DNA of 64,000 nt from Pacificimonas aurantium (GTDB taxonomy: Bacteria > Pseudomonadota > Alphaproteobacteria > Sphingomonadales > Sphingomonadaceae), in assembly GCF_020092905.1 (NCBI RefSeq), contig NZ_JAGSGB010000002.1:1178001-1242000 (forward strand), given 5' to 3'. Position numbers and translations under genes: made by a program. The notes under the pieces were generated by a model, which worked only from the letters and a program-made list of their open reading frames with translations, searched no databases and was not told the DNA's origin. Shown piece after piece: positions 1 to 64,000 of this stretch. Numbering within the stretch: position 1 is the first letter of the stretch; every line of letters starts with the position of its first letter.

Positions 1-404
1 TCCTCGTCGGATTCGACCGGGCCGGAATCCTGACCCTTGGCCGACGTATCGCGATCGACCAGCTCGATGAACGCCATCGGCGCCGCGTCGGAGGAACGGA
101 TGCCCGCCTTCAGCACGCGCGTATAGCCACCCGGACGATCCGCGTAGCGATCCGCAAGGACGTCGAACAGCTTCTTCAGCTGCTGCTCGTCCATCAGCCG
201 CGACATGGCGAGCCGGCGATTCGATAGACCGCCCTTCTTGGCGAGGGTGACGAGCTTCTCGACATAGGGCCGCAGGGCCTTCGCCTTCGGCAGCGTGGTC
301 TTGATCTGCTCATGCTTGATCAGCGCGGCAGCCATGTTGCGCAGCATGGCCTGGCGGTGCGCCGAGGTGCGCTGCAGTTTCTTCTGTCCGTAACGATGAC
401 GCAT
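1..404 (-). CDS. rplQ: 50S ribosomal protein bL17, C-terminus cut by window edge
   Basis: bL17 is a large-subunit ribosomal protein near the peptide exit region. The reading frame starts at an ATG at 404 ([18 protein letters not shown], the invariant bL17 start) and is open for 134 codons to the window edge, so the stop lies outside. E. coli bL17 has 127 residues. The last visible residues are acidic and polar ([15 protein letters not shown]), which shows a C-terminal tail beyond the conserved core, as is common in Alphaproteobacteria. It is the last gene of the alpha operon, 99 bases after rpoA. Confidence 0.97.
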
Positions 405-503
405 CTGTCACTTTCCTTCCGGTTCGTGCGGGAGCCGTATCAGGTACTCCCGTCCCGGCGGCGCTTATGAAGAGGCGGCCGCCACTGACCCCTAGGGGCA
501 TGA

Positions 504-1553
504 TCAGCCGAGCAGGTCCTGCTCCAGCTTCTTCGCCATTTCCTCGATATTCTCCGGCGGCCAGCCCGGCAGTTCCATGCCGAGGCGCAGCCCCATGGAG
601 GAGAGGACTTCCTTGATCTCGTTGAGCGATTTGCGACCGAAGTTCGGCGTACGGAGCATCTCCGCCTCGCTCTTCTGCACAAGGTCGCCGATGTAGATGA
701 TGTTGTCGTTCTTCAAGCAGTTCGCCGAGCGGACCGACAGTTCGAGCTCGTCCACCTTCTTGAGAAGGTAGCGATTCATCTGCGCGTCGTCGCTCTCTTC
801 CGTCGTCGCGGCAGCGGTCGACGGAGCGGCCTGGATCGCCGTGGGTTCCTCGAAGTTGATGAAGAGCGCCAGCTGGTCCTGAAGAATGCGCGCGGCATAG
901 GCCACAGCATCATCGGGCTTTACCGTGCCGTCGGTCTCGATGGTGAGCACCAGGCGGTCATAGTCCAGTTCCTGACCGACGCGGGCATTCTCGACCTTGT
1001 ACGACACCTGGCGGACCGGCGAGTAGAGCGAGTCGACCGGGATCAGGCCGATCGGCGCGTCCGCAGCGCGGTTCGCGGCGGCAGCCGTGTAGCCCTTGCC
1101 GGAATCGGCGGTCAGCTCGAGGTTCAACGTCGCGCCGTCGTCGAGATGGCAGATGACGTGGTCCGGATTCATGATCTCCATGTCGCCGGATACCGAAATC
1201 TGACCCGCCGTGACTTCGCCCGGGCCGGTGGCGGACAGCTGCAGACGCTTCTGCTCGCCGCCTTCCATCTTCAGCGCGATCTGCTTCACGTTGAGGACGA
1301 TGTCGGTGACGTCCTCGCGCACACCCGGCAGGGAGGAGAATTCGTGCAGCGCGCCGTCGAGCTTGATCGACGTGATGGCCGCACCCTGGAGCGACGAGAG
1401 CAGAACGCGGCGCAGCGCGTTGCCGAGCGTCAGGCCGAAGCCGCGCTCAAGCGGCTCCGCAACGAAGGTCGCCTTCCGGCGGCCATCGGTGGACTTCGTC
1501 TCCAGGGCGGTGGGCTTGGTAAGTTCCTGCCAGTTCTTTGCGTTGACTGCCAT
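504..1553 (-). CDS. rpoA: RNA polymerase alpha subunit
   Basis: This 349-residue protein is the alpha subunit of RNA polymerase. Two copies nucleate assembly of beta and beta-prime, and the C-terminal domain contacts UP elements and activators. The N-terminal domain spans about residues 1-235 and a flexible Ala/Thr/Ser-rich linker follows near 240-260. The C-terminal domain contains [11 protein letters not shown] from Arg275, equivalent to the E. coli Arg265 DNA-contact patch, so DNA binding should be intact. The ATG at 1553 gives a normal start. A terminator-like hairpin at 1622-1652 separates it from rpsK, so rpoA-rplQ expression may depend on read-through. Confidence 0.98.
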
Positions 1554-1621
1554 GTAGTCCTGTTCCCTTCGGGAGAGTATATTCTAGGCCGGCGCCGCGG
1601 GCGTCCCCGCCAGTGCCGGTT

Positions 1622-1652
1622 GGTCAGAAAAGGACCGCGCCTGGCGCGGCCC
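1622..1652 (-). terminator. Terminator-like hairpin between rpsK and rpoA
   Basis: On the minus strand an 8-base-pair GC-rich stem (1645-1652 with 1632-1639, one G-T pair, small loop) is followed directly by TTTTCTGA. This has the form of an intrinsic terminator, but rpoA and rplQ lie downstream in the same operon. It may therefore act as a partial terminator or attenuator. No promoter was recognised between the hairpin and rpoA. Confidence 0.55.
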
Positions 1653-1673
1653 GGAATTTTCCGAACCGGCGGA

Positions 1674-2063
1674 TCAGACGCGGCGGCGCTTGGGCGGGCG
1701 GACACCGTTATGCGGAATCGGCGTCACGTCGCGAATGGCCGTGATGGTGAACCCGATGGCACTCAGCGCGCGAAGCGCGGACTCGCGCCCGGACCCGGGA
1801 CCGCGAACCTCGACCTCGAGCGTCCGCATGCCATGCTCCTGCGCCTTGCGGCCGGCATCCTCGGCGGCAACCTGAGCGGCATAGGGAGTCGACTTGCGGC
1901 TGCCCTTGAAGCCCATCATGCCGGCGGACGACCAGCTGATGGCATTGCCCTGCGCATCGGTGATGGTGACCATCGTGTTGTTGAAGCTGGCGTTCACGTG
2001 GGCGACGCCAGAAGTGATGTTCTTGCGCTCGCGACGGCGAACGCGCTGCGGTTCTCTTGCCAT
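1674..2063 (-). CDS. rpsK: 30S ribosomal protein uS11
   Basis: uS11 lies on the platform of the 30S subunit next to bS6, uS7 and 16S rRNA. The 129-residue product contains the family core ([16 protein letters not shown]) and ends with the typical basic tail RPPKRRRV. E. coli uS11 has 129 residues. The gene starts with ATG at 2063, 12 bases after the rpsM stop, and is co-transcribed with rpsM. The downstream 120-base gap to rpoA contains the terminator-like hairpin. Confidence 0.98.
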
Positions 2064-2075
2064 GTCGAGCTTGCC

Positions 2076-2444
2076 TTACTTCTTCTTGCCGGCGATCGGC
2101 TTTGCCTTACCCTTACGGGTACGCGCATTCGTGTGGGTGCGCTGACCGCGGACCGGAAGGCCGCGGCGGTGGCGAAGGCCGCGATAGGACGCAAGGTCCA
2201 TCAGCCGCTTGATGTTCATCGACCGCTCGCGGCGCAGGTCGCCTTCCACCGTAAGCTCGGAATCGATGAGCTCGCGGATGCGAATGACTTCCTGGTCGGT
2301 CAGGTCCTGGACCCGGCGCTCGCGCGCGATGTCCAGCTTCTTGACGATATCGAGCGCAGTGGTGCGACCGATGCCGTGAATGTAGGTAAGGGCAATCTCG
2401 ACGCGCTTATTCGTCGGGATGTTAACGCCCGCAATACGTGCCAC
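2076..2444 (-). CDS. rpsM: 30S ribosomal protein uS13, GTG start
   Basis: uS13 sits in the 30S head and contacts uL5 across the subunit interface. The 122-residue product begins [14 protein letters not shown] and has the basic C-terminus expected for the family ([15 protein letters not shown]). The start codon at 2444 is GTG, chosen because the conserved N-terminus begins there and GAGGAGA lies about nine bases upstream. The gene follows adk after an unusually long 374-base gap containing a promoter candidate, so it probably starts its own transcript. Confidence 0.98.
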
Positions 2445-2818
2445 TCGTCTGGTCTCCTCAGCTCCACAGGCCGTGCTGGGCGTGCGCGGCCTATCTCAAA
2501 GCATTGCACCGGCAAAGGCGCCCATAGGAACGGGGCCGGCCGGTGCGAACGAATCTATTGTGTTCCGGAATGATCGGAAGTACGCGAAATAGGAGGCGGC
2601 CCGAACAAAGTCAAGCCGCAGCGCCGCCGATCAGCGGGCATTTCCAGACCCTACCCCGAATGAACCGCCGACGTAAAGACCCCAGACGGTCGGACCCGAG
2701 AGTCCTGCACCCTGCCGCACCGCTTCGGCCACCCTCAACAGCCTACCAATCTGTTCTGATGGAACGCTGGGAACCTACGAAGAGGCCCTCGAGGTCGGAA
2801 GCGCCGAAACCGCCGCGC
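2445..2818. other. 374-base gap between rpsM and adk
   Basis: No gene could be supported here on either strand. On the minus strand the gap holds a sigma70-like promoter (2586-2614) followed by a leader of roughly 135 bases ending in the rpsM Shine-Dalgarno sequence. The part next to adk has no hairpin with a T-run, so no terminator for secY-adk was recognised. Confidence 0.6.
2586..2614 (-). promoter_or_regulatory. Sigma70-like promoter for rpsM-rpsK
   Basis: On the minus strand TTGACT (2609-2614) is separated by exactly 17 bases from TATTTC (2586-2591). The -35 box is near consensus and the -10 box is weak. It lies about 140 bases upstream of rpsM, inside the only large gap of the alpha operon. 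This supports a separate start for rpsM-rpsK-rpoA-rplQ. Confidence 0.5.
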
Positions 2819-3462
2819 TCAGCTGCCGAGCACCTCGACGATACTGCTGTGAACTTCCTCCATCGACGCCATGCCGTCGACGCGGCTGACCATGTCCTTG
2901 CCCTCGTAGAAGGGAAGGATGGGAGCCGTCTTCGCGCGATACTCCTGCAGCCGGGTACGGACGGTCTCTGCATTGTCGTCGGGCCGACGCTTGAAGACTT
3001 CGCCGCCACAGATATCGCATTTGCCCTCGACGGAGGGCAGCTTGTGCTTGTCGTGATAGCCTTCGCCGCAATTCGCACAGGTGAACCGGCCCTCGACACG
3101 CTCGACCAAAGCCTGCTCGTCGACCTTGAGCTCTATGACATGGTCGAGGGTCATGCCCTTTTTCGCGAGCATTTCCTCGAGCATCTGCGCCTGTTTTTCG
3201 GTGCGCGGAAAACCGTCGAGAATGAAGCCGCGCTTCACGTCGTCGGCGTCGAGACGTTCGGAGATGATGCCGGCAACGATCTCGTCCGACACCAGCTCGC
3301 CGCGCTCCATGACCGCCTTCGCCTTCACGCCCACCGGCGTCTCGGCGTTGACCGCGGCGCGCAGCATGTCGCCCGTGGACAGCTGCACCATGCCCCGCTC
3401 GCGCTCCAGCAGCGAAGCCTGGGTCCCCTTCCCTGCGCCCGGAGGCCCAAGCAGTATAATAT

Positions 3463-3466
<4 letters not shown>
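2819..3466 (-). CDS. adk: Adenylate kinase, zinc-type LID
   Basis: Adenylate kinase interconverts ATP plus AMP with two ADP in the cytoplasm. The 215-residue protein has the P-loop GPPGAGKGT at residues 7-15. Its long LID domain carries two CxxC pairs (CANC and CDIC), which bind zinc in many bacterial adenylate kinases. The start is GTG at 3466 and overlaps the secY stop as GTGA, with AAGGGG upstream inside secY, so it is translationally coupled to secY. The secY-adk-rpsM order is typical of Alphaproteobacteria. Confidence 0.97.
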
Positions 3467-4854
<1,388 letters not shown>

Positions 4855-4892
4855 GAAGTTTAAGGAACCCCGCTAGATGATCAGCGATACAT

Positions 4893-5007
4893 AGGAGCGG
4901 CGGACTAGGTACGCCAGCGCCGCTCCTTCACAGTGCCTTGGCAGGCCGGCTGTTGCCGGTCCTCCTCCCCATAGCGAGAAGGCCCGCCCGGTTTTCCCGG
5001 ACGGGCC
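4893..5007 (-). promoter_or_regulatory. Structured leader between rplO and secY (three hairpins)
   Basis: Read on the minus strand, three hairpins follow rplO. The first (4981-5007) is an 11-base-pair stem with one mismatch and a GAAAA loop, followed by a weak TTCTCG stretch. The second (4946-4959) is a perfect 5-base-pair stem with a four-base loop. The third (4893-4902 with 4918-4927) is a perfect 10-base-pair stem with a 15-base loop, ending 38 bases before the secY ATG. They could attenuate, stabilise or terminate the spc transcript ahead of secY. Confidence 0.5.
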
Positions 5008-5017
5008 CTCGCCAAGA

Positions 5018-5503
5018 CTATTCGCTCTTGTCGTTCTTCGTCTTCGGACCGATGGTCTGGCTGACCGAGCCTCCGGCCTTCTCAACCGCCGCGACCGCGC
5101 CCTTGGTGGCGCGCGCAACGGTCAGTTCGACCTTCGCCTTCAGTTCGCCCTTACCCATCAGGCTGACGCCGTCACGGCCGCCGCGCACGATGCCCGCGCC
5201 GCGCAGGTCGTCCTCGCCCAACTTGCCTTCCTTCAGCTTGCCGGAGTCGATGGCGGCCTGCAGCTTGCCGACGTTGAGTTCGGCATAGTCGCGCCCGAAC
5301 GGATTGTTGAAGCCGCGCTTCGGGATTCGCATGTGAAGCGGCATCTGACCGCCTTCGAAGCCCTTGATGGCGACGCCCGAACGGCTCTTCTGGCCCTTCA
5401 TGCCGCGCCCGGCGGTCTTGCCCTTGCCGCTGCCTTCGCCGCGGCCAACCCGCATGCGGCTCTTACGCGCGCCGGGATTATCCTTGAGGTCGGAAATCTT
5501 CAT
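5018..5503 (-). CDS. rplO: 50S ribosomal protein uL15
   Basis: uL15 is a late-assembling large-subunit protein. The start at the ATG at 5503 ([14 protein letters not shown]) was preferred to an upstream in-frame ATG because it matches the family start; this gives 161 residues. The Gly/Lys/Arg-rich segment [17 protein letters not shown] near residues 17-33 is the family rRNA-binding extension. The C-terminal globular domain is present. It follows rpmD by 68 bases and ends the continuous ribosomal part of the spc operon before secY. Confidence 0.97.
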
Positions 5504-5571
5504 AAGTCTGCACTCGCTTTCGCTGTTGTTCGCGCTGGAATGGACGCCCCCCCACAAGAGGGGCCGGATGA

Positions 5572-5766
5572 TCAGTCTTCGACGACCTGCACCAGGTGCG
5601 GTATGGCTGCAACCATACCGCGCACGGCCGGAGTGTCCTCCAGCTCGACGACCTTGTGCATCTTGCCGAGGCCGAGACCCGAAAGGGTCTTGCGCTGTTC
5701 CTTCGGGCGGCGGATCGGCGAACCGACCTGCTTCACCTTGATCGTCTGTGTCTTCTTGGCAGCCAT
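5572..5766 (-). CDS. rpmD: 50S ribosomal protein uL30
   Basis: uL30 is a small protein that binds domain II of 23S rRNA. The 64-residue product contains the family pattern [19 protein letters not shown] and [17 protein letters not shown]. coli uL30 has 59 residues, so the length is normal. The ATG at 5766 lies six bases after the rpsE stop, which indicates operon translation with rpsE and rplO. Confidence 0.97.
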
Positions 5767-5772
5767 GTCAGA

Positions 5773-6540
5773 TTACTCCGTAACGGCTTCGGCTTCGGCA
5801 CTTGCCGCCGCCGTGTCCGGCTGGATGTCGTCGCGGCGGCCGACCAGATCGGCGATCTTCTTGCCACGGCGCTGTGCAACCGTCTTCGGGCTGAACTGGT
5901 CGCCCAGCGCCTCGAAGGTTGCGCGGATCATGTTGTAGGGGTTGGACGTGCCGACCGACTTGGTCACGACGTCGGCAACGCCAAGGCTCTCGAACACGGC
6001 ACGCATCGGACCGCCGGCAATGATGCCGGTACCCTGCGGCGCGGACCGTACGTGAACCTTGCCGGCACCGAAACGGCCATAGCCGTCATGGTGCAGCGTG
6101 CGGCCATCGCGAAGCGGCACGCGGATCATGGCTTTCTTGGCCGCCGCAGTCGCCTTGTTGATGGCCTCAGGAACCTCGCGGGCTTTGCCATGGCCGAAGC
6201 CCACACGGCCCTTGCCGTCGCCGACGACCACGAGCGCGGCGAAGCCGAAGCGCTTACCACCCTTCACGGTCTTAGAGACGCGGTTGATGTGAACCAGCTT
6301 CTCGATCAGCTCTTCACCGGTCTCGGCATCGCGATTGTCGCGCCCGCGACCGCGGCCACGACCGCCGTCGCGTCCACCGCGACCGCCGCGGCCACCACCG
6401 CCGCCGCCGGGACCACCGCGGCCACGGCCACGACGACCGTCATGCTCGCTGGGACCACCCTGGGGATGCTCTGCGGCAGGCGTTTCCTTGTTGGGCGCCG
6501 GATCGGCAGCGACCGGCGTCGGGGTCTGTTCGTCAGCCAT
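5773..6540 (-). CDS. rpsE: 30S ribosomal protein uS5 with Gly/Arg-rich N-terminal extension
   Basis: uS5 binds at the back of the 30S subunit near the decoding region and the mRNA entry channel. The conserved part (residues about 78-245) includes [19 protein letters not shown] and [19 protein letters not shown]. The 255-residue protein is far longer than E. coli uS5 (167) because about 75 residues precede the core. These are a Pro/Ala/Glu-rich stretch and then an RG/GG-rich segment at about residues 36-70. No internal ATG lies between the first Met and the core, so the extension is probably translated. Sphingomonads are known to have extended uS5. Confidence 0.96.
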
Positions 6541-6897
6541 TTAGAACTCCAGTCCGCCGTCGCGCGCGGCATCAGCCAGCGCCTTCACACGGCCGTGAAA
6601 GATGAAACCACCGCGGTCGAAAACGACCTTCTCGACGCCGGCCTGCTTGGCACGCTCGGCAATACGCTTGCCGACCTCGGTCGCCGCGGCGACGGTCGCG
6701 CCGCCATCGGGACGTGCGTCCTTTTCCAGCGTGGAGGCCGCAGCGATGGTCTGCCCCTGCAGATCGTCGATCACCTGGGCATAGATATGCTTCGACGTGC
6801 GGTGCACGGAAAGGCGCGGCTTCGTCCCGGAGCGGGACTTCAGCGCAGTGCGAACGCGCCGGCGGCGGCGCGCGAAGGGTGTCAGTTTCTCTTTCAT
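6541..6897 (-). CDS. rplR: 50S ribosomal protein uL18
   Basis: uL18 binds 5S rRNA with uL5 and uL25 in the central protuberance. The 118-residue product (E. coli 117) has the basic N-terminus [10 protein letters not shown], the core [17 protein letters not shown] and the C-terminal [20 protein letters not shown]. The ATG at 6897 lies two bases after the rplF stop, and the gene ends immediately before the rpsE start, so the three are tightly coupled. Confidence 0.98.
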
Positions 6898-6899
6898 GA

Positions 6900-7427
6900 C
6901 TACTTCTTCTTGCCTTCCTTGCGGAACACGTATTCGCCGCGATACTTGATGCCCTTGCCCTTATAGGGTTCCGGCTTCCGCCAGCGGCGGATCTCGGCGG
7001 CGACCTGCCCGACCTTCTGCTTGTCGATCCCGGAAATCTCGACAGTCGTCTGGTCCGGGGTCTTGATCTCGATGCCTTCCGGGATGTCGTAATCGACATC
7101 GTGGCTGTAGCCGAGCTGCAGCTTCAGGGTCTTGCCCTGCGACTGCGCGCGGTAGCCGACGCCGGAAATCTCGAGCGTCTTCGTGAAGCCTTCGGTCACA
7201 CCCGTGACCAGGTTCTGCACCAGCGTACGCTGCATGCCCCAGAACGGGCGGCCCGCCTTCTTCTGCGGCGTGACGGAAATTTCACCGTCGTCGATCTTGT
7301 AGTCGATCTCGTCGCGGAGCGGCATGGACAGCTCGCCCTTCGGACCCTTCACCGTCAGCGTGCCGCTGTCGATTGCCGCCGACACCTTCTCAGGCAGCGC
7401 GACCGGCCTTTTTCCAATACGTGACAT
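6900..7427 (-). CDS. rplF: 50S ribosomal protein uL6
   Basis: uL6 is a two-domain large-subunit protein near the sarcin-ricin loop and factor-binding site. The start is the ATG at 7427 ([15 protein letters not shown]), the invariant uL6 N-terminus; the frame is open further upstream but that part is not conserved. The 175-residue product ends with the typical motif [15 protein letters not shown] followed by a basic tail. It follows rpsH by 13 bases. Confidence 0.98.
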
Positions 7428-7440
7428 TCTCGCGCTCTCC

Positions 7441-7839
7441 TTAGAAGACCTGGCAGAGGACTTCGCCGCCGACATTCTGTTCCTGCGCCTCAGCGTCGGA
7501 CAGAACGCCCTTGGGCGTCGAAACGATGGTAATGCCCAGGCCGTTGCGGACCTTCGGAAGGTCCTTCGCACCCGAATAGACGCGCAAACCCGGCTTCGAG
7601 ACGCGCTGGATGTAGCGGATCGCCGGTTCACCTTCGAAATACTTCAGCTCAATGCGCGTGAAGGCCTTGTTGCCCTCCGCCGATTCATCGGAAAAGCCGC
7701 GGATATAGCCCTCACGCTCCAGCACGGAGAGAAGGTTCTTGCGCAGCTTCGACGTCGGCGTGACGATCGAATCTTTCTTGGCCTGCTGGCCGTTGCGGAT
7801 GCGGGTAAGCAGGTCCGCAACCGGATCAGTCATAGACAT
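7441..7839 (-). CDS. rpsH: 30S ribosomal protein uS8
   Basis: uS8 is a primary 16S rRNA-binding protein; in E. coli it represses the spc operon by binding the rplE region of the mRNA. The 132-residue product begins [17 protein letters not shown] and ends with [22 protein letters not shown], matching the family. Its order between rpsN and rplF is standard. Whether the same autoregulation works here cannot be judged from the sequence alone. Confidence 0.98.
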
Positions 7840-7857
7840 GGATCGGTCTCCCTTCTC

Positions 7858-8163
7858 TTACCAGCTCGACTTCGTGACACCCGGGATCAGGCCCTTATTG
7901 GCCAGCTCCCGAAGCATGATGCGCGACAGACCGAACCGGCGGTAATAACCGCGGCTGCGGCCCGTCAGTTCGCAACGGTTCCGCACGCGCGTGGGGTTTG
8001 CGTTCCGAGGGATTTCCGCCATTTTGAGACGGGCGAGGAAACGCTCCTCGTCATCCTTCGTCTCGTCTTCGGCAATCGCCTTCAGACGGGCATATTTGCC
8101 CGCATATTTCTTCGCGAGACGCTTGCGCTTCTCGTTCTTGTTGACTGAACTCAGTTTCGCCAT
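7858..8163 (-). CDS. rpsN: 30S ribosomal protein uS14, zinc-free form
   Basis: uS14 is in the 30S head close to the A site. The 101-residue product is the long form found in most Proteobacteria: it lacks the CxxC pairs of the zinc-binding form and has a single cysteine in [21 protein letters not shown]. The C-terminus [11 protein letters not shown] is typical. It lies 18 bases upstream of rpsH and follows rplE by 30 bases. Confidence 0.98.
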
Positions 8164-8193
8164 GACTTAAGTTCTTTCTTCCTTTCGTCCGCC

Positions 8194-8775
8194 TCAGGCG
8201 GCCTGCTTTTCTTCGGCCTCGGACCGGATGAAGGGCATGTTCAGCGCGCGAAGCAGCGCACGGCCCTCGTCATCCGTCTGGGCGGTCGTCGTCACGATCA
8301 CGTCCATGCCGCGAACTTCGTCGACCTGGTCGTAATTGATTTCGGGGAACACGATCTGTTCCTTGACGCCCATCGCATAGTTGCCGCGACCGTCGAACGA
8401 CTTCGGGTTCACACCCTGAAAGTCACGGACACGCGGAAGCGCGATGTTGATCAGGCGGTCGAGAAATTCCCACATGCGCTGGCCACGAAGCGTGACCTTC
8501 ACACCGATGGGATTGCCCTCGCGCAGCTTGAAGCCGGCAATCGACTTCTTCGCCTTGGTCACGACTGGCTTCTGACCCGCGATCGCCGTCATCTCGGTAA
8601 CCGCATTGTTCAGATGCTTCTTGTCGTCGACCGCCTTGCCGACGCCCATGTTGAGGACGATCTTCTCGATCCTCGGGATCTGCATGTCGTTCGAATAGCC
8701 GAACTCTTCCTTCAGCGCGGCGCGGACCTTGTCCTCGTAAACAGACTGAAGGCGCGGCTTGTAGTTGTCAGCCAT
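8194..8775 (-). CDS. rplE: 50S ribosomal protein uL5
   Basis: uL5 binds 5S rRNA and contacts uS13 in the B1b intersubunit bridge. The 193-residue product contains the family segments [11 protein letters not shown] and [20 protein letters not shown]. It is longer than E. coli uL5 (179) because of a C-terminal tail ending [12 protein letters not shown]. Its start overlaps the rplX stop by eight bases, which suggests translational coupling. Confidence 0.98.
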
Positions 8776-9088
8776 TGATCACCTCACCGGATTTCTTGGC
8801 CACGCGGACCTTCTTGCCGTCGCGCACCTCGAAGCCGACGCGCGTCGGCTTGCCCGTCTTGGGGTCCTCGACCGCGACCTTCGACAGCGCGATAGGCGCC
8901 TCGAAGCGGTCGAGCCCGCCCTGCGGGTTCGCCTGGCTCGGCTTGCGGTGGCGCGTCATGACGTTGATGCCAGACACGACGACCTTTCCGTCCTTCGGCA
9001 GAACCTGGGTCACGTCGCCGTGCTTGCCCTTGTCCTTGCCGCTGAGGACGACGACGCGGTCGCCCTTCCTGATCTTCGCGGATGCCAT
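8768..9088 (-). CDS. rplX: 50S ribosomal protein uL24
   Basis: uL24 is an assembly-initiating large-subunit protein located at the tunnel exit. The ATG at 9088 ([20 protein letters not shown]) is the family start; an upstream extension of the frame is not conserved and overlaps rplN. The 106-residue product contains the KOW motif near residues 8-35 and the conserved [17 protein letters not shown]. It lies two bases after rplN and overlaps rplE. Confidence 0.98.
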
Positions 9089-9090
9089 GG

Positions 9091-9459
9091 TTACAGTACC
9101 TCCGGCGCCAGGCTGACGATCTTCATCAGACCCTTGGCGCGCAGTTCGCGCGTGACCGGCCCGAAGATACGGGTGCCGATCGGCTCCTTGTTGTTGTTGA
9201 TCAGCACCGCCGCGTTCGTGTCGAAGCGGATGACGCTGCCATCGGGACGGCGGATGTCCTTCGCGGTGCGAACGACGACGGCGCGGTGCACGTCGCCCTT
9301 CTTCACGCGGCCGCGGGGCTGGGCTTCCTTGACCGACACGACGATGGTGTCGCCGACGCCGGCGAACCGGCGCTTCGATCCGCCCAGCACCTTGATGCAC
9401 TGCACGCGCTTCGCACCCGAATTGTCCGCGACCTCGAGGTTTGACTGCATCTGGATCAT
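9091..9459 (-). CDS. rplN: 50S ribosomal protein uL14
   Basis: uL14 forms part of the B5/B8 intersubunit bridges and is the docking site of the silencing factor RsfS. The 122-residue product begins [19 protein letters not shown] and ends IVSLAPEVL, the standard length and ends for the family. It follows rpsQ with a one-base gap and precedes rplX by two bases. Confidence 0.98.
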
Positions 9460-9460
9460 A

Positions 9461-9775
9461 TCAGGCGGCCTCCCCCTCAGTCAGGGTCTCGGTGTTGATC
9501 TCTTCGGCATCCGACGGCATCGACGCGACGTCCGCGCCCTTGCCGGCAGCCCCGATCACCTTCCACGACTTCGTCTTCGAAATCGGCGCGCATTCCTCGA
9601 TGCGCACGACATCGCCGACGGAGAACTCGTTGTTCTCGTCATGGGCATGATATTTCTTCGACCGGCGGATGATCTTCCCGTACAGCGGGTGCTTCACCTT
9701 CCGCTCGATAAGAACGGTGACGGTCTTGTCGGTTTTGTCGGACACAACCGGTCCGGCCATGATGCGCTTCGGCAT
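9461..9775 (-). CDS. rpsQ: 30S ribosomal protein uS17 with C-terminal extension
   Basis: uS17 is an OB-fold primary binder of the 16S rRNA 5' domain. The core is in residues 1-80 ([19 protein letters not shown] through [12 protein letters not shown]). The 104-residue protein is about 20 residues longer than E. coli uS17 owing to an Ala/Asp/Glu-rich tail ([19 protein letters not shown]). The gene follows rpmC by four bases. Confidence 0.97.
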
Positions 9776-9779
9776 GTCC

Positions 9780-9986
9780 TTATCCTTCCGCCTGAGCGGT
9801 CTTGCGCTCGTTCTGCAGCGTCCTGATCTGCGCGATGGTACGACGCACCTCGCGGACGCGGCTCGGTTTCTCGAGCTGACCCGTCGCCGACTGGAAGCGC
9901 AGGTTGAACTGCTCCTTCTTCAGCTGCGTCAGCTCTTCGGAGAGCTGGTCGTCGCTCTTCGATTTCAGATCTGCGATCTTCGCCAT
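9780..9986 (-). CDS. rpmC: 50S ribosomal protein uL29
   Basis: uL29 is a small helical hairpin protein at the tunnel exit, near the SRP and trigger factor binding sites. The 68-residue product has the signature [19 protein letters not shown] and [14 protein letters not shown]. The length is normal. The ATG at 9986 lies two bases after the rplP stop. Confidence 0.98.
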
Positions 9987-9988
9987 GT

Positions 9989-10408
9989 TCAGACCTCCTC
10001 ACCCCAGCGGCGCACGACCTTCGTGCGAATGGGGAGCTTCGCCGCCGCGCGCTCGAAAGCGACCGTCGCGAGGGCGGGATTGACACCGTCGAGTTCGAAC
10101 AGAATGCGGCCCGGCTTCACACGCGCGGCCCAATATTCCGGCGAACCCTTACCCTTACCCATGCGGACTTCCGCAGGCTTGGAGCTGACGGGCACGTCGG
10201 GGAACACGCGGATCCACAAGCGCCCCTGGCGCTTGATGTGACGGGTAATGGCGCGGCGCGCGCTTTCGATCTGGCGCGCAGTGATCCGCTCGGGCTCCAT
10301 CGCCTTAAGGCCGATCGAGCCGAAATTCAGCGAGGTGCCGCCCTTGGCATTGCCATGGATACGACCCTTGTGCGCCTTCCGGTACTTGGTGCGTTTCGGT
10401 TGCAGCAT
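9989..10408 (-). CDS. rplP: 50S ribosomal protein uL16
   Basis: uL16 lies close to the peptidyl transferase centre and the A-site tRNA elbow. The 139-residue product begins [17 protein letters not shown] and includes the conserved loop [18 protein letters not shown]. The length is normal (E. coli 136). It lies 67 bases after rpsC, one of the larger gaps inside the S10 cluster, but no regulatory element was recognised there. Confidence 0.98.
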
Positions 10409-10475
10409 TTATTTAGCCTTCTGACAGGAAAAGAGGTCCTCGATCAGGCCAGCAGCCGCGGTATGGTCTTTCGAC

Positions 10476-11171
10476 TTACCGCGCCGGCCGGACCCCCGAT
10501 GTCTGAGCGTCCATCATGGCCTTCTCCTGGGCGAGGGGATCATGCTCCATGATCTCGCCCTTGAAGATCCAGACCTTCACGCCGCAAACGCCATAGGCGG
10601 TGTGCGCCTCGGCCTCTGCATAGTCGATGTTCGCGCGCAGCGTGTGCAGCGGCACACGGCCTTCGCGGTACCATTCCACGCGGGCGATCTCCGCGCCGCC
10701 GAGACGGCCGCCGCAGACAATCTTGATACCCTCGGCGCCGAGACGCAGCGCCGACTGAACGGCGCGCTTCATGGCGCGGCGGAACGCGATCCGGCGCTCC
10801 AGCTGATCGGCGACGGACTGCGCCACCAGGCGGGCGTCGACTTCCGGCTTGCGGATCTCGACGATGTTCAGCGAGACTTCGCTGTCCGTCATCTCCGTCA
10901 GCTTCTTGCGAAGCTTGTCGATGTCGGCGCCCTTCTTGCCGATGATCACGCCCGGGCGCGCGGCATAGACGCTGACGCGGCAGAGCTTCGCCGGACGCTC
11001 GATAACCACCTTGGAGATCGCCGCCTGCGGCACCGTCTTCATGATGTGGTTGCGGATCTTCAGATCCTCGACCAGCTGCTTCGCATAGGCATCGCCGTCG
11101 GCGAACCAGCGGCTGTCCCAGGTGCGGTTGATCTGCAGGCGCAGGCCGACGGGGGAGCTTTTGTGACCCAT
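10476..11171 (-). CDS. rpsC: 30S ribosomal protein uS3
   Basis: uS3 is in the 30S head and, with uS4 and uS5, forms the mRNA entry tunnel with helicase activity. The start is the ATG at 11171 ([18 protein letters not shown]); the open frame upstream overlaps rplV and is not conserved. The 231-residue product contains a KH domain with the loop [17 protein letters not shown] and the C-terminal segment [11 protein letters not shown]. It follows rplV by four bases. Confidence 0.98.
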
Positions 11172-11175
11172 ATCT

Positions 11176-11553
11176 CTAGTCCTCGTCCGTCTCGCGCACC
11201 ACGATGCGGATGCGGCTGAAGGGTTTCGTGATCCGGCTGGCGCGGCCACGGGCACGCGCTTTCCAGCGCTTCGTCGTGATCGACTTGCCAACGGAAGCCT
11301 CACTGACGACCAGCGCGTCGACGTCCAGATTGTGATTGTTCTCGGCATTCGCAATGGCGCTTGCGAGAACTTTCGACACCGGCTCGGCCATCGCCTTCTC
11401 GGAGAACTTCAGAATGCTCAGCGCCTCGTCGACCTTCTTGCCGCGGATAAGACCCGCAACCAGGTTGAGCTTGTACGGGCTGCCGCGCACGGCCGTTGCG
11501 GTCGCAAGCGCCTCGCGCTCACCGACCCGGCGGGGATTGGTTGCCTTGCCCAT
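11176..11553 (-). CDS. rplV: 50S ribosomal protein uL22
   Basis: uL22 lines the nascent-peptide tunnel with a long beta-hairpin that forms part of the constriction with uL4. The 125-residue product contains [20 protein letters not shown] and the hairpin region [19 protein letters not shown]. The length is typical for Alphaproteobacteria. Its start overlaps the rpsS stop by one base and it precedes rpsC by four bases. Nothing in the hairpin suggests a macrolide-resistance deletion. Confidence 0.98.
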
Positions 11554-11828
11554 TAGCGCTTCGCCTTCTTGTCAGCGCCATGGCCGAGATAGGTGCGCGT
11601 GGGAGAGAACTCGCCCAGCTTCATGCCGACCATGTCTTCGTTGACGGAGACCGGAATGAATTTCCGGCCGTTGTACACGTTGAAGGTGAGACCCACGAAC
11701 TGCGGCAGGATCGTCGAGCGGCGCGACCAGGTCTTGATCGGCGACTTCTTCGACGCGTCCTGCATGTCCTCGGCCTTCTTCAGAAGGTGAAGGTCCACGA
11801 ACGGACCCTTTTTCAGTGAGCGTGCCAT
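11553..11828 (-). CDS. rpsS: 30S ribosomal protein uS19
   Basis: uS19 forms a complex with uS13 in the 30S head and contacts the A-site finger bridge. The 91-residue product begins [18 protein letters not shown] and contains [19 protein letters not shown], both invariant family features. It follows rplB by nine bases and overlaps rplV by one base. Confidence 0.98.
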
Positions 11829-11837
11829 GCCTAGTCC

Positions 11838-12680
11838 TTACCGCCCCTTGCGCTTCGCGTGACGCGAGCGGATGATCATCTTGTTCGACGCCTTCTTCGG
11901 GTCGCGAGTCTTCGCGCCCTTCGTCGGCTTGCCCCACGGCGTGACCGGATGACGGCCACCCGACGTGCGGCCCTCACCACCACCGTGCGGGTGATCGATC
12001 GGGTTCTTCGCAACACCGCGGGTCAGCGGCTTCTTGCCGCGCCAGCGATTGCGGCCGGCCTTCGCCAGGTTCTGGTTGGCGTTGTCGGGGTTCGACACCG
12101 CACCGACCGTCGCCATGCACTCACCGCGAATGTAGCGCGTCTCGCCAGAGCCCAGACGAATGATCGTCAGGCCGCGATCCTTGCCGACCACCTGGGCGTA
12201 CGTCCCTGCAGAACGCGCCAGCTGGCCGCCCTTGCCGGGCTTCAGCTCGACATTGTGAATGATCGTGCCGACCGGCATCTGGCTGGTCTGCATCGCATTG
12301 CCAGGCTTCACGTCGACCTTCTTGCCGGCCACGATCTTGTCGCCAACCTGCAGCCGCTGCGGCGCAAGGACATAGGCCTGCTCACCATCTGCGTAAGCGA
12401 CGAGCGCGATGAAAGCCGTACGGTTGGGATCATATTCCAGCCGCTCGACCGTGCCCTCGACATCCCATTTACGGCGCTTGAAGTCGATCACGCGATACTT
12501 GCGCTTGTGACCGCCGGACATGCCGCGCGACGTGATGCGACCCGTATTGTTACGGCCGCCGGTCTTCGTGAGACCTTCGGTCAGCGCCTTGACCGGGCCA
12601 CCCTTGTGCAGGTGCGACCGGTCGACAAGCACCAGGCCGCGACGGGCCGGGCTCGACGGGCGATATTGCTTCAGTGCCAT
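11838..12680 (-). CDS. rplB: 50S ribosomal protein uL2
   Basis: uL2 is needed for subunit association and peptidyl transferase centre assembly. The 280-residue product contains the SH3-like and OB domains. It carries the conserved C-terminal loop around [20 protein letters not shown], which includes the histidine implicated in peptidyl transferase function in E. coli. The length is normal (E. coli 273). Its ATG overlaps the rplW stop by one base (TGATG). Confidence 0.98.
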
Positions 12681-12991
12681 CAGTTAACTCCGCTCGTCAC
12701 GTCGATCATCTCGCCTTCGGCCAGCGTGATGATCGCCTTCTTGACGTCCGTGCGGCGATAGGGGCGACCCTTCCACCGCTTGGTCTTGCCCTTAGAGATC
12801 AGGGTGTTCACCCCGGTCACCTTCACGTCGAACAGCGCTTCGACGGCGGCCTTGATCTCAGGCTTCGTCGCACCCTTGGCGACTTCGAAGACGACCTGGT
12901 TGTGCTCGGACACCATGGTCGACTTCTCGGTGATGATCGGCGCGCGGATGATGTCGTAGTGCGACAGCGCCGCCTGCTTCGTGTCAGCCAT
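12680..12991 (-). CDS. rplW: 50S ribosomal protein uL23
   Basis: uL23 at the tunnel exit is the docking site for trigger factor and SRP. The start is the ATG at 12991 ([19 protein letters not shown]); an upstream extension of the frame overlaps rplD and is not conserved. The 103-residue product contains [11 protein letters not shown] and the loop [19 protein letters not shown]. It overlaps rplD by eight bases and rplB by one. Confidence 0.98.
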
Positions 12992-13604
12992 TGAAGCGCG
13001 CCTCCAGCTTTGCGACCGCCGCCTCGGTGAGGACGAGCGTGTCGTGGTTGAGAATGTCGTAGACGTTCGCACCGGCAGACGGCAGCACGTCGAGGTGCGG
13101 CAGGTTCCGGATGGCCTTGCCGAACGCCTCGGGCTTGTCGCCGTCGATGAACAGCGCCTTCTCGATGCCGAGCTTGCCAAGCGACGCCAGAACGGCCTTC
13201 GTCTTCGCGTCCTTCAGCTCGAGATCCTTCAGCACGACCAGCTTGCCTTCGGCAGCCTTCACGCTGAGCGCGGTCTTCAGGCCGAGCGCGCGAACCTTCT
13301 TGTTCAGGCTCTGCTCGAAGGTGCGCTTGCGCGGACCATGAGCCTTACCGCCGCCGACAAAGATCGGCGCACCGCGATCACCGTGACGAGCGCCGCCGGA
13401 TCCCTTCTGGCGACCGAACTTCTTGCCCGTACGCGCCACGTCGGACCGCTCGCGCGCCGGGCGGGCAACGCCGCGCCGGTTGGCAAGCTGCCAGGTCACC
13501 ACGCGGTGCAGGATGTCCGCACGCGCCTCGAGGCCGAAAATCGCTTCCGGCAGTTCGATATCGCCGGAGGCCTTACCCTCCAGGGTCTGCATCTTGACCT
13601 TCAT
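12984..13604 (-). CDS. rplD: 50S ribosomal protein uL4
   Basis: uL4 reaches the tunnel constriction and, in E. coli, represses the S10 operon by attenuation. The ATG at 13604 ([18 protein letters not shown]) was preferred to an upstream Met because of family alignment and gives 206 residues. The tunnel loop includes [20 protein letters not shown], as in wild-type proteins. It follows rplC by four bases and overlaps rplW by eight. Confidence 0.98.
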
Positions 13605-13608
13605 GACC

Positions 13609-14328
13609 TTACGCCTCCGCGCTCTCGGCCTCAGCGGCCGGAGCAGTGTCGTTCGCACCCTTCACCGCAGCCGGGAACGGCAGGTCGGCGGAATGCTTCT
13701 TCTTCACGGCGTCCTTGACGAGCAGCCAGCCGCCCTTGTGCCCCGGGACCGAGCCCTTGACGAACAGAAGGCCGCGATCGGTGTCGATCTGGACGACTTC
13801 GAGGTTCTGCTGAGTGCGATTGCGGGCACCCATGTGACCCGCCATCTTCTTGCCCTTGAACACCTTGCCCGGGTCCTGGCACTGGCCAGTCGAGCCGTGC
13901 GAGCGGTGGCTGATCGACACGCCGTGCGAGGCGCGCAGACCGCCGAAACCCCAGCGCTTCATGGCGCCGGCAAAGCCCTTACCCTGCGTGGTGCCGGTCA
14001 CATCGACCTTCTGACCCTGCGCAAAGTGATCCGCGCCGATTTCCGCGCCGACATCGACGAGAGCGTCGTCGGACACACGGAATTCGGCCACGCGCGCCTT
14101 CGGTTCCACCTCGGCCTTGCCGAAATGGCCGCGCTGCGGCTTCTTCACGTTCTTGGCCTTGCGGCTGCCTGCACCGAGCTGCACGGCGGTATAACCGTCA
14201 CGCTCGGACGTACGCTGCGAAATGACCTGACATCCGTCCAGGGCCAGGACCGTGACGGGCACATGCTGGCCGTCGTCCTGGAACAGGCGGGTCATACCCA
14301 TCTTCTTCGCGATCACGCCGGTACGCAT
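13609..14328 (-). CDS. rplC: 50S ribosomal protein uL3
   Basis: uL3 is an assembly initiator reaching to the peptidyl transferase centre. The 239-residue product begins [16 protein letters not shown] and contains [19 protein letters not shown] and [19 protein letters not shown]. It is about 30 residues longer than E. coli uL3 owing to a C-terminal Ala/Glu-rich tail ([11 protein letters not shown]), common in Alphaproteobacteria. It follows rpsJ after a 134-base gap with a 6-base-pair GC hairpin (14352-14375), and has AGGAAAGGA as ribosome binding site. Confidence 0.98.
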
Positions 14329-14462
14329 GATCCGTTCCTTTCCTAACAGAGGCCCCCTTGCCGTAACTCGGGGGCGTGCGACTTTATGTTCGTGCCGGTC
14401 GAGGCCCGGCCCACCCTTGTGCCGCTACCGTTGCGGGCAGCGGCGAAACTCTAGCGAGCGCC

Positions 14463-14777
<315 letters not shown>

Positions 14778-14798
14778 ACCTAGTGCCTCAAACCCTCA

Positions 14799-14848
14799 AA
14801 CAAAAAGAACCGGGCCGGTCCGGATGCTCGGGGCATCGGACCGGCCCG
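14799..14848 (-). terminator. Intrinsic terminator after tuf
   Basis: On the minus strand a perfect 11-base-pair GC-rich stem (14838-14848 with 14811-14821) is extended by a GATGC/GCATC pairing across a one-base bulge. It is followed by GGTTCTTTTTGTTTG. This is a strong intrinsic terminator directly after the tuf stop codon at 14866. The T-run ends about 22 bases before the rpsJ start codon. Confidence 0.85.
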
Positions 14849-14865
14849 CTTCAACGTTTTAATTC

Positions 14866-16056
14866 TTACTTCGTGATCTCAGACACAACACCCGCGCCGA
14901 CCGTACGGCCGCCCTCGCGAATGGTGAAGCGCTGACCCGAATCCATGGCGATCGGCGCAATCAGCTTCACACCAAGGTTCACGTTGTCGCCGGGCATAAC
15001 CATTTCCGTGCCATCAGGCAAGACCACTTCGCCGGTAACGTCGGTCGTGCGGAAATAGAACTGCGGACGGTAGTTCGCGAAGAACGGCGTGTGACGGCCG
15101 CCCTCGTCCTTCGACAGGACATAGACCTCGGCACTGAACTCGGTGTGCGGCGTGATCGAGCCCGGCTTGCAAAGCACCTGGCCGCGTTCCACGTCCTCGC
15201 GCTTCGTACCGCGCAGCAGCGCACCGATGTTGTCGCCGGCTTCGCCGCGATCGAGCAGCTTGCGGAACATCTCGACGCCCGTGACGGTCGTCTTGGTGGT
15301 GTCCTTGATCCCGACGATCTCGACTTCGTCGCCGACATTGACGACGCCCTGCTCGACACGGCCGGTGACAACCGTACCGCGACCGGAGATCGAGAACACG
15401 TCCTCGATCGGCATCAGGAAGGGCTGGTCCAGCGGACGCTCGGGCTGCGGGATGAACTCATCCACGGCCTTCATCAGCTCGATGACCTTTTCCTTGCCGA
15501 TATTGTCGTCGCGACCTTCGAGCGCGGCGAGAGCCGAGCCGGAAATGATCGGGATATCGTCGCCCGGGAAGTCATATTCGGACAGAAGTTCGCGAACTTC
15601 CAGCTCGACCAGCTCAAGCAGTTCCTCGTCGTCGACCTGGTCGACCTTGTTGAGGAAAACCACCATTGCCGGCACGTTGACCTGCTTGGCGAGAAGGATG
15701 TGCTCACGCGTCTGCGGCATGGGGCCGTCAGCAGCGTTCACAACCAGGATCGCGCCGTCCATCTGGGCGGCACCGGTGATCATGTTCTTCACATAGTCGG
15801 CGTGGCCCGGGCAATCGACGTGCGCATAGTGGCGCTGGTCGGTCTCATACTCGACGTGAGCCGTCGAAATGGTGATGCCGCGCTCGCGCTCTTCAGGCGC
15901 CTTGTCGATGTTCGCGAAGTCGACGGCCGCACCGCCATAAACTTCCGCGAGCACCTTCGTGATCGCCGCCGTCAGCGTCGTCTTGCCATGGTCAACGTGA
16001 CCGATCGTGCCGACGTTGACGTGCGGCTTACTGCGCTCGAATTTTTCCTTAGCCAT
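14866..16056 (-). CDS. tuf: Elongation factor Tu
   Basis: EF-Tu delivers aminoacyl-tRNA to the ribosome as a GTP complex. The 396-residue product has the G1 motif GHVDHGKT at residues 19-26, DCPGH (G3) and NKVD (G4), followed by the two beta-barrel domains. The length is normal. It is the last gene of the str operon, 52 bases after fusA, and is followed by a strong intrinsic terminator. Many Proteobacteria carry a second tuf copy elsewhere; none is in this window. Confidence 0.99.
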
Positions 16057-16108
16057 TCTCTAACCCTCTGCTTTTCCTAAGGTTATACTCGTCTTTCAGG
16101 AGGCGCTG

Positions 16109-18259
<2,151 letters not shown>

Positions 18260-18319
18260 TTTGGTTCCTGCCTTGAAGTTAGGATCCCGCACCCAACGGA
18301 TGCGGGCATATATTCGTTG

Positions 18320-18790
18320 CTACCAGCGGTAGTGGGAGAAGGCGCGGTTCGCCTCTGCCATACGGTGCGCGTCCTCGCGCTTCTTGACCGCGTTGCCGCG
18401 GTTCTGGCTGGCATCCATCAGCTCGCCGGACAGGCGCGCAGACATGGTGTTCTCGGGGCGCGAACGCGCCGCAGCGATCAGCCAGCGAATGGCAAGCGCC
18501 TGAGCGCGATCGGGGCGAACCTCGACCGGGACCTGGTAGGTCGCGCCGCCGACACGGCGGCTGCGGACCTCGACGGCCGGCTTCACATTGTTGAGCGCCT
18601 CATGAAAGACGTTCAGCGGATCGGTCTTCATCTTGCCTTCGATCGTATCGAGGGCGCCGTAGACGATACGCTCGGCGGTGGACTTCTTGCCCTGATACAT
18701 GACGAGGTTCATGAACTTCGTCAGGACGGTGTCCCCGAAACGGGGATCGGGAAGGATTTCGCGCTTTTCCGGACGGCGACGACGAGCCAT
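18320..18790 (-). CDS. rpsG: 30S ribosomal protein uS7
   Basis: uS7 organises the 3' major domain of 16S rRNA; in E. coli it represses the str operon. The 156-residue product begins [20 protein letters not shown] and contains [20 protein letters not shown] and [20 protein letters not shown]. The length is normal. It lies 64 bases after rpsL and 60 bases before fusA. A 6-base-pair hairpin (18286-18306) lies in the gap to fusA. Confidence 0.98.
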
Positions 18791-18854
18791 TACAAAACTT
18801 CCTTATTGATCTTCAGCTTACCCGGAACCTGTCCGGCGCTTACTCTGGCTGATG

Positions 18855-19226
<372 letters not shown>

Positions 19227-19456
19227 CGGTCGCTATCGCCTTCTTCATTTCCAATTCAAATGCACGCCCGCCCCGGCATCCGGCGCGAACGACAATAGTC
19301 AGACCCTGCAGGTGCGCTTTCGTGCGGCCCCTGCCCGGACCTGACCCAAAACTATGTAACCCTGCGAATTCGCTGGCCTCTTGCCAGTCCATCGCCTCGC
19401 CACCGGACAGCGTTTAGGGCGATCGCCTACCACCTGTCCGCGAGCATTAGGCGGCG
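19227..19456 (-). promoter_or_regulatory. Long structured leader of the str operon
   Basis: Within the 315-base gap between secA and rpsL, about 220 bases separate the promoter from the rpsL ATG. The leader holds a nested structure: GGACAG (19434-19439 as read on minus) pairs with 19405-19410 and encloses the palindrome GGCGATCGCC (19418-19427). A second perfect stem follows (19383-19387 with 19373-19377). A 59-codon frame (19213-19392) also runs through it. The part between secA and the promoter holds nothing recognisable. Confidence 0.45.
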
Positions 19457-19485
19457 CATATAGTGACGCCTCCGCAGGCGGTCAA
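19457..19485 (-). promoter_or_regulatory. Sigma70-like promoter of the str operon
   Basis: On the minus strand TTGACC (19480-19485) and TATATG (19457-19462) are separated by exactly 17 bases. Both boxes match the housekeeping consensus well. It is the best promoter candidate in the secA-rpsL gap. A start near 19450 would give a 5' untranslated region of about 220 bases for rpsL. Confidence 0.6.
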
Positions 19486-19541
19486 CATGGATTCGGGCGC
19501 GAGCAGGCCCCGTTCGCGCGGCCAGCGGGGCCGCCCGGCGA

Positions 19542-22256
19542 TCAGGAAACCGCGCCGTGGCAGTGCTTGTACTTACGGCCCGAGCCGCAGGGGCACGGCG
19601 CATTGCGCGAGACCGGCCCCGCCCCTTCCGGGAGCGGCGGCAGCGACTGCTGCCGTGGGCCAGGGCGCGGTGCGCGCGGATGGCTGTCGTCCTCGCCCGT
19701 GAACGGATCGATATGGGTGGTCGTCATGTCGGAAGGGGGAGGTGCCGACGGCTCCGGAACGGCCTCCGCTTCGGGATCCCGAACCCGCAGGGTGGCAAGC
19801 GTACGCGTCACGTCTTCGCGAATCGTGCCGAGCATCGCCTCGAATAGGGCAAAGGCCTCTTTGGTATATTCGTTGAGCGGTTTCTGGTTCGCATAGGCGC
19901 GCAGGCCGATGGACGAGCGAAGGGCGTCCAGCGTCGCCAGGTGCTCCTTCCAGCGGAAGTCGATCGACTGGAGGAGGATATTCTTCTCCAGCTCGAACCA
20001 GCGCCCGTCTTCCAGCTTCGCAGCCTTCGCCTCGATATCGGCCGCAACGGCTTCGATCATGCGGCTTGTAAAGATCTCCTGATCGACCGCCTCCTCCTGC
20101 AGCCAGTCGTCGACCGGGAATTCATGGCCGGTCACGCGGGCAGCCTCTTCCTTCAGGCCCTCGACGTCCCACTGCTCGGGATAGGCACCGGCGGGGGCGT
20201 AAGTCAGCACGAGTTCGTGAATGGTCTCGTCGCGCATTTCCTCCACGACGTCATTGACCTTCGCGGAGTCCATCACCTCTTCGCGCTGCTCGTAAATCAC
20301 CTTGCGCTGGTCGTTCATGACATCGTCGAACTGGAGCAGGTGTTTGCGCTGGTCGTAGTTGCGCGCCTCCACCTTCTTCTGCGCCGTCTCGATCGCTTTC
20401 GAGATCCAGGGATGCTCGATGGCCTCGCCTTCCTCGAGCGAGCTGTGCATCATCTTGTTGAGGAGGTTCTGCTGCCCGAAGATGCGCAGCAGGTCGTCGT
20501 CGAGCGACAGGAAGAAACGCGAGAGGCCCGGATCGCCCTGCCGGCCCGAGCGGCCGCGCAGCTGGTTGTCGATGCGGCGACTTTCATGGCGTTCCGTACC
20601 AAGTACGAACAGGCCTCCCGCGTCGATCACGGCCTGGCGTTCGGCCTCGACCTCCTTCTCGATGCGCGCGATTTCCTGCTGCTTCTCCGGCCCGTCCTCC
20701 ATTCCCGCAAGTTCGTCGGCGACACGGAAATCAACATTGCCGCCAAGCTGGATGTCGGTTCCGCGACCGGCCATGTTGGTGGCGATGGTGACGGCGCCGA
20801 GGCGACCTGCCTGGGCGACGATATGCGCTTCCTGCTCGTGAAAACGGGCGTTGAGGACGCTGTGCTCGACGCCTTCCTTCTTCAGAAAGGCAGACAGCAT
20901 TTCCGATTTCTCGATCGAAGTCGTGCCAACCAGGACCGGCTGACCGGCAGTCGAGGCATCGCGAATGGCGCCGACGATCGCCTTGAACTTGTCATCGGCA
21001 TTTTTGAAGAACTGATCGTCCTCGTCGATGCGCGCGATCGGCAGGTTGGTGGGAATCTCCACCGTGTTCAGCTTGTAGATATCGTAGAATTCCGCAGCCT
21101 CGGTCGCGGCCGTCCCCGTCATACCGGCAAGCTTGGGGTACATACGGAAGAAATTCTGGAAGGTGATCGACGCCAAAGTCTGGTTCTCGGGCTTGATGTC
21201 GACGCTTTCCTTGGCCTCGACAGCCTGGTGCAGGCCGTCGGACCAGCGACGCCCCTCCATCATGCGGCCGGTGAACTCGTCGATGATGACGATCTTGCCG
21301 TCCTTGACGATGTAATCCTTGTCCTTCTTGAACATCTTCACGGCGCGCAGGGCCTGGTTCGTGTGGTGCACGACCTGCGTATTCTCGATGTCGTAGAGGT
21401 TCGAACCGACGAGCAGGCCGGCCTCCTCCAGAAGGCGCTCGACGCGCTCGGTCCCGTCCTCGGTCAGCCCGATAGAGCGCTGCTTCTCGTCGAGTTCATA
21501 ATCGTCCTCGCCGAGCTGCTTCACCAGCTTGTCGACGGAGACATATAGTTCGGACTTATCCTCGGTCGGCCCGGAAATGATCAGCGGTGTGCGCGCCTCG
21601 TCGATGAGGACCGAGTCCACCTCGTCGACCACGGCAAAGTGGAAGGGGCGCTGCACCATCGACGAGCGCGAATATTTCATATTGTCGCGCAGATAGTCGA
21701 AGCCGAATTCGTTGTTCGTGCCGTAGGTGATGTCGGCGGCATAGGCGCGGCGGCGCTGTTCCTCCGGCAGGTCGGGAACGATGGCGCCAACAGACATGCC
21801 GAGGAACTGGTAGAGCTGGCCCATCCATTCCGCGTCGCGGCGCGCCAGATAGTCGTTCACCGTGACCACATGAACGCCCTTGCCCGCCAGCGCGTTCAGA
21901 TAGACGGCAAGAGTGGCAACGAGCGTCTTACCCTCACCTGTCCGCATCTCGGCGATTTCGCCGCGATGGAGCACGATGCCGCCGACCATCTGGACATCGA
22001 AGTGGCGCATGCCGAGAACGCGCTTCGACCCTTCGCGAACGACTGCGAAGGCTTCGGGCAGAAGGTCGTCGAGCTTCTCACCCTGGTCGAGGCGGCTACG
22101 GAACTCGGCCGTCTTGGCGGTCAACTGATCGTTCGAAAGTGCCTCAATCTCCGGTTCCAGTTCGTTGATCCGGCGAACCGTGCCGCCCAGCGAGGCGACG
22201 TACCTGTCGTTCGATGACCCGAAGATACGCTTCGCGAACGCGTTGAGACCGAACAT
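19542..22256 (-). CDS. secA: Preprotein translocase ATPase SecA
   Basis: SecA is the ATPase motor that pushes unfolded preproteins through SecYEG. The ATG at 22256 ([18 protein letters not shown]) is preferred to a Met 20 codons upstream and gives 904 residues. Walker A MRTGEGKT is near residues 103-110. The DEAD-type segment [15 protein letters not shown], the cross-linking domain and the helical scaffold follow. The C-terminus carries the zinc motif [14 protein letters not shown], which binds SecB and ribosomes. It has its own promoter and is not part of the ribosomal operon. Confidence 0.98.
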
Positions 22257-22322
22257 AGACTTCCCTATCGTCGAGGCGCGGCATATCGGGGGCCGAATGC
22301 CCCGCCGCGATAACATTTTCGC

Positions 22323-22351
22323 GACATAGGTAGCGCCGCACTACGGGTCAA
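22323..22351 (-). promoter_or_regulatory. Sigma70-like promoter of secA
   Basis: On the minus strand TTGACC (22346-22351) and TATGTC (22323-22328) are separated by 17 bases, about 70 bases upstream of the secA ATG. It lies in the 146-base gap after the diguanylate cyclase gene, so secA can be transcribed independently of it. Confidence 0.55.
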
Positions 22352-22402
22352 TGAACCGGCCCGGCGCCGCGTCGAGGAAGGCTGTTCGCCTGCGGTGCGC
22401 GC

Positions 22403-23380
22403 TCAGCCGATGGTCGTGACGGCCCGGCCTCGGCCCGACTCCTTCGCCCGGTAGAGCGCCGCGTCAGCCGCCTTCTCCAGCGAGGGCTGGTCAACTGCAT
22501 CGCGGGGAAACAGAGCGCCGCCGACGCTGACGGAAACCTCGTTCGCAGCGCTCGCAAGGTCGCTTGCGAATTCATCGAGTTCGTCAGCGGTCACCCCGGG
22601 CAGCAGCACGGCAAATTCGTCGCCGCCGATGCGTGCCGCAGTCATGGGTGGATGACAGGCCGCTTCGAGCGCGCGGGCAACCGTGCGCAGCGCACTGTCC
22701 CCAACCGCATGCCCGTCGGCATCGTTGATCGCCTTCAGATGATCCAGATCGACGAAAACCAGCCCGATGGTCCGGTCTTTCTGACCGCCAAGGCCGAACT
22801 GGTTCTCAAGCGACTCCTGAAAGGCGCGGCGGTTGGGAAGGCTGGTCAGCGGATCGTGCATGGCCAGCCAGCGATAGGTGCGCTCCTCCTCCAGCCGGTC
22901 GGAGATATCGGCACGGGCACCGCACACCATGGTGGCGCGACCGTCCGCGCCGCGTTCGAGGACTGCAATACGCTCCACGGTCCACAACACCTGCCCGTCG
23001 CGGTGACGCAGGCGATGTTCATGCTGCCCCATGTCGATTTCACCGCGCAGGCACCGGGCGACCATGTGCCGGTAACCGCGCCACTCGCCCTCATCGACGA
23101 AATAGGCCTTCAGGTCGGACAGGTCGGCTTCGCTGGAATCGCTATAGCCCAACATGCGGAACGCTGCCGGGGATACCCATTTCTCACCTGTCTGTGGACA
23201 CCAGCGCCAAAGACCGAGATGGGTCTTTTCCAAAGTGAGCAGCAGCTGGTCATTCCGCGCTTCAAGCTCGCGAACCCGCGCGCGCAGCTCCGCTACGCTA
23301 TCCCGATCATACGGAACGCGCGCAGGTCCGTTGTCGGGAGTATCCCCGGCGTCATCTGTCTGGTGATCGAAAATTGCCAA
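22403..23380 (-). CDS. PAS-GGDEF diguanylate cyclase
   Basis: This 325-residue protein probably makes cyclic di-GMP from two GTP. A short coiled coil (residues about 25-50) leads into a PAS/PAC domain (about 50-155, with WRWCPQTGEKWVSPAAFRML and the PAC segment MVCGARADISDRLEEE). A GGDEF domain fills about 160-325, with the linker HDPLTSLPNRRAF and the intact active site RIGGDEF. No RxxD inhibitory site precedes GGDEF at the usual spacing. No membrane segment is seen, so it is likely cytoplasmic. The start is TTG at 23380 with GGGGAG immediately before it; no in-frame ATG fits. Confidence 0.85.
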   Translation of the reverse strand: MAIFDHQTDDAGDTPDNGPARVPYDRDSVAELRARVRELEARNDQLLLTLEKTHLGLWRWCPQTGEKWVSPAAFRMLGYSDSSEADLSDLKAYFVDEGEWRGYRHMVARCLRGEIDMGQHEHRLRHRDGQVLWTVERIAVLERGADGRATMVCGARADISDRLEEERTYRWLAMHDPLTSLPNRRAFQESLENQFGLGGQKDRTIGLVFVDLDHLKAINDADGHAVGDSALRTVARALEAACHPPMTAARIGGDEFAVLLPGVTADELDEFASDLASAANEVSVSVGGALFPRDAVDQPSLEKAADAALYRAKESGRGRAVTTIG

Positions 23381-23515
23381 CTCCCCGAAGAAGAAGGTGA
23401 TAACAGGAATGGGTGTCTGAACCGTTAAGAAGCTGTAACGAAAGCGGCATGAAAAGGTTCGGTCGGGACGAGAAGGTCAGGTCATGGTCGCCGCTCGCTC
23501 CGACAAGGGGGCATA

Positions 23516-24742
23516 TTGTCGCTAATATATCGGAAGATGGACGTGAACGTGGCGCATGAGATTGCCGGAGTTGAACTGGCCGCAGCCGAGGCCGGGTATA
23601 AATACGCGCAGCGGACCGACCTTCTCCTGGCCCGCTTTCCCCAGGGAGCCGAGACTGCCGGCGTACTGACCCGGTCCGCCTGTGCGTCTCCCGAGGTCGA
23701 GCGCTGCCGCCACCTCCTGTCACAGGACTCGTCGGCCGGCGCCTTGGTCGTGTCGGCCGGAAATTCAAACGCCTTCACCGGCGGCAAGGGCGCGGCAGCG
23801 ATGACGACGCTGTCGGACGCGGTGACGACGGCGACCGGAACGACGCGCGGCGTGTTCGTGGCAGCAACCGGGGTCATCGGCGAACCGCTGCCGGCAGAGA
23901 AAGGCGTGGCCGTCCTGGACGAAGCCGTTTCCCGCCTGGGGCGCGAGCAGGACTGGACCGCCGCGGCGCGGACGATCGGCACGACGGACACTTTTCCGAA
24001 GGTGGCCTCTACGCAGGCAGTCGTCGGCGATGAAACTGTCTCGGTGACCGGGATCGCCAAGGGCAGCGGCATGATCGCGCCGGACATGGCGACCATGCTT
24101 GCCTTCCTGTTCACGGACGCGAATGTCGACCGCGCCTTCTTGCAGGAGATGCTGAGCGCCGCCAACGCCAAGAGCTTCAACTGCATTACCGTCGACGGGG
24201 ACACCTCTACGAGCGATACGTGCCTGCTGTTCGCCACGGGGGCGGCCGACGGGCCGAAGCTTATTGGATGGGGCGATCCAGGGGCGGACGCGCTTTACGC
24301 CGCAATCGAACAGGTTTGCACCGACCTCGCCAAGCTGATCGTGCGCGACGGCGAAGGCGCCAGCAAGTTCATCACGCTGCATGTCACGGGCGCCGAGAGC
24401 GACGAGAGCGCCCACCGCATTGCCCTTTCCGTCGCAAACTCGCCGCTCGTCAAAACTGCCATCGCGGGCGAGGACGCGAACTGGGGGCGGGTGGTCATGG
24501 CCGTGGGGAAGGCAGGCGAACCAGCCGATCGCGACCGCCTGTCGATTCGCTTCGGCGGGATCGAGGTCGCCAAGGACGGCGCCCGGGTGGACGGCTATGA
24601 CGAAGCGCCCGTCGCCCGTCACCTGAAAGAGACAGATATCCTGATCGAGGTCGACCTGGGCTTGGGCGACGGCCGCGCGACGGTCTGGACGTGCGATCTC
24701 ACCCATGGATACATCTCGATCAACGCAGACTACCGGAGTTGA
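23516..24742 (+). CDS. argJ: Bifunctional glutamate N-acetyltransferase / amino-acid acetyltransferase ArgJ
   Basis: ArgJ transfers acetyl from N-acetylornithine to glutamate in the cyclic arginine pathway; bifunctional forms also use acetyl-CoA. The precursor self-cleaves before a threonine, here in the motif APDMATML (Thr193 with this start). Other family segments are AFTGGKGAAAMTTL, GVFVAATGVIGEPL and FNCITVDGDTSTSDT. I report the TTG at 23516 because AAGGGGG lies just upstream; the ATG at 23537 (401 residues) has no spaced Shine-Dalgarno. Both starts give an N-terminus shorter than usual. It is divergent from the diguanylate cyclase gene. Confidence 0.93.
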   Translation: MSLIYRKMDVNVAHEIAGVELAAAEAGYKYAQRTDLLLARFPQGAETAGVLTRSACASPEVERCRHLLSQDSSAGALVVSAGNSNAFTGGKGAAAMTTLSDAVTTATGTTRGVFVAATGVIGEPLPAEKGVAVLDEAVSRLGREQDWTAAARTIGTTDTFPKVASTQAVVGDETVSVTGIAKGSGMIAPDMATMLAFLFTDANVDRAFLQEMLSAANAKSFNCITVDGDTSTSDTCLLFATGAADGPKLIGWGDPGADALYAAIEQVCTDLAKLIVRDGEGASKFITLHVTGAESDESAHRIALSVANSPLVKTAIAGEDANWGRVVMAVGKAGEPADRDRLSIRFGGIEVAKDGARVDGYDEAPVARHLKETDILIEVDLGLGDGRATVWTCDLTHGYISINADYRS

Positions 24743-24824
24743 GAGGCCGGGCCGACACCGGTTGCCAAGCCGACGGTGCCCCGCGAAGGAAAGAGCTGAT
24801 GCAAGCCAGCGAGGGGCCCAAAGC

Positions 24825-25727
24825 ATGAGCGACATCGTCCTCCATCACTACCCGCAGTCTCCCTTCGGAGAGATGGTGCGACTAGCTTTGGGACTGAAGC
24901 GCCTGCCCTGGAAATCGGTCGTCGTGCCGAACATCCTGCCGAAACCGGACCTCGAGATCCTGACCGGTGGCTACGCCCGCGTGCCGGTCCTGCAGATTGA
25001 CGCCGACATCTATTGCGACACCGCCGCGATCATGGACGCGCTGGAAGATCACGCGCCCAGCCCCAGCCTCTACCCGCAGCCGCTGGGACTCGCTGGCAGA
25101 GCTTTGGCGCTATGGGCCGGAGGGCCGGTTTTCACCCCCGCTGTCGGCGCCGCGCTCGGACCGGCGAAGGATATGCTGCCGGAGGAGTTCTGGAAGGACC
25201 GCGAGGGCCGTTTCGGAATGAAGAAGGAGCAGTTCCTGCCGATGGTGCCGCACCTGCAGCAGCAGTTCGCAGCGGCGATGACCTTGCTGGAGGAAATCCT
25301 TTCGGACGGCCGAACCTTCATCGGCGGCGAGGCGCCCGGTCATGCCGATCTGGCACTCTATATGCTGGTCTGGTTCCAGGAGATGCGGGGCGGAAAGCCG
25401 GCCGATTACGGTGACCGCGTTGCGCAGTGGGCAAGCAGGATCGCCGCCGGCGGGCATGGCAGTTCCACGGAATGGACCGCCGACAAGGCACTGGACCTCG
25501 CCAAGAAGTCGGAACCGCTACACGACTGCGCAGTGCTGCCGGGCGCAGGCCTCCAGGTCGGTGACAAAGTCTCGGTAGGCCCGGAGGGACCCGATCCCGG
25601 CCGGGTCGTAGGCACGCTTATCGGCCTCGACGACCGCTCCATCACGGTCGAGCGCAGCCACGAGCGGGTCGGGAAGGTGCACGTGCACCTTCCCCGTATC
25701 GGCCAGTCGATCCTGCCGGTGGACTGA
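24825..25727 (+). CDS. GST-family protein with extra C-terminal domain
   Basis: Residues 1-80 form a thioredoxin-like GST N-domain (MSDIVLHHYPQSPFGEMVRL and VPVLQIDADIYCDTAAIMD). Residues about 90-215 form a helical GST C-domain (FIGGEAPGHADLALYML). A further domain of about 80 residues follows (LQVGDKVSVGPEGPDPGRVVG, then ITVERSHERVGKVHVHLPR), which looks like a small beta domain. The ATG at 24825 was chosen for GAGGGG eight bases upstream and alignment to GST starts. The substrate is unknown. It lies 82 bases after argJ and is convergent with trxA. Confidence 0.82.
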   Translation: MSDIVLHHYPQSPFGEMVRLALGLKRLPWKSVVVPNILPKPDLEILTGGYARVPVLQIDADIYCDTAAIMDALEDHAPSPSLYPQPLGLAGRALALWAGGPVFTPAVGAALGPAKDMLPEEFWKDREGRFGMKKEQFLPMVPHLQQQFAAAMTLLEEILSDGRTFIGGEAPGHADLALYMLVWFQEMRGGKPADYGDRVAQWASRIAAGGHGSSTEWTADKALDLAKKSEPLHDCAVLPGAGLQVGDKVSVGPEGPDPGRVVGTLIGLDDRSITVERSHERVGKVHVHLPRIGQSILPVD

Positions 25728-25752
25728 ACCGCCCGGCGGACCGAGACTTCGG

Positions 25753-26073
25753 CTAGGCGATTTCGCCTTCGAGCCAGTCCTTGATTGAGCTTTTCGGCTG
25801 CGCGCCCACCTTCGTCGAGGCAGGCTGGCCATTCTTGAACAGGATCATGGTGGGAATTCCGCGAATGCCGAATTCCGCCGCAAGGTCGGGATGATCGTCC
25901 GTATTCAGCTTGGCGATGCGGACATCCTGCATCTCCTCCGACAACTCCTCGAGCGCCGGAGCGATCTGGCGGCACGGCCCGCACCAGGGTGCCCAGAAGT
26001 CAATGAGGACGGGCTTGTCCGATTCCTTGACCTCGGCGTTGAAATTCTCCGGCGTAATCGCGGTCGTCGCCAT
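25753..26073 (-). CDS. trxA: Thioredoxin
   Basis: Thioredoxin reduces protein disulfides using thioredoxin reductase. The 106-residue product has the active site WCGPC (Cys31 and Cys34), the cis-proline segment GIRGIPTM and the C-terminal helix. The ATG at 26073 (MATTAITPENF) has AAGGAGAG upstream. It ends the divL-tsaE-amgK-murU-addB-addA block, 107 bases after addA, an order seen in other Alphaproteobacteria. Confidence 0.97.
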   Translation of the reverse strand: MATTAITPENFNAEVKESDKPVLIDFWAPWCGPCRQIAPALEELSEEMQDVRIAKLNTDDHPDLAAEFGIRGIPTMILFKNGQPASTKVGAQPKSSIKDWLEGEIA

Positions 26074-26180
26074 GACATACTCTCCTTCCGGGAAAAACGG
26101 CTTGGTCGAAACATGGCGGTGGCAAGGGACCGACACAAGGCCCGCCAGTGCAAGCCTTTCTGTGCCAGGCGCAAGGCTGG

Positions 26181-29100
26181 CTACTCGTTCAACCAGAGAA
26201 GTCTCGGCCCCGCCGTATAGAGGAGTCCGCACTCCACCCGCCTCCCCGGAAAAATCGCTTCCGCCGCGCGCTGGTAGGCGTCCATCTGCGACTTGTGCCG
26301 CTCACGCACGTCAGCAAGCGAGGCTGGAACATTGCGGTCGGTCTTGAAGTCCACCAGCCGCACCCGGTGGGGCTCGACCAGCATGACGTCGACGGTCCCC
26401 GCGATGACCCGGTCCTCCACCACCGCGGTCAGAGGCGCCTCCCTAAGAGCTTCGCCGGAAAACAGCTCAGAGTGCGCAGGGTCGTCGAGGACTGCGAACA
26501 ACTCGCCAAGAAGCGCCTCGCGATCCAAACCGTCCACCTCGGATCGCCCCGCGCGCCGCTCCAGGAAAGCCGCCGCAGCCTGGCGCCTGGACTGGGGCGG
26601 CAAATCGGGAAGCCGCTCGAACAGCTTGTGAAGCACGCGGCCGCGTTCCGCCGCACGTTCAAGTGCGGGGCCCGGAGGCGGCAGACCGTCCTCATCCTCC
26701 CCTTCCGAAGGGGTCAGAGGCCTCGGCGGGGCCGCTTCTTCGGGGGCAGGTGTGCGCGCCCAGTCTGGCAACTCCGGAACGCCGGGCGACCGCGTGTCAT
26801 CCTTTCGCCCCCCGAGCGCGATCTCGCCCTCGCGGTAACGCAGGGCAAGACCGCCCCACCGGGGCGCCTCCACCTCTTCATGCTCCAAGTCGAGAAGCGC
26901 GGCCTGCATCACATGCCACCAGCTGTCACTGCCTTTACCAGCAAGGCCGCCGGCAAAGAGATAATCCTCGGCGCGCGTCATGGCGACATAGAGCAGGCGC
27001 AGGCTTTCCTCGGCATCCTTGCGCTCGCGCTCGGCCTGGAGATCGCCAAGCCTTTCCGGCAGTTCGGCCCGGCGGAGACCGTAAAGGGGAAGGCGAGGTT
27101 CCTCTTCCCCCGCCAGCAGGCCATCGACTCCCCCGCCGCCCTGCCCCGCCGCGGCTTTCGCCGCGTCAGCCATTATGACCACAGGTGCCTGCAGCCCCTT
27201 CGCACCGTGAACCGTCATGATGCGAACCGCCGCCTGCGGAGCGTCCGGATCGCGCTTGACCTCGATATCGTCGGCGACCGCGAGCCAGTCGAGGAAGCCC
27301 TGTAGCGACGGCGCGGCAAGCCGTTCGTAAGCCAGCGCCTGCGATAAGAGCTCTTCCAGAGGATCGCGCGCCTCTTCCCCCAGTCGCCGCAGCAGCTTCG
27401 AACGTCCCTGCAGCGGGCCTGACAGGATCGTTTCGAGGAAGTCGTAGGGCGGGCGATAGTCGGCCATACTCAGCACCTCGCCAAGCCAGGCTCGCGCCTC
27501 TTCCGCATGCGGACCGGACGCATGGCGAAGCGAGAACCACAGACTTTCGGTGGGCCGGTTACGGCGATTGCGCGGGCGCGGCTGCGCGAGATCGTAGAGC
27601 TGCTGCTGGGACCAGCCGAGGAAGGGAGACACCAGCAGCTCCGCCAAGGAAAGGTCGTCCTCCGGCTGCATTGCGAACTTGATCAGCGACAGGCAGTCCT
27701 TGACCGCGAGCGGTGCCGTCAGGCGTAGCCGGTCCGCGCCTGCAACCGGAACGCCGCGCGCATGAAGAGCGGCAACCAGTTCGGGCACCAGATCGCCGCG
27801 CGAGCGAAGGAGGATGAGGATATCCTGCGGTTCGACCGCCCTGCCCCGCGAGGGCAGAAAGCGCCGCTCGTCCAGCCAGCCGCCCACTTCCTCGGCGATC
27901 CGACTGGCCAGCGCGCGTTCCTTGCCGTCGGCATCGTCTTGAGAAAGAGGATTTTCCTCCGTCCCCAGCCGCGGCCACAGCGTGACGGCACCCGCCTGTC
28001 CTTTCCGATGCGGGTCGTGCGGTGGAATGGCAGTTCCCGCCATCCCGAACGCGGCAGCCCCCTTTTGCGCGATCACCCGGTCGACCACGGTGAGAACCGC
28101 CGGCACCGAGCGAAACGACCGGCTGAGCGGCACGGGTTCAAAATGTTGTTCGGCAGCCTCGGCGCGCTCGCGCGCACGGTCTCTGGCGGCGCGGAATTCT
28201 TCCGGATCGGTTCCCTGAAACCCGAAGATCGCCTGTTTGTAGTCGCCCACCGCGAACTGTGTGCGGTGACGCAGTTCTGCCTCCTCCATGTCTTCCGCCC
28301 GGGCTCCCCGTCCGGCGAAAAATTCCTCGGTTAGCGCTTCGACGATACGCCACTGCGCCGCGTTCGTGTCCTGCCCCTCGTCGACCAGCACATGATCGAG
28401 GCGCTGATCCAACTTGTAGAGCACCCACGCTCCGGGCACTTGCGTCAGAAGCCTTGCCGCCTCGGCAATCAGGTCATCGAAATCGGCCGCCCCGCGACGG
28501 GCCTTCGCCTGTTCGTAAAGCGCCGCCATGCGCCGACCGACGCGCAGATGCAGCGACGCCAGCTCGGCGATTTCAAGCCGCCAGACCGTATCGCGAAGCT
28601 GTTCCAGGCAGTCAGCCGCACGGCTCTGCTCCGGTTCCAGCTTGGCGTTCGAGGCGAAGCGTTTAGACTTCCCCGTAAAGCAGGCCGGAAACAGGTCGCG
28701 CAGGCGGCGCGCCTCTTCTTGCCCTTCGGCCGCGAAAAACGCCGTAATCGGTTGCAGCCGGGCCCTGCCTGACTTCGTGTCCCAGCGTTCCAGAGCTTCC
28801 GCATAGCCGCGAAGCGCTTCGTCAAGTCCGCTGGCCTGCATGTCCGCCCGAAGGATTTCATTTACGTCGCCCGCGCGGATGCCCAGAATCCTGCGCAATT
28901 CGGTTTCGATGTCGGCATCGCTGCCAAAGCTCGCGAGCCGGCGCCGTTCCCTGAGGAGCGAGCCGAGAAGATCGGCGGCACGGGCATCACCATGGCGAAC
29001 GGCGAGACGGCCGAGATCGGCGAGAAAGTCGCGATCCTCTCCGCTTGCGGCATCGCTGATCGCCCGCTCGAGCACCTCAGCCTTCAGCTGCGCGCCGGAG

Positions 29101-29555
29101 CGGTCGTCGAGCGTCTGGTATCCCGGCGTCATTTCGGCTTCGATGGGAAAGGCGGCAAGGAGAGAGGAGGCGAATGCGTGCAGCGTCTGCACCTTCAGAC
29201 CACCGCGCGCTTCCAGCGCTGCCGCGAACAGGGTCCGCGCGCGGCGCAAGAGTTCGGCGTCGGGAAGCTCGCCGATCGCATTCAAATCCGCAGCGATTTC
29301 CTCATCGGAGGCTGTGACCCATCGGCCCAGGTCACGGAAGATGCGGCTCTTCATCTCCGCTGCGGCGGCCTTCGTGAAGGTCAGGGCGAGAATGCCCTCC
29401 GGCCGAGCGCCGTTCAGGAGCAGGCGCAGGACTCGCGCCGAAAGAACCTGCGTCTTGCCTGTACCCGCGGACGCCGACACCCAAGCATGTACGGTGGGCT
29501 CTGCCGCGCGTTTCTGCTCCTCGGTAAGTTCGATGAGGCGCCCCCGCTCAGCCAC
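26181..29555 (-). CDS. addA: AddA helicase-nuclease subunit, double-strand break repair
   Basis: AddA, with AddB, resects double-strand breaks to load RecA, replacing RecBCD in Alphaproteobacteria. The UvrD-type helicase begins at Walker A ASAGTGKT (residues 28-35) and continues through LTFTKAAAAEMKSRI, VDEGQDTNAAQW and VHGAKGLQAPVV. The C-terminal RecB-type nuclease has VDFKTDRN near residue 1068. The start is the GTG at 29555, which overlaps the addB stop by eight bases with a GGGAGGG site upstream; this gives 1124 residues. A Met 14 codons earlier would overlap addB by 50 bases. Confidence 0.95.
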   Translation of the reverse strand: MAERGRLIELTEEQKRAAEPTVHAWVSASAGTGKTQVLSARVLRLLLNGARPEGILALTFTKAAAAEMKSRIFRDLGRWVTASDEEIAADLNAIGELPDAELLRRARTLFAAALEARGGLKVQTLHAFASSLLAAFPIEAEMTPGYQTLDDRSGAQLKAEVLERAISDAASGEDRDFLADLGRLAVRHGDARAADLLGSLLRERRRLASFGSDADIETELRRILGIRAGDVNEILRADMQASGLDEALRGYAEALERWDTKSGRARLQPITAFFAAEGQEEARRLRDLFPACFTGKSKRFASNAKLEPEQSRAADCLEQLRDTVWRLEIAELASLHLRVGRRMAALYEQAKARRGAADFDDLIAEAARLLTQVPGAWVLYKLDQRLDHVLVDEGQDTNAAQWRIVEALTEEFFAGRGARAEDMEEAELRHRTQFAVGDYKQAIFGFQGTDPEEFRAARDRARERAEAAEQHFEPVPLSRSFRSVPAVLTVVDRVIAQKGAAAFGMAGTAIPPHDPHRKGQAGAVTLWPRLGTEENPLSQDDADGKERALASRIAEEVGGWLDERRFLPSRGRAVEPQDILILLRSRGDLVPELVAALHARGVPVAGADRLRLTAPLAVKDCLSLIKFAMQPEDDLSLAELLVSPFLGWSQQQLYDLAQPRPRNRRNRPTESLWFSLRHASGPHAEEARAWLGEVLSMADYRPPYDFLETILSGPLQGRSKLLRRLGEEARDPLEELLSQALAYERLAAPSLQGFLDWLAVADDIEVKRDPDAPQAAVRIMTVHGAKGLQAPVVIMADAAKAAAGQGGGGVDGLLAGEEEPRLPLYGLRRAELPERLGDLQAERERKDAEESLRLLYVAMTRAEDYLFAGGLAGKGSDSWWHVMQAALLDLEHEEVEAPRWGGLALRYREGEIALGGRKDDTRSPGVPELPDWARTPAPEEAAPPRPLTPSEGEDEDGLPPPGPALERAAERGRVLHKLFERLPDLPPQSRRQAAAAFLERRAGRSEVDGLDREALLGELFAVLDDPAHSELFSGEALREAPLTAVVEDRVIAGTVDVMLVEPHRVRLVDFKTDRNVPASLADVRERHKSQMDAYQRAAEAIFPGRRVECGLLYTAGPRLLWLNE

Positions 29556-32517
29556 GCGAGTTGCCCTCCCACTCCTGCACGCGGGCAAGCTGTTCATAGT
29601 CCTTATATGGCGCGAATTCCGGACGCAGACGCGCCGTGAAGGGCTCGTCTCCGGTCAGCCAGCGGGCCATGGTCTGCCGGAACCGCGCACGCGCTTCCTC
29701 GAAATAGGCGGGAAGATCGCGCCAGACATTGTCGGCGGCAATTCGCGGATTGGCGCTGGACATGATCTGCCCCTCGGTCTCTCCGCCCGACAGTTTCCAA
29801 TATGCGATTTCGCTAACTTCCCTGGCATCGAGATCGTGGAAGGCGCCGACCTCAGCCATCCATGCAAGAAGCGCCAGCTGGTCCGCATATCCCTCCCTGA
29901 TCCGGCCGGGCGCGGGCGGCTGTCCGGTCTTGTAGTCGGCAACCGCGTAGCTCCCGCCGGTGTCGAAGATGACATCGGCCTTTCCCTTCAGCGTTACACC
30001 GCCGATCTCCATCTCACCGGCGCGTTCGACCGCCGCGATGCGCCAGCCACGGTCTTCATGCTCCTGCATCCTGTCCGCCGCCCAGCCGAGCATACGCTCC
30101 ACCCGCGGCGCCCACAGCGCGAGCAGGAGCGGATGGTCCGAATAACCCTTAAGCGCGGTCGCGATCGCTTCGCTGCGTCTCTGCGGATCGTGAAGGCCGC
30201 CGTCGCTACACAGCTGCTCCAGAAGATCATGAACAATCGTGCCCCGCTCGGCCGGCCCAGCTTCCTCCCCCAGCGCGTCCAGTTTCCTCAGGCCGAGCAG
30301 TTCGCGCGCATAGAACTGGTAGGGGTCGGCGCGGAGCGTCTCGACCTGCGTGACACTGATCTGCCGCGGCCGGGCCTGCATGGGGGGTGACGGCGCGGGC
30401 CGCGCGGCGGCGCAGCGCTCTGCACTGCCATCGAAGCTCGCGGCGAGGGCTGCGATCTCCTCGTCCACAGGCCAGTCATTCCCCAGCAGGGCATCGAGAC
30501 GAAGCCAGAAGCGGGAGGCTACGGTAGGGGCGGTCTCGTCCCGCGCCGCGCGCGTTACCAGGACTTCGGCCGCGCCAAGAGCCTGCTGGAAATCATGCGC
30601 AGAAAGTGCAAGCGCCCGGTCGGTCGGCGGCAGGCCCAGCGCCGTCCGAACCTTTGGCGGCAACCACGGGTCGAATGCATCGGCCGGCGGCCAGACGCCC
30701 TCGTTCAGCCCGCCAAGGATCATTAGGTCGGCGCGCTGGAGGCGCGCCTCAAGCAAACCGTAAATGGCGAGGCGCGGGTGGCGTCCGTAAAGGGGACGAA
30801 CCGCGATCCCGGCAGCGATCGCGTCGACAAGAGTGGGTAGGTCGCTCGCGCCGACGCGCCCGCTCAACTGCTCGGTTCCCAGCCGTTCGAGCTCTTCGAG
30901 AAGGTCGCTGACCGCGCGTCCCGCCTGCCCCTGCCAGAACCGCTCGTCGGACAACGCCTGCACCAAAGCGGAAAGAACCCCGGCGGCCTCTGCCACGTCA
31001 CCCGTTCGCCGACGCTGAAACAGCGCCGCGACGGGGCGGAATATTCCCTCCAGTCCCTTCCACCAGCCGACCAGCTCTTCATAGCACGGATATGTCCGCT
31101 CCAAGGACGTGGTGATACGGTTGCGCACGCCTTGCAGGCCGCGCGCAGGACGCACGCCGCGCAGGAATTGATCCAGGCGCCGTACCTTGCGCAGCCATTC
31201 GGTCCGTTCTTCGCCGCCCGGACCCGCCAGGGGATGTTTGAGGAGAGCCATGAGAGGCACGGGCGCGAAGCCGCTCTGGGCAGCCTCCAGTGCAAGCCGA
31301 AGGAAGGCGCCCGGCGGCGTCAGCGACAATGGCACGCCGGCCGAATCATCGACCTCCACGCCCCACCGCTGCATCTGCACGGCAACGCGGCGAGCAAGCG
31401 CCCGGTCGGGCGTAACGAGCGCGGCCGTCTTACCGGGAGTGTCCAGAGCCCGCCGCATCGCAAGCGCGATTGCCGCTGCCTCTTCTGCCGGGGTGCGGCA
31501 CTCGACACGTGTCAGTCCGCCAGGTGAGCGCAGCTGCGACGCACCCCAGCTTACCGTGCGATCGGGACGGCACAACGCCGCCCCAATGAGGTCCGATCGT
31601 TCCGCCGGACCATCGAGATCGGACTCGGAAGGCCAGATATCGACCTCCCCCCGCGCTGCGTCCATCTCATCGAGAAGCAGCTTGAGCGGGACCTGAGGAT
31701 GCGAATCATGCGGCGCCAGCGCGCGCCAGTCCTCCCGCGCCATATCGAGGTCGAGACCCGGCAGCACTACCGCTCCTGCGGGCAGACGGGCTATCGTTCC
31801 CAGAAGGCGCGCCGCCACAGGGTCCGCATTTGCGATCCCGGCAGCGACAATCGGCGTCTGCGGCGGGGATGCGCGCCATGCCTCGATCGTACGCCCGAGA
31901 AGCGCCTGTCTATGTTCGACCCGGTCGCTGAGTCCGGCCGCGCGGAGCAGATCGGGCCAGCTTGCAACGGCAATATCGAGAAAGCGGGCCGTCGCCTGCC
32001 AATGCGCGGCCATGTCGGCATCGACGGCGCCGGACAGATCCTCAGGCTGCGCGCCGTATAGCTGGATGAGATCGAGCGCGCGTCCCAGCGCTTGGGCATA
32101 GCGCCAGGTCTCGACCTTCGCGCGCGCCTGTCCGGTGCGCTGCTGCCACCGCTCGACAAGCGGCATGAGCCTCATGGTCCGTTCGAGGTCGGAAATCGCC
32201 GGCGGCGTTTCCAGCTCGGCGGCATCGGCCGGAAGTCCCGGCATCAGCTCACCGTCTAGGTCGCCCAGCACTGCCAGCCGCGGGAGCAGCAACGCGCCGC
32301 GACTGTGCCGGACAAACGCATCGCGAACCGCGCGCACGGCGCGGCGATTGGGCAGCAGGATCGTCGTGCGGGCCAATCCGAGCTCGCCCGGCAAGGGCAG
32401 CGCCCTACCCGACATCAGACCGGCCACAAGCCGGTCCGCAAAGGCGCCATGCGGCGGGACCGTAAAGATGCGCGGGCGTCCGCCCGCCGCGCCCGGACCG
32501 CCGGACGCTTCATTCAT
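29548..32517 (-). CDS. addB: AddB subunit, double-strand break repair
   Basis: AddB is the second subunit of the AddAB helicase-nuclease. The 989-residue product is the alphaproteobacterial type: an inactivated helicase-like N-terminal half (ARTTILLPNRRAVRAVRDAF, ALVTPDRALARRV) and a C-terminal nuclease domain with VADYKTGQPP near residue 858. The surrounding segment includes GTIVHDLLEQL and KGKADVIFD. The ATG at 32517 overlaps the murU stop by eight bases, and its own stop overlaps addA. The divL-to-addA genes thus form one coupled run. Confidence 0.94.
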   Translation of the reverse strand: MNEASGGPGAAGGRPRIFTVPPHGAFADRLVAGLMSGRALPLPGELGLARTTILLPNRRAVRAVRDAFVRHSRGALLLPRLAVLGDLDGELMPGLPADAAELETPPAISDLERTMRLMPLVERWQQRTGQARAKVETWRYAQALGRALDLIQLYGAQPEDLSGAVDADMAAHWQATARFLDIAVASWPDLLRAAGLSDRVEHRQALLGRTIEAWRASPPQTPIVAAGIANADPVAARLLGTIARLPAGAVVLPGLDLDMAREDWRALAPHDSHPQVPLKLLLDEMDAARGEVDIWPSESDLDGPAERSDLIGAALCRPDRTVSWGASQLRSPGGLTRVECRTPAEEAAAIALAMRRALDTPGKTAALVTPDRALARRVAVQMQRWGVEVDDSAGVPLSLTPPGAFLRLALEAAQSGFAPVPLMALLKHPLAGPGGEERTEWLRKVRRLDQFLRGVRPARGLQGVRNRITTSLERTYPCYEELVGWWKGLEGIFRPVAALFQRRRTGDVAEAAGVLSALVQALSDERFWQGQAGRAVSDLLEELERLGTEQLSGRVGASDLPTLVDAIAAGIAVRPLYGRHPRLAIYGLLEARLQRADLMILGGLNEGVWPPADAFDPWLPPKVRTALGLPPTDRALALSAHDFQQALGAAEVLVTRAARDETAPTVASRFWLRLDALLGNDWPVDEEIAALAASFDGSAERCAAARPAPSPPMQARPRQISVTQVETLRADPYQFYARELLGLRKLDALGEEAGPAERGTIVHDLLEQLCSDGGLHDPQRRSEAIATALKGYSDHPLLLALWAPRVERMLGWAADRMQEHEDRGWRIAAVERAGEMEIGGVTLKGKADVIFDTGGSYAVADYKTGQPPAPGRIREGYADQLALLAWMAEVGAFHDLDAREVSEIAYWKLSGGETEGQIMSSANPRIAADNVWRDLPAYFEEARARFRQTMARWLTGDEPFTARLRPEFAPYKDYEQLARVQEWEGNSRG

Positions 32518-33271
32518 CGCTGAGAAGTCGTTCCGTCGCCTGTACCGCCTCAGGCGTACCCACATGATACCAGTCGCCCTGATGTGCGAGGCCGAACAGA
32601 CGGCCCTTCTCGAGCAGCCTGTCGAAGATAAGGTTGAAACTGAACTTGCCGTCGGGCGTGTTCTCGAAAACGCTTCGTTTCACGATCTGCGTGCCGGAAT
32701 AAACGAACGGCGCGATCCGCTGACCGCTGCGCCTGGTGATGCGTCCGGCCCGGTCGAGACGAAAGTCGCCGCGGCCTGCATAGCCATGCGCGCGCATCAA
32801 GGGGACGAGGAGAAGGAGCGCGTCCATCTCTTCGGGGTTCCAGCGCTGCGCGAGAAGCGAGATGCTGTCGGTCGGACCGTCGACAAGGATGTTGTCGCTG
32901 TTGGTTACGAGGAAGGGATCGGCATCCAGCAGGTCCAGCGCCTTCTTGGTGCCGCCGCCCGTTTCCAGAAGTTCTGCGCGTTCGTCGGACAGGCGAATCT
33001 CGATGTCGGCTCTTCGCCGTCCGACATGCGCCTCGACCTGGTCAGCCAGATAGTGGGTGTTGATCACCGCGCGCTGCACGCCGGAGCGGGCCAGCGAGTC
33101 GAGGGTGTAGTCGATGAGCGGACGGCCCCGCACCTGGATGAGGGGTTTGGGCCGCGTAGCCGTGAGCGGGCGCATGCGGCGGCCGAGCCCGGCCGATAGG
33201 ATCATGGCGGCCCCGGGGACCTGCGCATCGATTCTCGGTCTCAGGGTCAGGGTTTCCTGCGCTGCCGTCAT
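32510..33271 (-). CDS. murU: N-acetylmuramate-1-phosphate uridylyltransferase (MurU-type)
   Basis: MurU joins MurNAc-1-phosphate to UTP in a cell-wall recycling route that bypasses de novo UDP-MurNAc synthesis and lowers fosfomycin sensitivity. The 253-residue nucleotidyltransferase has the signature ILSAGLGRRMRPLTATRPKP near residues 22-41 and the metal-binding loop LVTNSDNILVDGP. The ATG at 33271 overlaps the amgK stop (ATGA). The AmgK-MurU pairing is the main support for this assignment over other sugar nucleotidyltransferases. Confidence 0.9.
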   Translation of the reverse strand: MTAAQETLTLRPRIDAQVPGAAMILSAGLGRRMRPLTATRPKPLIQVRGRPLIDYTLDSLARSGVQRAVINTHYLADQVEAHVGRRRADIEIRLSDERAELLETGGGTKKALDLLDADPFLVTNSDNILVDGPTDSISLLAQRWNPEEMDALLLLVPLMRAHGYAGRGDFRLDRAGRITRRSGQRIAPFVYSGTQIVKRSVFENTPDGKFSFNLIFDRLLEKGRLFGLAHQGDWYHVGTPEAVQATERLLSDE

Positions 33272-34296
33272 GCAAGCTCTTCCGTAAAATCTCTTCGCCG
33301 GTCCGGCGGCACGTGATGGTCGAACCAGTCCCTTAGCGGCGCAAGGGCCGGGTGGGAGAGATTCGTTTCGAGATGCCGCCACAGGCGGGGCATATGCCTG
33401 AGATATCGAGGCTTTTCGTCCCGCCGCCACAGGCGGACGAACACGCCGAGAATCCGGCTGGCGCGCTGGGCACCCATGACCGCGTAGCTGGCGGCGAACC
33501 GTTCGGGGTCGAGGTCGGGACGCGCCGCCAGATAGCGCTCGAACATCTCAGGCTCGATGCCTGCGGCAACGTCGCGCCGCGCATCCTGAAGCAGCGACAC
33601 GAGATCATAGCTCGATGGGCCGCACATGGCGTCCTGAAAATCGAGAATGCCGACACGCTGCAGCCCGTCGCGCTGCGGCAGCCACATGAGGTTCGGCGAA
33701 TGATAGTCCAGCTGGACGAGCCGTTCGGCATCATAGGCCGCGGCGGGAAGCACCGCCTCCCACGCCTGCCGGAAGCTGTCGTAAGGCGGCGTATCAGACA
33801 CGCCCTGCAGTTCCGGCCAGTGCCAGTCCAGGAACAGACTGGCCTCGGAAATCAGACGATCCTGACCGTAATGTTCGATGGAGACCGGGCCAAGCCGCCG
33901 GGGCATGGGCTGGCGATGCAGCGATCCCAGAACGTCGGTCGCGGCCTGGTACATGAGAGGCTCGTCATAAGCACCGGGCGCCGTGCCCAAGACGGCGAAG
34001 AACTGCTCTTCGCCCAGATCCTCGAGCAGGATGAAGCCCCTTGGCAGATCCTCCGCGAAAATCTCCGGGGCGCTGAGATCATGTCCGCGAATATAGCGCG
34101 CCAGCTCAACGAACCATTCGCTTCGTTCGCTAGGATCCGGTGCGAACATGAGGACGCGGGTTTCCCCGCCCTTCGCCAACCGGAAGTAACGCCGGAATGC
34201 CGCATCCGCGCTGAATTCGCGCGCATCGCAGCCATCCCACCCACATGAAGCCAGAAAGTCTGCCGCACCGGGCGGCATGGCTAAATCTCTTGCCAT
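33268..34296 (-). CDS. amgK: Cell-wall sugar kinase AmgK (anomeric MurNAc/GlcNAc kinase)
   Basis: AmgK phosphorylates MurNAc at the anomeric position to feed MurU. The 342-residue protein has an aminoglycoside-phosphotransferase fold, with VQLDYHSPNLMWLP as catalytic loop and ILDFQDAMCGPSSYDLV as metal-binding loop. The catalytic Asp is present, but the preceding HRD-type histidine is replaced by Gln-Leu. The start at 34296 has GGAAG five bases upstream and overlaps tsaE by 16 bases; an ATG at 34278, two bases after tsaE, is possible. It overlaps murU by four bases. Confidence 0.9.
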   Translation of the reverse strand: MARDLAMPPGAADFLASCGWDGCDAREFSADAAFRRYFRLAKGGETRVLMFAPDPSERSEWFVELARYIRGHDLSAPEIFAEDLPRGFILLEDLGEEQFFAVLGTAPGAYDEPLMYQAATDVLGSLHRQPMPRRLGPVSIEHYGQDRLISEASLFLDWHWPELQGVSDTPPYDSFRQAWEAVLPAAAYDAERLVQLDYHSPNLMWLPQRDGLQRVGILDFQDAMCGPSSYDLVSLLQDARRDVAAGIEPEMFERYLAARPDLDPERFAASYAVMGAQRASRILGVFVRLWRRDEKPRYLRHMPRLWRHLETNLSHPALAPLRDWFDHHVPPDRRRDFTEELA

Positions 34297-34727
34297 CGCG
34301 TCTTCCAAGGCGGCGGAACGTCCGCTGTCAATGTTCGCGGTCCCTCGCCGTTCCCATCGATCCGCAAGCCGAGCGCAGGTCCGGGAACCCACGCGCCGCC
34401 GCGATCAGGCCACTCAACCAGGAGCGCACCGTCATAAAGGATCTCGTCGAGTGCGAGGGCTTCGGCCTCGCGCGGGGTCTCCAGCCTGTAGAGGTCAGCA
34501 TGCCAGACGGGCAGACGAAGCTCCGCCCCCTCATAAGCCTGCACGAGCGTGAAGGTGGGACTGGGCACTTCACCCGCATGACCCGCCCCGCGAAGAATTC
34601 CGCGCGCAAGCGTGGTCTTTCCCGCGCCAAGGTCACCGGACAATGTGACGATATCGCCCGGAGCCAGGCGTTCACCCAGCCGCTGCCCGAACCTCAGCAT
34701 CTCTTCCTCGCCTGCAAGCCGCGTCAC
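34281..34727 (-). CDS. tsaE: tRNA threonylcarbamoyladenosine synthesis ATPase TsaE
   Basis: TsaE is the ATPase that recycles the TsaBD complex making t6A37 on ANN-decoding tRNAs. The 148-residue product has Walker A SGDLGAGKTTLARGI, followed by SPTFTLVQAYE, HADLYRLE and LLVEWPDRGG, all diagnostic for the family. The start is GTG at 34727 and overlaps the divL stop as GTGA, so translation is coupled to divL. Confidence 0.95.
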   Translation of the reverse strand: MTRLAGEEEMLRFGQRLGERLAPGDIVTLSGDLGAGKTTLARGILRGAGHAGEVPSPTFTLVQAYEGAELRLPVWHADLYRLETPREAEALALDEILYDGALLVEWPDRGGAWVPGPALGLRIDGNGEGPRTLTADVPPPWKTRWQEI

Positions 34728-37132
34728 GACGAACCGGACCTGTCGGTGCTGGCGAGCAGAGTTCGCGCCGGACGGTCGGGAAGTTGCAGAACCGCCACCG
34801 TTCCGCCGCCGTCGCGCGGCTGGAGTTCCACGCTGCCGCCATGAAGCTCGGCAACCTCGCGCACGAGCGGCAGGCCGAGACCGACGCCGGAGGTGCGAGC
34901 CGCGTTGGACGCCTTGTAGAATCGCTCGAACACGCGCGGCAGCTCGTCCTTGGGCACGCCGATGCCCCGGTCCTTGATCCGGACAGAAACACCGGCAGCC
35001 TCCCGAACCGCACGAATTTCGACCTGACCGCCGTCGGGCGTGAAACGCAAAGCGTTCGCGATGAGGTTGTACAGCGCCTGGCGCATACGCATCCGGTCGC
35101 AGATCAATGTCGAGGCCTCTTCCTCGACCGCCCAGTCGACAGTGATACCGCGGTCTTTCGCGGCCCCAGCCAACAAGTCGACGCTATTTGCGATCAGATC
35201 CGAAACGTTCGCGTCCTCCGCCTCCAGCGACAAGGCCCCGACGTCGCTGGCGGCCAGGTCGATAATGCCATTGATCATCACCCGCAGGCGTTCGGCGGAA
35301 ATGAGGATCGAACTGACATAGTCGATCTGCCGCTCGGTCAGCGTCCCCGCCATGCCGGAGTGCAGCATCTCGCCGAAGCCGGTGATATTGGTGAGGGGCG
35401 TTCGAAGTTCGTAGGACATGTTTTCCACGAACCGACTTTTCGCGACATCCGCAGCCTGCAATGCGTCGGTGCGCTCGCGAAGTGCGATCTCCACCCGTTC
35501 GGTATCCGTGATATCCTCGAAGGTGCACAGCGCATTACCGTCCGGAAGCGGCACGGCAGAATAGCGGACGTAGCGGTCGTCGGCGAGTTCCAGCCTGCCG
35601 CTGCGCTCCGACCGGCCTTCGCTGGCAGCCCGCACGAGCCCGCGCATCAGGTCCTCCAGCGACCCCTCTTTCACACTTACGTCGGCCGCGGCGAACACTT
35701 CGTCTAGCTGCGGGTCTCGTGCCAGCACCTGTTCCGGAATGCCCCACAGCCGCGCAAAGGCATCATTGTGGAATTGCAGGCGGCCGGACGCAGCGAAGAC
35801 GCTAACCCCCTCCCGCAAATTCTGCAGGGTGACGCCCTGGACGCGCATAAGCTGCTCGCGCGACGAGGCCAGCCGCAGACGCTCGGACTGATCCTCGAAG
35901 ATCATGAGGAGGCCGCCATCCGGTTCCGGCTGCGCCAGCACGCGGATTACCATATTGTCCGGCAACACCCAGGTTTCCTCGATCCCGCGCTCGGCGCTGT
36001 GGAACCACTCCCCGCGTTCCTTGCGCCATCCGGGAAAGTCCCGCTGTTCGGGCAGGCGCCGCATCTCGCGCATATGTTCGAGCACCCGGTCGAATTCCGG
36101 CCGCGTCGCGATGAACTGCTCCTCGACCTGGAACAGGCGCATGAACGCGCGGTTGGCGGTCATCAGCAGCCGGTCCGGTCCGAAACGAGCCACGCCGGCG
36201 GAAAGCCGTTCCAACATGTCGGCCTGGGCCTCGGCAAAGTGCCGGTATCGCAGGCGCGCAGCTTCGATTTCGCTGATGTCGATGGCGAGGCCGGCGATGT
36301 CGCCCGAAGGCAAGGGAGTCTCGACGATCCTCAGCCGCTTGCGCTCGCCCGAAACAATCGCCGTCTCCTCGCGGAACATGGACCTCCCGCCGTCCCTGAC
36401 CTGAGCAGCGGCCTTCAACGGCGGCAGGTCGGCGCTGTCGGGTAGAAGTTCGACGCCAAGCCGCACAGCTTCGGTCGGTGAGGCTGCCTCTACCGCCTCG
36501 GCATAGGCGTGATTGACGTCGACGAGTTGGAGATCCGCGTTGCGGCGCCACACGGGAAGCGGAACGCTGGCGATAATCCCGCGCGTCGCCTCCAATAGAG
36601 TGCGCTGTTCGTCGCGTTCACGCTCGAGGGCCGACAGACGTTCGGCCACTTCCGTGAGTTCGCTGAACCACACGACCACGCCGCGCATGCCGGCAACCTC
36701 GGGAGGGGCGCTAGATCCATCGGCTTTGAGAAGCCGGCCATCCGCCGCCGTTTTCAAGGTGAGGGAAAAGGGCACGCCCGAAACGGACGTCGCCGCAATC
36801 GCCTGCTCCAGTTCGGTGAAGCCCGCGCCCTCCAGCCCGGCCGTCCGCGCCGGACCGATATCCTCGAACCGGACCGCGCGGCTGTCGAGGCCCAACCAGG
36901 AACGCAGCGTATCGGATATGGTCACGTGGCCCTCGTCGCCGACGATCAGATAGGCTCCCGGCGCCGTGGACAGGAGGCCGCGCAGCCGCAGGCCCCAGGC
37001 TTGCGCGAGCTGCGCCTGGGCACCGATGCGCGCGGAGCGGATAACGGCCCAGACCGCGAACAGGAGCCAAGCCGCGCTGACCATCAGCACCGCCGCAGTG
37101 CGGACATCCAGAGTTGTGGAAAAAAGCGTCAT
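34724..37132 (-). CDS. divL: DivL-type PAS sensor pseudokinase (Tyr at phospho-acceptor site)
   Basis: The 802-residue protein has one N-terminal membrane helix (residues about 13-33). Three to four PAS-like domains follow (about 50-150, 185-295, 310-430 and 435-555), then a dimerisation helix and an HATPase domain. In the helix the usual SHELRTPL reads SYELRTPL, with Tyr574 where the phospho-accepting His should be. The ATP-binding boxes are intact (NLIANALRF, DRGIGVP, GVGLGLP). This matches Caulobacter DivL, which has Tyr550 and controls CckA and the CtrA pathway. It heads the tsaE-amgK-murU-addBA run from its own promoter. Confidence 0.88.
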   Translation of the reverse strand: MTLFSTTLDVRTAAVLMVSAAWLLFAVWAVIRSARIGAQAQLAQAWGLRLRGLLSTAPGAYLIVGDEGHVTISDTLRSWLGLDSRAVRFEDIGPARTAGLEGAGFTELEQAIAATSVSGVPFSLTLKTAADGRLLKADGSSAPPEVAGMRGVVVWFSELTEVAERLSALERERDEQRTLLEATRGIIASVPLPVWRRNADLQLVDVNHAYAEAVEAASPTEAVRLGVELLPDSADLPPLKAAAQVRDGGRSMFREETAIVSGERKRLRIVETPLPSGDIAGLAIDISEIEAARLRYRHFAEAQADMLERLSAGVARFGPDRLLMTANRAFMRLFQVEEQFIATRPEFDRVLEHMREMRRLPEQRDFPGWRKERGEWFHSAERGIEETWVLPDNMVIRVLAQPEPDGGLLMIFEDQSERLRLASSREQLMRVQGVTLQNLREGVSVFAASGRLQFHNDAFARLWGIPEQVLARDPQLDEVFAAADVSVKEGSLEDLMRGLVRAASEGRSERSGRLELADDRYVRYSAVPLPDGNALCTFEDITDTERVEIALRERTDALQAADVAKSRFVENMSYELRTPLTNITGFGEMLHSGMAGTLTERQIDYVSSILISAERLRVMINGIIDLAASDVGALSLEAEDANVSDLIANSVDLLAGAAKDRGITVDWAVEEEASTLICDRMRMRQALYNLIANALRFTPDGGQVEIRAVREAAGVSVRIKDRGIGVPKDELPRVFERFYKASNAARTSGVGLGLPLVREVAELHGGSVELQPRDGGGTVAVLQLPDRPARTLLASTDRSGSS

Positions 37133-37163
37133 TTCGCCTGGAATCCGATTTCCCGTTCAGCAG

Positions 37164-37191
37164 CCTATAGCGCCGCTGGGCGATTTGTCAG
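37164..37191 (-). promoter_or_regulatory. Sigma70-like promoter of divL
   Basis: On the minus strand CTGACA (37186-37191) and TATAGG (37164-37169) are separated by 16 bases. The predicted start lies about 25 bases before the divL ATG. Because the genes from divL to addA overlap or nearly touch, this is the probable main promoter of the whole run. Confidence 0.5.
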
Positions 37192-37242
37192 GCCGCCGTC
37201 GCCCCCATGCGATCGACGCTACCGAAGGCGACACCGGTGACC

Positions 37243-37275
37243 AACGAGAAAGGGCCGGAGCTTCCGCCCCGGCCC
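37243..37275 (-). terminator. Intrinsic terminator after ahcY
   Basis: On the minus strand GGGCCGG (37269-37275) pairs with CCGGCCC (37252-37258) across a ten-base loop and is followed by TTTCTCGTT. It lies about 25 bases after the ahcY stop codon and upstream of the divL promoter, which makes ahcY a separate unit. Confidence 0.7.
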
Positions 37276-37300
37276 CTCGCCGCTTGGCCTGATCGATCGA

Positions 37301-38689
37301 TCAATACCGGTAGGCGTCGGTCTTGTACGGACCTTCCTTCGGCACGTTGATGTAGGAGGCCTGCTCGTCGGACAGCTCGGTCAGATGGACGTTCAGCTTG
37401 TCGAGATGAAGCTTCGCGACCTTCTCGTCGAGATGCTTCGGCAGCACATAGACCTGGTTCTCGTACTCGCCGTGATTCTTCCAAAGTTCGATCTGCGCGA
37501 GCACCTGGTTGGTGAAGCTTGCCGACATGACGAAACTCGGGTGGCCGGTGGCGTTGCCCAGGTTGAGAAGGCGGCCTTGCGACAGCAGCAGGATACGGTG
37601 TCCGTCCGGGAAGGTGTACATGTCCACCTGCGGTTTCACTTCGACATGTTCGAGGTTGCGCAGGCCGTTCACCTGAATCTCGTTATCGAAATGGCCGATG
37701 TTCCCGACGATGGCCATGTCCTTCATTTCGCGCATGTGGTCGACGGTGATGACATCCTTGTTGCCGGTCGACGTGACGAAGATGTCGCCGTGCTTCACGG
37801 CCTCTTCCATCGTCATGACCGAAAAGCCGTCCATGGCCGCCTGCAGCGCACAGATCGGATCGATTTCCGTCACGATCACGCGGGCGCCCGCGCCGCGCAG
37901 CGAAGCCGCCGACCCCTTGCCGACATCGCCATAGCCGGCCACCACGGCCACCTTGCCCGCCATCATTACGTCGGTGCCGCGGCGAATGCCGTCCACCAGC
38001 GATTCCTTGCAGCCATATTTATTGTCGAACTTCGACTTGGTGACGCTGTCGTTCACGTTGATCGCCGGGAACGGCAGCTTGCCCTTTTTCGCAAGGTCAT
38101 AAAGGCGGTGCACACCGGTCGTCGTCTCTTCCGAAACGCCGCGGATGGCATCGCGCGTCTTTTTGAAGAAGCCGGGCGACTCCTTGAGGCGCTGCTGCAG
38201 AACCTTCTGAAACGCCTCTTCTTCCTCGTTCTGCGGCGCGGGAAGGCTTTCGCCCTCCTCAACGCGGGCGCCCCAGATGATGTACATGGTGGCATCGCCG
38301 CCATCGTCGAGGATCATGTTGCAGGGCTCGTCGCCCCACTGGAAAATCTTGTCGACATATTCCCAATATTCCTCGAGCGTTTCGCCCTTCTTCGCGAATA
38401 CGGGAATGCCGGCCTTGGCCATCGCCGCCGCGGCATGATCCTGGGTCGAATAGATATTGCAGGACGCCCAGCGAACCTCCGCACCGAGTTCGGTCAGCGT
38501 TTCGATCAGCGCCGCGGTCTGGATGGTCATGTGAAGGCACCCGGCAATGCGCGCGCCCTTCAGCGGCTTCTCCGCACCATATTCCTCGCGCGTGGCCATC
38601 AGCCCGGGCATTTCGGTTTCGGCGATGTCCAATTCGGTCCGGCCATATTGGGCAAGTCCGATGTCGGCGATGATGTAGTCTTCGGCCAT
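37301..38689 (-). CDS. ahcY: Adenosylhomocysteinase
   Basis: AhcY hydrolyses S-adenosylhomocysteine to adenosine and homocysteine, removing the product inhibitor of methyltransferases. The 462-residue protein begins [20 protein letters not shown] and contains [20 protein letters not shown]. The NAD-binding loop GYGDVGKG is near residues 247-254, and the C-terminus DAYRY is typical. The length fits the bacterial type with the insert. AAAGGAG precedes the ATG. A perfect palindrome overlapping a -10-like box lies 75-94 bases upstream, and an intrinsic terminator follows the gene. Confidence 0.98.
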
Positions 38690-38763
38690 GGCGAGCGCTC
38701 CTTTCGGATAAAACGGGTATGATCTCTGCCCCGGCCCTTAGGGAGAGGACCGGGACCGAGCAA

Positions 38764-38783
38764 ATATAAAGATGTCTTTATAT
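38764..38783 (-). promoter_or_regulatory. Perfect 20-base palindrome upstream of ahcY (probable operator)
   Basis: The plus strand reads ATATAAAGATGTCTTTATAT: two perfect nine-base half-sites around a two-base centre, in GC-rich surroundings. On the minus strand its end provides TATATT, a good -10 box, so a bound protein would block the ahcY promoter. SAM- or SAH-responsive ArsR-family repressors are known to control ahcY in other Proteobacteria. Assignment to such a regulator is inference; none is encoded in this window. Confidence 0.6.
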
Positions 38784-38786
38784 GAT

Positions 38787-38805
38787 CGCCTGAAAGGCTC
38801 AGGCG
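38787..38805 (-). terminator. Hairpin at the yqgE stop codon
   Basis: A perfect seven-base-pair stem (38787-38793 with 38799-38805) with a five-base loop includes the yqgE stop codon. No T-run follows on the minus strand, so it is at best a weak or factor-assisted terminator just upstream of the ahcY palindrome. Confidence 0.3.
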
Positions 38806-39359
38806 GTTCCCGCGCTGGGCGAGAGAAGGCCGACGTCGATGCCTTCGCTTTCGAACGCCAGGCGCCAGCGGTCTTCCACCGGCGTGTCCCACAGGAAAGC
38901 CTCGGTCCCTTCGGCCCGCATCCAGCCATGCTGGGTCAGTTCGCCGTCGAGCTGGCCCTCTCCCCAACCGGTATAGCCGAGCGCCACCAGCCATTTCTTC
39001 GGACCCGTCCCCGCCGCGATCGCGCGGAGGATGTCGAGCGTCGCCGTGAGCGCCCAGCGGCCTGCCACGTTCAGCGTCCCCTGCCCTTCATAGTCGGTCG
39101 AATGCAGCACGAACCCGCGCGCGGGTTCGACGGGGCCGCCGGCATAGACCGGGCCGTCCTCCATGTCGCCGGGATCGACGCCGAGCTGTTCGAACAACCC
39201 GTGAAGCGTCACATCTCCGCGCAGATGATTCACGACGATACCGAGGGCACTCTCTTCGTCATGCGAGCAGACGGCGATGAGAGCGCGCGCAAAGCGGTCA
39301 TCGCCCATCCCCGGCATGGACAAAAGAAACTGGCCGGAGAGAAATTGCGGTTCTGTCAT
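38799..39359 (-). CDS. YqgE/AlgH family protein (UPF0301)
   Basis: The 186-residue product belongs to the YqgE/AlgH family, whose biochemical role is not settled. Diagnostic segments are FLSGQFLLSMPGMGDDRF, ALGIVVNHL, VYAGGPVEPARGFVLHS and the late ALGYTGWGEGQLDGEL. Two ATGs lie two codons apart (39365 and 39359); the second has the better-spaced AGG site. The gene is divergent from the peroxiredoxin gene and lies directly upstream of ahcY on the same strand. Confidence 0.92.
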   Translation of the reverse strand: MTEPQFLSGQFLLSMPGMGDDRFARALIAVCSHDEESALGIVVNHLRGDVTLHGLFEQLGVDPGDMEDGPVYAGGPVEPARGFVLHSTDYEGQGTLNVAGRWALTATLDILRAIAAGTGPKKWLVALGYTGWGEGQLDGELTQHGWMRAEGTEAFLWDTPVEDRWRLAFESEGIDVGLLSPSAGTA

Positions 39360-39507
39360 ATGCATAGCCTATCGGAGCTTGCTGGTGGCTGCCAAGAAGA
39401 GAACAGGGCAACATCATAACGCGTCCGCCGGATGGCCAGTCGCAATTCACGGAACAAGGCGGCCCTCGAAGGCGCTTGAAAATCACATCTGCAGGAGGAG
39501 ATACGCA

Positions 39508-39990
39508 ATGACGGTTTCGGTTGGAGACAAGGTCCCGAACGCCACGCTGACGAAAATGACCAGCGACGGGCCGCGTCCCGTCAACACTGAGGAATTCTTC
39601 TCCGGCCGCTGCGTGGCGCTATTCGCCGTCCCCGGCGCGTTTACGCCGACATGCTCTGCCAAACACCTCCCCGGCTTCATCGAAAAGGCCGGCGAGCTGA
39701 AGGAAAAGGGCATCGACGAGATTGCCTGTGTGTCGGTGAACGATGCCTTCGTCATGGACGCCTGGGGCCGCGATGCGAACGCCGTCGACAAGATCACCAT
39801 GCTCGCCGACGGAAATGGCGAATTTGCTGAAAAGCTTGGGCTTTCCATGGACGCGTCCGGCTTCGGCATGGGCAAGCGTTCGCAGCGCTTCTCCATGATC
39901 GTGAAGGACGGCAAGGTCAGCGAACTGAATGTCGAGGCCCCCGGCGATTTCCGCGTTTCGAGCGCGGAGCACATGCTCAGCCAGCTTTAA
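39508..39990 (+). CDS. Peroxiredoxin, Prx5 type
   Basis: This 160-residue thiol peroxidase should reduce hydrogen peroxide and organic peroxides. The peroxidatic cysteine is Cys49 in VPGAFTPTCSAKHLPGF, and Cys74 in EIACVSVNDAF is at the position used for an intramolecular disulfide in Prx5-type enzymes. The ATG at 39508 follows a very strong AGGAGGAG site. It stands alone, divergent from yqgE and convergent with the SIMPL gene. The reductant (thioredoxin, glutaredoxin or glutathione) cannot be told. Confidence 0.94.
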   Translation: MTVSVGDKVPNATLTKMTSDGPRPVNTEEFFSGRCVALFAVPGAFTPTCSAKHLPGFIEKAGELKEKGIDEIACVSVNDAFVMDAWGRDANAVDKITMLADGNGEFAEKLGLSMDASGFGMGKRSQRFSMIVKDGKVSELNVEAPGDFRVSSAEHMLSQL

Positions 39991-40016
39991 CAGCCAGCTT
40001 TGACCTGATCTCGAAC

Positions 40017-40058
40017 CTCCGGGCGTGCTGGACGCCAAGGGCATTCGCGCGCCCGGAG
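40017..40058. terminator. Inverted repeat between convergent genes, likely two-way terminator
   Basis: A perfect nine-base inverted repeat (40017-40025 with 40050-40058) with a 24-base loop sits between the peroxiredoxin stop (39990) and the SIMPL stop (40066). Its position between convergent genes suggests termination in both directions, but neither side has a clear T-run. Confidence 0.4.
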
Positions 40059-40065
40059 CTCATAC

Positions 40066-40845
40066 CTAGTCGGCGGGGACGAGCAGAAAGTCGACATAAA
40101 GCTGCGCGCTGCGCGTGATCTCCCCTTGGGCGAGCGGCGGCGGCGGCGGAGCCGGAACCGCCATCTCGTAGTTCTGAACTCGCGAACCAGTTACCGTGAT
40201 CACATCGGTGGCGGACACGCCGAGCGGGCCGCTATCCGAAATTCGTAGGATGGACGCGACGCTCATGCCGAACCCTTCGGCGTAGGCACGCGCCTCCGCC
40301 AGCGCCTGCCGCACCGCGTCGCGGCGGGCCAGGGAGAGGACCTCCTCTTCCCCCTCCTCCAGCTGGAAACTCGGACCGTTTACCGTATTCGCTCCCGCTT
40401 CGAACAGGGCATCGAGGATGTCGGGGGCCTTGTCGAGGTCGCGCAGCCGCACCGTGACACTGTTATTTGCAACATAGCCGAGAATGCGGGGAGCCGCCGT
40501 CTGGGCTCCCCGCTCGCCCCGTTCGAACTCCGGCTGCACGCTGACCGAGCGCGTCTGGATATCGCGCGGCGCAACCTCCATCCGGTCGAGAGTATCGGCT
40601 ATCTTGCTTGCCAGCGCGCTATTCTCGTCGATCGCCTGCCGCGCGGTGTCACCGGTGGTCGTGATACCGACGGAAAAGACCGCGACGTCGGGAACCGCTA
40701 CGGCTTCCCCGCGCGCCCGCACCTGAAGCAGGGTGGCACCGCCTAACTCCGGCAAGGATTGGGCGGCCGCCGAAGAACAGACAGGCGCCAGCGTGGCGAT
40801 CGCCAGACATCCGGCAACGGCGCGCACAGAATCTACCAGCCGCAT
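40066..40845 (-). CDS. Exported SIMPL-domain protein
   Basis: The 259-residue product has a signal peptide (residues 1 to about 28, MRLVDSVRAVAGCLAIATL, then SSAAAQS). A SIMPL/DUF541 domain fills the rest: ARGEAVAVPDVAVFSVGI, an IQTRSVSVQPEF strand, YVANNSVTVRLRDL and RAYAEGFGMSVASIL. A proline run (PAPPPPPLAQGE) precedes the last strand. SIMPL proteins are periplasmic or outer-membrane proteins of poorly known function, sometimes linked to oxidative stress. Its start overlaps the end of the peptidase M2 gene by 13 bases. Confidence 0.88.
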   Translation of the reverse strand: MRLVDSVRAVAGCLAIATLAPVCSSAAAQSLPELGGATLLQVRARGEAVAVPDVAVFSVGITTTGDTARQAIDENSALASKIADTLDRMEVAPRDIQTRSVSVQPEFERGERGAQTAAPRILGYVANNSVTVRLRDLDKAPDILDALFEAGANTVNGPSFQLEEGEEEVLSLARRDAVRQALAEARAYAEGFGMSVASILRISDSGPLGVSATDVITVTGSRVQNYEMAVPAPPPPPLAQGEITRSAQLYVDFLLVPAD

Positions 40846-42662
40846 GACCGGCCCCTATTCTGGCCCTCCAGCCATTCCGTCAGCGGGGCGAAGTATTCCG
40901 CCATCGCGCTGCCGTTCATGTCCCTCGTGCCGGTAAACGCCTCGAGAGCATCGGGCCACGGGCGGCTGGATCCCATGGCGAGCATTGCATTCAGCTTTTC
41001 GCCGACCTCTTCGTCCGCATAGATCGAGCAGCGGTGCAAGGGACCCTCCCAGCCGGCCTGATCGCAGGCAGCCTTGTGAAACTGGAACTGGAGGAGCCGC
41101 GCCAGATAATAGCGCGTGTACGGGGTGTTCCCCGGCACATGATATTTGGCGCCGGGGTCGAACGAGTCTCCCGGCCTGTCGCCGCCCGGCGGCGTTATAC
41201 CCTGATAGTCGAAGCGAAGCTGGGTCCACGCGCTGTTATAGTCGGCCGGCTGAATTTCGCCCGAGAAGACCTGCCATCGCCACTTGTCGATAAGCAGTCC
41301 GAAGGGGAGGAAGGCGACCTTATCCAGCGCCTGACGCAAAAGAAGACCGATATCCTTCGACTCGTCCGGAACATTCGCGGGATCGAGGAGGCCAAGGTCG
41401 ACCAGATATTCCGGTGTTACGGAAAGCGCGATGAAATCGCCGACGGCCTCGTGAAAGCCGTCATTTGCCGAGCCCTTATACAAGAAGGGCTGGTTGCTAT
41501 AGGCGCGCTGGTAGAAATTGTGGCCGAGTTCGTGATGCACCGTCACGAAGTCGTCCGCGTTTACCCGCGTGCACATCTTGATGCGCAGGTCGTCCTCGTT
41601 GTCGACGTCCCAAGCGGACGCATGGCAGACGACTTCACGGTCTGCAGGAGCGGTGATCTGGCTGCGCTGCCAGAAGGTTTCGGGTAGCTCGTCGAACCCC
41701 AGCGAGGTGAAGAAGGCTTCGCCCGTTTCGACGATCTTCACGGGCGTGTAGTCGGCGCCTTCCAGAAGGTCGGTCAGGTCATAGCCGATGTCGCCCGCCC
41801 CCTCGGGCGCCACGAGAGGGTAGATGTTACCCCATTCCTGGGCCCACATATTGCCGAGAAGGTCGGCGCGGATGGGGCCGTCGGCGGGCTGCACTTCGTC
41901 GCCATATTCCTCGTTCAGCTCGGCGCGGACATAGCAGTGAAGCTGATCGTAGAGCGGCTTCACTTCGTTCCAGGTGCGGTCGAGAAGTCGGGCGAACTCG
42001 TCCGGGTCCATGTCGTATCCCGATCGCCACATGGCACCGGTATCCGCATAGCCGAGCGCCTGCGCGCCCTCATTGGAAATCTCCACGAAGCGCGCATAGT
42101 CTTCTTTCATGGGTACGCCGACACGGTGCCAGCTGGTCCACATTTCCTCCAGAAGCTCGGGATCGCGCACGGTCCCCATAAGCGCTTCGAGCTCATTCCC
42201 GCGGGTCGTCTCGCCCTTGTAGGTGCCGGTCCCCTTGCCATAGGCGGACTGGAGCCCGGTCAGGATGGTGGACAGCTCGTCGGCCGCGCCGGGAATGTCC
42301 GGCGCGGGTGCCGTAAGTCCCTGGCGCAGCATATTCAGCTTACGCTTTGTGTCGTAGTCGAGCCCCTCGACCTCCGCGTAGCGGGCGGCTTGATTGGCAA
42401 GTTCGACAGCCGCTTCGGTAAACTCCGCGCCCGCTCGCGCAGCGAGGAAGTCGGTGTCGACGTTGATATAGGTCGCGTTCACCCATGCCGCCTTCGCTGC
42501 ATAGATGCTGAGATCCGCAAGCCGCTCTTCGGCGCTTTCCACGAAAGACCTGGCATCGGCAGCGGTCGGCTGACCCGTTTCGGCAGGCTGATGGTGATCG
42601 GCCCTGGCGGCACCGGTGAGCAGGGCCGCGGCAAGCGCGGCGGTAGATATCTGACGAAGCAT
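40833..42662 (-). CDS. Peptidase family M2 (ACE-like peptidyl-dipeptidase), exported
   Basis: The 609-residue protein is related to angiotensin-converting enzyme and should remove C-terminal dipeptides with zinc. The ATG at 42662 gives a signal peptide (MLRQISTAALAAALLTGAARA). The zinc motif HELGH is at residues 377-381, and the third ligand is probably in DGFHEAVGDFIALS about 24 residues later. The late segment PGNTPYTRYYLARLLQFQFH is also family-typical. The open frame upstream is not conserved. It probably acts in the periplasm. It overlaps the SIMPL gene and lies downstream of the alpha/beta hydrolase. Confidence 0.93.
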   Translation of the reverse strand: MLRQISTAALAAALLTGAARADHHQPAETGQPTAADARSFVESAEERLADLSIYAAKAAWVNATYINVDTDFLAARAGAEFTEAAVELANQAARYAEVEGLDYDTKRKLNMLRQGLTAPAPDIPGAADELSTILTGLQSAYGKGTGTYKGETTRGNELEALMGTVRDPELLEEMWTSWHRVGVPMKEDYARFVEISNEGAQALGYADTGAMWRSGYDMDPDEFARLLDRTWNEVKPLYDQLHCYVRAELNEEYGDEVQPADGPIRADLLGNMWAQEWGNIYPLVAPEGAGDIGYDLTDLLEGADYTPVKIVETGEAFFTSLGFDELPETFWQRSQITAPADREVVCHASAWDVDNEDDLRIKMCTRVNADDFVTVHHELGHNFYQRAYSNQPFLYKGSANDGFHEAVGDFIALSVTPEYLVDLGLLDPANVPDESKDIGLLLRQALDKVAFLPFGLLIDKWRWQVFSGEIQPADYNSAWTQLRFDYQGITPPGGDRPGDSFDPGAKYHVPGNTPYTRYYLARLLQFQFHKAACDQAGWEGPLHRCSIYADEEVGEKLNAMLAMGSSRPWPDALEAFTGTRDMNGSAMAEYFAPLTEWLEGQNRGRSCGW

Positions 42663-42729
42663 GGGCTCCACTTCCCAAAGCAGGTTTCGAACGGCCCATG
42701 TTTCAGGGCCGGTCGTCTCCGCCGTCAAG

Positions 42730-43488
42730 TCAACCGAAAGCGGAGGCCAGGGCCTCGCCGAACTCCGGCTTCGTTACGGAAGACATGTGCGTCCCGGGAA
42801 TCTCGGCAAACGAGGCGCCGGGAATGGCGTCGGCAAGCTCACGCGCGCCGTTCAGATAGATATCCTCGGCACCGCAGATCACATGGGTGGGAACGTCGAT
42901 GGCTCGCAATGCGGTATCCGAAGTGTCGGTTACGGCATGCAGCAGCGCGCGGGCAGCCGTCAGATCGACCTTGTTCGTCTTCAGGAACTGCTGAGTCATA
43001 TAGGCTTCGGTCCCGGGCTTGTGGCTGCCGTAGCTGTCGATCGTCTGCACGAAATCCGGAATGCGCGTGCCGGCACCATGATCGGTGATGCCGGCAAGGC
43101 TCATGCCGCAAAGAGCCAGACGGCCGGGCTCGAGCATGCGTTCGGCAGTCGTGATCGCGGCAGTACGCGCGCCGAGAGAGAATCCGGCCATGTCGAAATC
43201 CGAAATTGCCAGATAGTCGAGCCAGGCGGACGTATCCCGCTCCAGGACGCCGACGGGATAGGCCTTCGCATCGGTGGGCGCTTCGCTTTGCCCGTGCGCG
43301 CGAAAGTCGAGCATAAGGACGCGAAAGCCGGCCCGCGCGAGGCGATCCGCAGTCCCGAACTTGATCCAGTTGACCTCCGCACTGGAAAACAGGCCATGGA
43401 GGAGAAGAAGCGGACGTCCCTCTACCGGGCCCATCTCGTGCCATGCGAGGCGGGCGCCGTCGAAACTGCTGAAGCGATGCACCGACAT
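42730..43488 (-). CDS. Alpha/beta hydrolase
   Basis: The 252-residue product has an alpha/beta hydrolase fold with the oxyanion region LLLLHGLFSSAEVNW, the nucleophile elbow GFSLGA (Ser104), an acid in CGAEDIYLNG and His in PGTHMSSV. The start is the ATG at 43488 (MSVHRFSSFDGARLAWHEMG), downstream of the perfect terminator of the methyltransferase gene; the open frame above it is not conserved. The substrate is unknown. No signal peptide is seen. Confidence 0.88.
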   Translation of the reverse strand: MSVHRFSSFDGARLAWHEMGPVEGRPLLLLHGLFSSAEVNWIKFGTADRLARAGFRVLMLDFRAHGQSEAPTDAKAYPVGVLERDTSAWLDYLAISDFDMAGFSLGARTAAITTAERMLEPGRLALCGMSLAGITDHGAGTRIPDFVQTIDSYGSHKPGTEAYMTQQFLKTNKVDLTAARALLHAVTDTSDTALRAIDVPTHVICGAEDIYLNGARELADAIPGASFAEIPGTHMSSVTKPEFGEALASAFG

Positions 43489-43501
43489 AGCCCCGGTGAA
43501 G

Positions 43502-43552
43502 CAAAAAATGGTGCCGCCGCCTAGGGGTAGGACGAGGAAAGGCGGCGGCACC
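43502..43552 (-). terminator. Strong intrinsic terminator after methyltransferase gene
   Basis: On the minus strand a perfect 13-base-pair stem (43540-43552 with 43510-43522) with a 17-base loop is followed by ATTTTTTGC. It lies 18 bases after the stop at 43571 and just before the alpha/beta hydrolase start. This is the clearest intrinsic terminator in the window. Confidence 0.9.
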
Positions 43553-43570
43553 GCTGCCGAGACCGAGGGT

Positions 43571-44686
43571 CTAGTTCGCCCGGCAGACAAAGTAAGCATT
43601 GCGAAGGTCGTGGGGCAGACGGTGCATGGCCACGGAATCGAACCCGGCCTCTGCCAGGAGAAGCTGCGCCAGCTCGACACCCCAGGCCGAACCGAGCCCT
43701 GCGCCGTTTTGGGACAGGCTGACCGTCATGCAGTGCATGCACGACATCGTGTAGATGAACGGCGCCAGCGGGTGGTTCACATTGCCAGCGTGAGAGCTGT
43801 GTGCGTGAATATCCTGCATGATGTAGACCCCGCGGGGTCGCAGAGCATTGCGAATGCGGGCGAGCAGCGCATCGGGATGTCGCTGACCATGGACCGCATC
43901 GAACGTCAGAATAAGGTCGAACGCCCGGTGATCGGTCATCGCCGTCCCGTCGAGTTCTGCATAGCGGACATTGTCCAGCCCCTCTGCCTGAACCCGTGCC
44001 TCTGCAATCTGGCGCGGACTGCGATCATAGCCGGTGAAGCTGCTGTTCGGGTACAGCCGAGCGAGTTCGCGCACGAGGCGGCCTCCGCCGCATCCGACAT
44101 CGAGTACGTCGATGCCCTCGATCAGACGCTCCCGAAGACCGGCTGACAGCGCGATGGTTGCATCGAGATCGAGCGAAAGTTCGGTTTCCGCCGCCTTCAC
44201 CTCGCGGAAGCGTCCGAAAGCGGCTGCCGGAACCCCGCCCCCATTGCGGAAGCATTCGACGATCTCGGTTTCCACCGGCGCGAGAACGCCAATCCACTGC
44301 ATCATCGCGGCGAGATTCACGGCGTCCGCGTTGCCGCCAAGAAAACGGGCATGTTCAGGGGGCAGGCGGTAGGTTTCGGCGATCCGGTCGATTTCCACGA
44401 TCCCTGCAGTGGTCATCGCCCCCAGCCATTCGCGGACATACCGTTCGGACAGACCGGCCTCGCGAGCCCAGCCCGCACTGCTTTTCCAGGCGCCGCCATG
44501 CATCGCGTCGAACAGCCCCGTGCGGTGACCGACGGACACCATCATGGCGGCACCTGCCTTGTTCAGCATGTCCACCATCTTCTGCGCGAAGTCAGGAAGA
44601 TCGTTGCCCTGCACCATATCCACGGCGCGCGGCGCCTTTGCCAGGAAGCCCATCGTCCAATTCCCCAAAACCTGTCTTCCCTTCAT
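43571..44686 (-). CDS. Winged-helix SAM-dependent methyltransferase
   Basis: The product (371 residues from the ATG at 44686) has an N-terminal winged-helix part (GHRTGLFDAM, then LSERYVREWLGAMTTAGIVE and YRLPPEHARFL). A class I methyltransferase domain follows with motif I VLDVGCGGGRLVREL, the acidic loop FTGYDRSPRQIAEA and LILTFDAVHGQRHPD. This arrangement resembles a family of putative small-molecule methyltransferases of unknown substrate. No start has a clear ribosome site; ATGs at 44653 and 44617 are alternatives. It follows the DUF4336 gene and is closed by a strong terminator. Confidence 0.83.
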   Translation of the reverse strand: MKGRQVLGNWTMGFLAKAPRAVDMVQGNDLPDFAQKMVDMLNKAGAAMMVSVGHRTGLFDAMHGGAWKSSAGWAREAGLSERYVREWLGAMTTAGIVEIDRIAETYRLPPEHARFLGGNADAVNLAAMMQWIGVLAPVETEIVECFRNGGGVPAAAFGRFREVKAAETELSLDLDATIALSAGLRERLIEGIDVLDVGCGGGRLVRELARLYPNSSFTGYDRSPRQIAEARVQAEGLDNVRYAELDGTAMTDHRAFDLILTFDAVHGQRHPDALLARIRNALRPRGVYIMQDIHAHSSHAGNVNHPLAPFIYTMSCMHCMTVSLSQNGAGLGSAWGVELAQLLLAEAGFDSVAMHRLPHDLRNAYFVCRAN

Positions 44687-44794
44687 TCGGAAGGCAGCGT
44701 TGGACGCAGCGTCGCAGACAGCGTGGTAATTGGATCGCAAAAGCGTTGTATTTACCCGGGCGGCCCCACCCGACCCGGCAAGTCGCTGTAAATC

Positions 44795-45550
44795 CTAGGC
44801 GCTTCGGGGCACAGCCCAACGAAAGGCGCGTCGTAGTTCCGCCCGCCCGTCGCGGGGATAGGGCCGGCCATGGGACATGATGACCCCCCGCGTATCCCAG
44901 CCGAGAACCTGGTGCAGCGCGCGGCGCACCGCTGTGATCTTGGGGCGGAATGTCAGTTGAAGGTCGAACGGCGCTTTTCCGTCTGGATCCGCAGCGCCTG
45001 CCAGCCGCAACAGCAACCGCAGCCACCAAGACCTGACGCGGACGGGCTCGAAATTCTCGATAAGGTCACAGAGGATCGTGGTGCGGCTCTCGCGGTGAAA
45101 GAAAACCGCCTCCGTCACCGCAGTGCCGGGCACGAGGACCTGTTCGATCTCCCCGGCCCAAGAGTGCGGCGCGGCGGCCCCCAGTGCCCGGAGAGAGGGG
45201 AGCGGCCGTTTCGCGGTCTCGGACAAGCCCGGTACTCCGAACAGCTCTGCCTGCGGGTATCGCGCATGCCAGTCCGGCACATACCAATAGTGGATGCTGT
45301 TCGGAGCCAGGAGAAATGCAGGGGTGCCGAGGGCATCGATCGCAGAGAAGAGCGCCTCGCTTGGCTGGGTGGGGCTGTGAAGCCACAACCGTCCGTCAGC
45401 CAGACGGATGATCGTCATCCTGGTTGGGAAAGGCAGTTCGACCGGCCCATAGTCCATCCGGATTTCCGGGCCGTCGACAATCCAGATATTCGGACCGAAG
45501 GGCTTGGGTTCGTTCAGAGGCTCATATGGTTGGAACGCCAGATCCGTCAT
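44795..45550 (-). CDS. DUF4336 protein (metallo-beta-lactamase-like)
   Basis: The 251-residue product matches the DUF4336 family. Its segments are FGPNIWIVDGPEIRMDYGPV, PFPTRMTIIRLADGRLWLHS, LAPNSIHYWYVPDWHARYPQ and, near the end, GWDTRGVIMSHGRP. The family has a metallo-beta-lactamase-like fold without the full classical metal motif and has no assigned activity. AAGGAGG precedes the ATG at 45550. It is divergent from the glutaminase gene and upstream of the methyltransferase. Confidence 0.85.
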   Translation of the reverse strand: MTDLAFQPYEPLNEPKPFGPNIWIVDGPEIRMDYGPVELPFPTRMTIIRLADGRLWLHSPTQPSEALFSAIDALGTPAFLLAPNSIHYWYVPDWHARYPQAELFGVPGLSETAKRPLPSLRALGAAAPHSWAGEIEQVLVPGTAVTEAVFFHRESRTTILCDLIENFEPVRVRSWWLRLLLRLAGAADPDGKAPFDLQLTFRPKITAVRRALHQVLGWDTRGVIMSHGRPYPRDGRAELRRAFRWAVPRSA

Positions 45551-45679
45551 TCGCGCCTCCTTAGAAAATGCCGCACCGATGGTAGCATTTCGCCCGGATC
45601 AGAGCGAGCACTGCGCCGCCGTAAGGATTGGCGACAAATTGAGTTCAGACGAAGGCCGAGATGGGCTAGCGAGACCGCC

Positions 45680-46603
45680 ATGGATTTGCAGAACATGGTC
45701 GAAGAAGTCTGGAATTCGCTCGCCGATCAGCGCGGCGCGGGCAAGGTGGCCGACTATATCCCGGCGTTGGCGGAGGTCGATCCGAACTGCTTCGGGATCG
45801 CGCTGGCAACCAGGGATGGACGCACCTACTGCGCAGGAGACGGCGAAGTCCCTTTTTCTATCCAAAGCATCTCGAAAGTGTTCGTGCTGGCCATGGCGCT
45901 AGACCGCCACGGCTCTGCTCTGTTCGAAGCGGTCGGACGGGAACCGTCGGGCGACCCGTTCAATTCGATCGTCCAGCTGGAGCGGGAGAAAGGCATTCCC
46001 CGCAACCCGTTCATCAATGCGGGCGCCATCGTCACCACGGACCGGCTGATCGACGACCGGAGTACCGAAGAAGCCGTGGAAGAGCTGCTCGCGGCGCTCA
46101 AGAAGATGGCGCGCGACGACGATATCCGCATCGACAAGGAGGTGGCGCAATCGGAGAGCCGGACCGGCGCGCGCAACCGCAGTCTCGCCTATTTCATGGC
46201 GGACTTCGACCGACTGCTGAACCCGGTAGAGACCGTGCTGTCGGTCTACTTTCGCCAGTGTGCCTTGACGATGACGTGCAAGCAGCTCGCCGAGGCGGCG
46301 CTTTTTCTGGCGTTCGACGGCACCGACCCTGTCACGGGTCACGTCCTTACATCGACCCAGCGCGCACGGCGCATCAACGCGTTGATGCTGACCTGCGGCC
46401 ATTACGACAATTCGGGCGAGTTCGCCTATGAGGTCGGCTTTTGCGGAAAGTCCGGCGTGGGCGGCGGAATCCTCGCGATCGTCCCTGACAAAGCCTCGAT
46501 CGCCGTATGGGCCCCGGGCCTGAACCGCGAAGGCACAAGCCTTCTCGGTGCCCGGGCCCTTAGAGAGATTGCCCACCGAACGGGCTGGTCGGTATTCGGC
46601 TAG
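45680..46603 (+). CDS. glsA: Glutaminase
   Basis: Glutaminase hydrolyses glutamine to glutamate and ammonia. The 307-residue product belongs to the beta-lactamase-like serine family: QSISKVF supplies the Ser63-Lys66 pair. The segments NPFINAGAIV, NRSLAYFM and CGHYDNSGEFAYEVGFCGKS are diagnostic. The ATG at 45680 (MDLQNMVEEVWNSLADQRG) fits the family length, although the frame is open far upstream. It is divergent from DUF4336 and followed after 48 bases by a GGDEF gene. Confidence 0.96.
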   Translation: MDLQNMVEEVWNSLADQRGAGKVADYIPALAEVDPNCFGIALATRDGRTYCAGDGEVPFSIQSISKVFVLAMALDRHGSALFEAVGREPSGDPFNSIVQLEREKGIPRNPFINAGAIVTTDRLIDDRSTEEAVEELLAALKKMARDDDIRIDKEVAQSESRTGARNRSLAYFMADFDRLLNPVETVLSVYFRQCALTMTCKQLAEAALFLAFDGTDPVTGHVLTSTQRARRINALMLTCGHYDNSGEFAYEVGFCGKSGVGGGILAIVPDKASIAVWAPGLNREGTSLLGARALREIAHRTGWSVFG

Positions 46604-46651
46604 GTAGTTTCACGTCCATGACAATCGCGCCGGAGGCCTTACAAGGCGCGC

Positions 46652-47881
46652 ATGACCACGCCCCCGATCTCGGAAATCCAGCCGGATCATATATACCGGG
46701 AGACGATCGAATCCGCGCTTACGAGCCGGAAGGCGATGTGGTTTCTGCCGCCGCTCCTGCGATCGAGATATCTGGCGCTGACCAGCTCGTCGCGGCGCTG
46801 GCAATTTCTCCTCGCAATAGGTTTCGGGATGGCGGGCAATCTCGCTTGCCTGGCAATCGACGCCAGGATCGGGGAAGACTTCCTCCGGCATAGTCTGCCG
46901 CTCCGTCTCGGCGTGGTCTTCGGACCTCAGCTGCTCGCTTTCGCGCTCGTCTGGGCCAGAGTATCACCGCGGATTAGCTACCCGGCCATAGTGATTTCGC
47001 TGCTGGCGTTGGTGAGCGTTCCCGCGCATCTTTCCACCATTGCCGGTCCGATCGTCGGCGACCGCTACCTGCTTGCCGCGGGTCTGGTCGCGCTGGCGGC
47101 AAATTTCGTGCTCCCGATGAGCTTCCGCTACTCTGCCTTCGCGGCGGCAGCCAACACGGCCCTGATCCTGCTCTTCGCGGTGGACAGCGGAGAACTGGGC
47201 TTCATCGAGTTGGGGGCCTTTTTCGCGTTTCTGATCCTCACAACGCTGGTGGCGACCTATCGAACGGAATTGGGCGAGAAGCGCTCTTTTCTACTGGGCC
47301 TGCGCGACCACTTGCGCGTTGCGGAGTTGAGCGACGCCAATGCCCGGCTTGCCGAACTCACACGCACCGACCAGCTCACCGACCTGGCCAACCGTCGCGG
47401 GTTCGACGAGACCTATGCGCGCCTGCTGGCCGAAGCGCAGCAGGCGAACGACTGGATCGGCCTGCTGATGATCGATATCGACCGGTTCAAGCAGTTCAAC
47501 GACGCGCTCGGTCACGAGGAAGGCGATGTGTGCCTGTGCACGGTGGCCGGCGCGCTGAAAGAAGCCTTGCGGGAAAGCGACGCGTTCGTAGCGCGCTACG
47601 GCGGCGAGGAATTTGCGGTCGTCCTGCCGGGCGCCGGGCCGGTCGAAGCGCGCCGCACGGCAGAATCTCTTCGCAAAGCGATCGAGGATCTGAAGCTAGG
47701 CCATCCCGCGCCGCCGCACCGGTTCGTGACCATCAGTATCGGAGTGGCCGCCGCCCGCATGGAACCCTCCATGGCAAGCGAAGCTGGCCCGCCGCTCCTG
47801 AACATGGCGGACCGCGCGCTCTACGACGCCAAGCGAAAGGGCCGAAACAGGACCGCCTTCGCCACCCCTGCCGCCGCCTGA
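46652..47881 (+). CDS. Membrane GGDEF protein, probable diguanylate cyclase
   Basis: The 409-residue protein has five or six hydrophobic segments between about residues 45 and 195. A short coiled coil follows, then a GGDEF domain (about 230-400) with TRTDQLTDLANRRGFDE, LLMIDIDRFKQFNDALGHEE and the intact site RYGGEEF. An inhibitory-site-like RESD precedes it, but six residues lie between it and GGEEF instead of the usual five. The membrane part is a likely sensor of unknown signal. It lies 48 bases after glsA and is convergent with asd. Confidence 0.88.
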   Translation: MTTPPISEIQPDHIYRETIESALTSRKAMWFLPPLLRSRYLALTSSSRRWQFLLAIGFGMAGNLACLAIDARIGEDFLRHSLPLRLGVVFGPQLLAFALVWARVSPRISYPAIVISLLALVSVPAHLSTIAGPIVGDRYLLAAGLVALAANFVLPMSFRYSAFAAAANTALILLFAVDSGELGFIELGAFFAFLILTTLVATYRTELGEKRSFLLGLRDHLRVAELSDANARLAELTRTDQLTDLANRRGFDETYARLLAEAQQANDWIGLLMIDIDRFKQFNDALGHEEGDVCLCTVAGALKEALRESDAFVARYGGEEFAVVLPGAGPVEARRTAESLRKAIEDLKLGHPAPPHRFVTISIGVAAARMEPSMASEAGPPLLNMADRALYDAKRKGRNRTAFATPAAA

Positions 47882-47929
47882 GGGCGCACGTCTGCGTTTA
47901 GAAGCGGCGTCTCGGGAAGGCCCCTGCGC

Positions 47930-48952
47930 CTACCCCTTCTGCAGCCGCTCGCGGCCCAGAAGTTCCGCAATCTGGACCGCGTTCAATGCGGCGCCCTTCC
48001 GCAGATTGTCGCTGACGCACCACAGGTTCAGACCGTGTTTCACGGTCGGGTCCTTGCGCACGCGGCTGATGTAGGTCGCGTATTCGCCGACACATTCCAC
48101 CGGCGTCACATAGCCGCCATTCTCTCGCTTATCGACCAGCATGCAGCCCGGAGCCTCTCTCAGAATCTTGTGCGCCTGCTCGACGCTGAGGGGCTTTTCG
48201 AACTCCACGTTCAGGGCTTCCGAATGGCCGACGAAGACCGGAACGCGGACGCACGTGGCGGTCACCTCGATATCCGGGTCGAGAATCTTGTGGGTCTCGG
48301 AGACCATCTTCCACTCTTCCTTGGTGGACCCGTCATCCATGAACTTGTCGATATGGGGGATGACGTTGAAGGCGATCTGCTTGGTGAAAACCTCGCTTTC
48401 CTTCGGGTCACCGACGAAAATGGCGCGGGTCTGCGTGAACAGTTCGTCCATCGCCTCCTTTCCGGCGCCCGAAACCGACTGATAGGTCGAAACAACGACC
48501 CGCTTGATCGTCGCCGCATCGTGCAAAGGCTTCAGCGCGACCATCATCTGCGCCGTAGAACAGTTCGGATTGGCGATGATGTTCCGCTTCATGCGCCCGA
48601 GCGCCTGCGGGTTCACTTCCGGCACTATGAGCGGAACGTCGGGCTCCATGCGATAAAGAGAGCTGTTGTCGATAACCACGCAGCCCGCCGCCGCGGCCCG
48701 CGGTGCATGTTCCTTGGCAGGACCCGAGCCAGCAGCGAACAGGGCAATATCCCAACCGGAAAAGTCGAAATGTTCGATGGACTGGCACTTCAGTTCGCGG
48801 TCCGTATCACCGAAATCGATCATGCGGCCCTGGCTGCGGCTGGATGCGACGGCGGCAATGTCGTCGAGCGGAAATTCGCGCTCTGCGAGGATGGCGAGCA
48901 TTTCGCGGCCCACATTTCCCGTCGCTCCCACGACGGCGACCCGGTAACCCAT
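47930..48952 (-). CDS. asd: Aspartate-semialdehyde dehydrogenase
   Basis: Asd reduces aspartyl phosphate to aspartate semialdehyde, the branch point to lysine/diaminopimelate, threonine and methionine. The ATG at 48952 (MGYRVAVVGATGNVGREML) begins the NADP-binding fold and gives 340 residues. The catalytic cysteine is Cys131 in ANPNCSTAQMM, and the segment RVPVFVGHSEALNVEFE is also typical. The frame upstream is not conserved. It is divergent from the glutamate-type dehydrogenase gene across a 112-base gap in which no promoter was recognised. Confidence 0.97.
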   Translation of the reverse strand: MGYRVAVVGATGNVGREMLAILAEREFPLDDIAAVASSRSQGRMIDFGDTDRELKCQSIEHFDFSGWDIALFAAGSGPAKEHAPRAAAAGCVVIDNSSLYRMEPDVPLIVPEVNPQALGRMKRNIIANPNCSTAQMMVALKPLHDAATIKRVVVSTYQSVSGAGKEAMDELFTQTRAIFVGDPKESEVFTKQIAFNVIPHIDKFMDDGSTKEEWKMVSETHKILDPDIEVTATCVRVPVFVGHSEALNVEFEKPLSVEQAHKILREAPGCMLVDKRENGGYVTPVECVGEYATYISRVRKDPTVKHGLNLWCVSDNLRKGAALNAVQIAELLGRERLQKG

Positions 48953-49064
48953 ATCGAACTCCCTGATTGGCGCCGCGCGAATAGGACGCAGCCCGCTTCT
49001 GTGCAACGGCACGTGGTCCGAACCGTTCGCCCGCACAAGAGCAGAGACGCCGAAAGGGACCCGG

Positions 49065-50321
49065 ATGAGTGATGAGTTGAGGGCCGCCCGCGACCGGATG
49101 TACCGGGCCGCAGAATATTTCGACGTTGCGGACGAACTTGTCGAGCGGCTCGATTATCCGTCGGAGACGCTGGCGGCATCCATACCGCTGCGCTGCGACG
49201 ACGGGACCCTCCTGCAACTGAAGGCCTGGCGCTGCCGCTACAACTCGACGCTTGGTCCGACAAAGGGCGGTGTACGCTTTCATCAGTCCGTCTGCCTCGG
49301 CGAAGTCCAGACGCTCGCTTTCCTGATGACGATGAAGTGCGCGCTGATGGGCCTTCCCTTCGGGGGCGGCAAAGGCGGCGTTCATGTCGACGCAAGCGGC
49401 CTGTCGGCGATGGAAAAAGAACGCCTGACGAGAGGCTATGTGCGCGCCTTTGCCCGTATCCTGGGCCCCGAACGCGACATCCCCGCACCGGATGTCGCGA
49501 CAGGCGAGCAGGAGATGGCCTGGATGGCGAGCGAATACAGCGAACTCGAAGGCAGGATCCTGCCGGGAGCGTTTACGGGCAAGCCGGTCGTCCTGGGCGG
49601 GGCGCGCGGCCGCACTGCCGCCACTGGCCGCGGAGCATTGATCGCGCTGGAAGAGATGCGGCCGAAGCTCGACCTGCCGAACGGCGGTCTGAAGATCGCG
49701 CTTCAGGGCCTCGGCAATGCCGGAATCTGGTTCGCAAAGAGCGCCGTCGAGGCCGGCCACCGGATCGTTGCCGCGTCGGACAGCTCCGGCATGGTCTCGG
49801 ACCCCGATGGCCTCGACATCGAGACCATCGCGAAGCTTAAAGCCGAGGGAAATCACCTGTCCGACCTGGACGGCGCGGATCTTTCCGATGGCGCGGATAT
49901 CGTTTCGGCGGATTGCGACGTGCTTGCTCTCGCCGCCTTGGGCGGGGTCATCACCTCGGAAAACGCCGATCAGGTCGACGCCCCCGTGATTCTGGAAATT
50001 GCCAACATCCCGATCCTGCCCGAAGCCGATGAAACCCTGCGTAACAAGGGTATCGAGGTGGTGCCCGACATCCTCGCCAACGGCGGGGGCGTCACCGTCA
50101 GTCACGCCGAATGGGTCCAGAACCGGGAAGGCCTGAGCTGGAGCGAAGAGCGCGTCGACGACTATCTCGAATCGCAGATGAAGAAGGCCACTTGCCGAAC
50201 TAGCGAAGCAATGGATGCGCAGCATGTCGACATGCGGACGGCGGCTTATGGCGCGGCCATGGTCCGCTTGTGCGAGGCAATCAGCGTATCGGGAACGGCG
50301 GAGGATTTCGCCCCCGCTTGA
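49065..50321 (+). CDS. Glu/Leu/Phe/Val dehydrogenase, probably glutamate dehydrogenase
   Basis: The 418-residue protein is an amino-acid dehydrogenase that interconverts an amino acid with its 2-oxo acid plus ammonia. Conserved parts are STLGPTKGGVRFHQSV (Lys67), PFGGGKGGVHVD (Lys103), the Rossmann loop LQGLGNAGIWFAKSA and NIPILPEADETL. The length and PTKGGVRF fit hexameric glutamate dehydrogenase, but leucine or related substrates cannot be excluded. A purine-rich CGAAAGGGA precedes the ATG. It heads a four-gene plus-strand run to 52068. Confidence 0.92.
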   Translation: MSDELRAARDRMYRAAEYFDVADELVERLDYPSETLAASIPLRCDDGTLLQLKAWRCRYNSTLGPTKGGVRFHQSVCLGEVQTLAFLMTMKCALMGLPFGGGKGGVHVDASGLSAMEKERLTRGYVRAFARILGPERDIPAPDVATGEQEMAWMASEYSELEGRILPGAFTGKPVVLGGARGRTAATGRGALIALEEMRPKLDLPNGGLKIALQGLGNAGIWFAKSAVEAGHRIVAASDSSGMVSDPDGLDIETIAKLKAEGNHLSDLDGADLSDGADIVSADCDVLALAALGGVITSENADQVDAPVILEIANIPILPEADETLRNKGIEVVPDILANGGGVTVSHAEWVQNREGLSWSEERVDDYLESQMKKATCRTSEAMDAQHVDMRTAAYGAAMVRLCEAISVSGTAEDFAPA

Positions 50322-50351
50322 GCCACTGACAAAAGGCGATAGGACGACCCC

Positions 50352-51011
50352 ATGACCTTCGACCTGAACCTCTTCCTCATTTATGCCCTGCCCGGTTTCC
50401 TGATCGGGTTGCTGCTCGGTTATCTCCTGTTCAACGGCTCCCGGGCGCGCGCGACCCTGCGCGAGAAGCTGGGAGAACGCGAGGCCGCCCTGCGTGTCGC
50501 CGAAGAGCGGCAGCAGACCCTGGAACAGGATGTCGCGATGGCCCGCGATCAGGTGAAACCGCTGGCCGACGAAGTCGACAAGCTACGTGCCGAGACCTCG
50601 CGCCTGAAGGCACGGGCCACGAAAACCGCCGAGCCTTCGAGCGAACCGGTGGCCGCGGCTGCGGCAGTACCGGCCCCGCCGCCCTCGGCCCCGGCAGACG
50701 GCCCGCGGGCCTTCCAGCCGGATGGGAAGTTGCCGACCTTCCTTCCGGAACGCCCCGCGGAACCGGATGACCTCTCCCTCCTAAAGGGCGTCGGACCAAA
50801 GCTGGAACAGACGTTTCACGATGTCGGCGTGTGGTACTTCGCGCAGATTGCCGGCTGGACGGACGAGGAGCTGGCCGAGGTCGATGCCAAGCTGGGCAAC
50901 TTCAAAGGTCGCATCGCAAGAGACAAGCTGCGGGAGCAGGCCGAACTGCTCGCCGCAGGACGGGTGACCGAATATGAAGCGCGCTTCGGCAAGCTGGGCC
51001 CCGCCAAATGA
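50352..51011 (+). CDS. Membrane-anchored helix-hairpin-helix protein, function unknown
   Basis: The 219-residue product has one N-terminal membrane helix (about residues 8-28, ALPGFLIGLLLGYLLF). A charged coiled-coil segment follows (about 35-90), then an Ala/Pro-rich linker (about 95-125). The C-terminal domain begins LSLLKGVGPKLEQTFHDVGV and has the helix-hairpin-helix pattern also found at the ends of some NuoE and ribosomal-protein homologues. I cannot assign a function; nucleic-acid or protein binding at the membrane is possible. It lies 30 bases after the dehydrogenase gene and overlaps the lipoprotein gene by four bases. Confidence 0.8.
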   Translation: MTFDLNLFLIYALPGFLIGLLLGYLLFNGSRARATLREKLGEREAALRVAEERQQTLEQDVAMARDQVKPLADEVDKLRAETSRLKARATKTAEPSSEPVAAAAAVPAPPPSAPADGPRAFQPDGKLPTFLPERPAEPDDLSLLKGVGPKLEQTFHDVGVWYFAQIAGWTDEELAEVDAKLGNFKGRIARDKLREQAELLAAGRVTEYEARFGKLGPAK

Positions 51012-51436
51012 TCCGGCCGTGCAGGCTTCCCCTTTCGGTAGCGGCATTGCCGGTCCTTGTCCTGCTCGCAGCCTGCGAGCCGGATCCCCGGACGGCCGCG
51101 CCCGCCGAAGACCAGGCCGAAGAGCAAGAGGACGCCCTGCCGCCGCCGCCGAAGGACCCGCGCCGCTTCATCGGTCGCTGGGCGCGGTCGGACGACCAGT
51201 GCACCACGGACTGGTGGCGCTTCTGGGCGGACGAGCTGCGCACCGCCACCGAAGGGCTGCGCTGCGATATCCTGCCGCCCGACGCGAGCTTTTCGGATAC
51301 CGAACTCAGAACGCTTTGCCGGACCCGGGAGGGCGGTGTCCGCGAAACCTGGAATATCGAATATGGCGAGGATGCGGAAACGATGACGATCACCGGTGAA
51401 GAGGGACAGACGGTCAACCTGGTGAAGTGCGCATGA
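51008..51436 (+). CDS. Small lipoprotein, function unknown
   Basis: The 142-residue product has a lipoprotein signal with lipobox LLAAC (Cys23). An acidic Pro-rich spacer follows (QAEEQEDALPPPPKDP), then a compact domain with RFIGRWARSDDQCTTDWWRF and four or more further cysteines that may form disulfides. It should be anchored to a periplasmic membrane face. No family was recognised. Its ATG overlaps the preceding stop (ATGA) and its stop overlaps the GST start (ATGA), so it is coupled on both sides. Confidence 0.75.
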   Translation: MIRPCRLPLSVAALPVLVLLAACEPDPRTAAPAEDQAEEQEDALPPPPKDPRRFIGRWARSDDQCTTDWWRFWADELRTATEGLRCDILPPDASFSDTELRTLCRTREGGVRETWNIEYGEDAETMTITGEEGQTVNLVKCA

Positions 51437-52068
51437 AGCTTTATCACTGCCAAGGCGCGCGGTCGTTCCGGCCGCTCTGGACCCTAGAGGAACTGGGCAT
51501 CGACTATGACCTTGAGGTCATGCCCTTCCCGCCGCGCTTCAAGCAGGAGGGGTATCTCGACATCAACCCTCTCGGAACGGTGCCGACCCTGGTGGACGAA
51601 GATACCGTTCTCACCGAAAGCGTCGCGATCTGCCATTACCTCGTGGAGACGAACATCGGCACCACGCTCGGCATGAAGCCGACCGAGGCGGACTATGGCA
51701 CCTACCTCAACTTCCTGTACCAGTCGGATGCGACCCTGACGTTCCCGCAGACCCTGTTCCTGCGCTACAAAGTGTTCGAGACCGAGCGCAATCTGGGTCA
51801 GGCGGGCGACGACTATGTACAGTGGTTCTTCTCGCGCCTCAGGGCCGTGGCAAGGATGATGGGCGACCGGGAATTCGTTGCCGGCGACCGCTTCACCATC
51901 GCCGACATTTGCTTCTCTTATGCCCTTAAGCTGGCGGCGCAGCTGGAACTGGGTGAGTTTCCGGAGAATGTGGCGGCCTATTGGGAGCGCATGAGTGCCC
52001 GGGACGGCTATAAGCGCGCGATCGCCAAGGAAACGCCTGAAAAGAAGAAGAAGAAGAAGGACGGCTAG
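51433..52068 (+). CDS. Glutathione S-transferase with poly-lysine tail
   Basis: The 211-residue protein has a GST N-domain (MKLYHCQGARSFRPLWTLEE, then NPLGTVPTLVDEDTVLTES, the glutathione-binding loop) and a helical C-domain (FVAGDRFTIADICFSYAL). The C-terminus ends with six lysines before DG, which is unusual for a GST. The ATG at 51433 overlaps the lipoprotein stop; a GTG two codons upstream is possible. It is the last gene of the run starting at 49065. The substrate is unknown. Confidence 0.9.
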   Translation: MKLYHCQGARSFRPLWTLEELGIDYDLEVMPFPPRFKQEGYLDINPLGTVPTLVDEDTVLTESVAICHYLVETNIGTTLGMKPTEADYGTYLNFLYQSDATLTFPQTLFLRYKVFETERNLGQAGDDYVQWFFSRLRAVARMMGDREFVAGDRFTIADICFSYALKLAAQLELGEFPENVAAYWERMSARDGYKRAIAKETPEKKKKKKDG

Positions 52069-52110
52069 ACCGCCGCGGGCGGGCAGCGTTTGCGACGTGA
52101 CGACCGCCCC

Positions 52111-52728
52111 TCAGAACACGTCCGTGTTATAGCTGTACCACATGAGGATCGCGGCTGCGCCGCGAAACGGGCGCCATGGCTCGGCAAGTTCGCGCGCCTG
52201 CTTTGCGGTGGGCCGTTCGGCGAGGTCGTGGATACGGCCGGTCTCGACCTGGACGGCGAGGTCCCCGGCGGGCCAGATATCCCGCCGCCCCTCCGCGAAC
52301 AGTAAGTAGATCTCCGCCGACCACCGCCCGATACCCTTCACCGCCGTCAGCCGCGCAATCGCCTCCTCGTCATCTTCCGGAAGCTCGGACAGCGACAGAG
52401 CCCCATCGCCCACGAGCGATGCAAGGCTTTGCGAATAAGCGACCTTCTGGCGCGAGAGGCCTGCGGCGCGCAACTCGTCGAAGCTGAGAGCCGAGAGCGC
52501 AAGGGGATCCTCGATCCAGCCGACGGCAGCGGAAAGCTTGTCCCAGATACTGGCGGCCGCCTTCACACTGACCTGCTGCCCGACGATCGTTCGCAGGAGC
52601 GTCTCGTAACCCGCCGGACGAATCCGCGGTTCGGGATAGCCCACGCGCTCGATCGTCCGGGCAATGGGCGGCGATATCGCCGCGAGCCGGTCCAGGTCCG
52701 AAATCAGCTGTTCACGCGTCAGGCCCAT
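52111..52728 (-). CDS. DNA-3-methyladenine glycosylase, AlkA-like
   Basis: This 205-residue base-excision glycosylase should remove alkylated purines. It has the HhH-GPD fold: ETLLRTIVGQQVSVKAAASI, the hairpin LTAVKGIGRWSAEIYLLF and the catalytic Asp in WPAGDLAVQ. It lacks the N-terminal domain of E. coli AlkA, as is common for the short AlkA/MAG type. AAGGAAGGGG precedes the ATG at 52728. It is convergent with the GST gene and divergent from the ferredoxin gene. Confidence 0.92.
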   Translation of the reverse strand: MGLTREQLISDLDRLAAISPPIARTIERVGYPEPRIRPAGYETLLRTIVGQQVSVKAAASIWDKLSAAVGWIEDPLALSALSFDELRAAGLSRQKVAYSQSLASLVGDGALSLSELPEDDEEAIARLTAVKGIGRWSAEIYLLFAEGRRDIWPAGDLAVQVETGRIHDLAERPTAKQARELAEPWRPFRGAAAILMWYSYNTDVF

Positions 52729-52746
52729 GAGGGGACCCCTTCCTTT

Positions 52747-52774
52747 TTGACAGTGGAATCGCGAACGTTATTAG
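52747..52774 (+). promoter_or_regulatory. Sigma70-like promoter of the ferredoxin gene
   Basis: Consensus TTGACA (52747-52752) and TATTAG (52769-52774) are separated by 16 bases, 56 bases upstream of the ferredoxin ATG. This is one of the best -35/-10 pairs in the window. Confidence 0.65.
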
Positions 52775-52829
52775 CGTGGGCGCTGCCAAAGCGAACGGCG
52801 CATCCGCGCCCCAGGGAGGAAATCTGTCG

Positions 52830-53147
52830 ATGCCGAAGCTTACCGTTCTCACCCGTGATGGAGACGCCCGGACCGTGGATGCGGAAACCGGCCTGAGCGT
52901 GATGGAGAATATTCGCGACAACGGCTTCGACGAGCTGCTGGCCTTGTGCGGCGGGTGCTGTTCGTGCGCGACGTGCCATGTGCATGTCGACGACGACTGG
53001 ATCAACAAGGTGGGCCCGCCGAACGACGACGAGGACGATCTGCTGGAATCCTCCGATCACAAGAATGAGAATAGCCGCCTCAGCTGTCAGATCGAAATGA
53101 CCGACGATCTGGACGGTCTGACGGTTCAGATCGCCCCCGAAGACTGA
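52830..53147 (+). CDS. 2Fe-2S ferredoxin, adrenodoxin type
   Basis: The 105-residue product is a vertebrate/adrenodoxin-type [2Fe-2S] ferredoxin. The cluster ligands are Cys40, Cys46, Cys49 and Cys86 (CX5CX2C plus a distant RLSCQ). Two extra cysteines (43 and 44) lie inside the loop. Such ferredoxins serve cytochrome P450s or iron-sulfur cluster assembly; the absence of isc or P450 genes nearby leaves the partner open. AGGGAGGA precedes the ATG at 52830. It is a single-gene unit with its own promoter and terminator. Confidence 0.93.
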   Translation: MPKLTVLTRDGDARTVDAETGLSVMENIRDNGFDELLALCGGCCSCATCHVHVDDDWINKVGPPNDDEDDLLESSDHKNENSRLSCQIEMTDDLDGLTVQIAPED

Positions 53148-53163
53148 AAGAGCCCGGCGCGGC

Positions 53164-53202
53164 GCCGGCGCTGGCGTTAACGCGCCGGCATCCCTTTTCT
53201 TG
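53164..53202 (+). terminator. Intrinsic terminator after ferredoxin gene
   Basis: A perfect eight-base-pair stem GCCGGCGC/GCGCCGGC (53164-53171 with 53182-53189) with a ten-base loop is followed by ATCCCTTTTCTT. It lies 17 bases after the ferredoxin stop codon and before the sensor kinase gene. Confidence 0.8.
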
Positions 53203-53236
53203 GCTGTTAGGCGTTTAGCCTGCTATCCGGACAGTC

Positions 53237-54340
53237 ATGGAGCCGGACGCAGACCGAACGCCGAGTTTTTTCTCAGACAAGGAGCGTGCGTTCTGGCTGC
53301 TGCAATGCGGCGGCTGGGCGGCCTATTTCGTCGTCCGCACGCTGGGCGGGCTGGCCAACTCCATGGGTCTGTCCTTCGTCATTCCCACGGCCATCGTAAC
53401 CCTGACGGGCTTTTCCATCACCCTGCTCCTCAGCGCGGGGTTCCGGCGCATCATCCGCATGAAGCCGGTCTATGTATGGAGCCTGACGCTCCTTCTCCTC
53501 ATCCCCTCGGCCGCTCTATTCTCGATCCTGGAGGTCTGGGCGCATTCGCGCTTCTACAATCCGACGTACCAGCCGGAGGGGCTGCAGTTCTTCGGCGCAA
53601 TATTGCTCGACATCAGCGTGCTCGGGGCCTGGTCCGGCCTCTACTACGGCATCAATTTCTACCTGCTGCTTTCGCGCCAGACCGAGCGGATGCTGACCGT
53701 CGCCGCGCAGGCGTCGGAAGCCAGCCTCGCCATGCTGCGCTATCAGGTGAATCCCCACTTCCTGTTCAACACCCTGAACAGCATCTCGACGCTGGTTCTT
53801 CTCAAGGAGAATGAGCGCGCGAATGCGATGCTGTCCCGCCTGTCGAGCTTCCTGCGCTATTCCCTGGCCGAAGAGCCGGGGTCGCAGGTTACGCTGGCGC
53901 AGGAGCTGGAAGCCCTGAAACTCTATTTCGATATCGAGCGGATGCGGTTCGAGGACCGGCTGCAGACGAATTTCTCCATCGAAGAGGAGGCCCAGCACGC
54001 CTGCGTGCCGTCCATGATCCTGCAACCCTTGGCTGAAAACGCGATCAAATATGCCGTCACGCCGCAGGAAGAGGGCGCCGAGATCACCGTATCGGCCCGC
54101 GTCTCGCAAGGGCGCCTGCTCATTCACGTCACCGATACCGGACCCGGATTAAAGGCCGACAAGCCGGCCTTTGTCGACGGCGCGGGCGTAGGCCTGAAGA
54201 ACATTCGCGACCGCCTGGCGCAGGCCTATGGGGAGCAATCGCGCTTCTCAATCGCTGATGGGCAGGACGGCGGCGTGGTAGCCGCCATCGAGATACCGTA
54301 TCAAACGAAACTGCCCGACTTGAAAGAAGCCGCAGAATGA
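53237..54340 (+). CDS. LytS/YehU-type sensor histidine kinase
   Basis: The 367-residue protein has about four membrane helices in residues 18-150. A short coiled coil and the His_kinase domain of the LytS family follow, with YQVNPHFLFNTLNSIS containing the phospho-accepting His174. The HATPase part includes LQPLAENAIKYAV, VTDTGPGL and GVGLKNIRDRL. The N-terminal sensor region has no recognised ligand domain. Its stop overlaps the start of the response regulator (ATGA), so they form a cognate pair. Confidence 0.92.
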   Translation: MEPDADRTPSFFSDKERAFWLLQCGGWAAYFVVRTLGGLANSMGLSFVIPTAIVTLTGFSITLLLSAGFRRIIRMKPVYVWSLTLLLLIPSAALFSILEVWAHSRFYNPTYQPEGLQFFGAILLDISVLGAWSGLYYGINFYLLLSRQTERMLTVAAQASEASLAMLRYQVNPHFLFNTLNSISTLVLLKENERANAMLSRLSSFLRYSLAEEPGSQVTLAQELEALKLYFDIERMRFEDRLQTNFSIEEEAQHACVPSMILQPLAENAIKYAVTPQEEGAEITVSARVSQGRLLIHVTDTGPGLKADKPAFVDGAGVGLKNIRDRLAQAYGEQSRFSIADGQDGGVVAAIEIPYQTKLPDLKEAAE

Positions 54341-55137
54341 CGATCCGGACCATTCTCGTCGATGACGAACCCCTTGCGATCAAGGGTCTCGAAATGCGTC
54401 TGCAAGCCTTCGAGGATGTGGAAATCGTCGACCGCTGCGCAAATGGACGCGAGGCCATCAAGTCGATCAAGACGCACAAGCCCGATCTCGTCTTCCTCGA
54501 CATCCAGATGCCGGGTTTCGACGGCTTTTCGGTCATAGGGGCGCTGGCGGACATGGATCCGCCGTTATTCGTCATGGTCACGGCATATAACGAATATGCC
54601 GTGAAGGCCTTCGAAGCGCGCGCGGTCGACTATCTGATGAAACCGGTCGAGGAGGACCGGCTGGCCGAAACGATGGGCCGCATCCGTCGGCGCCTGTCGG
54701 AAAAGTCCGCCTCCACCGAGAAGGCGAAGCTGCAGGAGCTGCTGGAGGAAGTGGCGCCCGAAGCCGCCGAGCAGTTCGCCGAAGGCAGCTCCGCCTCCTC
54801 CGACGAGGACCGGTACGAGAAGCTTCTCAATATCAAGGATCGCGGGCAGATATTTCGCGTCGATATCGAAAGCATCGAGCGCATCGATGCCGCCGGCGAC
54901 TATATGTGCATCTATACCGGCGACAACACGCTGATCCTGCGCGAGACGATGAAAGACCTGGAAAAGCGCCTCGATCCGCGCATGTTTCAGCGGGTGCACC
55001 GCTCGACGATCGTTAATCTTGACCAGGTTCGCGAAGTGAAACCGCACACCAATGGCGAGAGCTTCCTCGTGCTAACGTCCGGCGCACAGGTGAAGGTCAG
55101 CCGGTCCTATCGAGAAGTGATCGCGCGCTTCCTCTAG
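54337..55137 (+). CDS. LytTR-family response regulator
   Basis: The 266-residue protein has a receiver domain (residues 1-120) with VDDEPLA, the phospho-acceptor Asp55 in LVFLDIQMPG and VTAYNEYAVKAFEARAVDYL. An acidic linker of about 50 residues is followed by a LytTR DNA-binding domain (about 165-266; RVDIESIERIDAAGDYMCIY, FQRVHRSTIVNLDQVREV, VKVSRSYREVI). It is the partner of the upstream kinase. The target promoters are unknown. CHAD and CYTH genes follow on the same strand, 60 bases downstream. Confidence 0.94.
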   Translation: MTIRTILVDDEPLAIKGLEMRLQAFEDVEIVDRCANGREAIKSIKTHKPDLVFLDIQMPGFDGFSVIGALADMDPPLFVMVTAYNEYAVKAFEARAVDYLMKPVEEDRLAETMGRIRRRLSEKSASTEKAKLQELLEEVAPEAAEQFAEGSSASSDEDRYEKLLNIKDRGQIFRVDIESIERIDAAGDYMCIYTGDNTLILRETMKDLEKRLDPRMFQRVHRSTIVNLDQVREVKPHTNGESFLVLTSGAQVKVSRSYREVIARFL

Positions 55138-55197
55138 CTCAGGAACTTTCCTCCCGTGGCAACCGCTCCTCTTCGGAAGAATGAAGGAGATGGGTTA

Positions 55198-56127
55198 ATG
55201 GCGTATCGCTTCCTTGCCAGCGATGCCTCGGTGGAAGCAGGGCTGCGCAGGATCGCCGGCGAACAGATCGACAAGGCCCTCGCGACGCTGCGCGACGGTA
55301 CGGAAGCTGAGGAGGAGAAGGTCCACGACCTGCGCAAGCGCTGCAAGAAGCTGCGCGGCCTGATCCGGATCGTCCGGCCGTCCTTCCCCGCCTATCAGGA
55401 GGAGAACGCCTTCTTCCGCGATCTTGCGAGATCGCTGTCGGACCTGCGCGATGCAAAGGTCATGCAGGATTGTTACGATCGCATCTGCAACGCCTACGAC
55501 GACGCGCTCGACCGCAGCGAGTTGGGCAGCGTCCGGCGCAACCTGACGGCCCGCCGCGACGATATCCGCGAAAGGCAGTCGCTGCAGGCGCGCCTTGCCG
55601 ATGCCGAGAGCGCCCTGACGGACGCTCGGGAGCGAGCGAAAAGCTGGTCTCTGGACGGCAGCGGCTGGGATGTCTTGACCGGTGGCCTTGCCAAAACCTA
55701 TTCGCGGGGCGTCAGCGCGATGGAGAAGGCGGAGGAAAATGCGGAACCCCGCCGCCTGCATGAATGGCGCAAACGCACGAAATATCACTGGTACCATATG
55801 AGGCTGCTGGAAGAAGTCTGGCCGCCGATGATGTCGGAGCGCGCCGACCAGGCGCATGCGCTGTCGGACGATCTGGGCGATCACCATGATCTCGCCCTTT
55901 TCGTCGACCTGCTGACGGAGGACGCGGGGCGCTACGGGCCGGTGGAAAAGGTGGACGTCCTGACTGGGCTGGCGGGCAAGTTGATGGCGAGGCTGGAGCG
56001 CACCGCCCTCGACCTCGGTCCGAAGCTCTATGCGGAGACCGAGGACGACCTCCTTGCCCGTATCGGCAGCTACTGGGAAAGCTGGCGCGAGGGCGCCCCC
56101 GACCGCAAGCTGGCCGCCACCGGCTGA
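55198..56127 (+). CDS. CHAD-domain protein
   Basis: The 309-residue product is a single CHAD domain, a helical fold with many conserved basic residues that binds polyphosphate. Typical segments are VHDLRKRCKKLRGLIRIVRP near the N-terminus and LHEWRKRTKYHWYHMRLLEE in the second half. The ATG at 55198 has AAGGAGA eight bases upstream. Only one base separates its stop from the CYTH ATG. In many bacteria the two domains are fused; here they are separate adjacent genes. Confidence 0.92.
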   Translation: MAYRFLASDASVEAGLRRIAGEQIDKALATLRDGTEAEEEKVHDLRKRCKKLRGLIRIVRPSFPAYQEENAFFRDLARSLSDLRDAKVMQDCYDRICNAYDDALDRSELGSVRRNLTARRDDIRERQSLQARLADAESALTDARERAKSWSLDGSGWDVLTGGLAKTYSRGVSAMEKAEENAEPRRLHEWRKRTKYHWYHMRLLEEVWPPMMSERADQAHALSDDLGDHHDLALFVDLLTEDAGRYGPVEKVDVLTGLAGKLMARLERTALDLGPKLYAETEDDLLARIGSYWESWREGAPDRKLAATG

Positions 56128-56128
56128 A

Positions 56129-56587
56129 ATGGGACGGGAGATCGAGCGGAAGTTCCTCGCGGCCAGTGACGGCTGGCGCGCAGGCGCAGCGAGCACGATG
56201 CCGATCCGGCAGGCCTATTTCGACGCGGGCGGCGATTTGTCGATCCGGGTGCGCGTGCTGGGCGACGACGAGGCGGTGATCACCATCAAGGGCGGCGGCA
56301 AGAACACCGAGCGTTCAGAATTTGAATACCCCATACCTGTCGAGGATGCCGACGCGTTGATGGACCTCGCGCCCACAAACCCTATTCGCAAAACCCGGCA
56401 CAAGGTTCCCGTCGGCGGCTCGACATTCGAGGTGGACGAATTCCACGGTCGTCATTCCGGCCTGGTGATAGCCGAACTCGAACTCGAAGCGGCGGATGCC
56501 CCATTTCCGCGACCGGACTGGCTGGGTGAAGAAGTGACGGGTGACGAGCGCTACTACAACGCCGTGCTGGCCAGGAACGAGAGCTGA
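56129..56587 (+). CDS. CYTH-domain triphosphate tunnel enzyme
   Basis: The 152-residue product begins MGREIERKFL, with the ExExK signature (Glu4, Glu6, Lys8) of triphosphate tunnel metalloenzymes. IRVRVLGDDEAVITIKGGGK and VDEFHGRHSGLVIAELELE continue the tunnel strands. Known activities include tripolyphosphatase, thiamine triphosphatase and adenylate cyclase; short bacterial members next to CHAD most often act on triphosphate or polyphosphate. The start one base after the CHAD stop implies coupled translation. Confidence 0.92.
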   Translation: MGREIERKFLAASDGWRAGAASTMPIRQAYFDAGGDLSIRVRVLGDDEAVITIKGGGKNTERSEFEYPIPVEDADALMDLAPTNPIRKTRHKVPVGGSTFEVDEFHGRHSGLVIAELELEAADAPFPRPDWLGEEVTGDERYYNAVLARNES

Positions 56588-56602
56588 CCGAGCTAGACCC
56601 GA

Positions 56603-57331
56603 CTAGAGCGGCCGCGCTGCCCCGATATAATTCACCCGCTTGTCCGGCCCCAGCGCAAAGCCCGTACCCGGCGCGTAGTTGATCCCCCGGCAGTCGAAGA
56701 CGTCCAGATCGGCCAGTGCAAGTGCGGAGGTCAGTTCCTCCGGCGTCAGGAACCTGTCCCAGTCATGCGTGCCGCGCGGAAGCAGCTTCAGGACCCATTC
56801 GGCGCCCAGGATCATCACCCCGAAGCTCATCGCCGTGCGGTTGGGCGTCGAAAAAATTAGCAGGCCGCCGGGCTTCAGAAGAGCCCGCAGGCTTTTCAGA
56901 AACGCCGGAACGTCCAGAACATGCTCGACGACCTCCATGCAGGTGACAAGGTCGTAACGCCTATCCTCGCGTTCCAAGACGTCGGTCGTCGCGAGACGAT
57001 AGTCGATCTCCAGACCCTGGTCCGCTGCATGAGACCTTGCAACGTCGATCGAATCGGACGCGGCATCGATCGCCGTCACCTCGCCGCCCAGCCGGGCGAG
57101 ACATTCGGATAGAATGCCGCCGCCGCATCCGACATCCAGAACCTCGCACCCCTCTAGCCACCTGCGCGCGCTCGTATCGAGCTGCCACTCGGCGCCTGCG
57201 ACTTCGCAGATATATTTCAGGCGTACCGGATTCACCTGATGGAGCAGTGCAGAAGAGCCTTTGCGGTCCCACCATTCGGCGGCCATGCCGGAGAAGAGTT
57301 CGGCCTGGGCGGGATCGACGGTCGTACTCAT
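56603..57331 (-). CDS. ubiG: Ubiquinone biosynthesis O-methyltransferase UbiG
   Basis: UbiG carries out both O-methylations in ubiquinone synthesis at the inner membrane. The 242-residue product begins with MSTTVDPAQAELFSGMAAEW, followed by GSSALLHQVNPVRLKYI, motif I VLDVGCGGGILSECLARLG and MEVVEHVLDVPAFLKS. The segment NRTAMSFGVMILGAEWVL is also UbiG-specific. The ATG at 57331 lies 16 bases after the acylase stop, so it is probably co-transcribed with the acylase and importer genes. It is convergent with the CYTH gene. Confidence 0.95.
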   Translation of the reverse strand: MSTTVDPAQAELFSGMAAEWWDRKGSSALLHQVNPVRLKYICEVAGAEWQLDTSARRWLEGCEVLDVGCGGGILSECLARLGGEVTAIDAASDSIDVARSHAADQGLEIDYRLATTDVLEREDRRYDLVTCMEVVEHVLDVPAFLKSLRALLKPGGLLIFSTPNRTAMSFGVMILGAEWVLKLLPRGTHDWDRFLTPEELTSALALADLDVFDCRGINYAPGTGFALGPDKRVNYIGAARPL

Positions 57332-57347
57332 CGGACTGTCTCCTTGG

Positions 57348-59483
57348 TCATCTTTTCCCATCCCCGCTTCTGGCATCGCCGGGACGGTAAATCTCCGCGG
57401 CGCGGGCGCGCACGGCGGCTTCGTCCAGAAGTACAGGCTTCCATTCTTCCCTGGCGAACATTTCCACCTGGCTGTTGTAGTGCGGCGTGCCGGGACGTTC
57501 CACCGCGCTGCCGAACTGGTGGATCGACGACGACTTCAGCTCGCCGTCCGCCTGCCATTCGACGAGCATGATAAAGCTGTCGCCGATCGTGCCCCGCAGG
57601 CGCCCGTCCGGTTCCTCCGCATAATAGATTGCCCTTAGCGCCTCCGGACCGCCGGTCGTCCCCACATCTGCCGACCCGCGGCGAACGCGCAGAACGTCCT
57701 GCAAGGGCGGGTCGAGGCGGCCGAAATGTAGAAGCAGCTTTTCCGTCGCGCGCGACAGCGTCTCAGCTGCACCGCCCATCTCCTCGCCCTGATAGCCGCG
57801 CCGGGCGCCGTCCTGCATGACGTAGGCAGCAAGCGCGTCGGCGTCCCCTTCGCCGTCGAGAGACCAGTCCCAAGTGGCAAGGAGGCGCTTTGCAGCCTGT
57901 TCATCCTCCGACTGCGGCTCTACGGCCATCAGCAATTTCCACCACCCGGCGGGCCAGCCGGACGGGTCGCGCGAATAGCCCTTGTCGAATTTCAGCGCGA
58001 GCAGCTCCTCGCGCGACAGCCGGCCATCCTCGTCCTCTCGATAGATTTCCATCATCCGAAGCGCCCGGTTCGTGACCCGGTCCTCCACGCCCAGTCGTCG
58101 GGGATAGTCCTCCGGCCTCAGATTGTCGGCGTCGGCGCTGGCCACCCAGGGGGAATTGTTCGCATTGGCGATGAAGCCCGACGGAGGATTGTAAAGCGCC
58201 GGGATTTCCTCTGGCTGCACATAGTCCATCCAGAGGGCGTCGGGGTCGTCGCCCGGAAGGACGCCGGCCCAGTCGTAACCTTCGGCCCGCTGCGGAAAGC
58301 TGGCGTTGTAAAGGAGCCCGATATTCCCGGCCTCGTCCGCATAGACGAAGTTTGTCCCGTGAACGGCCTGCATTGCCATCACGTCTTTCCACTCGGCGAA
58401 GTTTTCAGCCTTCGGCAGACGGACATATTGCTCGATGCCGCGCGCATCGTCGATCCCGGCATAGCGCACGGCAAAGGCGCCCCGGGCATTGACGATGACC
58501 GGGCCATGGACCGACCGGTGAACTGTGCGCGGAACGGGCACTGTCAGCGGACCGAAGCCGACGCGCAGCCAGATGCGCCGGGATTCCAGCGGCAACCATT
58601 CCTCTCCGAACCGGTAGCGTTCCCCGCTCTCGTCGAGAACGAGCCTGTAGGTATCTACGAGGTCGGGCCGGTTCACGGTATTTGCCCAGCCGAGATGACG
58701 GTTGTGGCCGAGGAGCGGAAAGGGCGAGCCGGGGAAGTTGGCTCCTGCGAAATTCAGACCCTCATCCGACTTCACATGTAGCTCGTACCACGCGACGGCC
58801 CCCGTCCAGGGCTGGTGCGAATTGATGACAAGGCGTGTTGCGCCGTCGGTCGTACCGGACGGCGACAGCGCGAAGGCGTTCGAACCCTTTTCCTCGGCCA
58901 CGAGAGTGACGGGCGGGCGCGGCGGAAGCTCTCCCGCGACCAGCGGCGAGATCACGCCATCAAGACCGTAGAAAAAGGGTGAGCGGAGAACGAAGCCCGT
59001 CACCACGTCGATACCGGTTGTCGGAAACAGGCTCATTCGCTTCACCTGCCCGGGATTCGCCTCCGCAAAGGCATTGAGCCCGGCCGCATAGGCTTCCACA
59101 ATGGCCCGGGTCGCTTCACTCAGCTTGGCATAGTCGCGTGTGGCGGTCTCACGTGCGCCCAGCAGGTGATAGGCGAAGTCGATTGCCGCTCCATCGGCGC
59201 CCGCTACCGTGCCGTAGCGCCCGCGCGTCTGCAGAACCACGTCCTGAAGTGTCGTGAAATCGTCTTCGGCATGTGCCCAGGCGACGCCGTAAGCGACATC
59301 CGCATCGGTGGCGCCGAACACATGGGGCACGCCGAACTCGTCGCGTACGATTTCGACATCATAGTCGCGGGACGGCGGCGGCGCGTAACTGGCTGCTGTC
59401 AGTGGTTCCCACAGCATCAGCGCAAGGACCGCCAAGGCCAGAACCAGAAGAGCACCCAGCAGCGCCCGGCTCGCAATCGACAC
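57348..59483 (-). CDS. Penicillin-amidase-family Ntn acylase, membrane-anchored
   Basis: The 711-residue precursor belongs to the S45 acylase family (penicillin G, acyl-homoserine lactone and aculeacin acylases). A hydrophobic N-terminal helix (residues 7-25) targets it to the envelope. The alpha chain has VEIVRDEFGVPHVFGATD and AYGVAWAHAEDDF. Self-cleavage is predicted before Ser201 in EEKGSNAFALSP. The beta chain has NSHQPWTGAVAWYELHV, LGHNRHLGWANTV and ANANNSPWV. The amide substrate is unknown. The start is GTG at 59483, 19 bases after the permease stop. Confidence 0.92.
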   Translation of the reverse strand: MSIASRALLGALLVLALAVLALMLWEPLTAASYAPPPSRDYDVEIVRDEFGVPHVFGATDADVAYGVAWAHAEDDFTTLQDVVLQTRGRYGTVAGADGAAIDFAYHLLGARETATRDYAKLSEATRAIVEAYAAGLNAFAEANPGQVKRMSLFPTTGIDVVTGFVLRSPFFYGLDGVISPLVAGELPPRPPVTLVAEEKGSNAFALSPSGTTDGATRLVINSHQPWTGAVAWYELHVKSDEGLNFAGANFPGSPFPLLGHNRHLGWANTVNRPDLVDTYRLVLDESGERYRFGEEWLPLESRRIWLRVGFGPLTVPVPRTVHRSVHGPVIVNARGAFAVRYAGIDDARGIEQYVRLPKAENFAEWKDVMAMQAVHGTNFVYADEAGNIGLLYNASFPQRAEGYDWAGVLPGDDPDALWMDYVQPEEIPALYNPPSGFIANANNSPWVASADADNLRPEDYPRRLGVEDRVTNRALRMMEIYREDEDGRLSREELLALKFDKGYSRDPSGWPAGWWKLLMAVEPQSEDEQAAKRLLATWDWSLDGEGDADALAAYVMQDGARRGYQGEEMGGAAETLSRATEKLLLHFGRLDPPLQDVLRVRRGSADVGTTGGPEALRAIYYAEEPDGRLRGTIGDSFIMLVEWQADGELKSSSIHQFGSAVERPGTPHYNSQVEMFAREEWKPVLLDEAAVRARAAEIYRPGDARSGDGKR

Positions 59484-59502
59484 TATTCCCTGTCCCCCAA
59501 GA

Positions 59503-60987
59503 TCAGGAGCGCGCCTGCTTCAGGCGCAGACCGCGCGGTGTTACCCACCGTTCTGCAGCGTCGAACAAGCCCTGGATCACCAAGGCGAGCGCGGCCGCCG
59601 GAATGGCACCTTCAAGGATCAGCGGCGTGGACGCAAGGCGGATGCCGGTCAGGATCGGCTGGCCGTACCCCCCGGCACCGATGATCGCGCCAAGCGTGGC
59701 AAGGCCCACCGCGATGACAGCTGCCGTCTTGATACCGGCCATGATGGTGGGAGCCGCCAGCGGCAGCTCGACCCGGCGGAGGCGGGCCCGGCGAGACAGG
59801 CCGAGCGCATCGGCGCTGTCTAGAAGCGCAGCCGGAATGTTGGTCAGCCCGGAATGTACATTCCGGACGATCGGCAGCAGCGAATAGACAAACAGTGCCG
59901 CGATGGTTGGCACAAAGCCGATGCCCAATAGCGGAATGAGGATGACGAAGAGCGCCAGGCTGGGAATCGTCTGAAGGATTCCGACGGCGCCCAAGATCAA
60001 ATTTCCGAAACGCGGCAGGCGCGCGGCGAGGATGCCGACGGGGAGCGCAATCAGAATTGCGGCGCCAAGCGCGATGCCGACCAGCGCGAGATGTTCGAGC
60101 GTGCGCGCCCAGATACGCGCGGCCAGTCCGGCCTCGGCACTGTCATCCTCAACCGCGGTCCCGGTGACCCGCGAGACCACCTCTGCCGCCAGGACCCCTT
60201 CATCCTCGCCGCCGAACTGGGCACGGCCGTTGATCTCCTGCATCGCCGCTTCGTCGAGCGCGCCTGCAAGCCCTTCGAGGGCGGAGACGGCAGCGGAGGG
60301 CAGATCATCGCGGTAGAGATAGACGGCATCATAAGTCGGGAAGTGTTCGAGGTCGTCCTCAAGCAGAACGAGATCATGTTGAGCGATCTGCGGGTCGGTC
60401 GTGTAGGCATCGATCAGGTCGGTCTCGCCGCTCGCAAGCGCGCGGTATCCGAGATCATGCAGCAGGCCGCGCACATTGCCATGCGGCAGTCCGTAGGCAG
60501 CCTTCAACGCCCGCCAGCCGTCGGCGCGGTCGAGGAACTCGTTTTCCACCCCCCAGATCAGGTCCGGATGATCCTTCAGGTCGCTGACGGTCCGGACGCC
60601 AAGTTCTGCGGCGCGCTCGGGCATCATCGCGATGGCGTAATTGTTGGAGAAGCCGATCGGCTCGGTGATGCGGAGCCCGCGACTGGCAAGGGCTGCCACC
60701 AGATCACCGTGACTTTCGATCCGCTCCGACGCGAGCGTCTGGTAGCGTAGCGTGCCGGTATAGGCCGGATAAACGTCCACCTCGCCCGCAATGGCGGCGT
60801 CGAAGACGACGCGCGTCCCCCCAAGCTCCTGTCTGTGACGCACAGGCTCGTCGGTTCCCTGCGCGATGGCGAGCCGCGCCATCTCGCCCAGAATCACATT
60901 TTCGGTAAAAACCTTTGACGCGACCGTGATTTCCGCCGCTGCCGGGGTCGCGAAAAGCATTGCCAGGAGGCAGAGAAAGATCCTCAC
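59503..60987 (-). CDS. ABC importer, fused binding-protein and permease (quaternary amine type)
   Basis: The 494-residue protein has a signal peptide (about residues 1-18) and an OpuC/EgtU-type binding domain (about 19-265; ITVASKVFTENVILGEMARL, ELGGTRVVFDAAIAGEVDVY, LDRADGWRALKAAYGLPHG). An inner-membrane permease domain follows (about 290-480; LPIVRNVHSGLTNIPAALLD as coupling region). The binding domain comes first, so it should face the periplasm. The ligand could be betaine, choline, carnitine or ergothioneine. The start is GTG at 60987 and overlaps the ATPase stop (GTGA). Confidence 0.9.
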   Translation of the reverse strand: MRIFLCLLAMLFATPAAAEITVASKVFTENVILGEMARLAIAQGTDEPVRHRQELGGTRVVFDAAIAGEVDVYPAYTGTLRYQTLASERIESHGDLVAALASRGLRITEPIGFSNNYAIAMMPERAAELGVRTVSDLKDHPDLIWGVENEFLDRADGWRALKAAYGLPHGNVRGLLHDLGYRALASGETDLIDAYTTDPQIAQHDLVLLEDDLEHFPTYDAVYLYRDDLPSAAVSALEGLAGALDEAAMQEINGRAQFGGEDEGVLAAEVVSRVTGTAVEDDSAEAGLAARIWARTLEHLALVGIALGAAILIALPVGILAARLPRFGNLILGAVGILQTIPSLALFVILIPLLGIGFVPTIAALFVYSLLPIVRNVHSGLTNIPAALLDSADALGLSRRARLRRVELPLAAPTIMAGIKTAAVIAVGLATLGAIIGAGGYGQPILTGIRLASTPLILEGAIPAAALALVIQGLFDAAERWVTPRGLRLKQARS

Positions 60988-61823
60988 AGCAACGTCTCGG
61001 CTTCGATGAACTGAGTGACGAAGGGATCGGCCGGCGCGCGTTCGAACTCCTCGTAACTCCCTTCCTGCACCACGGACCCGCCGCGCATCAGGACCAGCCG
61101 GTCGGAAAAGAACTGCGCCTCCGACAAGCTGTGCGTGACCAGAACGACGGTCGTTCCCAGCGTCTCGATGATCGTCTTCAATTCCTTCGCCAGCTCGGCC
61201 CGAATGATCGGATCGAGTGCGGAGAGCGGTTCGTCGAGCAGAAGCACATCGGGCTCGAGCATCAGTGCCCGCACGATTCCCACCCGCTGCTTCTGACCAC
61301 CGGAGAGCTCGGCCGGATAGCGGTCCAGCTGCGCGCGGTTTAGATGAGTGAGGTCCGCCAACTCCTCGATCCGGGCCTCGGTCTCGGCCCGGTCGCGCCC
61401 CAGCTCGTGGCTCATCAGCGCGACATTTTCCCGCGCGGTGAGATGGGGAAAAAGACCTCCATCCTGCACAACATATCCGAGGCGGCGCCGCACGCCACGC
61501 CAGTCGGTCACGACTTCGCCGTCGAATCTGACTTCGCCTTCAGGTGCGACGAGGCCGGCCAGCACCCGCAGCAGCGTCGTCTTCCCCGATCCGGAGGGAC
61601 CGATCAGAACCAGTGTCGCGCCCGGACGCACGTCGAGACTTACCGGCCGGAGAGCGACTGTCTCGCCGTAGCGGACCGATACGTTGTTCAGGGAAAACAC
61701 GGGCGGAGCAAAGCCGATGCCGGGCGTCTGAGCAACCCGCAGGCGGGCAAGCGACCTGCCGAAGCGTCGGCTGAGCTTACATTCGCAGCGCGTCTCTGAC
61801 GGTGCCGACAGCCGCTCTACCAC
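60984..61823 (-). CDS. ABC importer ATPase (quaternary amine type)
   Basis: This is the ATPase partner of the fused permease. Walker A is IGPSGSGKTTLLRV, the Q-loop VVQDGGLFP, the signature LSGGQKQRVGIVRAL and Walker B LLLDEPLSALDP, followed by the H-loop VTHSLSEA. The C-terminal regulatory domain of OpuA-type ATPases is absent. The given start is GTG at 61823 (279 residues), but the first 40 residues are not family-like; a GTG at 61700 would start just before FSLNNVSVRYG. It is the first gene of the minus-strand run through ubiG. Confidence 0.9.
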   Translation of the reverse strand: MVERLSAPSETRCECKLSRRFGRSLARLRVAQTPGIGFAPPVFSLNNVSVRYGETVALRPVSLDVRPGATLVLIGPSGSGKTTLLRVLAGLVAPEGEVRFDGEVVTDWRGVRRRLGYVVQDGGLFPHLTARENVALMSHELGRDRAETEARIEELADLTHLNRAQLDRYPAELSGGQKQRVGIVRALMLEPDVLLLDEPLSALDPIIRAELAKELKTIIETLGTTVVLVTHSLSEAQFFSDRLVLMRGGSVVQEGSYEEFERAPADPFVTQFIEAETLL

Positions 61824-61904
61824 GCTTTCAGATGGTTAGCGGAACAGGCACGGGACTTGCTTACCCGAGCGGCGGGGGGACCGAAAACTCTGTAGGAAAC
61901 ACAG

Positions 61905-62540
61905 ATGCGAGTTCTTCGGTTCATCGCCGCCAGCCTTCTGGCGGTTTCGTCCGCGCCCGGTTCGGCGCTTGTTATAACTTCGGACAGTCTCTCGATCCTG
62001 GGAGACGGAAACACGGGATCCTCCGTAGTCCCTATCGACTTCGCCCAGATCGGGGGAGACGGCAGCAGCATTTCCAGAGCAGTCGCCGAGTTCGACATTT
62101 CGGTCTTCGACGAGGACACGAAAGTCACGCTGAGCTTCGTCGTCGACGAGGCCAATGGCTGTTGCGGCCAGGCCACCTTCGACGGCTTCTTCGGTCTCGT
62201 TCAATATGAGGGCGACAATCTTCTGGAAGTGGCCGACTATCAGGCCACGTCCCTCGGCACGATCGCCAACCTCCCCATCTCCGGCGCGACGACCTCCGCA
62301 GGCGACCGGTTCGAACTGGATGTCACCCAGTCGTTCAATTTCGCGGTACAGCAAGGCCATGAGGCATTCGGGGTCATCCTGTTTCACACGCCGGAATCGA
62401 CTGCATCGCAAAGCTGGGGATTTTCCAACTTCGCGCTGGAGCTGGAAGAAGCGAACATCGCGGTCCCCGGGCCGGGCTCGCTGGGCCTGCTGGGGCTTGC
62501 ACTCTGCCTCTTGGGATTCAGCCGGCGAAAGTTCGCCTAG
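61905..62540 (+). CDS. PEP-CTERM-like surface/exported protein
   Basis: The 211-residue product has a signal peptide (residues 1 to about 21), a beta-rich acidic middle and a C-terminal sorting-type tail. The tail is VPGPGSLGLLGLAL, then CLLGFS and RRKFA: a short Pro/Gly motif, a hydrophobic helix and an Arg-rich end, as in PEP-CTERM proteins, except that the Glu of PEP is Gly. Such proteins are processed by exosortase/EpsH-type enzymes; none is in this window. The middle (FDISVFDEDTKVTLSFVVDE) has no recognised domain. It is divergent from the ABC ATPase gene. Confidence 0.75.
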   Translation: MRVLRFIAASLLAVSSAPGSALVITSDSLSILGDGNTGSSVVPIDFAQIGGDGSSISRAVAEFDISVFDEDTKVTLSFVVDEANGCCGQATFDGFFGLVQYEGDNLLEVADYQATSLGTIANLPISGATTSAGDRFELDVTQSFNFAVQQGHEAFGVILFHTPESTASQSWGFSNFALELEEANIAVPGPGSLGLLGLALCLLGFSRRKFA

Positions 62541-62588
62541 ACCGGTTGACGCCTCTCGCCTCTGCCCGGAAAGTCCACGGGACACCTT

Positions 62589-62616
62589 CTTGTGTTGCAT
62601 AAACGACACACTATAT
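62589..62616 (+). promoter_or_regulatory. Candidate promoter of clpB
   Basis: CTTGTG (62589-62594) and CTATAT (62611-62616) are separated by 16 bases, about 85 bases upstream of the clpB ATG. The -35-like box resembles the CTTG core of heat-shock promoters, but the -10 region does not match that consensus well. Control by sigma32 is expected for clpB but is not shown by this sequence. Confidence 0.3.
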
Positions 62617-62698
62617 CGTTTTGGCAACGATTTCCGGGCAGGGGTGAGCTGGCTGCCAGCCTGCTCCGCTCAGAAGACGAGACCAGGGGTAAGGCTGT

Positions 62699-64000
<1,302 letters not shown>

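Follow-up and report, generated by a model that had tools for sequence, protein, structure and literature searches.

A tyrosine-bearing DivL ortholog in an inherited alphaproteobacterial gene row of Pacificimonas aurantium

Results

The divL locus

The window analysed here is a 64,000-nucleotide stretch of the Pacificimonas aurantium genome, and coordinates below count from its first letter. A row of eight genes lies on its minus strand, beginning with ahcY and ending with trxA, and the second of these encodes a protein with the layout of the cell-cycle regulator DivL. The genes, in the order in which they would be read, and the parts of the DivL-like protein are as follows.

37301..38689, minus strand: ahcY, upstream member of the row (TIGR00936 over cut-off)
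34724..37132, minus strand: divL ortholog, 802 aa, ATG start (sequence, PDB match, trees)
36659..36955, minus strand: predicted PAS-like domain 1, residues 60-158 (AlphaFold2 model secondary structure only)
36278..36553, minus strand: predicted PAS-like domain 2, residues 194-285 (AlphaFold2 model; several invariant residues in the alignment)
35891..36196, minus strand: predicted PAS-like domain 3, residues 313-414 (AlphaFold2 model; several invariant residues in the alignment)
35513..35809, minus strand: PAS domain 4, residues 442-540 (Pfam PAS_7 435-547 and AlphaFold2 model)
35243..35509, minus strand: DHp two-helix domain with H-box SYELRTPL, residues 542-630 (Pfam HisKA 563-629 and AlphaFold2 model)
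35411..35413, minus strand: codon TAC of Tyr574, the phospho-acceptor position (codon read directly)
34781..35224, minus strand: CA (ATP-binding) domain with intact N, G1, F and G2 boxes, residues 637-784 (Pfam HATPase_c 678-786 and AlphaFold2 model)
34281..34727, minus strand: tsaE, GTG start (TIGR00150 over cut-off)
33268..34278, minus strand: amgK-like kinase, ATG 34278, with ATG 34296 also possible (NF045698 best match, below cut-off)
32510..33271, minus strand: murU-like nucleotidyltransferase, ATG 33271 (NF045697 best match, below cut-off)
29548..32517, minus strand: addB, ATG 32517 chosen, although ATG 32565 also exists (TIGR02786 over cut-off)
26181..29597, minus strand: addA, ATG 29597 or GTG 29555 (TIGR02784 over cut-off)
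25753..26073, minus strand: trxA, usual last member of the row, ATG 26073 (TIGR01068 over cut-off)

A first-pass annotation had described tsaE, amgK, murU, addB and addA as following divL with almost no gaps, and the junctions confirm this, with amgK and murU being named from matches below their strict cut-offs. The divL and tsaE genes overlap by 4 nt (GTGA), tsaE and amgK lie 2 nt apart (with the upstream ATG as start they would overlap by 16 nt), amgK and murU overlap by 4 nt (ATGA), murU and addB by 8 nt, and addB and addA by 8 or 50 nt depending on the choice of start. The row extends past the genes listed by that annotation, to ahcY upstream, on the same strand and 168 nt from divL, and to trxA, which follows addA after a gap of 107 nt. 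Simple scans of the ahcY-divL gap returned no sigma-70-like promoter and no terminator-like site. One GANTC lies in the same gap. With ahcY so placed, with neither kind of site seen in the gap, and with ahcY and divL carried on one transcript in Brucella (PMC9491525), the position of divL at the head of the unit, as the first-pass annotation had it, is at most putative. Given the short overlaps between genes, the row is likely to be read as one transcript, and its gene order and strand match those of the ahcY-divL-tsaE-addBA-trx operon of Brucella.

The H-box of the protein, SYELRTPL, spans residues 573-580, and direct reading of the TAC codon upholds the earlier claim that Tyr574 stands in place of the phospho-accepting His. 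The ATP-binding boxes, which had likewise been called intact, are all present (N, NLIANAL; G1, DRGIGVP; F, ERF; G2, GVGLGL). Pfam places PAS_7 (two stretches), HisKA and HATPase_c on the protein, and the AlphaFold2 model (mean pLDDT 76, pTM 0.33) predicts an N-terminal helix, four PAS-like repeats, a DHp domain and a CA domain; several PAS domains followed by DHp and CA constitute the DivL layout, and this is the layout obtained from Pfam and the model together. The first three PAS-like parts were barely probed by fold comparison and rest on predicted secondary structure. A hydrophobic stretch at about residues 13-31, recognized by eye and a candidate for the N-terminal membrane anchor expected of a DivL, lies inside a low-confidence predicted helix (residues 9-54). 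HisKA has 18 matches in the whole genome, and a degenerate DNA pattern for Y-E-L-R-T-P has one site, inside divL, while the reversed pattern, used as a control, has 0 sites in this genome.

Assignment to DivL

Among solved structures, the best sequence match of the window protein is Caulobacter DivL (4q20, E 1.1e-39; next match 7e-32), with which it aligns through SYELRTPLT and shares 38% identity over 240 residues. Seven other kinases from this genome were compared with it directly (8 of the 18 HisKA matches were fetched), and the highest identity among them is 34.5% over 226 residues. The first-pass annotation had proposed a tree that sets the protein against ordinary kinases, and in such trees it falls with DivL. 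A quick tree built from the alignment after masking of the Tyr column separates 69 DivL rows, 4q20 and the window protein included, from 20 ordinary kinases with an SH-aLRT of 99. A careful smaller tree places the window protein with Pacificimonas (100/99), in a nine-row Sphingomonadales group (96/97) inside DivL; the split between DivL and ordinary kinases is weak in this tree (63/25), probably because one very long kinase branch (L238) is included, and the other 11 kinases cohere at 95/87. Structure comparison of the predicted model also ranks 4q20 first (Z 22.9), with several other kinases tying within 1, and with these ties it does not set DivL apart from other kinases.

The acceptor residue is strongly conserved. 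With the window protein (P0001) as query, 183 of 196 genomes of the order hold a match at E 1e-60 or better. Two of the 84 Sphingomonadales rows are without the acceptor column (G193, in which DHp is gone, and G098, with a broken frame), and Tyr stands in 80 of the 82 that are readable, which bears out the suggestion that Tyr574 would be conserved across DivL of the order; the exceptions, Asp in G022 and Ser in G028, both belong to group f2 and have a degenerate CA domain. Outside the order, among the matches listed, 94 rows from 68 families hold 67 Tyr, 24 His (one family accounting for 23), 1 Val, 1 Phe and 1 Ser, and Tyr is the sole residue in 63 of the 68 families. These outside loci were hand-picked, mostly one per family, from the best-scoring matches listed, and the sample therefore favours strong DivLs; the counts leave out L211, which is too short, and L249-L255, which cover the addB region in genomes lacking divL, and in at least one case (L047 and L036) what looks like one genome was counted in separate sets. 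Such conservation agrees with Childers et al. (PMC4211667), who describe Tyr550 as conserved in alphaproteobacterial DivL homologs, except for Ala in Magnetospirillum magneticum.

The acceptor column was read directly because the DNA pattern for YELRTP is rough. It is present in 165 of the 196 genomes of the order, and it was dropped as a count of Tyr, since its Arg codon also admits Ser and variant boxes are missed. The pattern is absent from 31 genomes, of which 18 have Tyr within an altered box such as YELRNP, YEFRNP or YQLRTP, 2 have Asp or Ser instead, 1 is without DHp, and 10 are without divL or undecided. Two pattern matches were rejected as divL, one in G095 that is not in a divL, and one in G083 that lies away from the divL locus, at which a CA remnant is all that stays.

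One could suppose that the window protein is an ordinary PAS histidine kinase whose His was recently lost, as in an unrelated pseudokinase or a decaying gene. In domain layout it does not differ from a common PAS kinase, and the NCBIfam models listed for it are those of generic kinases, with scores below cut-off, names that do not point to DivL in particular; however, the Tyr is shared with nearly all Sphingomonadales relatives, the masked-column tree joins the protein to Caulobacter DivL, and the gene order is kept in 41 or 42 of 42 loci. We consider this origin very improbable, and an unrelated pseudokinase or a sequencing error at Tyr574 is rejected because the Tyr is conserved among relatives. 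That the window gene is the sphingomonad DivL ortholog is instead well supported on sequence grounds, and the original description of a DivL-type protein is borne out by the best match to 4q20, the trees, the Tyr conservation and the partner genes described below.

The ATP site

All seven checked ATP-site residues (N, D.G.G, G.G.G) are intact in 26 of the 82 Sphingomonadales rows. These comprise the window protein, 1 of the 47 other rows of f1 (the family of the window DivL), 7 of 11 named loci, which include Pacificimonas and Sphingosinicella, and, for the remaining families of Sphingomonadales, 17 of 23 rows. Outside the order, the seven residues are intact in 86 of 94 rows among the matches listed. 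The change in f1 is mostly at the first Gly of the G2 box, the last two Gly being kept in 45/47 rows, and the N-box Asn is kept in 35/47 and lost in 12/47. The window protein and its Pacificimonas and Sphingosinicella relatives are thus unlike most of the family in keeping a full ATP site, and the Tyr is near-constant.

A variable ATP site beside a near-constant Tyr fits the published dispensability of the CA domain in Caulobacter, whose DivL binds the ATP analogue TNP-ATP weakly (57 µM) (PMC4211667). An intact site could alternatively signify a residual ATP-dependent activity, such as an ATP-gated conformational switch, that was lost in much of the family. Such an activity would agree with the complete set of seven residues in the window protein and with the uneven retention of that set, rare among the other f1 rows and common in the named loci and in other families; however, the f1 difference is largely confined to the first G2 Gly while most f1 rows keep the N-box Asn, and the weak nucleotide binding and dispensable CA domain of Caulobacter DivL also speak against it. 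On balance we regard residual ATP-dependent activity as unlikely.

The gene row across genomes

The gene order was counted in the Sphingomonadales loci with at least 11 kb of downstream and 1.8 kb of upstream sequence (n=42). The tsaE gene adjoins divL in 41/42, murU, addB and addA are present in 42/42, and ahcY lies within 2.3 kb in 31/42. Outside the order, and with group f40 (see below) set aside, tsaE, addB and addA lie downstream in 35 of 54 loci among the matches listed, and in 15 of the 54 no tsaE, murU, addB or addA was found downstream of divL. In both Caulobacteraceae-like loci with enough flank (2/2), whose DivL is 60 and 62% identical to 4q20, the cassette is absent around divL; these two long-flank loci were excluded from the 54, in which their shorter duplicates were kept.

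Close precedents exist for the row. In Sphingomonas parapaucimobilis YK209 (NZ_CP155749.1), ahcY, a "PAS-domain containing protein", tsaE, a phosphotransferase, a nucleotidyltransferase, a PD-(D/E)XK nuclease, addA and trxA follow one another in a row that has 4-nt overlaps, and the DivL is 40% identical to that of the window and carries SYELRTPL; there, however, the row lies on an 880-kb secondary replicon and the gene is not named DivL. The bvrR/bvrS operon of Brucella abortus (PMC9491525) has in the same order ahcY, divL, tsaE, a nucleotidyltransferase at the place of murU, addB, addA and trx, and its ahcY to trx-1 part was found to be co-transcribed by RT-PCR and is called ancestral to the Alphaproteobacteria by its authors. 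It differs in that bvrR/bvrS and PTS genes precede this part, that the ahcY-trx stretch contains two predicted proteins without a known function, and that its published gene list has no separate amgK. Because this operon is published, the gene row that the first-pass annotation singled out is known in kind; the tight row is an ancestral cassette, already one operon in Brucella, and not a sphingomonad peculiarity.

Partner genes and the loss of divL

The genome of the window encodes DivK (E 8.4e-55 to Caulobacter DivK in PDB, next match 3.6e-18; PDB searches with two other receiver domains, L171 and L155, did not return DivK), ChpT, and a CtrA that scores over cut-off. A CckA-like hybrid kinase is the best match for CckA, with 454 and 561 bits where the strict cut-off is 1000, and a CpdR-like regulator scores 175.1 bits against a cut-off of 180.

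Thirteen of the 196 genomes of the order have no P0001 match at 1e-60. In one of them (G098) divL is broken, another six have a completeness of 53-88%, and the remaining six, at least 99% complete, form the divL-less set, in which a profile search for DivL returned ordinary-kinase scores alone (best 4.5e-28 to 4.7e-51). In G105, G155 and G066 ahcY adjoins tsaE with no divL between them and the other cassette genes are kept, G066 having a generic kinase upstream of ahcY. G083 retains a CA remnant alone at the divL locus. In G121 and G133, of one genus, addB and addA are present, and the 16-17 kb retrieved contain neither ahcY nor tsaE. Five of these six genomes have no ChpT (G083 is the one that does), and 30 of 31 genomes with divL have it (G229 is the exception), a co-occurrence with a Fisher p of 8e-5, uncorrected for kinship and with the 31 divL genomes hand-chosen. 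A weak association of divL with chpT was noted earlier by Brilli et al. (PMC2877005).

As divL is lost together with ChpT while its cassette neighbours stay, it follows the CtrA phosphorelay and not the cassette; divL belongs to the phosphorelay, and the cassette genes are no more than its neighbours. The opposite case, in which divL and the cassette form one functional unit and the output or co-expression of DivL links CtrA control with the recycling of peptidoglycan, the synthesis of t6A and repair by AddAB, draws on the very stable gene order, the short overlaps and the co-transcription in Brucella (PMC9491525). It is nevertheless hard to reconcile with ahcY-tsaE neighbours that lack divL in three genomes with the rest of the cassette kept, with divL outside the cassette in both Caulobacteraceae-like loci, with the loci outside the order in which, among the matches listed, none of the four downstream genes was found, and with the pairing of divL loss and ChpT loss. 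We hold a single functional unit to be decidedly improbable, and the evidence speaks against a functional coupling of divL with the modification of tRNA, with cell-wall recycling or with the repair of breaks, because divL is missing from otherwise kept cassettes and its loss is paired with that of ChpT.

A lineage with histidine DivL

The 23 outside rows with His that share one family belong to group f40, an order-level lineage with 25 genomes of 2 genera and the sole family returned for its order at a completeness of at least 80% (21 genomes). Its DivL reads SHELRTPLN and has all ATP-box residues in 23/23 readable proteins, one further match being too short for reading and one genome having no match. 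The whole cassette is in place in the 4 f40 loci with enough flank, and by virtue of this position the proteins are DivL; ChpT is present in 5/5 f40 genomes tested. The second case of His, in G272 (f85), is without the cassette.

Trees place f40 near f85, f60, f74 or f42, in a region that is weakly supported. In a full-length unrooted tree it falls among families most of which have Tyr, and the tree shows 3 changes of residue. A constrained tree with all DivL except f40 on one side, as if His were ancestral, is not rejected (p-AU 0.94) and outscores the free quick tree by 42.8 log units, which indicates that the free quick-tree search was poor. Reversion from Tyr is the simplest reading of the f40 His. 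We tentatively suggest, as something possible and rather less than probable, that f40 DivL reverted from a pseudokinase to a His-bearing protein with an intact ATP site, and that it may be a true kinase/phosphatase for DivK or CckA. We found no report of a histidine DivL in the literature searched by title and abstract start, a search whose scope mostly excludes subscription journals.

Discussion

The window protein shares with Caulobacter crescentus DivL (4q20; Childers et al. 2014, PMC4211667) the Tyr for His in the H-box, the several PAS domains followed by DHp-CA, and the presence of DivK-CckA-ChpT-CtrA genes in the genome. One difference is in gene context, since divL of two Caulobacteraceae-like genomes is not placed in the ahcY-tsaE-addAB row. 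As genes for DivK, a CckA-like kinase, ChpT and CtrA are all present, the Caulobacter DivL wiring can be drawn for this genome, and we infer that it works in that manner.

In such a scheme, DivL would probably be membrane-anchored and would join four PAS-like domains to a kinase-like DHp-CA module. As its acceptor is Tyr574, this module should be unable to take a phosphoryl group at the usual histidine position, and is presumably inactive as a kinase. By analogy with Caulobacter, DivL would set the kinase/phosphatase balance of CckA, and hence act upon ChpT and CtrA, and binding of DivK~P on the DHp face would switch it. Its position between ahcY and tsaE would reflect an inherited alphaproteobacterial gene order, probably co-transcribed, in which the cassette partners would be housekeeping neighbours and divL would be kept or lost with the CtrA phosphorelay. 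We consider it highly probable that this account as a whole is correct, namely a DivL ortholog that acts as a pseudokinase on CckA-ChpT-CtrA, sits in an inherited row and is tied to the phosphorelay; it is built on the observed Tyr574 and its conservation, the orthology, the gene order, the partner genes and the separable loss of divL. The upstream input to DivL may differ from that in Caulobacter, the presence of DivK in this genome notwithstanding, since Brilli et al. (PMC2877005) describe DivJ-PleC-DivK as degenerated or lost in Sphingomonadales.

Both the conservation of the Tyr in DivL and the gene row are already published, and the window gene is mostly ordinary and, taken by itself, of little interest; what deserves attention are the lineages in which divL was lost or has His in place of the Tyr. 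Should f40 indeed have reverted, the window DivL, with its Tyr and complete ATP site, would show how small the step between the two states is. Lineages without divL and ChpT, without DHp, or with His could test which parts of DivL the CtrA phosphorelay needs, and their comparison gives handles on the question of what role the dead kinase module of DivL has.

Variation in DivL and its gene

The residue occupying the phospho-acceptor position of the H-box, tyrosine in DivL and histidine in ordinary kinases, is itself variable in some lineages. In f40, an order-level group outside Sphingomonadales whose DivL carries SHELRTPLN (loci L188-L210), histidine stands where tyrosine is usual and the ATP site is intact in all 23 of the readable genomes, and where the flank was long enough this histidine-type DivL lies inside the conserved cassette, as at L215, L216 and L217. 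Genome G229 of family f42 (L089/L220) has valine at the same position in a DivL whose gene stands without the surrounding cassette, and a search of this genome for ChpT found none. In the sphingomonad G193 it is the DHp domain that is lacking from DivL (L133:12033-14162, minus strand), such that the PAS part joins a degenerate CA domain directly; ChpT is present in this genome. Elsewhere, divL is missing or reduced to a remnant in the ahcY-tsaE interval while the other cassette genes are kept (L250, G105; L253, G155; L254, G066; L249, G083), and ChpT is missing in five of the six divL-less genomes.

Fused frames within the cassette, and its location

AmgK and MurU read as a single fused open reading frame at 13 loci of group f8, as well as in a single genome from f4 and another from f2, and TsaE likewise reads as one frame with AmgK in three families outside Sphingomonadales. 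In Sphingomonas parapaucimobilis YK209, the entire row from ahcY through divL and addA to trxA is carried by a replicon of 880 kb whose deposited record describes it as a plasmid.

Fused reading frames and the replicon-borne row
L053-L057, L059, L061, L068, L136-L140, L254, L255: AmgK-MurU fusion
L096:6658-8172: TsaE-AmgK fusion
L131:5426-7264: TsaE-AmgK fusion
L145:10490-12130: TsaE-AmgK fusion
NZ_CP155749.1 539405-563231 (L268): ahcY-divL-addA-trxA row, Sphingomonas parapaucimobilis YK209
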